This document shows positions 1 to 35,353 of a stretch of 35,353 nucleotides of DNA, in pieces. The stretch's first letter is position 1. Each line of letters starts with the position of its first letter. Position numbers and translations under genes: made by a program. Source of the DNA: an uncultured Verrucomicrobiota bacterium (lineage in GTDB: Bacteria; Verrucomicrobiota; Verrucomicrobiia; Limisphaerales; CAIMTB01); assembly GCA_903844265.1 (NCBI GenBank), contig CAIMTB010000360.1, forward strand, positions 1-35,353, read 5' to 3'. Below the pieces are notes generated by a model, which worked only from the letters and a program-made list of their open reading frames with translations, had not been told where the DNA came from and ran no database searches.

Positions 1-809
1 CCTACGCCGAAGTGGAACGTCAGGTCGCCGAACGCTCCGCAGCCCTCGAGAAGGCCAACACCGAACTCCTCCACAGCCAGAAAATGCGCGCCCTCGGAAC
101 CCTCGCCGCCGGCGTCGCCCACGACTTCAACAACCTCCTCTCCATCATCCGCGGCTCCGCCCAACTCGCCGAGGGACAGCTCGATGACCGCGAAAAGACC
201 CGCCAACGACTGCAGCGCATCAAGACCGCCGTCGACCAGGGAGCCGGCCTGGTCAAGGCCATGCTCGGCTACAGCCGCGGCACCGCGGCACCGCGTCGCA
301 ATATCGAGGTCACCGAAATCGTGCTTCGCGCCGTGCGCCTCTTTGACGAAGGCCATGCAGGGTCGATCGGTTTCATCCCGCCCACGTCCCCGCTCCCGCA
401 CGTCGTCACCTCCCCCGAGATGCTGCAGCAGATCGTGTTGAACCTGCTCCAAAACGCAGCCGAGGCGACCGAGACCGCCGCCGCCTCAAAACCAGAACCG
501 GCAGAACCTCCGGTCGAGGTCACGGTCCGTGAGACGTCCGTCCTTCCCCCCGACCTGATCCTGAAACCCGCCCCAGCCCCGCGCTACGTGGAGGTCGCCA
601 TCCGGGACCACGGCATCGGCATACCCCCGGAAAACCTGGCCCGGATCTTCGAACCGTTCTTCACCACCAAGGGATTCAGCAGCCGCCGCGGCACAGGACT
701 CGGCCTCTCGATGGCCTATGAATTCGCCAAGGAACTCGACGCCGGCCTCGCCGTGGAGTCCCGCCTCGGCCATGGCAGCACGTTCCGCATTGTCCTCCCG
801 GCACCCTGA
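1..809 (+). CDS. Sensor histidine kinase, C-terminal part (5' end outside window)
   Basis: The frame is open to the left edge (it reads ...YAEVERQV before the GTG at 12), so the listed start is a window limit and the sensor region is missing. What remains is the transmitter of a two-component kinase. A short coiled-coil linker (residues 1-25 counted from the GTG) leads to an H-box with phosphoacceptor His in GVAHDFNNLLSII (about residue 37). The HATPase_c domain follows, with N-box LLQNAAEAT, G1 DHGIGIP, F-box FEPFFTTK and G2 GTGLGLSMAYEF. The HDFNN form of the H-box is typical of PAS-linked, NtrB-like or hybrid kinases. The protein ends directly after the ATPase domain, so no receiver is fused at the C-terminus. 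The partner regulator and signal are not visible. It converges on the next gene with a 24-nt gap. The family call is secure; the specific function is unknown. Confidence 0.93.
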   Translation, partial: YAEVERQVAERSAALEKANTELLHSQKMRALGTLAAGVAHDFNNLLSIIRGSAQLAEGQLDDREKTRQRLQRIKTAVDQGAGLVKAMLGYSRGTAAPRRNIEVTEIVLRAVRLFDEGHAGSIGFIPPTSPLPHVVTSPEMLQQIVLNLLQNAAEATETAAASKPEPAEPPVEVTVRETSVLPPDLILKPAPAPRYVEVAIRDHGIGIPPENLARIFEPFFTTKGFSSRRGTGLGLSMAYEFAKELDAGLAVESRLGHGSTFRIVLPAP

Positions 810-833
810 CCGCGACCCGGCCCCCACGAGGGT

Positions 834-1499
834 CTACGGCTTGCCTTGGGTGCGAATCGGAGGCTGTGGATCCGAGACCCGTTCCAGAATGATCGGCTTG
901 CCCCACGCCGCAGATTCGCGAACCGCTGCGGACAGGAACTTCTGGAGATCCGGCGTCGACGCCGTGAGAAGCAGTCTCTTCCCCTCCACGATCTCATGGC
1001 GCAGCCCATGGTGAGCTCCCGCCGGCTCGGCCACCTGGGCTTTCACCCAATCGTGATCGAGGAAATTCAGCTGGAACTTTTCCCCCACCCACTCCGTCCG
1101 CGCCAGAAGATGCCCGGAAACCAGCGCGAGCACGGCCAGATCCCCGACGCGATGCACCGAGCCCAGCGCATCCTCATCCGGGGTGAGGTCGAGGAAGGAC
1201 TTTCCCTCCACCTCAAACAGGACCGCCTTCATGGTGGCGTTGTTGGTGTTCTCTTCGCGCACCTCGAGCAGGCAGGTCCCCGGCTCCTTCCCGGCACGGA
1301 AGGACCACAGGGTCTCGTGGTCTGGGGTGTCCCGGTAGTTCCCCAGGAGTCTCGGGACCTGGCGCGGATCCGCGCTGGCATACCAGGGTTGCAGGGATAA
1401 CGGCAGACAACCCGCGACCAGGAACGCGGCGAGGAGCAGCATCCCTGGAAGCACGCCTCGGAGGGCGGTGGAGGACGGGTTCGAGCTGGGATGAATCAT
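834..1499 (-). CDS. Putative lipoprotein of unknown function
   Basis: This is a protein of about 221 residues that I do not recognise. The N-terminus has a basic/polar stretch, a hydrophobic segment (LPGMLLLAAFLVAG) and a lipobox LVAGC, indicating a signal peptidase II lipoprotein exported to the periplasm or outer membrane. The mature part is a compact soluble domain with no repeats and no cysteine or histidine motif suggesting an enzyme. The longest frame starts at a GTG (1505); the ATG two codons further in (1499) is preferred, and neither has a clear Shine-Dalgarno. It lies 138 nt downstream of the DUF1080 gene on the same strand, so they may be co-transcribed. That it is a real gene is supported by the signal sequence and by good coding composition over its full length. 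Confidence 0.75.
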   Translation of the reverse strand: MIHPSSNPSSTALRGVLPGMLLLAAFLVAGCLPLSLQPWYASADPRQVPRLLGNYRDTPDHETLWSFRAGKEPGTCLLEVREENTNNATMKAVLFEVEGKSFLDLTPDEDALGSVHRVGDLAVLALVSGHLLARTEWVGEKFQLNFLDHDWVKAQVAEPAGAHHGLRHEIVEGKRLLLTASTPDLQKFLSAAVRESAAWGKPIILERVSDPQPPIRTQGKP

Positions 1500-1637
1500 T
1501 TTCACGCACAGCTTCTACCGTCGAACGTCCATGCCGAGGGCATCGATAATCCGGACAAACCCGATCGAAGAGCTCGATACGTGGAGGCGCAGCGACCCGG
1601 ACCGCCGAAGCGCGGGCCGGGTGCAGGACGAAGCTTC

Positions 1638-2360
1638 TCAGCCCAGTTTCCGCAGCCAGATGTTGCGGTAATGAACCGGGTTCCCGTGATCCTGGAGATG
1701 CAACGAGCCCTTCGGCACAACGCCCTTCGCCGGAGCTGCGGTGGTGGCGTCGCCCTTCACCGGAGTGTGGTCCTGCACCAGCGCCCCATTGTGGATCACG
1801 GTGAACGAGCCCGGCACAACCTTGCCATCCGCGCCGGCCTTTGGCGCATGGAACACAATGTCGTAACTCTGCCATTCACCGGGCTTCCGCGAGGCGTTCA
1901 CCAGCGGCGCCGAATTGCCATAGAACGCACCCGCCTGCCCATCGGGGTAGGTCGGATTCTCGTAGGAATCCAGGACCTGGATCTCATAGCGCCCCTGGAA
2001 ATAAATGCCGCTGTTTCCCCGCCCCTGATCCTTGCCTACGACGACCGCCGGCGACGCCCACTCGATGTGCAGCTGGATGTCACCGAACTCTTCCTTCGTG
2101 GCGATGCCACCCGCGTGGACTTCCGCGTATCCGTTCTCAATCTTCCAGCCGACAGGTTTGCCGTCCGGACCGTTCCAAGCCGACAATTCCTTCCCGTCAA
2201 AGAGCACGACCGCATCGGATGGCGGCGGCGCACCGTGGCTGAAAGTTGCGCCCGGCGTGATGACTTTCGGGGCATCCGCGGCTGAAGCCGAGAGGACGAG
2301 TCCGAGGACGACAGCCGCTGCGGAAACACCGCAACGGCGTACAAGAGACGTTGTATTCAT
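1638..2360 (-). CDS. DUF1080 (3-keto-disaccharide hydrolase family) secreted protein
   Basis: This 240-residue protein has a signal peptide (residues 1-28, cleavage near ASA-AD) followed by one DUF1080 domain. The hallmarks are VVLFDGKELSAWNG near residue 51, a GWKIENGYAEV strand, the conserved GNSGIYFQGRYEIQVLDSY segment (residues 116-133), and a final strand ending YRNIWLRKLG. DUF1080 is a concanavalin-like beta-sandwich. Characterised members hydrolyse 3-keto-glycosides made by partner Gfo/Idh/MocA oxidoreductases, and Verrucomicrobiota carry many copies. Two Gfo/Idh/MocA genes occur in this window but at a distance. The ORF track begins upstream at 2453; the ATG at 2360 is chosen because it directly precedes the signal peptide. 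The family assignment is firm; the substrate is unknown. Confidence 0.93.
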   Translation of the reverse strand: MNTTSLVRRCGVSAAAVVLGLVLSASAADAPKVITPGATFSHGAPPPSDAVVLFDGKELSAWNGPDGKPVGWKIENGYAEVHAGGIATKEEFGDIQLHIEWASPAVVVGKDQGRGNSGIYFQGRYEIQVLDSYENPTYPDGQAGAFYGNSAPLVNASRKPGEWQSYDIVFHAPKAGADGKVVPGSFTVIHNGALVQDHTPVKGDATTAAPAKGVVPKGSLHLQDHGNPVHYRNIWLRKLG

Positions 2361-2522
2361 TCGATGATGAGTGACGGAGTGGCGGCAGTGTGCAGGCCCG
2401 TCCGCGTCAGGGCGATTCAATTGTCCGCCCGCACGGCGGGTCGTTGGAGGCATCCAGTAGCTTCACCACAGTCAGGAGGCAGCTTCTGTCTCGCCACGCT
2501 TTCGGCCGATCCTGTTTGGTGC

Positions 2523-2528
2523 TAGGCT
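2523..2528 (+). promoter_or_regulatory. Candidate -10 element of the pseudopilin gene
   Basis: TAGGCT lies 9 nt before the ATG at 2538 and fits the TAnnnT pattern. No convincing -35 hexamer is seen 16-18 nt upstream. It is listed because three other genes in the window have a TA-rich hexamer at the same distance from the start codon, together with a recognisable -35. Confidence 0.35.
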
Positions 2529-2537
2529 CTCCCGGCC

Positions 2538-3404
2538 ATGTCGCCGTCGCCCTGCGCCTCCAGATCCCCAGCGCCCGAACACCGGGCGCCGCATGGCTTC
2601 ACGTTGATCGAGCTCCTCGTGGTGATCGCCATCATCGCCATCCTCGCCTCACTCCTGCTCACCACGCTGGCCCAGGCCAAGGAGTCCGCACGCCAGATCC
2701 AGTGCGTGAACAACATCCGGCAACTCTCTATCACGTGGCAGATGTACCTCGGCGACCACGAGGACAAAATGCCACCCAACGGTGCCGGCAACGCGGGAAG
2801 CCTCGCCGGCCGCCGTCTCTGGGCCGTGGGCGCCGACCACCTCGACCGCCCCTCGTTCACCAATCTCGATTACATCCTGAGTCCGCAGTACGCCTGCTTC
2901 GCCGACTACATCCGTGAGCCACGGATCTACAAATGCCCGTCCGATCGGAGCCGCATCGACATCGGCGGCGTGCTGTCGCCCAAGACCCGATCCTACGCCC
3001 TGAACGGTTATCTCGCCTGGCAGGACCCCCCTGTCGAATCCTCGTTCCTCTCGCCCCGTTACGAATTGTTCCTCACCGGAGGAGATCTCTCGAAGGCCTC
3101 ACCCTCGGACCTGATGCAGTTCATCGACACCTCGCCGGGGAATATCTGTCACGCCGGATTTGTGGTGTATCTCGGTTCAGGCCTGTCGGATCTCTACTAT
3201 CATCTGCCCGCCGCAAGCCATCGACGCAACAGTCCCGTGAGCTTCGCCGATGGCCATGTCGACAACCACCGCTGGCGCGCCAACGAAACGATCAGCCTCG
3301 CGCGCGAGTCCTGGATCCCCAACCACCTCAGCCTCCAATTCCCGAACAACCCGGATCTGGCCTGGCTCAAACAACGCGCCTCGGTCCTGAAATCTGGCGA
3401 TTGA
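2538..3404 (+). CDS. Type II secretion/type IV pilin-like protein with H-x9-DG motif
   Basis: This 288-residue protein has a class III prepilin signal. A 20-residue leader ends in HG, followed by [21 protein letters not shown], so prepilin peptidase would cut at G20/F21, with the conserved Glu at mature position 5. The C-terminal part contains an exact H-x9-DG motif ([12 protein letters not shown]), the processing-associated signature of the large pseudopilin paralogue families of Planctomycetes and Verrucomicrobiota. The central region ([18 protein letters not shown]) is the usual pseudopilin soluble domain of these families. The protein should sit in the inner membrane and may join a pseudopilus or be released after processing. 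No other secretion genes are adjacent; a GspC-like protein lies about 27 kb away. The ATG is just after a candidate -10 element, with no Shine-Dalgarno. Confidence 0.92.
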
Positions 3405-3421
3405 ACCAAGGCCATCGATCG

Positions 3422-3445
3422 GGAGGGTGTCGATTCCTCGGCGCC
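3422..3445 (+). repeat. 24-nt intergenic motif, copy 1
   Basis: GGAGGGTGTCGATTCCTCGG plus four further bases lies 18 nt after the pseudopilin stop. A second copy with three mismatches lies at 8576-8599, also just after a stop codon. Function unknown. Confidence 0.5.
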
Positions 3446-3473
3446 GCGGATCCGGCAGCTGCGGAGGCGACGG

Positions 3474-3501
3474 TTGACTCGATGTCGAGACCTCCTAGCG
3501 T
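3474..3501 (+). promoter_or_regulatory. Candidate promoter of the SGNH hydrolase gene
   Basis: A -35-like TTGACT (3474-3479), a 16-nt spacer and a -10-like TAGCGT (3496-3501) are followed by only 10 nt before the ATG at 3512. Transcription starting about 7 nt after the -10 would give an almost leaderless mRNA, and no Shine-Dalgarno is present. Confidence 0.5.
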
Positions 3502-3511
3502 TCCCCAACCC

Positions 3512-4399
3512 ATGAAGAGGATACCCACCGCGGTCCGACTTTCCTTTGGCCTCGCCCTCCTTGCCAATACCGTGTCCCTCATTGCCGCGCCTCTGAAAAT
3601 CGCGTGCATCGGCGACAGCATCACCGAAGGCGCAGGACTCTCGTCACCCTCAACCGAAAGCTACCCCGCCCGCCTTCAAAAGCTCCTCGGCGCCACGCAC
3701 ATCGTCCGAAACTACGGTGTCAGCGGACGAACCCTTCTCAAGAAAGGCGACTTCCCATACTGGAAGGAGGCGGCCTACACCCAGAGCCGTTCCTGGGCTC
3801 CGGACGTCGTCGTCATCAAACTGGGGACCAACGACTCCAAGCCGTACAACTGGAAGTACAGCACCAATTTCGTCTCGGAATTCGAGGAGTTCATCGGCAG
3901 TTACCGCGCCCTCCCAAGCAAGCCCCGCGTCATTCTTTGCACCCCCGCCCCGGTCTACTCCAAGGGCGCATTCGACATCTCGCCCGGGATCATCGCCACG
4001 AACATCGCCCCAGCCGTCCGCGACCTGGCAGCGCGCCTCGGCATCGAGGTCATGGACTACCACACCCGCCTCGCAGGCCATCCGGAATGGTTTCCTGACA
4101 CCGTCCACCCCAACACCCGCGGCATGGCCGTCATGGCCGCAATCGCGTTCGGAATCCTTCAAAACCTCCCGGCCGACGACACCGAAATCCGGGTCGGCGC
4201 CTCCCTCTCCGCCACAAAGAGACCGGTCCTCGCCTGGCCCACCGAGCGCGCGGTTTTCGTCCTCCAGACAGCGACTCGCGTGGACGGCACCAACGCCCTG
4301 TGGACCGTCGCTGACGCGATCCCAGCCACGGACGGGTCCCGGCTGCTGCTCACAAATTCGACCGCGAGCCCCAGGTTTTTCAGGCTCTGGCGGCCGTGA
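3512..4399 (+). CDS. Secreted SGNH/GDSL-family hydrolase with C-terminal beta module
   Basis: This 295-residue protein has a signal peptide (residues 1-26) and an SGNH hydrolase domain. Block I is IACIGDSITEG (nucleophile Ser36), block III is GTND (residues 105-108), and block V is DTVHPN with catalytic Asp196 and His199. Such enzymes hydrolyse esters, often acetyl groups on polysaccharides; the substrate here is not known. After residue 230 there is a short extra module (LAWP...VLQTA...LWTV...FFRLWRP) of the kind found on secreted Verrucomicrobiota proteins. A related module is at the N-terminus of the NHL protein at 15318. The ORF-track start at 2933 is too early, since it runs antiparallel to nothing but overlaps the pilin gene. 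ATG 3512 fits both the signal peptide and the promoter; ATG 3482 is a less likely alternative because it lies between the -35 and -10. Confidence 0.92.
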   Translation: MKRIPTAVRLSFGLALLANTVSLIAAPLKIACIGDSITEGAGLSSPSTESYPARLQKLLGATHIVRNYGVSGRTLLKKGDFPYWKEAAYTQSRSWAPDVVVIKLGTNDSKPYNWKYSTNFVSEFEEFIGSYRALPSKPRVILCTPAPVYSKGAFDISPGIIATNIAPAVRDLAARLGIEVMDYHTRLAGHPEWFPDTVHPNTRGMAVMAAIAFGILQNLPADDTEIRVGASLSATKRPVLAWPTERAVFVLQTATRVDGTNALWTVADAIPATDGSRLLLTNSTASPRFFRLWRP

Positions 4400-4449
4400 C
4401 CAGGCAGGGCGGCCCGGGATGCCGCCTACCGGGGATCGTTTTGGCCTGG
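4400..4449 (+). terminator. Candidate stem-loop after the SGNH hydrolase gene
   Basis: GGCGGC (4408-4413) pairs with GCCGCC (4421-4426) around a 7-nt loop, and an outer CCAGGC/GCCTGG pair (4400-4405 and 4444-4449) could enclose it. A short GTTTT follows the inner stem. It starts immediately at the stop codon. It could act as a terminator, but there is no long U-tract. Confidence 0.35.
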
Positions 4450-4471
4450 AGACAACTTCCTTTCCTCCCCC

Positions 4472-4500
4472 TTGACCGTCAGCCAGTCTTTCCCTAGTCA
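4472..4500 (+). promoter_or_regulatory. Candidate htpG promoter
   Basis: TTGACC (4472-4477), a 17-nt spacer and TAGTCA (4495-4500) precede the htpG ATG by only 9 nt. This is a good sigma70-type spacing and again predicts a nearly leaderless transcript. No CIRCE inverted repeat or obvious sigma32-type box is seen. Confidence 0.55.
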
Positions 4501-4509
4501 AAAGCGCTC

Positions 4510-6351
4510 ATGAGTCAGAAACAGCACCATACTTTCCAGGCGGAAATCCAGCGGGTCCTCGACATCGTCATCCACTCCCTCTACACGGACCGGGACATCT
4601 TCCTCCGCGAGCTGATCTCCAACGCCGCGGACGCGCTCGAGAAGCTCCGATTCCTGCAGTCCTCGGGCCAGCCCGTCCACCAGCCCGAAACAGCCCTCGG
4701 AATCCAGCTCACCACCGACGACAAGGCACTCACGCTGACCCTCGTCGACACCGGGGTCGGCATGACCCGCGATGATCTCGTCGAAAACCTCGGCACCATC
4801 GCGCACTCCGGTTCGAAGGCGTTCCTCGAGAAATTGTCCGAGGCCAAGGAGAAGACCTCGCTCAACCTGATCGGCCAGTTCGGCGTGGGATTCTATTCGG
4901 CGTTCATGGTCGCCACCAAGGTCGAGGTCTTCACTCGATCGCACCAACCCGACGAGACCGGCTGGCTTTGGACCTCCGACGGCGCAGGCGGCTACGACAT
5001 CGAGCCCGCCGCCGACCTGCCACGCGGAACCAGGATCGTTCTCCACCTCAAGGAGGAGGCCAAGGACTACGCCGAAAGCTGGCAGGTCCAGCAGACCGTC
5101 AAGCGCTACTCCAACTTCGTCCCCTTCCCCATCAAGCTCAACGACACCGCGGTCAACACGGTCCAGGCCCTCTGGACGCGCCCCAAGGCCGAGATCAAGG
5201 ACGAGGAGTACAAGGAATTCTACGAGTTCATCGGCCATGACTCCGATGCGCCGCTGGCCCGGCTCCACTTCACCACGGATGCCCCGCTCTCCATCCAGGC
5301 CATCCTCTTCGTCCCGAGCCGCAACTCGGAGGCGCTCGGCCTCGGCAAGTCGGAATCCGAGGTGAACCTCCACTGCCGGAAGATCCTCATCCAGGCCAAG
5401 GCCAAGGATCTCTTCCCCGAATGGCTCCGGTTCCTGAAGGGCGTCGTCGATTCCGAGGACCTGCCGCTCAACATCTCACGCGAGTCCATGCAGGACAGCG
5501 CGCTGCTCCGCAGACTCAACCGCGCACTCACCGGCCGCTTCATCAAGTTCCTCGCCGAACTCTCCGACAAGGATCCCGAGACCTACGCCAAGGTCTACCA
5601 GGCTCATCACCGATTCCTCAAGGAAGGCGCGATCACCGACTACGACCATCGCGATGGCCTGTCGAAATTGCTCCGCTTCGAGTCGTCCCTCGAACCCAAG
5701 GACAAGACCACGTCGCTCGCCGATTACGTCCTGCGAATGAAGGAAGGCCAGAAGGAGATCTACCATCTCTCCGCGCCGAACCGCGAAACCGCCGAGGCCA
5801 GCCCGTATCTCGAAGCCTTCAAGGCCCTGGGATATGAGGTGCTCTTCAGCTTCGAACCCGTCGACGAATTCGTCTTCAATCATCTCAACGAATTCGACGG
5901 CAAGCCGCTCAAGCCCGCCGAAAAAGCGGACCTCAAGCTCGATGACCAGACCGGCGGCCTCTCCGAGGACGACGCCCGCCAGCTCGCCAGCTTCGTGAAG
6001 GAAACACTCGGCGACCGCGTCAACGAGGTCGTCACCTCCAAACGCCTCGTCGGCAGCCCGGCCGTGGTCGTCGATGCCGACGAATTCACCACCGCCACCA
6101 TGCGCCGCCTCATGCGCGCCATGAAGCAGGACACCGAAACCACGCCGGTGAAGGTCAACCTCGAACTCAACCCGCGCCACCCCATCGTCGTCGGCCTCGC
6201 CCAACTCCGCACCACCGACGCCGCCCTCGCCGGCAAGGTCGCCGAACAGGTCTTCGACAGCGCCCGCCTCACCGCCGGCCTCCTCGACAATCCCCAAATT
6301 CTCCTCCAACGCATGAACGAACTCCTCGAACGAATGGTGGCACCCCGGTGA
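4510..6351 (+). CDS. htpG: Molecular chaperone HtpG (bacterial Hsp90)
   Basis: The 613-residue length is close to that of other bacterial HtpG proteins (about 620). The N-terminal GHKL ATPase contains FLRELISNAADALEKLRF (catalytic Glu34, Asn38), DTGVGMT, GTIAHSGSKAF and the lid motif GQFGVGFYSAFMV. The middle domain carries the conserved LPLNISRESMQ segment with the ATPase-contacting Arg, and the C-terminal dimerisation domain ends in LLERMV. It is a cytosolic ATP-driven dimeric chaperone acting late in client folding and in stress tolerance. Its stop overlaps the GTG start of the next gene, so it heads a three-gene unit with two methyltransferase genes. That linkage is unusual for htpG and suggests co-expression, possibly connected with translation or ribosome assembly. 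Identification is secure. Confidence 0.98.
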   Translation: MSQKQHHTFQAEIQRVLDIVIHSLYTDRDIFLRELISNAADALEKLRFLQSSGQPVHQPETALGIQLTTDDKALTLTLVDTGVGMTRDDLVENLGTIAHSGSKAFLEKLSEAKEKTSLNLIGQFGVGFYSAFMVATKVEVFTRSHQPDETGWLWTSDGAGGYDIEPAADLPRGTRIVLHLKEEAKDYAESWQVQQTVKRYSNFVPFPIKLNDTAVNTVQALWTRPKAEIKDEEYKEFYEFIGHDSDAPLARLHFTTDAPLSIQAILFVPSRNSEALGLGKSESEVNLHCRKILIQAKAKDLFPEWLRFLKGVVDSEDLPLNISRESMQDSALLRRLNRALTGRFIKFLAELSDKDPETYAKVYQAHHRFLKEGAITDYDHRDGLSKLLRFESSLEPKDKTTSLADYVLRMKEGQKEIYHLSAPNRETAEASPYLEAFKALGYEVLFSFEPVDEFVFNHLNEFDGKPLKPAEKADLKLDDQTGGLSEDDARQLASFVKETLGDRVNEVVTSKRLVGSPAVVVDADEFTTATMRRLMRAMKQDTETTPVKVNLELNPRHPIVVGLAQLRTTDAALAGKVAEQVFDSARLTAGLLDNPQILLQRMNELLERMVAPR

Positions 6352-7571
6352 GTACCGACTCCCCCACCCCCTCTCGCAGCCCGTCCGCCCCCCGGAACAT
6401 ACCCCCCCTGGATCGATTCCTCGGGCGCGTGTCCGAAGCCCTCGCCCGCGCCACCTTCGTGAGGCTCGTGCTTTCCCATCCCGAGGCCGGCACCAAACCC
6501 GTCGAGAAAATCACCGCCCGGCTCATCCAGCTTCAGGATGAGCCCGTACTCTCGCTGACGCTCCGAGAACCCCAGAGAGACCAGACTCGCAATCTCAAAC
6601 CCGACGAAGCCGTCGCGTGGCTTCGCTCGGAACTCGGCCCACGCTTCCGCAGCGGCCTGATCGAAACCACCACCGGCGATTGGCAGCTGAACCTTCCCGC
6701 CGACAACCGCCCCGCACGACTCGTCCGCCACGCACCCCGCGTCCGCGAAACACCGGCCCGCGACCACGACCGTTCCAAGTCCCGCGCCCTCGAACCCAGC
6801 TCCAACGACTGGCTCCACGGGCTCGGCCTCACCGACCCGGCGGGCCATCCGCTTCCCAGCCGCACCGACAAACACCAGCAGATCCACCGATACGCCGAGA
6901 TCCTTGGCCACCTGGTCCGCGACTGCGGCTGGTCAGCGGGAGGGTCCTTGCGCGTGGCCGACATGGGCTGCGGCCGCGGCTACCTGACCTTTGCCGCCTG
7001 GCAACTCCTGCGACGACAGCTCGGGTTCGACGTGAAGATCACCGGGATCGAGGCCCGCCCGGCGCTCGTCGAGCAATCCAGGGAACTCGCCACACGCCTT
7101 GGATTCGAGGGTCTGACCTTCGCCGCAGGCACCGTCGCGGAGACGGCGATCGAACCCCTCGACGCGCTGCTCGCGTTGCATGCCTGCAACACCGCGACCG
7201 ACGATGCCATCCAGCATGGCATCGCGGCCGGCTGCCGCCTGATCGTGGTCGCTCCCTGCTGCCACCAGGAGGTCCGACCCCAACTGTCCGCACCCGAACC
7301 CTTCACGGGCGCCCTGGCCCACGGGATCGTGGCCGAGCGATTCGCCGAATGGATTACAGACGTGCTCCGGATTCATTTCCTGGAGTGGGCGGGATACCAG
7401 GTGAAGACGGTTGAATTCGTCGCTCCTGAGCACACGCCCCGGAACCTGTTGATCGCCGGAATCCTGGGCGGCAAGCCGTTCACCGATGCAGCGGTCCGCG
7501 ACCGGATCGTGGCTCTCAAGTCGATGTTCGGGATCGGGCATCACGGACTGGATCCACTGCTGGGCCGATGA
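6348..7571 (+). CDS. Class I SAM-dependent methyltransferase (Methyltransf_32/METTL25-like)
   Basis: This 407-residue protein has a poorly recognisable N-terminal region (residues 1-165) followed by a Rossmann methyltransferase domain. A KHQQIHRYAEIL helix precedes SAM motif I VADMGCGRGYLT (residues 203-214) and motif II GIEAR. The later part contains LHACNTATDDAI and VVAPCCHQE, features I associate with the Methyltransf_32/METTL25 type group rather than with small-molecule methyltransferases. The substrate is unknown; RNA or protein is more likely than a metabolite, given the next gene. Translation starts at a GTG overlapping the htpG stop (GTGA), and the stop overlaps the next start (ATGA), so the three genes are probably translationally coupled. 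The methyltransferase fold is certain; the subfamily is moderately so. Confidence 0.85.
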   Translation: MSTDSPTPSRSPSAPRNIPPLDRFLGRVSEALARATFVRLVLSHPEAGTKPVEKITARLIQLQDEPVLSLTLREPQRDQTRNLKPDEAVAWLRSELGPRFRSGLIETTTGDWQLNLPADNRPARLVRHAPRVRETPARDHDRSKSRALEPSSNDWLHGLGLTDPAGHPLPSRTDKHQQIHRYAEILGHLVRDCGWSAGGSLRVADMGCGRGYLTFAAWQLLRRQLGFDVKITGIEARPALVEQSRELATRLGFEGLTFAAGTVAETAIEPLDALLALHACNTATDDAIQHGIAAGCRLIVVAPCCHQEVRPQLSAPEPFTGALAHGIVAERFAEWITDVLRIHFLEWAGYQVKTVEFVAPEHTPRNLLIAGILGGKPFTDAAVRDRIVALKSMFGIGHHGLDPLLGR

Positions 7572-8566
7572 CGATGAGCACGGCGGATCCCAGGATCGAC
7601 TGGCTGGCCCTCGAACGCCTGCGCGACGGGTTCCTGCGGGGCACCGCGGGCCAGGGGGATTACTGGAAGGACGAAACCGATCTCGCGAGCTACGACGCGA
7701 CATTCGCCCAGCGCATCGGCTGGAAGTGGGACTTCGTGCTCGAAGACCTGCGCCGCCGTGGATGGACGCCGCCGGAAGGTGAACTCGTCGACTTCGGCTG
7801 CGGGTCAGGCATCGCGGCCCGGGCCTACATCGACCAGTTCGGAACGAAAGAAGCGACGAGTGTGCGCTTCGTCGATCGTTCAGCGCTGGCGATGTCGTTT
7901 GCGGCCCGGCGTGCTTCCCAGCGTTTCCCAGGAATCAACGTGGTCACCGGCGCCGCGGCACCCGAGGCGCCTGCCGCCATGGTTCTCCTCAGCCATGTCC
8001 TCACCGAACTCGATCCGATCGACACGGAGCGGCTCGTGGCTCGGCTGCGGACGGCGGCCGCGGTGATCTGGGTGGAGCCTGGAACCTACGAGGCGAGCCT
8101 CGCGTTGATCGCGGTGCGCGAGAAGTTGCGCGACGTTTTCCAGCCCGTGGCGCCATGCATCCACGGGAAGCGCTGCGGGATCCTGGCCACCGGCAACGAG
8201 GCTCACTGGTGTCATCACTTCGCGCGCCCGCCCGGCGGCGTGTTCACCGACCCTTTCTGGGGCCGGTTTGCCAACCTCCTCGGCATCGATCTTCGGAGCC
8301 TGCCCCTGAGTTACCTGGTGCTCGACCGCCGCCCCCCTCCCGCGCCGGACGAAGGCGTCGTCCGCGTCCTCGGCCGACCTCGGATCAACAAAGCCGACCT
8401 GCGTGTACTGGCCTGCGATGGCGACGGAGTCGCGCAGCAATCGATCTTCAAGCGCGACGATCCGGAGTCGTTTCGAGCGGCGAAAAAGGATCGATTCGCA
8501 TCACTCCAAAAATGGACCCGGTCCGAGGGCCGCATCCGCGAAGCCCGCCCGTGGCCGACGACGTGA
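7568..8566 (+). CDS. Rsm22/METTL17-like ribosome-associated methyltransferase-fold protein
   Basis: This 332-residue protein has SAM motif I LVDFGCGSGIAARAY (residues 73-87), an LSHVLTEL segment after strand 4 and a VEPGT strand. It then has the family signature APCIHGKRCG...HWCHHF. Cys197, Cys203 and Cys215, with Cys283 near the end, match the pattern of the Rsm22/METTL17 family, whose mitochondrial members bind the small ribosomal subunit and carry a 4Fe-4S cluster on four cysteines. Binding of such a cluster here is inference from the spacing. The family acts in small-subunit assembly or rRNA modification, and many members may not be active enzymes. The gene overlaps the preceding methyltransferase by ATGA, which supports a shared ribosome-related role. 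Alternative: a generic methyltransferase, but the Cys/His signature argues against that. Confidence 0.85.
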   Translation: MTMSTADPRIDWLALERLRDGFLRGTAGQGDYWKDETDLASYDATFAQRIGWKWDFVLEDLRRRGWTPPEGELVDFGCGSGIAARAYIDQFGTKEATSVRFVDRSALAMSFAARRASQRFPGINVVTGAAAPEAPAAMVLLSHVLTELDPIDTERLVARLRTAAAVIWVEPGTYEASLALIAVREKLRDVFQPVAPCIHGKRCGILATGNEAHWCHHFARPPGGVFTDPFWGRFANLLGIDLRSLPLSYLVLDRRPPPAPDEGVVRVLGRPRINKADLRVLACDGDGVAQQSIFKRDDPESFRAAKKDRFASLQKWTRSEGRIREARPWPTT

Positions 8567-8575
8567 TTCCGTCGT

Positions 8576-8599
8576 GGAGGGTGTGGGTTCCTCGACGCC
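8576..8599 (+). repeat. 24-nt intergenic motif, copy 2
   Basis: GGAGGGTGTGGGTTCCTCGA plus four further bases, 9 nt after the Rsm22-like stop, matches the motif at 3422-3445 at 21 of 24 positions. Both copies have the same orientation relative to the preceding gene. Confidence 0.5.
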
Positions 8600-8690
8600 A
8601 CCTCCCGGTTCATCTCCCCGCCCGAACGGACGGGAGGCCTTTCCCTCGATCGCGACGGAGCGCAACCCTCCATTCGGACCAACAACCCCG

Positions 8691-8718
8691 TTGCTTCCGG
8701 CAGCCAAATTCCTAACCT
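8691..8718 (+). promoter_or_regulatory. Candidate promoter of the helical membrane protein/folK unit
   Basis: TTGCTT (8691-8696), a 16-nt spacer and TAACCT (8713-8718) lie 10 nt before the ATG at 8729. The geometry is the same as at the SGNH hydrolase and htpG genes; there is no Shine-Dalgarno. Confidence 0.5.
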
Positions 8719-8728
8719 CCACCCAAGC

Positions 8729-10114
8729 ATGCGTCCCCGGCTCATCATCGCCGGACAGTCAGGTGTCGTGATCGGCCTGCTGGTCCTTGTGACCTACCAG
8801 TTCCGGCAGATCAGCGAAGCCCAACGACTCCTCGGCAGCGTCGCCCCGGAGACGGTCGAGCTTCACACCAACACCGGTCAACGTGCCCTCCGACTCAGGC
8901 TCCAACAGCTTCCGCCCATCAACCTGCCCGTCCGCGTCGAGAAGCTCGACTGGCGGAGTGTCGAGTCCGAGGACTACGCGACGTACGTCGCCAACCTGCG
9001 TTCGATCGGATGCCCCGAACAGACGATCCGCGACATCATCCTCGCCGACGTCAACAAGCTCTACGCCGAACGTCGCCGCGCACTCGCGCCTCCCCCCAAT
9101 GACTGGGAATATTGGAGGCATTCCTCCGAGGAAACCGCGCCCTCCATTCTCTCGGACGAGGCCCGCGACCGGGAAGCCGCGGAAACCAAGCTCGAATCCG
9201 AACGCCGCAACCTCCTGACCGCCCTGCTTGGCCCTGCCGCGTTCAAGGCCGAACTGGACGAATCCGTCACGGAAGCGATGTCCCGCCGCGCGCTGCAGTT
9301 CCTTCCGGACGAAAAGCGCCGGGCCATCGCCATCGCCGAGGCCACCTACCATCAGGCCCAGCAGGAACTCCGCGGCATCACCGACGCCGACGAACGCCTC
9401 TCGAAATCCGCCGCCACCACGAAGGCCTACGAGGACGCGATCTCCGCCGCTCTCACCCCCGCGGAACGTGAGCAGCTCGCGATACGCTCCAGCCCGCTCG
9501 CCGATGGGCTCCGGGAGAAACTCCGCGGCTTCGGCTCAAGCCGCGAGGAATTCGAGTCCCTCTTCCGCCTCGAGGACGGATTTTCCAGACAGCGCCAGCA
9601 ACTCGAAGCCGCGAAGGCGTCGGGCGAGGATCCGCAAGCAGTCCCTAAGATCGAGGCCGCCGGCATCGAGTTCGACAAGAAGCTCAAGGAAACCCTCGGC
9701 TCCACGCGTTATGCGGATTACCAGCGCGCCCAGGATCCCGATTTCCAGACGCTCTACAGCCTCGCCACAAGCCACGAAATGGCCCCGGATGTCGCCCGCG
9801 AAGTCTACGACATGCGCCACACGGTCAAGCAGCAGACCGATCGCATCCGCGAAAACCCACTCCTGACCGCCGACGAAAAAACCCGCGCCTTCGACGCAAT
9901 CCGTGCCGAAACGCAGAACGCGATCGTCGATGTCCTCGGGGAACCCCTCCTCAAGGAATACCGGCGTCAGGGCGGACAGTGGCTCCTCGAGCTCACCGAC
10001 ACCCAGAACCTCGGCGAAACCGGCGTGCAGGTCGTGGCACCGCCGCTGCCTGAGGATCCAACGCCCCGAGTGATCCCGATGCAGCGCTCCAGTCGCTTCC
10101 GACGCGTGCGGTGA
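8729..10114 (+). CDS. Membrane-anchored, helix-rich protein of unknown function
   Basis: I do not recognise a named family for this 461-residue protein. One N-terminal membrane segment (about residues 8-24, GQSGVVIGLLVLVTYQF) is followed by a long, strongly charged region rich in Glu, Arg, Ala and Gln, which predicts extended helices and probably coiled coil. The segment VANLRSIGCPEQTIRDIILADVNKLYAERR and the phrase DYQRAQDPDFQTLYSLA resemble proteins seen repeatedly in Verrucomicrobiota, though I cannot assign a function. It is probably anchored in the inner membrane with a periplasmic helical body. It has its own candidate promoter and its stop overlaps the GTG start of folK, so the two are co-expressed. 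Coding status is clear from length and composition. Confidence 0.85.
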   Translation: MRPRLIIAGQSGVVIGLLVLVTYQFRQISEAQRLLGSVAPETVELHTNTGQRALRLRLQQLPPINLPVRVEKLDWRSVESEDYATYVANLRSIGCPEQTIRDIILADVNKLYAERRRALAPPPNDWEYWRHSSEETAPSILSDEARDREAAETKLESERRNLLTALLGPAAFKAELDESVTEAMSRRALQFLPDEKRRAIAIAEATYHQAQQELRGITDADERLSKSAATTKAYEDAISAALTPAEREQLAIRSSPLADGLREKLRGFGSSREEFESLFRLEDGFSRQRQQLEAAKASGEDPQAVPKIEAAGIEFDKKLKETLGSTRYADYQRAQDPDFQTLYSLATSHEMAPDVAREVYDMRHTVKQQTDRIRENPLLTADEKTRAFDAIRAETQNAIVDVLGEPLLKEYRRQGGQWLLELTDTQNLGETGVQVVAPPLPEDPTPRVIPMQRSSRFRRVR

Positions 10115-10647
10115 ACCCGCAACCGCCAACCGCCCCCACCGTTGTCGTCGCCCTCGGCTCCAACCTCGGCGAATCCCATGACATCCTCCACGAGGCATTC
10201 GCCCAACTCCGGTCCATCGCCGACGACAACTTCAAAGCCTCGTCCCTCTGGCAATCGTCGCCCGTCGACTGCCCACCGGGTTCACCCGATTTCGTCAACG
10301 CAGCCGCCACCTTCCAGGCGCGCGTCGGTGAAACGGCCGAGTCCCTCCTCGGCCAATTGCAGCAGTGGGAGCGCGAAGCCGGTCGCCGCCCCAAACGCCA
10401 GCTGAACGAACCTCGCCCGCTGGATCTCGACCTCATCCTGTTCGGCCAGGAAACACGTTCCACACCGACGCTGGTCCTGCCCCATCCACGGGCCGCACAA
10501 CGGCGATTCGTGCTTGAGCCACTCTGCGAATTGCTGCCCGACCTGGTGCCTCCAGGCTGGAATCATTCCGTGCGCGAGACGCTCGCCGCGCTGAAATCAG
10601 GAGAGGTTCTGGAACGAATCGGCCCGGGTGGATTTGAAGCCCGGTGA
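10111..10647 (+). CDS. folK: 2-amino-4-hydroxy-6-hydroxymethyldihydropteridine diphosphokinase
   Basis: This 178-residue HPPK transfers pyrophosphate from ATP to 6-hydroxymethyl-7,8-dihydropterin in folate synthesis. The sequence shows the N-terminal VALGSNLGES, the substrate-side loop SSLWQSSPVDCPPGSPDFVNAA, the signature RPLDLDLILFG with the two Mg-binding Asp residues, and the C-terminal LPHPRAAQRRFVLEPLCEL. The length fits a monofunctional enzyme; folB and folP are not fused and are not adjacent. It starts with GTG overlapping the stop of the upstream membrane protein gene (GTGA) and therefore depends on that gene for transcription. The upstream partner has no known folate role. Identification is secure. 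Confidence 0.96.
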   Translation: MNPQPPTAPTVVVALGSNLGESHDILHEAFAQLRSIADDNFKASSLWQSSPVDCPPGSPDFVNAAATFQARVGETAESLLGQLQQWEREAGRRPKRQLNEPRPLDLDLILFGQETRSTPTLVLPHPRAAQRRFVLEPLCELLPDLVPPGWNHSVRETLAALKSGEVLERIGPGGFEAR

Positions 10648-10666
10648 CCCGCCACCGCTTCACTCC

Positions 10667-12004
10667 TCACACCGCCGGCAAACGCCAATCCCCGCGGAAC
10701 GGACGCGGCTGCAGCATCGCGTTCGCCCCATCGTCGCCCACGAAGGTCTCTCCCACGGGATCCCAACGCAGCTTCCGACCCTGCTTCACCGCGATCAGCG
10801 CCATCTGACACAACGTGTCCCCTCGCACCGCGGGCCCGATGTCGCAGATCGCCCGACGTCCGCCATGGATCGCATCGACGAAATCGCGCGTGTGCTCCTG
10901 GCTCACCGGAAGCCGATCCTTCAGGGCTTCCTCCTTGTTGTCCGGATCCGTGAGGATCTTTTCGCTGCTCGCCCGGATATCGCCGCGCACCACGTGAACC
11001 CAGCCGTCGCTGCCGACGAAACGCACGCCGTGATCGAACCCGGCCGTGCCATCACTCACGAACACCACCGGCGTGGCCTTCGCAAATTCGAAGCGGACCT
11101 TCCAACTCTGGACCGCATCGAACCCGCCCTCCTTCGGAAACACACCGGTGCCTTCGATGGTGGCCGGACCGGTCTCGTCGGTGTTGTTGCCCCACTGCGC
11201 GATATCGAGGTGGTGGATACCCCAACAGGAAATCATGCCCAGCGAGAAATTCGTCATGTTCTCGTGGTTGTCGCGGCTGAGCTTTCCCTCGTGGAACGGC
11301 GTCATCGGCGCCGGCCCGACCCAGCGGTTCCAGTCCACCCAGGCCGGCACGAGCTGTTCAGTGAAGGCCGGCCCGGATTTACCCCCCGGAACGGACACGC
11401 GGATCTCCTGGAGCTTCCCGAGACGCCCGTTGCGGGCGAGTTCGCAGGCCCAGCGGAATTTCTGATCCGAGCGTTGCTGGGTCCCGAACTGGAACACGAC
11501 GCCCTTCTTCTTCACCGCATCGCGGACACGCCGCGCCTCGGCGAACGACATCCCCATCGGCTTCTCGTGGTAGATATGCTTCCCGTTGAGGATCGCATCA
11601 AGCGCCGGGATGCTGTGCCAATGGACCGGCAAGGCCATCAGGACCGCGTCGATCGAACGGTCCGCATTCAACTCCCTGAAGTCCGAGTACACCTTCAGGT
11701 CCGGACTGCCGTAGGCCTTCGCCACCATCTGCCGGGCGCGCTCAATGTTGCGCTGGTTGACGTCGCAGACCGCCGTGACGTGGACATCGCGATGGCCCAG
11801 GAACATTCCCATGTCCGCGGTTCCCTGCGCCCCAACACCGATGACGCCCAGCGAGATCTTCGACGACGGCGAAGGACCTGCACCTGCACCGGCACCGAGC
11901 ACGCGCGTCAGGACGACCATCGGCGCAACGGCTGAGGCGAGGATACCACGGAGGAACGCGCGCCGGGGGAGACCCGACCGAACCGACGGGAAGATGCGTT
12001 TCAT
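10667..12004 (-). CDS. Tat-exported Gfo/Idh/MocA family oxidoreductase
   Basis: This 445-residue protein begins with a twin-arginine signal (PRRAFLRG, Arg14-Arg15, then a hydrophobic stretch to about residue 42). A NAD(P)-binding Rossmann domain follows (LGVIGVGAQGTADM, residues 52-65; VCDVNQRN), then the EKPMG motif with the conserved Lys of the family, and the Gfo/Idh/MocA C-terminal domain (WGIHHLDIAQW). Exported members are assembled with bound cofactor before translocation and oxidise or epimerise sugars; some generate the 3-keto-glycosides cleaved by DUF1080 proteins. The substrate is unknown. It lies 77 nt downstream of the zinc protease gene on the same strand and converges with folK. 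The family call is firm; the proposed link to DUF1080 chemistry is inference. Confidence 0.94.
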   Translation of the reverse strand: MKRIFPSVRSGLPRRAFLRGILASAVAPMVVLTRVLGAGAGAGPSPSSKISLGVIGVGAQGTADMGMFLGHRDVHVTAVCDVNQRNIERARQMVAKAYGSPDLKVYSDFRELNADRSIDAVLMALPVHWHSIPALDAILNGKHIYHEKPMGMSFAEARRVRDAVKKKGVVFQFGTQQRSDQKFRWACELARNGRLGKLQEIRVSVPGGKSGPAFTEQLVPAWVDWNRWVGPAPMTPFHEGKLSRDNHENMTNFSLGMISCWGIHHLDIAQWGNNTDETGPATIEGTGVFPKEGGFDAVQSWKVRFEFAKATPVVFVSDGTAGFDHGVRFVGSDGWVHVVRGDIRASSEKILTDPDNKEEALKDRLPVSQEHTRDFVDAIHGGRRAICDIGPAVRGDTLCQMALIAVKQGRKLRWDPVGETFVGDDGANAMLQPRPFRGDWRLPAV

Positions 12005-12081
12005 GTCGGCATACGAAGTCCTGGAATGAGCATTGCGGGACCGTGATGCGGGTCTTCCGGCAGCAGGGTGCGAGAATACGT

Positions 12082-15000
12082 TCAGCGACTCATCCAGCCG
12101 GTCGCATTCCCGTTGGTTTGGCCCATGTACATGTAGACAACGCCTCCTCCACCGAGTCGCCCCCCGTTCAGGACGTATCCGGCATCGGCGGCCTTCTCAA
12201 TGCGCAGCCGAGCCTCGGTCAGATGGGCCATCGTATAGGCGTCGAGCGAGTCCTTGCGTGCCTCGATCACCTTCGAGAGCCGGGCGCTCAGTTCGCGGAG
12301 TCGCATCAATGCCAGCGTCGCGACCGGCTTGTAGGAGGCCTGCCCCCATGAATCGAGCATGCTCAGATCAATCAACCGCTCGACATACTCCCGCTGCAGG
12401 TTCCGTCGCAGGCTCGAGATCATCGGCTCGCGGTCGGAATGCTTGCCCTCGGTCTTGTCGAGTTCGGACCACACCTCCGATTCAACCGTCTTGAAGATCT
12501 CGGGAAGCGTGACCATGTCCTCCTTCGCCGGAGTGAGAATCTCGTTGTCATACACACGGCCGAGGCTCCCCGGATTCAACAACCGCGTCAGGACCATGGT
12601 CTGGATGCCCATGACACGGTCGTGCACAGGCCAGGTCGGGTCCTCAAGGGCCGCCCGGTAATCATCAAGCCACTTGTCGACCGTCATGCGCCGGAGCAAC
12701 TCGGGATTCAAACCAAACGCCTCGTCGCGGAACGTCGTCTCGATCACGAATTTCAAGGCCTCCCGTTGTGTGGCAGCCGGCACGACCTCAATCGGCGGTC
12801 GCCCATTGGGATCCCCCTTCTTGTCCCGGTGCACAAAGGCCCCTCCCAGCCAGCCCGACATCATGCTGAGCGCCCGGGTCTGCACCGCCAGCGTCATCTC
12901 GTAACCGGAGCGCACACGCGACCAACTCTGGCCGTCCTTGACGAATTTCTCGATCAGCCGGCCTCGGTGGAACTGGGCCAGCTCCATCTGCTTACGTGCG
13001 TACTCCAAGGGATTGGATGCGAAATCGTAGCGGCGCGCGAGCGGGTCGGGCCCCATCGTGTCCTCGTCGGTCGCATACTGCAGGTCTGGCTGGGCGGCGC
13101 GGGAGAGGATGGCCTTCAGATCGTCCGGCTTTTCGGTGTTGGTGTAGCCGTACTCGATCGCCCAAAAGTCGTAAGGCCCGACGTCGATCATCCCGTAGTC
13201 GCCCTGCTTGTCCTTATCCTGCCAGTTGAACATGTTGATCGGCAGGTAATCCATGACAGAGCCTGCGAAGGGCTTCTTCCCCTTCATCTCGGCGCTGTTG
13301 ATCTTCTCAAGGGAATAGATGCTCGACGCCTTGAAGTTGTGCCGGAGCCCCAGCGTGTGGCCGACCTCGTGGGCCACCAACTCGGCGATCAACGGCCCGA
13401 CAAACCACTCGGGCACGCCATCCAGCAGTTCCTTCGGGTCTTCCTTCTTGGGCTCCTCCTTCTTCGGCTCGTCCTTCTTCGGCTCGTCCTTCTTCGGCTC
13501 GTCCTTCTTCGGCTCGTCCTTTTTGACCTCGTCCTTCTTGGGTTCGTCCTTCTTCTTTCCGTCGCCGTCCGCCGAGGAGATGGCATCGAGCATCAGGTCG
13601 AAGGAAAAGCGCATGACCGCGAGGTCCAGGGACTTGCACTCCGCGGCGCGGCAGAGGCCGCTGAACTGGCTGGTTCGTCCCACGAGGCCATCGTAGTCGT
13701 TGCTGCCCACGAGGGTTGGATCGACGCTGACCATGTCATGGCCGCCATACGGCTGGAGCCCGTGCGACATCAACTCCGCGGCCACCGCCTCACGGCTTGC
13801 CGGCGAAGCCAGCCGCACGCGGGGATCCCACTGCGGACGGGTCTGCAACCAGGCCAGTGTGGCCGGGCTCATGCCTTCCATCGCCAGCCCGGGCAACACC
13901 TCGTTGAACTGCTTCCAGTAATGCCGGATCCAGCCATCCGTCAGAACGATGTCCGCGTCCAGGATCTGGCCCGTGAGCGGATCAACCCGGCTGGGCCCGA
14001 TGGCGGTGCCGATGTTGTTGTTGAGCCAGCGGACAAAATTATACCGGACATCCTCCGGGTCCTTCTCCATGTGAGCTCCGGTCGCCGCGTCCTGGTAATA
14101 GACTTCGATCGCGTTCGCGATGCCGACCTTCTCGAAGGCCTTGTTCCACATCAGCACACCCTCGCGCACCCAGCGGCGGTAACGGATGGGCGTCGTGGAC
14201 TCGATGTAGAACACGATCGGGTTCTTCGGTGGGCTGACCTTGATCGCCGCATCCGCCTTCTCCAGGTGCCATCGGTTGATGTAGCGGACCCGGTTCTCCT
14301 CCGCCTGATACTTGCCAAGATCCGAGAAAGTGGTCGTGAAATAGCCGATGCGCTCGTCGGCCAGACGCGCGTGGTAGGACGGGTTGGGAGTGATTTCGCT
14401 GATGGAATAGTGCAGCGACTTCATGATGCCGTTGGCCATGGGCAACTCGAACGCAATCTCCACGTTGCCCGGAAACGCCTTGGCCGTCTTGATCGTGGCC
14501 AACTGCGTCTTCGCCCCGGCAACCATCGGCCCATAGAATTTCGCAGCCTCCCCCACCAGCAGCGAATCCAGGTCAATCACCGGCAGCTGGCCCGGCCCCG
14601 GCATCAACGTCACAATCGGCACATCCAGGATGACCCGGTCCGTGAACAACCGCTGGACGCTCGCCTTCGATTCCGCCTCGCCGGTCGACCGCACCTCGAT
14701 CTGCGGCGCGACCAACACCATGCGTTTGTCCACCCGCCGCCAGTAGACGTACATATCACCGGCCTGCAACCCTGCATACCGCTCCCCACTCGCCACGGTC
14801 AGCGCGATGAAGAACTTCTTGCCGGCATAGCCCTCCGGCAACACCCCCAGCATCTGGTTGTCCTTACGACGAACCCAGATCTGCATCAGGCTCGGTGCCT
14901 TGTCGATCGACGAGACCACCTGCTCGTAGTCCTTGAAAGCCTCCGCTTGCAGCGGAAACTCCGGCGGCGCGGGCGCGGGCGCCGGCGGCGGTGGCGCGCC

Positions 15001-15093
15001 CGGCGGTTGCTGGGCCATTGCCGGAAGAACAGCGGCCCCGGCAAGTAACAGGGTGGAAACTACGAACCTCATGGATGAGAAGAACGCGCGCAT
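12082..15093 (-). CDS. Secreted zinc-dependent metalloprotease (DUF5117/DUF4953 type)
   Basis: This 1003-residue protein has a signal peptide (residues 1-27, ending AMAQ) and a Pro/Ala-rich spacer (residues 28-47). The DUF5118/DUF5117-like N-terminal domains (to about residue 300) are followed by the catalytic domain with the metzincin-type motif HEVGHTLGLRH (His575, Glu576, His579, His585) and then NFKASS. The long C-terminal region matches DUF4953-type proteases common in Bacteroidota and Verrucomicrobiota. Just before the active-site helix sits a low-complexity insertion of repeated KKDEP units (residues 513-554), annotated separately. The enzyme probably acts in the periplasm or outside the cell; the substrate is unknown. 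An alternative start is the internal Met8 (15072), which still leaves a full signal peptide. No Shine-Dalgarno decides between them. Confidence 0.93.
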   Translation of the reverse strand: MRAFFSSMRFVVSTLLLAGAAVLPAMAQQPPGAPPPPAPAPAPPEFPLQAEAFKDYEQVVSSIDKAPSLMQIWVRRKDNQMLGVLPEGYAGKKFFIALTVASGERYAGLQAGDMYVYWRRVDKRMVLVAPQIEVRSTGEAESKASVQRLFTDRVILDVPIVTLMPGPGQLPVIDLDSLLVGEAAKFYGPMVAGAKTQLATIKTAKAFPGNVEIAFELPMANGIMKSLHYSISEITPNPSYHARLADERIGYFTTTFSDLGKYQAEENRVRYINRWHLEKADAAIKVSPPKNPIVFYIESTTPIRYRRWVREGVLMWNKAFEKVGIANAIEVYYQDAATGAHMEKDPEDVRYNFVRWLNNNIGTAIGPSRVDPLTGQILDADIVLTDGWIRHYWKQFNEVLPGLAMEGMSPATLAWLQTRPQWDPRVRLASPASREAVAAELMSHGLQPYGGHDMVSVDPTLVGSNDYDGLVGRTSQFSGLCRAAECKSLDLAVMRFSFDLMLDAISSADGDGKKKDEPKKDEVKKDEPKKDEPKKDEPKKDEPKKEEPKKEDPKELLDGVPEWFVGPLIAELVAHEVGHTLGLRHNFKASSIYSLEKINSAEMKGKKPFAGSVMDYLPINMFNWQDKDKQGDYGMIDVGPYDFWAIEYGYTNTEKPDDLKAILSRAAQPDLQYATDEDTMGPDPLARRYDFASNPLEYARKQMELAQFHRGRLIEKFVKDGQSWSRVRSGYEMTLAVQTRALSMMSGWLGGAFVHRDKKGDPNGRPPIEVVPAATQREALKFVIETTFRDEAFGLNPELLRRMTVDKWLDDYRAALEDPTWPVHDRVMGIQTMVLTRLLNPGSLGRVYDNEILTPAKEDMVTLPEIFKTVESEVWSELDKTEGKHSDREPMISSLRRNLQREYVERLIDLSMLDSWGQASYKPVATLALMRLRELSARLSKVIEARKDSLDAYTMAHLTEARLRIEKAADAGYVLNGGRLGGGGVVYMYMGQTNGNATGWMSR
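13431..13557 (-). repeat. Tandem 15-nt repeat encoding KKDEP units
   Basis: About eight near-identical 15-nt units (on the + strand, variants of TTCGGCTCGTCCTTC) encode consecutive KKDEP/KKDEV/KKEEP pentapeptides inside the zinc protease. Central units are identical at DNA level, which points to recent slippage expansion. The tract is in frame and does not break the gene. Confidence 0.9.
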
Positions 15094-15317
15094 GGGCTTC
15101 AGTGTGACGTTGGCTGCCGATGTCTAGCCCTCCCAAGTCCCAAAGTCCATACGCGAGCCGCAACTCGAACCCAGCCGGGAGATCCAGTCAGTCTGGAAAT
15201 CGCATGAAGGGACAGGTTTTTTATAAGATTCGTCCTGCGCCTATGGAGGACTTCGTCACGTCCCGGATCCCTTCTCGCCTGCCTGGCCCAATTTCGCGAC
15301 CCTCCCTCCTCGTATCG
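15094..15317 (+). other. Divergent intergenic region between zinc protease and NHL protein genes
   Basis: This stretch of about 224 nt separates two divergent secreted-protein genes and must hold both promoters. The only notable feature is an AT-rich patch (GGTTTTTTATAAGATT, near 15216-15230) containing TATAAG, which stands out against the GC-rich surroundings and could be a -10 for the NHL gene. I see no matching -35, repeat or RNA gene. The ORF track's reading through it (from 15120) is probably non-coding. Confidence 0.4.
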
Positions 15318-16682
15318 ATGCAGCGACCAACGTCCCACACTTGTAATCCCAACCGCCATGACCGTCGCGTGGCCGCCCCTGGACGCGGCATGCTCGCCCT
15401 CGTCCTGGCCGTCGCCTCCAGCTTTCCCCTTTCCTTTCCCGCTTACGCCGCCGATCCATTCGCGATCACCTCGTTGTCCCGGTCCGGAACGCTGACCTGG
15501 ACCCGGGCCCTTGTCCCTGGCATCTGCACGATCGAATCGGCCCCGATTCTCGGCGCGAGCTGGGTTCCTGTCCGGAACGTATTCGCGACACAGGCCGATG
15601 GATCCGCCACATTGCCACCCGATGGAGGCAATGGATTCCTCCGGGTTCGGACCGTCGACATTCCCCCAACGGAATCCGGCTTCAGTCGACTGGTCGCGGC
15701 CTACGGATTTCTGGAGACCCTCGCGGGCAATGGTTCAGGCCAATTGGACGGGACGAGTTACTGGCAGGATGGGTACGAGGGTGGACCCGGAGCCTGGGCA
15801 GCGCTATCGCGCCCGCACTTCGCGATGGCCGACCGGTCAGGCAACATCTACATCGCCGACAAGGGCAGTCATTCCGTCCTTCGCGTCGATACCTCGGGCA
15901 ACATCCACACCCATGCCGGCAGCCACGTCGGAGGTTTCGACGGTGAGGGCCCAGCCCCCGCCACCAGCCTCGCCCTCAATGCACCGAACGGACTCTGGGT
16001 GCGGGCCGACGGAACCGTCTACGTCCTCGACACCAACAACGGTCGCGTGCGCCGCGTCACCACCGACGGAATCCTCTCCACGCTGTTCCTTGTAACGGCC
16101 GACGGATCCGCGCTTGCCGGAGGCCGCAGCGTCTGGGTCAGCGATGACGAATCTCTCTCGTACTTCGGCGCCTTGACCCGGGTGCGCTCGTGGACCCGCT
16201 CAGGAGGCCTGAAGACACTCGCCTCGGGATTCACGGAGCTCGGCGACATCTACGTCGAGACCGCGGACAGCGTGCTGGTCTGTGATCGCGGCGCGAATCG
16301 TGCCTATCGCGTCAATGCAGCCGGCACGAAGACCGTGCTCGCGGGCAACGGCAAGTCGGGCGGCGGCGGCGACGGCTCTCCGGCGTTGGCGACGGGGCTC
16401 TTCGGATTGCGCGGGATCTGGCCCATGCCTACCGGCGGCTATCTCCTGCTCACCCACGACGGCTGCCAACTCTGGTACCTCGACACCGCGGGCATCGTGC
16501 ATCTGCTCCTCAACGGCTCGGGAGGACGGACCCACGACGGCGACGGGTTGTATTTCTACGATCCGTCGGTCCCCAAGATCAGCGAAGGCCGCAGCGTCAG
16601 CCTCGATTATTCCGGCAACATCATCGTGTGCGAAAGCGACTGGGGCTACGTACGCCGCATCCGATTTGAACCGATGCCATGA
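15318..16682 (+). CDS. Secreted NHL-repeat beta-propeller protein
   Basis: The protein has about 454 residues from ATG 15318. A basic N-region and hydrophobic core (MLALVLAVASSFPLSFPAYA) form a signal peptide ending at AYA-AD. The next ~65 residues form a small beta module (LTWT...CTIESAP...WVPV...FLRVRT) resembling the C-terminal module of the SGNH hydrolase at 3512. The rest is an NHL-type propeller with repeats such as SGNIYIADKGSHSVLRVDTSG and DGTVYVLDTNNGRVRRVTTDG, separated by AGNG-type turns. NHL propellers usually bind ligands or proteins rather than catalyse. The start is uncertain: the ORF track begins at 15120, and a GTG at 15369 or ATG at 15390 would also keep the signal peptide. 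It converges with rtcB. Fold certain, function unknown. Confidence 0.88.
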   Translation: MQRPTSHTCNPNRHDRRVAAPGRGMLALVLAVASSFPLSFPAYAADPFAITSLSRSGTLTWTRALVPGICTIESAPILGASWVPVRNVFATQADGSATLPPDGGNGFLRVRTVDIPPTESGFSRLVAAYGFLETLAGNGSGQLDGTSYWQDGYEGGPGAWAALSRPHFAMADRSGNIYIADKGSHSVLRVDTSGNIHTHAGSHVGGFDGEGPAPATSLALNAPNGLWVRADGTVYVLDTNNGRVRRVTTDGILSTLFLVTADGSALAGGRSVWVSDDESLSYFGALTRVRSWTRSGGLKTLASGFTELGDIYVETADSVLVCDRGANRAYRVNAAGTKTVLAGNGKSGGGGDGSPALATGLFGLRGIWPMPTGGYLLLTHDGCQLWYLDTAGIVHLLLNGSGGRTHDGDGLYFYDPSVPKISEGRSVSLDYSGNIIVCESDWGYVRRIRFEPMP

Positions 16683-16723
16683 CCCCGATGGATGGAGCGC
16701 GCCGAAACCTCGGGGCCGCTTGC

Positions 16724-18118
16724 TCAATCCTCCGGTCGCTCCCCCTGCGGCGCCATTTTCACCAACCGCGGATCAAACCGGGCCAGCACTTCAACCAGGT
16801 CCGACTGCGCCGCCATGACTTCGTGGATGTCCTTGTAGACCATCGGCGCCTCATCGATGCCCGCGGAAATCAACGTCACATTCGCCTCGCGCAAGGTCTG
16901 GTTCACCTGCTTCCAGTCGAGTGATTCGGTAGCACGCGTCCGGCTCATGCACCGGCCGGCGCCGTGTGACGCGGAGTTCAGCGAGGCCGGTTGGCCACGA
17001 CCGCGCACCACGAACCCGGGGGAGGCCATCGAACCGGGGATTATCCCCAGAACTCCCTTGCCAGCGGGCGTCGCGCCTTTGCGGTGCACCACCAGGTCGC
17101 GTTCCACGCCATCAACGACGTGCCGTTCTTTCCAGGCGAAGTTGTGGTGGTTCTCAAGGTCAAGCCGCACCCCGGCGCCCAGGACATCGGCGATGTGCCG
17201 ATGGATCAGTGCGTGATTCGCGGCGGCATAGCGTCCCATCAATTCCATCGCAGCCCAGTATTCACGGCCTTCATCGGTGTCGAGCCCAAGCCATGCGAGG
17301 CGTGACAATTCCTTCGGCAACTCCGGGTGCCGCTTCACCGCGAGCCGGCTGTAATGGTCGCACACCGCGGCACCTGTTCCACGGCTCCCGCTATGGCTCA
17401 GCAGCGCGACGTGTTCGCCCGGCTCCAACCCAATCGCCGCATCGGTCACGGTGAGCAGTCCGAACTCGACGAAGTGATTGCCGCTCCCACTCGTCCCCAA
17501 CTGCGCCCACGCCCGATCCTTGTTCTGGCGCGTGATCGGACTCACCGACCAGTCCTCATCCATCACCGCATGAACTCGTCGTTCCTTGAAGGTCGCGCCC
17601 ACGCCGAACCGTGTCTGTCCCTCGATCGCCCGCGCCAGCCGGTCCTGTTTCGAATCCAGGTCCCGCAACGCAAGATCCAGCACGGTCAGCTTCATCCGAC
17701 ACGCGATGTCCACCCCGACGGCGTATGGAATCACCGAGTGGTCCGTGGCAAGGACGCCACCAATCGGCAGGCCATAGCCGACGTGGGCATCCGGCATGAG
17801 CGCACCCGCCACCGAGACCGGGAGCAGACACGCCTTTTCCATCTGCATCACGGCCTCGTGCTCGAGGCCCTCACCCCACTGTCGGTAACGGATCGGGGTC
17901 ACACGCAAGGATTTCGGAGCATCCATCAGCACCCGTGCAAATCCACCACGCAACGGATCGCCAAGGAACCCCCCGGGATCAGCCACGACCGCCGCAACCT
18001 CCTCGGCGATCCGGGTTCGATCACCCCCGGCGAGACAGTAACGGGCGATGAAATCTGTCGCCCGCCCCAGCGCCTCGCCGAGAGGCACTCCCATGCGGAT
18101 GAGGTCGAAACTGTTCAT
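16724..18118 (-). CDS. rtcB: RNA-splicing ligase RtcB
   Basis: This 464-residue RtcB joins RNA ends carrying 2',3'-cyclic phosphate or 3'-phosphate to 5'-OH ends, using GTP and Mn2+. Visible motifs are MPDAHVGYGLPIGGV (residues 108-122), GVDIACRM with metal ligands Asp137 and Cys140, SGSGNHFVEFG (His215), LSHSGSRGTGA (residues 240-250), ENHHNFAWKE, GATPAGKGVLGIIPGSM, and the guanylylated His385 in SHGAGR. All catalytic positions are present. Neither RtcA, an RtcR-type activator nor archease is adjacent. The gene follows metY on the same strand after 69 nt that are almost entirely occupied by an inverted repeat ending three nt from the ATG, and there is no Shine-Dalgarno close to the start. 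Identification is secure; the physiological RNA substrate (tRNA or stress-cleaved RNA) is unknown. Confidence 0.96.
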   Translation of the reverse strand: MNSFDLIRMGVPLGEALGRATDFIARYCLAGGDRTRIAEEVAAVVADPGGFLGDPLRGGFARVLMDAPKSLRVTPIRYRQWGEGLEHEAVMQMEKACLLPVSVAGALMPDAHVGYGLPIGGVLATDHSVIPYAVGVDIACRMKLTVLDLALRDLDSKQDRLARAIEGQTRFGVGATFKERRVHAVMDEDWSVSPITRQNKDRAWAQLGTSGSGNHFVEFGLLTVTDAAIGLEPGEHVALLSHSGSRGTGAAVCDHYSRLAVKRHPELPKELSRLAWLGLDTDEGREYWAAMELMGRYAAANHALIHRHIADVLGAGVRLDLENHHNFAWKERHVVDGVERDLVVHRKGATPAGKGVLGIIPGSMASPGFVVRGRGQPASLNSASHGAGRCMSRTRATESLDWKQVNQTLREANVTLISAGIDEAPMVYKDIHEVMAAQSDLVEVLARFDPRLVKMAPQGERPED

Positions 18119-18120
18119 GA

Positions 18121-18179
18121 GTCTCGTGTCCCGGGTCCCGGGTCGAGAATCTCCAGACTCTAGACCCGAGGCCCGAGAC
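18121..18179 (-). repeat. Imperfect inverted repeat between metY and rtcB
   Basis: GTCTCGTGTCCCGGGTC (18121-18137) and GACCCGAGGCCCGAGAC (18163-18179) are reverse complements at 14 of 17 positions, enclosing a 25-nt centre. The arms are built from short GGGTC/CTCGGG units. It starts 8 nt after the metY stop and ends 2 nt before the rtcB ATG, so it could act as a terminator for metY, a leader structure for rtcB, or be a dispersed repeat. There is no U-tract. Confidence 0.6.
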
Positions 18180-18187
18180 CGCGTGCA

Positions 18188-19477
18188 TCAGCTCGCCGAT
18201 TTCGCGAGCGACTGGTCGATGTCAGCCACGATGTCGTCGATGTGTTCGATGCCGATGCTGAGGCGGACGAGGTCCGGCGTGATGCCGCCCGCGATCTGGG
18301 CTTCATCCGACAACTGGGAGTGCGTGGTCGAGGCCGGGTGGATCGCCAGCGACTTCGCGTCCCCCACATTGGCGAGGTGCGAGATCATCTTGAGATTGTC
18401 GATGAAGCGGCTGCCTGCGGCCGCTCCGCCCTTGATCCCGAAGACCACCATCGAGCCGCCCTTGCCGCGAAGATACTTCTGGTTCTTGGCATGCTCGGGG
18501 CTGTCCGGGAGCCCGGGATATTTCACCCAACCCACTTCAGGATGGCCCTTGAGATGCTGTGCGACGGCGAGGGCGTTCTGGCAGTGACGCTCCATCCGCA
18601 GCGGCAGCGTCTCGATGCCCTGCAGGAACATCCACGAATTGTCGGGCGAGATGCAGGCTCCGAGGTTGCGCAACGGCACGGTACGCATGCGCAGGATGAA
18701 GGCCAGGGGACGCAGCATGTCCGGCAGATCGATGCCCCATCGCAGCCCGTGATAGCTGTTGTCCGGCGTCGTGAAGAGCGGATGCCTGCCGGCGGCCCAG
18801 TTGAACCGCCCTGAGTCCACGACCACACCGCCAATCCCCGTGCCGTGCCCGCCAAACCACTTCGTCAGCGAATGCACCACGACGTCCGCGCCGAAGTCGA
18901 TCGGGCGCGTCAGGTAAGGTGTCGAGAATGTCGAGTCCACGATCAGCGGCACGCCACGCTCGTGCCCGATCTTCGCCACGGCCTCGAGGTCGGTGATCTC
19001 CAACGCCGGATTCGAGACCGTCTCGCAGAACAGGGCGCGAGTCTTGTCATCGATCGCCTTCGCGAAATTCGCAGGATCGTTGGAATCCACGAACCGCACC
19101 TGGATTCCGAGAGAGGGCAGGATGTCGTTGAACTGGGTGTAGGTGCCGCCGTAGAGGTTGCGCGCCGAGACGATGTTGTCGCCGGCCTTGGCGACGTTGA
19201 TGACGGAGTAGAAGACACCGCTTGTCCCGGAGGCGACGCCCAGGCCGGCCGGTTCGGGCGCGCCCTCGAGCAGTGCGACGCGCTTCTCGAGCACGTCGGT
19301 CGTCGGATTCATCAACCGCGTGTAGATGTTCCCGAGCTCGCGCAGCGCGAAAAGATCCGCGGCATGCTCGGTGTTGCGGAAGACGAAGGAGGACGTGCGA
19401 TACACCGGCACCGCGCGGGAGAGCGTGGTTGGGTCGGGCTGGGTGCCGCCGTGGAGGCAGACTGTCTCAATATTCAT
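18188..19477 (-). CDS. metY: O-acetylhomoserine aminocarboxypropyltransferase (sulfhydrylase)
   Basis: This 429-residue PLP enzyme of the Cys/Met metabolism family makes homocysteine (or cysteine) from O-acetyl-L-homoserine and sulfide. Its length is typical of MetY, longer than MetB/MetC (about 390). Sequence evidence includes the N-terminal ETVCLHGGTQPDP, YTRLMNPTTDVLEKRVALLEG, the phosphate-binding SGTSG, the NLYGGTY loop with its conserved Tyr, DSTFSTPYLTRPIDFGAD, and the PLP-binding Lys206 in HSLTKWFGGHG. It is cytosolic. No other methionine genes adjoin; metX is not in the window. A candidate -10 (TAGAGT) lies 11 nt before the ATG; no riboswitch-like leader fits in that space. O-succinylhomoserine sulfhydrylase activity is the main alternative. 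Confidence 0.95.
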   Translation of the reverse strand: MNIETVCLHGGTQPDPTTLSRAVPVYRTSSFVFRNTEHAADLFALRELGNIYTRLMNPTTDVLEKRVALLEGAPEPAGLGVASGTSGVFYSVINVAKAGDNIVSARNLYGGTYTQFNDILPSLGIQVRFVDSNDPANFAKAIDDKTRALFCETVSNPALEITDLEAVAKIGHERGVPLIVDSTFSTPYLTRPIDFGADVVVHSLTKWFGGHGTGIGGVVVDSGRFNWAAGRHPLFTTPDNSYHGLRWGIDLPDMLRPLAFILRMRTVPLRNLGACISPDNSWMFLQGIETLPLRMERHCQNALAVAQHLKGHPEVGWVKYPGLPDSPEHAKNQKYLRGKGGSMVVFGIKGGAAAGSRFIDNLKMISHLANVGDAKSLAIHPASTTHSQLSDEAQIAGGITPDLVRLSIGIEHIDDIVADIDQSLAKSAS

Positions 19478-19488
19478 GCGTGGACCGC

Positions 19489-19494
19489 ACTCTA
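19489..19494 (-). promoter_or_regulatory. Candidate -10 element of metY
   Basis: On the minus strand TAGAGT lies 11 nt before the metY ATG. No good -35 is visible at 16-18 nt, so it is weak alone. It fits the close -10-to-ATG spacing seen at other genes of the window. Confidence 0.3.
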
Positions 19495-19634
19495 GCTGAA
19501 ATCCAATTCCCCGCGCCAGTCGGACCTGTCAGTCGGAGCCGTCGGCGGGTGCAACGAGCTTGGAATTGCATCTTTCCGGCAATCCTGTACCCGTCGTCCT
19601 CGTTCATTAACAAAGCAACTCCTCCTCCAAAGCC

Positions 19635-20906
19635 ATGCCTCTTCCACCTCCTGTCATCTTCGTTCCCGGCATCATGGGAAGTTCGCTCCGCGACGAATAC
19701 CCGGTGTCCCCCGATTCGGTGTGGAACGTCGCCCGGGCCGTGGTGAAGTCGTACGAGCGCATCACGCTGCATCCCGACAACCCGCGTTACGAGATGATCG
19801 AGCCGGCCCGGGTGGTGAAGGACCAGGTGTTCACGCTGTTCTACGAGGAGATCATCGAGGAGCTGCGCCATAATCTTGCCACGTCGCCCGACGAGCCCGT
19901 GCCGGTCTTTCCATTCGCCTACGACTGGCGCCAACCGTTGGCCGACACGCAGTCGCAGCTCGCTGATTTCATCGAGGAAGTCGTGGAGCGCACCCGGCTG
20001 CTCCGTCATTACCATCAGGACGGGTACACCGCGGAGGAGGGCAAGGTGAGCCTGGTGGGTCATTCGATGGGAGGCCTCGTGATCGGCGGCTACATCAAGG
20101 CCAAGGGCATGGACCGCGTGGAGAAGGTGGCCACCCTCGCCTCGCCATTCCGCGGATCGCTCGAGGCCATCGCCAAGACCGCGATCGGTGTCGGCGGATT
20201 CAGCCTGGGCTCCGGCGGCTCCCGCGAGCGCGAGGCGGCCCGCATCACGCCGGCGCTTTATCACCTGCTGCCATCCTTCGAGGACGCGGTGATCGCCGCA
20301 CCCGGGCTTGAGCGGGACATCTTTCTCCCCGCAGCCTGGCAGCCGGGCGTCCTCGACACCCTTGCGCTCTTCATCCAGCGCCATGGCCTTGACGACTCCG
20401 ATCCGAAGGAACAGGCGACCAGGCTGCTTGCCAGGCTCCTCGACCAGGCATGGAAACATCGCACCAGCCTCGAGCGGTTGCGCCTCGCCGATTCGCGGCG
20501 CTGGCTCTGCATCGCGGGCGTCGGAGCCCCCACGCGCCTCGGCGTGGACATCCAGGCCGATGCCGGAGGCAAACCCTTCTTCAACCTCGGGGAACCTGCC
20601 GACGCATGGAAAGCCGACGAACCTTCCGCTGCGACCGGCGACAACACCGTCCCGTTCCCCGGCGCCCGCTGCGCCTTCATCCCCGAGGAACAGGTCGTCT
20701 GCGTCAGTCCGTCCGACTTCGGGCTCTTTGAGTTCAAGGACCGCCTGATCAGCAACCTCGGGTTCCACGGCGCGATCCCGAACATGAATCTCGCCCAACG
20801 CCTGGTGACCGCGCACCTGCTCGGCCGGCCCGCGGCGAAAGGCGGTTCGCCGAGCCCGCTGATCCAGGCCCAGGCATGGGATCCGCCGGTCGCGGGGCTG
20901 AAGTAG
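19635..20906 (+). CDS. LCAT-like alpha/beta-hydrolase (acyltransferase/phospholipase family)
   Basis: This 423-residue alpha/beta-hydrolase has lecithin:cholesterol acyltransferase features. These are an N-terminal FVPGIMGSSLRD strand and oxyanion region, FAYDWRQP (residues 94-101), the nucleophile elbow VGHSMGG with Ser144, LASPFRGS, and a late GDNTVP segment that fits the acidic member of the triad. A His in LGFHGAIPNMN probably completes it. Family members hydrolyse or transfer acyl chains of phospholipids or lipids. No signal peptide or membrane segment is evident at the N-terminus, so it is probably cytosolic, unlike secreted eukaryotic LCAT. The substrate is unknown. It is divergent from metY with a 157-nt gap and converges on the lipoprotein gene with only 8 nt between stops. 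Confidence 0.88.
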   Translation: MPLPPPVIFVPGIMGSSLRDEYPVSPDSVWNVARAVVKSYERITLHPDNPRYEMIEPARVVKDQVFTLFYEEIIEELRHNLATSPDEPVPVFPFAYDWRQPLADTQSQLADFIEEVVERTRLLRHYHQDGYTAEEGKVSLVGHSMGGLVIGGYIKAKGMDRVEKVATLASPFRGSLEAIAKTAIGVGGFSLGSGGSREREAARITPALYHLLPSFEDAVIAAPGLERDIFLPAAWQPGVLDTLALFIQRHGLDDSDPKEQATRLLARLLDQAWKHRTSLERLRLADSRRWLCIAGVGAPTRLGVDIQADAGGKPFFNLGEPADAWKADEPSAATGDNTVPFPGARCAFIPEEQVVCVSPSDFGLFEFKDRLISNLGFHGAIPNMNLAQRLVTAHLLGRPAAKGGSPSPLIQAQAWDPPVAGLK

Positions 20907-20914
20907 ACAGGCTC

Positions 20915-23392
20915 TCAACGGCGCCGTGTGGCGTCCGCAGGTTCCGCTCCCGAGGGCGTGCTGACAAAATCCCAGCGGACAGAATTCCAGTTGAGTGGAA
21001 TTTTCGTCGCGCTGGCCAGCCGTGCCGCGGCCACGTCCCCGGCCTGCACTTCCCCAAAATTCCAGCGCTGACCGCTCGGCGTCTGCCAGCCCCACCAGGT
21101 GATCCGGGGCCAACCCGGCGTCTGTTCACTGCCCGAGGACAACGACTGCACGAGGTGCGTGTTCGGCCCCGGCACGTCCCGTTCCAATCCGAGCACGAAT
21201 GCCGAAGGCGGCCCCGCGGGAATCAACCGCTCGAACCTGGGCGCCTGAGCCGCGCGCAGGACTGCAAGGCAGCTCGCAACCACGCCCGACGGCGGGCCTT
21301 GGAACTGGTCCGGAGTCGCGATCGTCGCCAACCTTTCCGGCGCGGCGCCCAGCAACAACGACTCGAGCCGCACCCACGAGGGGCGCATGCGGGAGTCATC
21401 CGTGAATCGACGGTTGGGTTCCCACCGCCCCTCAAGCGCCACGAATTCGGACCGCACCTCGGCCTGCAGGTGTTCGCGGCAGAAACGCGCGACGTCTAGG
21501 TTCTGGAACCGGACCCATCGGTTCTCGAATTGTCGTCCGCCCGTCGCGGCCGGATAGCGCGGCCCGTCCATCTGCCAGCCCGCGACATCGCCCCAGAGGT
21601 TCGTGAGAAAAACGTCCGTGTCGATCGGCTCCATCGAATGCCAGGGCTGCTGCGCACGGAACCAGGGGGCGCCACATTGCCTGACGTGGAGTTGCACCAA
21701 TTCCCGCGCAAACTCAGCGCACCCGAACGCGTAGGCATCGAGGTCACCGGCGAGATACGCGAGCCGTGCAAACGCCAACGCCGCCGATGCCTCGTCGCCA
21801 GGTTCCGCGATCTGGTCCCGGCCAAACCCGACCCATCGCGTTTGCGCGGCCGTCGTGAACAACCGCCGGATCAATGACCATCGCTCCCGCACCAGTGCGT
21901 GATCGCCCGTGAAATGCGCATACGCCCAGACCGTCTCGAGAAGGTTCGCGCTGAATTTTCCGGCATCATCCAACGTCGTCCACGGCCCGATTCCAGGCCC
22001 CTCGAGGATCCTGTATTTCAGGCCCGATCCGGCGGGAAACTCGCGTTCGACAAAACGCCCGGGCACCAGCACTTCCTCCCGCAGATACCGGCGCAGGACG
22101 ACCACCGCGTTCGATCGGGTGACATCATCGAGATACGGCAGCGCCTTCGCGTACCACGAGTCTCCCATGACCGACCATGAGAGGTTGCCCGGCCCGCCGT
22201 GATCCGGCTGGAACCGGCCGGTCCCCGGAAACCGTTCCCGGGCAACCGCCCGCAGGCGTTGCAGCGCGGCGACCACGATCGGCGGCGCGTTCGAAGACAC
22301 CGGCAACGCCGCGGCTTCGGTCTCGTTCACATACCGCAGGACCGGAAACGTCATGTCGTAGCCATCAGCGTCCGGCACGCCATGGAACGGCCCGTACGGC
22401 GTCGGGATCTCGAAATCGAACGGTGCAGCCGAGAATTCCACCGGGAACCGCGGCCCCTGCTTCAACGCGAGCCCAAGCGTCGGACTGACCGGGGCGATCC
22501 TGATCGGGCGCGTGCCCCATTCGTCCGGGATATCCAGCCAATCGAAGCGCTGCCGAATCGTCACCGAACCCCTCCCCTGATCCACGCGGAGGGTGTCCTC
22601 GCAACGCACCGGAAAACAACGCGTCGCCCCCGCCCAATAACGCAGCCGCGTGAGCGGATCGCGAGCCACGGCGAGCGGCCATTCCCAGGTGAGGAGCTTC
22701 GGGCGCTTCATCCCGCCCGCCGACCCGGAATCACGTGACATGAACTTCCCCGACTTGCCGTCGACGCTCGGATCCTTGAACTCGTGGTCCATCTGCGGCG
22801 GCTTGTAGTAGCCGTACAACGGCATCATCGCGAAATGCGCCGCCGGCCCCACGAACTGCAACTCCACTCCGTTGGTGTTGAACTGCACCCGGGCCGGACG
22901 ACGCTGCAGGAACACCGCCCACGGACTGTCCCAGTTCGTCCACCCGCTCGCCCCAGGGAAACACGCCAGAAGCCAGTTCTCCCTCAATTCCGATCCATTC
23001 ACAACGTCGCCCGGACGCAGGGTCGCGATGCCCGTGGGCGAGGAATACGCCAGGAATGTGGGCCCGCCGAGACCCGTCGAGGCGAGGTCCGCAAACACGC
23101 GGACGCGGCTTTCGCTGCTGCGCCACAACGTCGCCGGAAACAGCTCCGTCTGGATCACGGTCAACGCGGCGTTCGTCGGCAATGACGCAGGCACCGGAAT
23201 CCTGGCAGGCCGCGGCCGCGAAACCTCACCCGCCGACCCGGTCACGAGCTCGCCATATGCGGCAGGCCCAGCCACTTCCGGCGTTCCGGCCCCCCCTCCC
23301 GAACCACATCCCGCGCCCAGCAACAGCCATACAAACGCGAGCGACACGGGGACCATCGCGGCGAAACGAGGGAGCGCGACAACCCTCCTCAT
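20915..23392 (-). CDS. Large lipoprotein of unknown function, possible alpha/alpha-toroid enzyme
   Basis: This 825-residue protein has a lipoprotein signal peptide (VSLAFVWLLLGAGC, lipid-attached Cys29) and a Gly-rich linker. The first half looks beta-rich. The middle and C-terminal parts contain helical segments with aromatic and acidic residues (YAHFTGDHALVRERWSLI, EPGDEASAALAFARLAYLAGD, WHSMEPIDTDVFLTNLWGD) reminiscent of (alpha/alpha)6-barrel glycosidases or lyases. I cannot name the family. It should be anchored in the outer or inner membrane, facing the periplasm or surface. It is the last gene of a three-gene unit: its ATG overlaps the stop of the PQQ-like propeller gene (ATGA), and that gene overlaps the PLP enzyme gene in the same way. 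Coding status is certain; the glycosidase idea is a guess from the pattern of helices. Confidence 0.85.
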   Translation of the reverse strand: MRRVVALPRFAAMVPVSLAFVWLLLGAGCGSGGGAGTPEVAGPAAYGELVTGSAGEVSRPRPARIPVPASLPTNAALTVIQTELFPATLWRSSESRVRVFADLASTGLGGPTFLAYSSPTGIATLRPGDVVNGSELRENWLLACFPGASGWTNWDSPWAVFLQRRPARVQFNTNGVELQFVGPAAHFAMMPLYGYYKPPQMDHEFKDPSVDGKSGKFMSRDSGSAGGMKRPKLLTWEWPLAVARDPLTRLRYWAGATRCFPVRCEDTLRVDQGRGSVTIRQRFDWLDIPDEWGTRPIRIAPVSPTLGLALKQGPRFPVEFSAAPFDFEIPTPYGPFHGVPDADGYDMTFPVLRYVNETEAAALPVSSNAPPIVVAALQRLRAVARERFPGTGRFQPDHGGPGNLSWSVMGDSWYAKALPYLDDVTRSNAVVVLRRYLREEVLVPGRFVEREFPAGSGLKYRILEGPGIGPWTTLDDAGKFSANLLETVWAYAHFTGDHALVRERWSLIRRLFTTAAQTRWVGFGRDQIAEPGDEASAALAFARLAYLAGDLDAYAFGCAEFARELVQLHVRQCGAPWFRAQQPWHSMEPIDTDVFLTNLWGDVAGWQMDGPRYPAATGGRQFENRWVRFQNLDVARFCREHLQAEVRSEFVALEGRWEPNRRFTDDSRMRPSWVRLESLLLGAAPERLATIATPDQFQGPPSGVVASCLAVLRAAQAPRFERLIPAGPPSAFVLGLERDVPGPNTHLVQSLSSGSEQTPGWPRITWWGWQTPSGQRWNFGEVQAGDVAAARLASATKIPLNWNSVRWDFVSTPSGAEPADATRRR

Positions 23393-24999
23393 GGCTGGAG
23401 CGGCAACCGGAACGCGGCTGCCTCACGGTCATTCCTCACGATCAGGACATCGCCCGCCATGGCCGCGGGATTCCAGGTCTTTCCCGTCACCGCCGAAAAC
23501 CGGGTGCGCTCACGAAACACGTCGGGCGCTGCGTCGACCAACACGACGTTGCCGTTCTCAGCCGTGACCAGGAGGAACTCCCCCACGAGCAGCAACTGCC
23601 CGTGCCCGTACCTCTCCCCATCCCACCGCCGGGTTCCTTCCTTCAGGTCCAGGCATACCAACCGCCCATCATCGAGCCCATACGCCACCGGACCCCGCAG
23701 GATGACATTCGCAAACTTCGACTTCAGCCGCATCGACCGCCACACCACCTCGGTCACCGACCACTTCCCATCCGCCCCCGGCGCCACCTCGATGAGATGC
23801 GCCCCGGTCCCGTAGCCGCTGGTCACCAACACCTCCCCGCGCTCCGGATCCACCACCCGCGGGTCTGCCACGTGCGGATGCCCGCCACGCCAGGGATGTT
23901 CCCACAGCTTCGCACCCGTGCCCGGATCGTGGCCCGCCACGCCCGCCCCGGTGAAGGTCAGGATCTGCGCCACGCCACGGAGGGTCTCGAGCCGCGCCGA
24001 ACTGTAATGCGGTTCTGCGGTTCCACCCGACCAGACGCCCTCACCCGTGTCCGCCCGGAACGCCATGAGCGAAGCCGACGGCTGCCTTCCCAGCGGCGCG
24101 ACGATGACCCGGTTCGAGATCACCAGCGGGGAACTGCTCAAACCCCACCCCAAATCCGACACCGGCCGCCCGTTGACTACATTCGTACTCCAGAGGACCG
24201 CCCCGTCGGCGAGGTTGAGGCAATTCAGAAACCCGGTGGCTCCAAGGGCGTACACGCGATTCGACACGACGGTCGGCGTGGCCCGCGGGCCGATGCCGCC
24301 GATCGGGTTGTCGTACCGGGCCGCATCGCGGTGGGCCCACACCCGGCGACCCGTCTGCAGTTCAAAACACGCGACGACTTCGTCCGGACCGTCCTGTTCC
24401 TGGGTCAACGCAAGGTTCCCCGCGATCGCAAAACCGCCCCAACCCGATCCGAGCGGCTGTCGCCAGAGCAACCGCGGCGGATGATTGGTCCAGTCCGGAA
24501 GCAGGCGGACTCCCCCGACCGTGCCGTCGCGGTGATCCCCGAGGAACTGGGAGAATCCGGGAAGCGCAGGCCCAGGAGTTGTCGCCGCCGTGACCACGGT
24601 ATCCGCAGCGACAGCCGCGACCTGCGCCTGGGCGGCGCCAACGGGGCTTGCCGCGCTCCGCTTCCACCGCCCCTCGAAGATCGGAACCAGGTCCCCCGTG
24701 ACGCCGACGAACCGGAACACCAGAAGGGCGAGACCCACCGCGCCGACGAAGCAGCCGAGCACGGACCATCGCGAACGCCAGCGCATCCGGGAGAAGCCCA
24801 TCACCCAGAGCAGCAGCAACCCCGCAACCACCAGCGTCACGACGCCGGTGCTCATCACCTGCGCCTGACGCGGCAAGTCCGCATCGCGCCAGATGAAGAC
24901 CAGGCGGGCCAGGCCCCCGAGGACGATGATCAACGCGGGCCACCAGCGCACCCCACGGCCGGGCGTGGGATCCGTAATCTTGGAATCAGTCGGGATCAT
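23389..24999 (-). CDS. Membrane-anchored PQQ-like beta-propeller protein
   Basis: This 536-residue protein has three N-terminal membrane segments (about residues 19-37, 48-67 and 78-99). An Ala-rich linker follows, then a PQQ-like (WD-type) propeller from about residue 150. Recognisable blades include VVACFELQTGRRVWAHRD, NCLNLADGAVLWSTNVV, AFRADTGEGVWSGG, GHDPGTGAKLWEHPWRGG and CLDLKEGTRRWDGERYG, ending in VDAAPD...AAMAGDVLIVRND. Such soluble propellers resemble quinoprotein dehydrogenases, but I do not see the disulfide pair or haem-binding CxxCH of the true enzymes, so a structural or binding role is equally likely. It is in the inner membrane with the propeller outside the cytoplasm. Start and stop codons overlap both neighbours (ATGA), which implies coupled expression with the PLP enzyme and the lipoprotein. 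Confidence 0.88.
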   Translation of the reverse strand: MIPTDSKITDPTPGRGVRWWPALIIVLGGLARLVFIWRDADLPRQAQVMSTGVVTLVVAGLLLLWVMGFSRMRWRSRWSVLGCFVGAVGLALLVFRFVGVTGDLVPIFEGRWKRSAASPVGAAQAQVAAVAADTVVTAATTPGPALPGFSQFLGDHRDGTVGGVRLLPDWTNHPPRLLWRQPLGSGWGGFAIAGNLALTQEQDGPDEVVACFELQTGRRVWAHRDAARYDNPIGGIGPRATPTVVSNRVYALGATGFLNCLNLADGAVLWSTNVVNGRPVSDLGWGLSSSPLVISNRVIVAPLGRQPSASLMAFRADTGEGVWSGGTAEPHYSSARLETLRGVAQILTFTGAGVAGHDPGTGAKLWEHPWRGGHPHVADPRVVDPERGEVLVTSGYGTGAHLIEVAPGADGKWSVTEVVWRSMRLKSKFANVILRGPVAYGLDDGRLVCLDLKEGTRRWDGERYGHGQLLLVGEFLLVTAENGNVVLVDAAPDVFRERTRFSAVTGKTWNPAAMAGDVLIVRNDREAAAFRLPLQP

Positions 25000-26105
25000 G
25001 GCTTCTTCAGCAACTGCTCGAACAGCACTCCACGCAACGCCGACACCTGCGCCGGCGTGTGCTCACTTGAGATCGCGAACCGAAAATAGCGGTCTGCGGG
25101 ACCGTTGGGATAGCGAATCAGCGGCGGATGAATCCCGGCATCGAGCAGGCGCTTCCTGAAGCGCAGCACCTCCCGCGCCGTTGCCGGAGCCACCGCAAAC
25201 ATCGGCCCCGGTCCCACCGGCGCCACCGCGCCTGCTTCCCGGAACCCTTCCTTCATCGTGGACAACGCCGCCGCGAGCCGCGCACGCCGCGTCGCACCCT
25301 CGCGCTCAAGGACTGCAAGCGAGGCGAGTGCCGCCGCCGCGAGCGGTGGCGGCAGCATCGTGCTGCCCGTATAAAGCCGGCTCCGCTCGAAGATGGCCTC
25401 GCGCAACGAGCGCGGCCCCAGCACCGCGCCTCCATAGCTTCCCAGCGCCTTGCTCAACGTCACCGTCAACACCACACGCCGCAGGGGAACGCCGCTCAAC
25501 TCCAGGCTCCCCCGACCACGCTTCCCCAGCACCCCCAGGCCATGGGCGTCATCCACCAACAGCGTCGCGCTCGCCGGCAATGCGTCGACCAGTCCCGCCA
25601 GGGGCGCAACCTCGCCGCTGTGGGTGAACAACCCATCGGTCATCACCAACGCCCGGCTTCTCCGTCCGCATTTCCGCACCACCGCGCCGCACCCCTTTGC
25701 GTCGCGATGCGGGAAAGTGACCACCGGCAACCCGGTCAATTGGGACGCATCCACCAGGCACGCATGGGCCCGCTCGTCCAGCACCACGTGGGTATGTTCC
25801 TTCGCCAGAGCCTGCGCCGCCACCAGGGGCGCGGCATACCCCGCCGACGTCAACGTCGCCACGCCCCACCCGAAAAAATCAGACAGCGCACGCTCCAGAC
25901 AGCCGTAGATCGGGACATTCCCCGTCGTCATCCGCGAGGCACAGGCGCTCGGGCCGAATCGTTCCAGACCCTCCAGGACCGCGGCGCGGACTTCCGGATG
26001 CCACGACAGGCGCAGGTAATCGCTGCCGGCGAAGTAGCTCAACTTCCGGCCGCGATCCTTCACCCACGTCACATCGGTCTGCTCCAACTCCCGCGGTTCA
26101 CGCAC
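24996..26105 (-). CDS. Alpha-oxoamine synthase family PLP enzyme (BioF/KBL-like)
   Basis: This 369-residue fold-type I PLP enzyme has the alpha-oxoamine synthase pattern. Visible are KLSYFAGSDYLRLSWHPEV near residue 21, GPSACASRMTTGN, LDERAHACLVDAS with the His that stacks on PLP, TDGLFTHSGEVAPL, VDDAHGLGVLG (Asp and His contacting the cofactor), and the Schiff-base Lys219 in TLSKALGSYGG. Family members condense an amino acid with an acyl thioester (BioF with pimeloyl, KBL, SPT, ALAS). No bio genes are nearby, so 8-amino-7-oxononanoate synthase is not assured and the acyl donor is unknown. It heads an overlapping operon with a membrane propeller and a lipoprotein, which points to an envelope product. 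The start is a GTG; no ATG exists in frame back to the upstream stop, and no Shine-Dalgarno is obvious. Confidence 0.88.
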   Translation of the reverse strand: MREPRELEQTDVTWVKDRGRKLSYFAGSDYLRLSWHPEVRAAVLEGLERFGPSACASRMTTGNVPIYGCLERALSDFFGWGVATLTSAGYAAPLVAAQALAKEHTHVVLDERAHACLVDASQLTGLPVVTFPHRDAKGCGAVVRKCGRRSRALVMTDGLFTHSGEVAPLAGLVDALPASATLLVDDAHGLGVLGKRGRGSLELSGVPLRRVVLTVTLSKALGSYGGAVLGPRSLREAIFERSRLYTGSTMLPPPLAAAALASLAVLEREGATRRARLAAALSTMKEGFREAGAVAPVGPGPMFAVAPATAREVLRFRKRLLDAGIHPPLIRYPNGPADRYFRFAISSEHTPAQVSALRGVLFEQLLKKP

Positions 26106-26229
26106 GCGCTCATTGAACTGAGCCCCATCACCGGAGGCCAGCGCTCAATGTTCGATCAAGGGGCGCGCTCCAAAACCATCCGCAGGGCGTGAGGCGACTT
26201 GTCACGGCCTTCCTTTTCTCCAACCTCAA

Positions 26230-26262
26230 GCGATCCAAAGCGGCGACGAGCCGCCGCACCAA
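26230..26262. repeat. Short GCGGCGACGAGCCGC stem-loop repeat unit
   Basis: GCGGC (26240-26244), loop GACGA and GCCGC (26250-26254) form a compact hairpin flanked by CCAAA and CCAAAGG. From general familiarity, similar GCGGCGACGAGCCGCCGC units are dispersed between genes in Verrucomicrobiota; that is recollection, not a search result. Confidence 0.45.
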
Positions 26263-26285
26263 AGGACCCTGGACCCAAGATCTCT

Positions 26286-26394
26286 CCATGAACCGAGTGG
26301 CACCACGAAGGACACGAAGGACACGAAGGAACACAAATCCTCTGGCCTTCGTGATCTTCGTGACCTTCGTGGTAGATCCCCGCGTGGTTCATGG
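26286..26394. repeat. Palindromic element with CACGAAGG tandem units
   Basis: The left arm 26302-26329 (ACCACGAAGG then two ACACGAAGG) is complementary to the right arm 26346-26373 at 25 of 28 positions around a 16-nt loop. An outer perfect 9-nt pair, CCATGAACC (26286-26294) and GGTTCATGG (26386-26394), bounds the element. It could fold as a long hairpin in DNA or RNA. It has no coding sense; the in-frame HEGHEDHEG-type peptides are artefacts. Confidence 0.8.
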
Positions 26395-26433
26395 TCCCAA
26401 TGCGTGTCCAAATCTTGGAAAACCCGGCTCTCC

Positions 26434-27516
26434 ATGAACCTTCCCATCCACGCCGAAATGCCACAGCGCAAGGACTGGCGCATCGGGATCCTTGGTGCCG
26501 GTTTCATCGTCAACGACTGCCATCTCGTGGCGTATCGGAAGGCGGGATTCAACCCGGTCGCCATTGCGGCAAGGACCCGCGACCGGGCGGTGGAAGCCGC
26601 CCAGAGACACGGCATCCGCCTCGTCCACGAGTCCCCTGAGGCTTTGTTGGACGACCCGACGATCGAGGTGCTCGACATCGCTGTCCCGCCCGCGGCCCAG
26701 GTGCCGCTGATTCAGGCCGCCTGCAAACGGGGCACGTTGAGGGGGATCCTCGCACAAAAGCCACTCGGCGTGGATTACGCCGAGGCACTCACCGCCGTGC
26801 GGGCATGCGAGGAAGCCGGCATCGTCCTCGGGGTGAACCAGAACATGCGGTACGATCCGAGCGTCCGCGCCGCACGTGAGCTCCTCCGCTCGGGTCGGCT
26901 CGGCGAGCCGGTCCTTGCGACCATCGACATGCGCGGCATTCCGCACTGGATGCCGTGGCAGCGGGATCTTGGCTGGGCCACGCTACGCATCATGTCGATC
27001 CATCACCTCGACTGTTTCCGCGGATGGTTTGGTGACCCTGACCGCATCTACTGCAGCGTTCGCACCGACCCGCGAACCACGTTCCCGCACGTCGACGGCA
27101 TTGCCACCTACATCCTCGAGTACGCGTCCGGACTGCGTTGCGTGGGCATTGACGACACCTGGACGGGACCGGCGAAGGAAGGGTGCCCGGCCGATATCCG
27201 GATCGAGTGGCGCATCGAGGGTACGGACGGGCTTGCGATCGGTGACGTGGGTTGGTGCAAGGATCCCTACACCACGCCGAGCACGATGCGTTGGGCGGCA
27301 AAGGGCCATCGCGAGTTCCAGAAACCGCAATGGCCCGAGGCCTGGTTTCCCGACGCATTCATCGGCACCATGGCCCAACTCCTCGTCGCCCTCGAGCGGC
27401 GCGAAGAGCCCGAGATCGGCGGACGCGACAATTTGAAGACCATGGCCCTGGTGGAGGCCGCCTACCGAAGCGTGGAATTACGGCGCGCAGTTTCGCCGAC
27501 CGAGATCTCGGGTTGA
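26434..27516 (+). CDS. Gfo/Idh/MocA family oxidoreductase (cytosolic)
   Basis: This 360-residue protein from ATG 26434 has no export signal. The N-terminal Rossmann domain begins WRIGILGAGFIVNDCHL. The family's EKP motif appears as QKPLGVD, keeping the Lys and Pro but replacing the Glu. The C-terminal domain shows RIMSIHHLDCFRGWFGDP with the His pair that lies near the substrate. Members are NAD(P)-dependent dehydrogenases or epimerases of sugars, inositols and related compounds; the substrate is unknown. The ORF track uses GTG 26404, but that start lies within a repeat-flanked region. ATG 26434 (or 26458) fits the family better, and it falls inside the second copy of a 13-nt direct repeat. 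The gene is monocistronic, convergent with the next. Confidence 0.92.
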   Translation: MNLPIHAEMPQRKDWRIGILGAGFIVNDCHLVAYRKAGFNPVAIAARTRDRAVEAAQRHGIRLVHESPEALLDDPTIEVLDIAVPPAAQVPLIQAACKRGTLRGILAQKPLGVDYAEALTAVRACEEAGIVLGVNQNMRYDPSVRAARELLRSGRLGEPVLATIDMRGIPHWMPWQRDLGWATLRIMSIHHLDCFRGWFGDPDRIYCSVRTDPRTTFPHVDGIATYILEYASGLRCVGIDDTWTGPAKEGCPADIRIEWRIEGTDGLAIGDVGWCKDPYTTPSTMRWAAKGHREFQKPQWPEAWFPDAFIGTMAQLLVALERREEPEIGGRDNLKTMALVEAAYRSVELRRAVSPTEISG

Positions 27517-27520
27517 GTCG

Positions 27521-27552
27521 TGGCGCAGACAGACCTGTCTGAGGTTCCGCCA
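27521..27552 (+). terminator. Candidate stem-loop after the Gfo/Idh/MocA gene
   Basis: CAGACA (27526-27531), loop GACC and TGTCTG (27536-27541) form a perfect 6-bp hairpin four nt or so after the stop codon. TGGCG (27521-27525) and CGCCA (27548-27552) can extend it with a 6-nt bulge. It lies in the 65-nt convergent gap, and there is no U-tract. Confidence 0.4.
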
Positions 27553-27581
27553 ACCGGTCCGTCGGCGAAGGACCATCCGGC

Positions 27582-29771
27582 TCAGAATTCGACCACCAAC
27601 TCCCGCGGTCGCGATTCGTTCGCGAACCGGATCCAGGCCAGACGATCCGCCGCGGCATACCTGAAATCGGTCAGCTCCACGCCCGCCAGCATCACGCGCT
27701 TCGGCGCCGACGAGAGACGCAGCAGCAGCAATCCCGGCGTTCGCGCGACCCCTTCCACATGCGCGGCGAATCGTCGTGCCGACACCTCCGATGGGAGCAC
27801 CTTCGCCGATGCCGCAACCACCCGCGCCCCGCGCCCGCGCAACGCGCCAAGGTCCACGAGGAACATCCTCTCTCCCGACCCGACCGTCGGATCTTCCCGG
27901 ACCGCGAGCTCCGGATCGAAGAGGTTCACGAACCGCCCATGGAGCTTCATCGGCGGTGCCGCCACCGATTCATCGAGACCTGCCGCGATGACATAAGGGC
28001 CACGGCGCATGGCGAGATGATCCGTCTCGGTCCACTTCCCGCCACCCCGCTTCACAGCCTCGCGGACGATGCGGACCAGGCGGACATCCCCGTCACCGCT
28101 CGCGGCGAGGCGGGCGGGGTTCTCCCGCAACCACACCACGCTGCCGCGTCCGACCCGGGCGAATCCGCTCCCGTTTGTCGTCCCGACCAGATTCCGGGTC
28201 ACCCCCAGGGCGTCGAGGAGATGAAGTCGCGGGGTCGAATAGGAAAACTTCCCCGTATTCCACCACTCACTCACCGCCGAGTAGGGATCGGAATCATCAT
28301 CGCAGATCACCAGCGCACCGCCTCGACGCACCCAGTCCACGAGCGGCGGATGCACCTCGGGACCGAGCGGCTTCATCCCATGATAACTCAGGAGGAGCAC
28401 GCGCAACCCACCCAGAAAATCCGGCAGCCCGACATTCTCCAATTGCACCGGCGTCACCGGCATGCCGCGTTTCAACAGGGGCAATGCCAGGCCGTAGAAG
28501 CCGCCAAGGTGAGGGTCGCTCGGGGTCGGATCGCCCCGCTGGAACATCATCGAGTCACTGACGGCCACACCGATCCCCGTCGTGCCGCAGTCCCAGGACC
28601 AATGCTTCTGATCCATGTCGTTCAATGCCTGGCAGACCACCTGCAGCTCCGAGGCGTAGGACGGCGGAATCGGCTTGGGATCCGGGCTTCCCGCGGGATA
28701 TCGCCCACCGAAGACGCGCTCGGGCCAGGGCGCGACCTCGAAGCGCCAGACATCCGGCTGCAGAAGCGAAGCAACCATCGTGGATTCCCAATTGCGGCGG
28801 TAATCCGCCCAGTCGTGCTTCGGGTCATCCTCGATCGGGTCGTTCAAGTACCACACCGTCCGCCCGGTGGCCCGGACCAGGTTCTGCATCGCTCCATATT
28901 CCAGGAAGGCGGTCTCGAAGGTGCGCTCCCTGAGAAGACCGCGATACTGGTTCGGCGTGCGCGATGTGCCGGTCCACACCTGCGCGATGTATCCGTCGCA
29001 GCCGTCGAGTCGCGCCAGGCTCGATTCCGGGCTGACGATCCTCCAGTGGGAATAATTCAGGAGGCTGTGAGTGGGGACATAGCACCGGACCTTCCGTCCC
29101 GAGGTCTTGTTGTAACCCTGGACATGGTCGAACACCTGCTGCAGGGCGCGCCGGTAGAGAAAATACTTCAGCTTCGAGGCCCGCCATTGGGCGTCCACGG
29201 AGGAATGCGGCGGCCGCCATTCCTCGCCATAGTAACTTCGCCATTCATTCTTGAAGCCCTCGGAATATCCCCCGCGCACCCAGAATTCCGGCTCCTCCAG
29301 ATGGATGGCCTCGGCTCCCGCATCCAACGCGCGCTGGACACCGAGGCAGAGAAACTTCCCGTAATTCACCCCGGGCGACATGTAATAGACGTCGCCGCCG
29401 TGGCTGATCTTCCGTCCCGCCCGATCGGTCTGCGCCTCGTTCTCGTGATTGATGCCGTCGAAGCGGCCGTAGAGATAATCCTGGTAGTTGCCCCATGAAA
29501 CCCCGGTCATCACATGGATGCGATAACCGCGGTCGCGCCACGTCCCGATCCGCGCCGGCAGGCCCGGATCGACACCGTAGACGATGGCGACATCCGACCG
29601 CAGGTTCCCGTTCTCGCTCCATCCCTGGCCGGTCTGGAAACAAGTGCGCTCGAGAACTTCGCGGGGATCCTTCGGGAAGGCGGCCGGCAAGTCGGCAGCG
29701 GAACCGCCACGGGTTCCGACAAGGACGGCGAGCATCACGCCAGCCAACGCGGTGAAGAGGGGACGAATCAT
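27582..29771 (-). CDS. Secreted protein of unknown function, putative TIM-barrel glycosidase-like
   Basis: This 729-residue protein has a signal peptide (residues 1-25, cleavage near GSA-AD). The N-terminal ~400 residues alternate short hydrophobic strands and helices. They include YRIHVMTGVSWGNYQDY, a segment AGAEAIHLEEPEFWVRGGY with clustered acidic residues after a strand, and VWYLNDPIEDD, all consistent with a TIM barrel that carries acidic catalytic residues. The following region (GLRVLLLSYHGMKPLG, LVDWVRRGGALVICDDD) resembles the glutamine-amidotransferase-like trimerisation domain of family 42 beta-galactosidases. The C-terminus is a small beta domain. I cannot assign a family with certainty; a glycoside hydrolase or hydrolase-like protein is inferred. 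It lies 69 nt downstream of the GspC-like gene on the same strand. Confidence 0.82.
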   Translation of the reverse strand: MIRPLFTALAGVMLAVLVGTRGGSAADLPAAFPKDPREVLERTCFQTGQGWSENGNLRSDVAIVYGVDPGLPARIGTWRDRGYRIHVMTGVSWGNYQDYLYGRFDGINHENEAQTDRAGRKISHGGDVYYMSPGVNYGKFLCLGVQRALDAGAEAIHLEEPEFWVRGGYSEGFKNEWRSYYGEEWRPPHSSVDAQWRASKLKYFLYRRALQQVFDHVQGYNKTSGRKVRCYVPTHSLLNYSHWRIVSPESSLARLDGCDGYIAQVWTGTSRTPNQYRGLLRERTFETAFLEYGAMQNLVRATGRTVWYLNDPIEDDPKHDWADYRRNWESTMVASLLQPDVWRFEVAPWPERVFGGRYPAGSPDPKPIPPSYASELQVVCQALNDMDQKHWSWDCGTTGIGVAVSDSMMFQRGDPTPSDPHLGGFYGLALPLLKRGMPVTPVQLENVGLPDFLGGLRVLLLSYHGMKPLGPEVHPPLVDWVRRGGALVICDDDSDPYSAVSEWWNTGKFSYSTPRLHLLDALGVTRNLVGTTNGSGFARVGRGSVVWLRENPARLAASGDGDVRLVRIVREAVKRGGGKWTETDHLAMRRGPYVIAAGLDESVAAPPMKLHGRFVNLFDPELAVREDPTVGSGERMFLVDLGALRGRGARVVAASAKVLPSEVSARRFAAHVEGVARTPGLLLLRLSSAPKRVMLAGVELTDFRYAAADRLAWIRFANESRPRELVVEF

Positions 29772-29840
29772 CGAGAGGACAACCCAGTGGCGAACCCGGC
29801 CTGCGGTGTCGAGGGAGCGGTTCGCCGTATTTGCCGAGAT

Positions 29841-30854
29841 CTACTGGACAGGCATCTCGGGTCCGGAAGGCATGCCGGGGATCGGCGGAAGTCGGATGCC
29901 CACCGAGGCCGCCGCCTCCCGCTGCCTGATGAGCACGTCGTACTGATGTTCCACAGGGATCGACGGCACCGATGTCGTGTCAAGGCGTTGAGGGCGTGCC
30001 GGGACATTACCGCCGCCGTTTCCCGTCGTGGCCCCCCCCTGGAAGCCGGACCCTGCGCCGATGGCCGTGGGCGGGACCACCATGTTCCCCGCATTGCCGC
30101 TGGCGCGATTGGCATTGCGTGAGAAGACAAGAGGCTCGCCACCACCGGACCCAGGCTGGGCCACGGGGTGGGCGGCGGCGGCACCACCACCTCCAGCGGG
30201 GAAAACGGCTGTCGTGGCTCCGCGATTCACGTTGCCTGCATTTCCAGGGGGCAGGACGGGCACCGCGCCGGGCTTGCCGCCCGCCGGAGCCGCATCCTTC
30301 TTCAGACCGTTATCCTTGAAGGTGAGCGTCGCCTCGACCCCGCCGTTGATCACACGGACAAACCTCTTGCGGACATCGATCTCGCGAACCTCGAGCCCGC
30401 TTCCGTGGCGAACCCGCCCTTTGTCCGGATTGTCGGTAAGCGTCGGATACTGGAATTGCCCCGGCCGATCGGTGTCAGGGATCACCAGATAAGCGTAACG
30501 CACCCCGCCAATCTCTGAGACACCGGCCAGCTTCACATCCAATTTGAGAGGCTCGGGTGCCGCTGGCACGTTGGTCGGCGGAGGCGGGGGAGGCGCGGGT
30601 TCGCGAAGCCGGAATGCATTGCGGGCCACGATGGCCCGGTACGGGTTGTTGCGGCTCGTGACGTCGTGCTTCGGGGGATCAACGGGGTCCACAGCATCCA
30701 GGCTGGCTGCATCCGCGGGCTCCGCCAGAGCGGAGGCTTCCCCCGGCACATTGGGATCAGCGGTATCCGCGAGGACCGGAAGCGAGAACAGCATCATCGC
30801 CATGACCAGCGACGGCCGGCGAATCGTCGTTCGCAAGGGTGGAAAGCGGAACAT
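29841..30854 (-). CDS. GspC/PilP-like secretion accessory protein (putative)
   Basis: This 337-residue protein has an N-terminal signal/anchor (MAMMLFSLPVLA, residues 17-28) and an acidic spacer. A conserved segment NPYRAIVARNAFRLREPAPPPPPP is followed by a small beta domain (LDVKLAGVSEIGGVRYAYLVI...LEVREIDVRKRFVRVINGGVEATLTF). This asparagine-Phe-Pro-rich linker followed by a homology-region beta barrel is the layout of type II secretion GspC and of PilP. The C-terminal third is Gly/Ala/Pro/Asn-rich and probably disordered. The ORF-track start at 30974 is too early; ATG 30854 is chosen because it is preceded by a good Shine-Dalgarno (GAGGTGA, about 3 nt before the ATG), one of the few in this window. 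It would sit in the inner membrane facing the periplasm. The partner secretion genes are not present, so the role is inferred. Confidence 0.72.
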   Translation of the reverse strand: MFRFPPLRTTIRRPSLVMAMMLFSLPVLADTADPNVPGEASALAEPADAASLDAVDPVDPPKHDVTSRNNPYRAIVARNAFRLREPAPPPPPPTNVPAAPEPLKLDVKLAGVSEIGGVRYAYLVIPDTDRPGQFQYPTLTDNPDKGRVRHGSGLEVREIDVRKRFVRVINGGVEATLTFKDNGLKKDAAPAGGKPGAVPVLPPGNAGNVNRGATTAVFPAGGGGAAAAHPVAQPGSGGGEPLVFSRNANRASGNAGNMVVPPTAIGAGSGFQGGATTGNGGGNVPARPQRLDTTSVPSIPVEHQYDVLIRQREAAASVGIRLPPIPGMPSGPEMPVQ

Positions 30855-30957
30855 GGTCACCTCAGTTAAACAGCGCGGATCCCGGATGGTTGCGCTGGCG
30901 ACGGACATTGGCCCCGGTCCCCTCCCCGCGCAACACCGTTGACGACCCCCTCCATCA

Positions 30958-32325
30958 TCACTCCAACCGCTCAAAATTCGTCCACGTCACCAGGTCACCG
31001 ATCACTGGCCGACCATCGTGCCGCCAGGTGAGGGGCGGATGCTGCATCCGCCCGAGCGGGCAAATCCGCGTGATGCCCCAGGCAGCCAATGACTGGGACA
31101 ATTCTTCCGCGCGCCATCCCGAGGCCGCGATCCCCACCGTCGACCATTTCCCACGGAACGGCTCCGACTGGCGCAGGCACTCGTCAAGCGTATCGACAGC
31201 CTTCACGTGGACAAACCGATGCTGGCAGGAGACCTGGAACCGCGGATCCGCCTCGTACACCACGCTCCATGCGGTCGACTCGGGACTGTACCAGCAGCGG
31301 GTCGAATCCGACGCGGCAGCCCGGATGCGGTAGAATTCGCGCCTTCGAAACACCGCGGCAGCAGCCTCGTCGTCGAGCTTGCCCCGCGGAAGCCGACCCT
31401 CGACGCGGGCCAATTCCTCACCCAACTGCTTCGCGAATTCGTCCGGAGGCAGCGTGCCTCCCGTCTCGACGAAGATCGTCTGCGGGGAGAGGCAGCCCAA
31501 CTGGTCCCATGCGGCAACATCCTCGGCCGCGGCGGCGATCACCCGGGCAGCGTCGTGTTCTCCCAGCACCTCCCTCGCCACGTAGCCCGCGCTCACCCGA
31601 TGCCCGTGGGACAAGAACCTCACCCGCGGCGGAACAGCCTCGCGCAGGCTGGCGATGGCCTCGTCACTCCCGGAAGCCACAACGCAATCCGCCTCCCCGA
31701 ACAGCGCCGAATCCAAATCCCGCGTCCCTCCCTTCCATGCGCCAAGTTCGAGACACGCCGCGAGCTTCGGCTCGATGTCGCGGATCGAATGCGCAAACAG
31801 CCTGGGCAACAGCGAGGCTCCGGAAGCGCATTTCACGAACTGCGCCGAGCGCACGATCAACCCGTGGATGATGGAAGTGAACACCGGCGTCGGCAAAACC
31901 CCGGCGGCAACATTCACCAGCAGGTCCGGCCCGCGCGCAAACCCCAGCGTGTTCTGGACCGTCTCCGCATCGTTCGCAACCAGGCGATCCAACCGCTGCG
32001 GATGCCCAAGATCCTGGACAACCAGCGCCGTCAGGTTTCGCAGCGTCACCTGGCGGAAGAAGGCATCCAGCCCAGCCGCCAGCATCTCCCGGGAAAAACC
32101 CGTGGCCGCCGGCCCGTGATCCAGCGCCTTGGCCCGCCAAGGTGAATGCGGCGTCAGCCAGGACCTCGCCACCTCGGCAATGCACTGGAGAATCGCCTCC
32201 GTGGATCGTGGCAGGAGATACCGTTCGCGGTTCCGCTTCAGCGCCTGCCCTGCCTCGGAGATCATCTCCGGACGAAGCACAGCCTCGCTGGAAAGGTCCG
32301 CGATGAAATAGTTCGGAAGGTTCAT
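30958..32325 (-). CDS. LuxC-family acyl-CoA/acyl-protein reductase
   Basis: This 455-residue protein, from ATG 32325, is of the LuxC family, which reduces activated fatty acids to aldehydes with NADPH through a thioester on a cysteine. Supporting motifs are NVAAGVLPTPVFTSIIHGLIVRSAQFVKCASG (residues 138-169), the nucleotide-binding VVASGSDEAI, FLSHGHRVSAGYVA and the candidate nucleophile Cys278 in WDQLGCLSPQ. The C-terminal PLGRMQHPPLTWRHDGRPVIGDLV is also typical. A longer GTG start at 32379 would overlap the luxE-like gene by 22 nt; MNLPNYF is preferred as the family N-terminus. It directly follows the acyl-protein synthetase gene, so the two probably form a fatty-acid reductase pair. There are no luciferase (luxAB) or thioesterase (luxD) genes here. 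Confidence 0.93.
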   Translation of the reverse strand: MNLPNYFIADLSSEAVLRPEMISEAGQALKRNRERYLLPRSTEAILQCIAEVARSWLTPHSPWRAKALDHGPAATGFSREMLAAGLDAFFRQVTLRNLTALVVQDLGHPQRLDRLVANDAETVQNTLGFARGPDLLVNVAAGVLPTPVFTSIIHGLIVRSAQFVKCASGASLLPRLFAHSIRDIEPKLAACLELGAWKGGTRDLDSALFGEADCVVASGSDEAIASLREAVPPRVRFLSHGHRVSAGYVAREVLGEHDAARVIAAAAEDVAAWDQLGCLSPQTIFVETGGTLPPDEFAKQLGEELARVEGRLPRGKLDDEAAAAVFRRREFYRIRAAASDSTRCWYSPESTAWSVVYEADPRFQVSCQHRFVHVKAVDTLDECLRQSEPFRGKWSTVGIAASGWRAEELSQSLAAWGITRICPLGRMQHPPLTWRHDGRPVIGDLVTWTNFERLE

Positions 32326-32357
32326 CGAGTGGTCGCCGTCGACGGCAGCCTGGATGT

Positions 32358-33503
32358 TCAGGCCGCCATGAGCGAGCACCCGCGTGGCTCAACCGACGAC
32401 GCCCGCCCCAGCAACTCAAAAGTGTCGCCGTTCACCCGCCCCAAATCCCCGGTCTGGATCGCCAGCACGGACCACACATTCGCGAGATCCAACACCCGAA
32501 GCAGGCCGGTCTCCCCGTCGCGCACCGGGCGGCCTGTCTCCGGCGAAATCGCCAGGACACGCGCCCACGGTGGAAATCCGAACCGCCGTTCGCGACCGCG
32601 CCCGGCAACCGGCGCATCGTAGGCCTGCGAACTCAACTCGCTCATGCCGTACTCGCCGATGATCCGCCACGACGGAACCCCGAGCCGCAGCGAGATCCCG
32701 GCGTGAAGTTCATCCCTCGTCAATTCCCTCGACCTCCCCTTGTACCCGCCCGTCTCCATCACCCGCGATCCCGCAGGCAGCGGCCGCGACAACGGCGCAT
32801 CCTCGAAATGCTCAAGCAGGTGGACAAGATTGAACGCCGTTCCAAGGACCACGACCGGCCGCCCGCAGTCCGTCGCATCGGCAAACACCCGCCGCACCTC
32901 CTCGAACCCGACCTCCCAGGAACCATCCTCCCGCAAGCGTCCCGCAAAACAGGAACCCACCCCGCCGCGCCGACCCATCATCGACTCGATCATATGGACC
33001 AGCGACGAACGCGGCACGGATCCGGTCGGCGGCGTAAGCGAGAGAAGCAGAGCCCGACCCTCACCGTCACAGGGCTGCAACCCGTCCTCCCCGACCGTCG
33101 CCCCCCCCAACCCGAGCACCCCCCGCTCGAATCCACCGCGAAGCGACGCCCCATACAAGGCCAGGGATTCGCGGCTGTGGAAATGCCGACTCGGGCGCTG
33201 CCCGCTCGTGCCGCTCGAATGAAACACCGCGATCCTGTCCCCGGCTGGAATCGAACTCAGCTCAAGCTCCTGAAACGCAACCGTCGGCACCGAAGGAATC
33301 GCTTCCCACGTCCGGACAGACTCCGCCGAAACCCCGGACATTTCGCAGAGGCGCCGGTACGCGGGACAACTGTCGAATTGGATCCGGAACAGCTCGAGAG
33401 CCATCGATCCAAAATCAAATCCGGACCCGGGCACGCCCGACCCAGCCCAGGATTCCAAGTGTGATCCAAGGATGGGGGCGAATGAAGAGAGCCGTGGGGG
33501 CAT
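32358..33503 (-). CDS. LuxE-family acyl-protein synthetase
   Basis: This 381-residue protein from ATG 33503 is an ATP-dependent acyl-protein synthetase that activates a fatty acid and hands it to the LuxC-type reductase. Visible motifs are the phosphate-binding FHSSGTSGQRPSRHFHS (residues 94-110), MIESMMGRRGGVGS, ETGGYKGRSRELTRDEL (residues 250-265), the adenylate-forming EYGMSELSSQAYD (residues 284-296) and TGDLGRV. A cysteine sits near the C-terminus (RGCSL), where characterised LuxE carries its acyl-accepting Cys; this equivalence is inference. The ORF-track start at 33704 overlaps clpC and is rejected; Met34 (33404) is a shorter alternative. The luxC-like gene follows after 32 nt. The product is probably a fatty aldehyde, with no evidence for light emission. 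Confidence 0.92.
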   Translation of the reverse strand: MPPRLSSFAPILGSHLESWAGSGVPGSGFDFGSMALELFRIQFDSCPAYRRLCEMSGVSAESVRTWEAIPSVPTVAFQELELSSIPAGDRIAVFHSSGTSGQRPSRHFHSRESLALYGASLRGGFERGVLGLGGATVGEDGLQPCDGEGRALLLSLTPPTGSVPRSSLVHMIESMMGRRGGVGSCFAGRLREDGSWEVGFEEVRRVFADATDCGRPVVVLGTAFNLVHLLEHFEDAPLSRPLPAGSRVMETGGYKGRSRELTRDELHAGISLRLGVPSWRIIGEYGMSELSSQAYDAPVAGRGRERRFGFPPWARVLAISPETGRPVRDGETGLLRVLDLANVWSVLAIQTGDLGRVNGDTFELLGRASSVEPRGCSLMAA

Positions 33504-33567
33504 GACGGTTTTTGTTGTTCCGCACGGGAGCGGGACAGGCTGGTTGACCGCGACAGCCAGGAGCAAC

Positions 33568-33605
33568 GGTGCCCGATCGGGTGCGATCGGGTGCGATCGG
33601 GCACC
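33568..33605 (-). terminator. Stem-loop with tandem GATCGGGTGC units after clpC
   Basis: GGTGCCCGATC (33568-33578) and GATCGGGCACC (33595-33605) are perfect 11-nt reverse complements around a 16-nt loop. The loop and arms are formed by repeated GTGCGATCGG units. It begins 13 nt after the clpC stop, in the 115-nt gap before the luxE-like gene. It may terminate or attenuate read-through from clpC; there is no U-tract. Confidence 0.5.
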
Positions 33606-33618
33606 GATCAGGGTGGGA

Positions 33619-35353
33619 TCAGGTTGTACCGGCCTCCGCTGGGAGTGGGCCGGAGGCGGAGGCCTTCTGGCGGAACACGAGCTTGCCGTCCTGGGCCATG
33701 ACATCGACGGGTTCGCCGTCGACGAGGCTGCCGCGAAGGATTTCCTCGGCCAGCGGGTCCTCGAGATGACGCTCGACTGCGCGACGCATGGGACGTGCGC
33801 CGTACTGCGGGTCGTAACCCTTCTCGACGAGGAAATCCTTGGCCGTGGAATCGAGGACCAGCTTGAGGTTCTTGCGCTGCACGCGCTCGACGACCTTGGC
33901 GATCTCGAGGTCCAGGATCTGGATCAGGTTTTCCTTTGAGAGCGAGTGGAAGACGATGACGTCGTCGAGGCGGTTGAGGAATTCCGGCTTGAAGAACCGC
34001 TTGGATTCCTCAAGCAGCTTCTCGCGCATCCGGTCGTAGTTCGCACCCAGCTCCTCCCCGTTGGAGCCGAACCCCATGACGTTGTTCTTCTTGATCGTCT
34101 CCGCCCCGACGTTGGAGGTCAGGAGGATGATCGTGTTGCGGAAGTCGATCTGGCGCCCCTGGGAGTCGGTGAGCTTACCTTCCTCAAGGATCTGCAGGAG
34201 CATGTTCGCAACGTCCGGATGAGCCTTCTCAAGCTCGTCGAACAGGACCACGCAATACGGCTTGCGACGGACCGCCTCGCTCAGCTGACCGCCCTCCTCG
34301 TAGCCCACGTACCCGGGGGGCGACCCCACCAGGCGCGAGACGCTGAACTTCTCCATGTACTCCGACATGTCGAGCTGCACGAGCGCCTTGGAATCGCCGA
34401 ACATGTGCTCCGCGAGCGCCTTGGCCAGGAGCGTCTTCCCGACCCCGGTCGGCCCAAGGAGCATGAACGTGCCGATCGGCCGCTTCGGATCCTTGAGGTC
34501 CGCACGCGAACGGCGAAGCGCACGGCTAAGCGCGGCGACGGCCTCCTGCTGACCGACGACCATCCGCCCCACCGCCTGCTCCATGTCGAGAAGCTTGTCG
34601 GCCTCGGACTGCTCCATGCGCCGGAGCGGAATGCCGGTCCACTTCGAGACGACATGGACAACGTCCTCCTCGTCGACCAGGACCCGCTTTTCCTCGCGGT
34701 TGTTCTTCCAGGCATTGAGAACGCTCTCGAGCTTCTCCTTGGCCTGTTTCTCCTTGTCCCGCATCGCGGCGGCTCCCTCGAAGTCCTGCTCCTTGATCGC
34801 CTTTTCCTTGCGGGCCTTGATCGACTCGATCTCGGCCTCGATGTCCTTGACCTCGGGCGGACGCGTCATGGCGCCGATGCGCGCGCGGGAGCCCGCCTCG
34901 TCCATGACGTCGATGGCCTTGTCCGGAAGATACCGGCCGGTGATGTAGCGGTCGGAGAGCTTGACCGCGGCGTCCACCGCAGCGTCGGTGATGTCGGCCT
35001 TGTGATGGTCCGCGTACTTCGGGCGCAGGCCCTTCAGGATCTGGATCGCCTCGTCGACGCTGGGGGCCTCGACCTTGACGCTCTGGAAGCGGCGTTCGAG
35101 CGCGGCGTCCTTCTCGATGTACTTGCGGTACTCGTTGAGCGTCGTGGCGCCGATGCACTGCATCTCACCGCGGCTGAGCGCGGGCTTGATGATGTTCGAG
35201 GCGTCCATCGTGCCCTCGGCCGATCCGGCGCCGACGATGGTGTGCAGCTCGTCAATGAACAGGATGATGTTCTTGGAGCGGCGGATTTCGTCCATGACCG
35301 CCTTGATGCGCTCTTCGAACTGGCCGCGGTACTTGGTGCCGGCGACCATGAGC
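33619..35353 (-). CDS. clpC: ATP-dependent Clp protease ATP-binding subunit ClpC (5' end outside window)
   Basis: The frame is open to the right edge (...[17 protein letters not shown]), so the N-terminal domain and the Walker A of the first ATPase are missing. The visible part has the NBD1 Walker B region [32 protein letters not shown] and a linker with a UVR-like segment ([20 protein letters not shown]). NBD2 shows [57 protein letters not shown] and sensor residues through [23 protein letters not shown]-like linker and MGF loop (for ClpP docking) support ClpC over ClpB, whose long coiled-coil M-domain is absent. It unfolds substrates for ClpP in the cytosol. The identification is firm, the ClpC/ClpB distinction nearly so. 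Confidence 0.95.

Follow-up and report, generated by a model that had tools for sequence, protein, structure and literature searches.

An order-specific alpha-oxoamine synthase is coupled within one genus to a lipoprotein with a predicted GH81-like fold

The closest described counterparts of the three proteins encoded at this locus are the alpha-oxoamine synthase BioF, the BamB-type beta-propellers and the GH81 beta-1,3-glucanases. Alpha-oxoamine synthases are fold-type I PLP enzymes that have a Schiff-base lysine, a D/H pair and an arginine for the substrate carboxylate, while GH81 enzymes combine a beta-sandwich with an (alpha/alpha)6 barrel and carry the signature DGNNQESSSE. ORF calling in the 35,353-nt window (the whole stretch of DNA that was analysed) revealed relatives of these systems in three overlapping minus-strand genes at 20915-26105: an alpha-oxoamine synthase of 369 aa (24996-26105), a membrane-anchored BamB-like beta-propeller of 536 aa (23389-24999) and a lipoprotein of 825 aa (20915-23392). 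The GTG start of the first gene is backed by homologues whose alignments begin at the same residue. A protein search found one related named record, a Verrucomicrobiales metagenome assembly, and the window is placed in the phylum Verrucomicrobiota accordingly.

Both junctions in the trio are exact 4-base ATGA overlaps. The 3' neighbour, an LCAT-like hydrolase gene (19635-20906), is convergent and the 5' neighbour, a GFO/IDH/MocA oxidoreductase gene (26404-27516), is divergent, so the transcription unit consists of exactly three genes, as an earlier note on this DNA had claimed from the overlaps. However, 4-base overlaps were also found at three further junctions within the window (6348, 7568 and 10111), and the overlap alone therefore indicates co-expression and nothing more specific. 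In the divergent region upstream of the operon, and outside the operon proper, lies a dispersed hairpin repeat (26286-26394) with inverted half-sites CACGAAGGNCACGAAG, flanks CCATGAACC/GGTTCATGG and an RNA fold z of -5.4. We found 76 matches to a shorter and 39 to a longer hairpin pattern in the window's genome, where many copies sit at contig ends and the true number is probably higher; the longer pattern had no match in three other genomes of the genus (G001-G003) and two in the fourth (G004). The repeat looks like a species-specific insertion since the gap between the MocA and oxoamine synthase genes is 298 bases in the window versus 101 and 147 bases in G002 and G003. Elsewhere in the window we observed homologues of a DUF4953/DUF5117 Met-zincin metalloprotease of 1003 aa (12082-15093) and of an RtcB-family RNA ligase (16724-18118; PF01139), the latter scoring well under the curated RtcB model cut-offs.

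The first gene product matches PF00155 (e-value = 3e-27), and its best-scoring curated model is the BioF model TIGR00858 (e-value = 1e-77), at 261 bits and thus under the 426-bit cut-off. The Schiff-base lysine K219, along with D185, H188, H114 and R342, is present and conserved throughout its clade, and all of the family features given above were found. In a maximum-likelihood tree of 61 sequences anchored by E. coli BioF and E. coli Kbl, this clade stands apart from both with 99-100% support. The same genome harbors a separate BioF on contig C538, which scores at the cut-off (427 bits) and is immediately followed by bioA, as well as a strong Kbl on contig C192 (622 bits). No bio genes adjoin the window enzyme itself. 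We therefore rejected a plain BioF identity, in line with the earlier note, on the strength of the sub-cut-off score, the distinct clade and the BioF-bioA pair found elsewhere. Further, the clade carries specific changes at conserved positions (S/C28, R32, Y67 and G247), the last of which is an aromatic residue in BioF and Kbl. Of 58 genomes of the order, about 35 encode a member of this clade, and G004 has in addition a fragment at a contig edge, while a search at 1e-55 of 288 further genomes from across the phylum found no match; a scan of viral contigs returned one match of 36%. We also observed a fourth oxoamine synthase clade in the tree, sister to the window clade, in G043, G044, G056 and G007 (loci L150, L151, L152 and L100). 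The window enzyme thus belongs to a third alpha-oxoamine synthase clade that is order-specific and distinct from BioF and Kbl, and it probably works as an oxoamine synthase in some process other than biotin synthesis. By the chemistry of its family, it would condense an amino acid with an acyl thioester, with loss of CO2, to give an alpha-aminoketone for a non-biotin use.

The second product has three predicted transmembrane helices at residues 20-38, 44-68 and 74-98 (encoded at 24706-24942 on the minus strand) followed by a BamB-type propeller, which bears out the three-helix extracytoplasmic propeller described in the earlier note. The arginine-rich loop between the second and third helices suggests that the N-terminus is cytoplasmic and the propeller periplasmic. 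Foldseek matched BamB-type propellers with an E-value of 1e-18 and Pfam PQQ_2 was matched at 3e-28, while the BamB equivalog model (TIGR03300) gave 41.5 bits against a cut-off of 285. About 19 copies of this propeller family were detectable in the window's genome, and other families encode orthologues (44-49% identity) at unlinked loci. Given that the gene is optional in the genus and belongs to so large a family in its genome, the propeller is unlikely to be a dedicated part of the operon.

The third product begins as bacterial lipoproteins do, with a signal peptide (hydrophobic residues 10-28) and a lipobox cysteine, C29, which does not vary among nine aligned relatives, the window protein included. 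No match of any weight was found in Pfam, NCBIfam or PDB sequences. An AlphaFold2 model (pTM 0.75, mean pLDDT 67.5) places an (alpha/alpha) toroid between a beta-sandwich and a C-terminal beta domain. The N-terminal beta domain (residues 77-349; 22346-23164, minus strand) is common to distant homologues in the phylum and to toroid-less short forms such as the G042 and G044 relatives, two of the nine aligned, which keep it and have no helical domain. The helices at residues 371-714 (21251-22282, minus strand) lie between two beta domains in the model, and this agrees with the toroid that had been put forward as a possibility. When the model was compared with the PDB by Foldseek, the top 12 matches were all GH81 beta-1,3-glucanases (E = 3e-9 to 2e-6, probability 1.0), with the next family at E = 2e-3; the GH81 combination of beta-sandwich and (alpha/alpha)6 barrel is thus seen in the predicted model only. 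A profile comparison between the lipoprotein family and a GH81 alignment purpose-built from members of the same class gave an hhalign probability of 1.4%. GH81 membership by sequence was therefore rejected, and the fold match taken together with the failed profile comparison points to similarity at the level of fold, not family. On the predicted model, the lipoprotein very probably has a GH81-like fold.

A motif comparison found that E530 and E534 are spaced (E-x-x-x-E) like the glutamate pair in the ESSSE motif of GH81, at about the same place, and that D476, at a place comparable to the GH81 catalytic-acid motif, is kept in several distant homologues. The full signature is absent from the lipoprotein. 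Both candidate glutamates are missing in G003 and G004 and one of the two in G001 and G002, so some members of the family may be inactive. Even so, our view leans toward a protein that acts on glycan, which it would bind or cut at or outside the outer membrane. Many of the distant homologues across the phylum (L105-L130) are 1000-1300 aa long; most share the beta domain and some the toroid. Pfam places these beta-domain proteins in no known catalytic family, and they possibly form an unclassified carbohydrate-active family.

Overlap between the genes for enzyme and lipoprotein is seen in every one of the five congeners, either directly or through overlaps with a propeller gene between them. 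The whole trio with ATGA at both junctions recurs in G001, where no MocA, MetY or other tested window neighbour was found within 6-9 kb, so there the trio stands intact in other genomic surroundings. The enzyme-lipoprotein pair of G002 and G003 overlaps by ATGA with no propeller, and in G004 the two genes overlap by a stretch longer than 4 bases. Coupling persists across all five at protein identities of 40-58%. In G002 and G003, MocA and MetY flank the pair in synteny and are far better conserved (75-85% identity) than the enzyme (56-58%) or lipoprotein (45-51%), so the pair changes rapidly without coming apart; since this flank is also conserved, part of the linkage is general synteny. The oxoamine synthase and the lipoprotein are thus translationally coupled in one genus, and the operon combines an enzyme found order-wide with a propeller that is optional and a lipoprotein of predicted GH81 fold that evolves fast. 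Outside the genus, the presence of enzyme and lipoprotein is independent (2/31 versus 2/20, p = 0.64), and G019 and G044 have the lipoprotein but no enzyme of this clade. Co-occurrence, whose absence the earlier note would have taken as a refutation, therefore holds for the enzyme-lipoprotein pair in all five congeners, whereas the trio was found in two of the five and nowhere else, and the proposed undescribed system is partly supported, as a genus-scale operon and not as a widespread one.

The best explanation, to which we give about even weight, is a genus-level operon kept by selection for co-expression. The enzyme and the lipoprotein would serve a single cell-envelope function, a joint role there being our best guess; functional coupling of the two within the genus is plausible, although their part in one physiological process falls slightly short of an even call. 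Counted in favor of this explanation are the catalytic residues conserved across the clade, the BioF and Kbl encoded elsewhere, the GH81 Foldseek matches, C29, the kept overlaps and the G001 setting; counted against it are the lack of association outside the genus (p = 0.64), the varied enzyme neighbourhoods, the lost acids, the hhalign value of 1.4%, the flank synteny and the commonness of short overlaps. An alternative is an accidental operon, in which functionally unrelated genes have been co-transcribed since the genus ancestor owing to overlaps that are hard to separate, the enzyme doing an order-wide job, the propeller being one of many and the lipoprotein an independent glycan-binding or -cutting surface protein. 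The absence of co-occurrence outside the genus, the unlinked propeller orthologues, the lipoprotein in two genomes without the enzyme clade and the frequent 4-base overlaps all fit such an accident, but the intact G001 trio in its different setting and the coupling in 5/5 genomes at 40-58% identity speak against it, and we regard it as a serious but less probable account than selection for co-expression. A bolder form of the selected operon, in which a new aminoketone building block is dedicated in this genus to an envelope glycoconjugate and processed at the surface by the GH81-fold lipoprotein, is improbable on present evidence; if true, it would represent a new kind of envelope modification system.

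A further alternative is an envelope amino-lipid or long-chain-base pathway, in which the enzyme would act on a long-chain acyl thioester as serine palmitoyltransferase (SPT) does and the lipoprotein would handle a glycosylated lipid outside the cell. For the G002 clade member the BioF and SPT models score fairly close (268 versus 210 bits), G247 in place of the BioF/Kbl aromatic might widen the acyl pocket, and in two other families (G053 and G033; L075 and L082) a phosphatidylserine decarboxylase (Psd) gene follows the clade enzyme by 7-12 bases. However, this adjacency was seen in 2 of about 35 cases, the window enzyme reaches 180 bits against a 500-bit SPT cut-off with the other SPT models lower still, and no ceramide-type partner gene recurs beside the enzyme in the neighbourhoods read. 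We found no support for a sphingolipid gene set. The earlier note had raised an envelope amino-lipid or amino-sugar product as one hypothesis. Such a product found no support here, and the sole new functional clue, the GH81-like fold of the lipoprotein, points to glycan; the amino-lipid product is a guess, and the pathway as a whole appears quite unlikely.

Outside the genus the neighbourhoods of the oxoamine synthase are varied. Several families have, close to the enzyme gene, look-alikes of PanB, MoaC, MoaB, ThiG, PilT and a sugar kinase along with a small lipoprotein of SLBB type (L062, L066, L069, L077, L079, L080, L081 and L092); neighbour identities were judged from sequence, and the SLBB, esterase and Psd proteins alone were checked against Pfam. 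A lipid cluster around the enzyme elsewhere was rejected, as the recurring neighbours do not look like fatty-acid genes. We also observed homologues of LuxC (acyl-CoA reductase) and LuxE (acyl-protein synthetase) in the window (30958-33704) with no obvious lux operon; in G017 (L098) such a pair and a propeller orthologue are about 3 kb apart. Proximity of the pair to the enzyme is confined to G000 and G003, LuxC is nearly universal, occurring in most of the order's genomes, and both ancestry and genome completeness confound its correlation with enzyme presence (34/36 versus 13/20, p = 0.007); LuxC and LuxE were accordingly rejected as operon partners. Finally, that the window enzyme is a KAPA synthase paralogue and second biotin enzyme is very improbable, for although TIGR00858 is its best-scoring model the score stays below the cut-off, the cut-off-level BioF directly precedes bioA in the same genome as it does in many relatives, nearly all genomes with the clade enzyme keep a separate BioF, and no bio gene recurs near clade members in the neighbourhoods read.

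The advance is small yet real: a clade of non-biotin oxoamine synthases specific to the order, and a lipoprotein family of predicted GH81 fold that has no sequence-level annotation. About 60% of the sampled genomes of the order carry this second oxoamine synthase, which automatic annotation would probably call BioF; with biotin accounted for elsewhere, an order-wide reaction has therefore been overlooked. The lipoprotein, in turn, may offer an entry to a family with the GH81 fold that escapes sequence libraries.

Compared with known systems, the window enzyme shares with BioF (TIGR00858) the fold, the PLP lysine and the neighbouring catalytic residues, and it differs in an N-terminus shorter than that of E. 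coli BioF, in S/C28, R32, Y67 and G247, and in having no biotin context. The second protein has the propeller fold of the BamB/PQQ_2 proteins, but it is anchored through three transmembrane helices rather than a lipobox and scores far below the BamB equivalog cut-off. The lipoprotein differs from GH81 enzymes such as BhGH81 (5t4a, 4k35) and CtLam81A (6fop) in its low identity (8-10%, TM 0.36-0.50), its lack of a Pfam or hhalign match, its missing signature, its lipid anchor and candidate acids that are not in all relatives, whereas its predicted overall architecture and the spacing of E530 and E534 are those of GH81.
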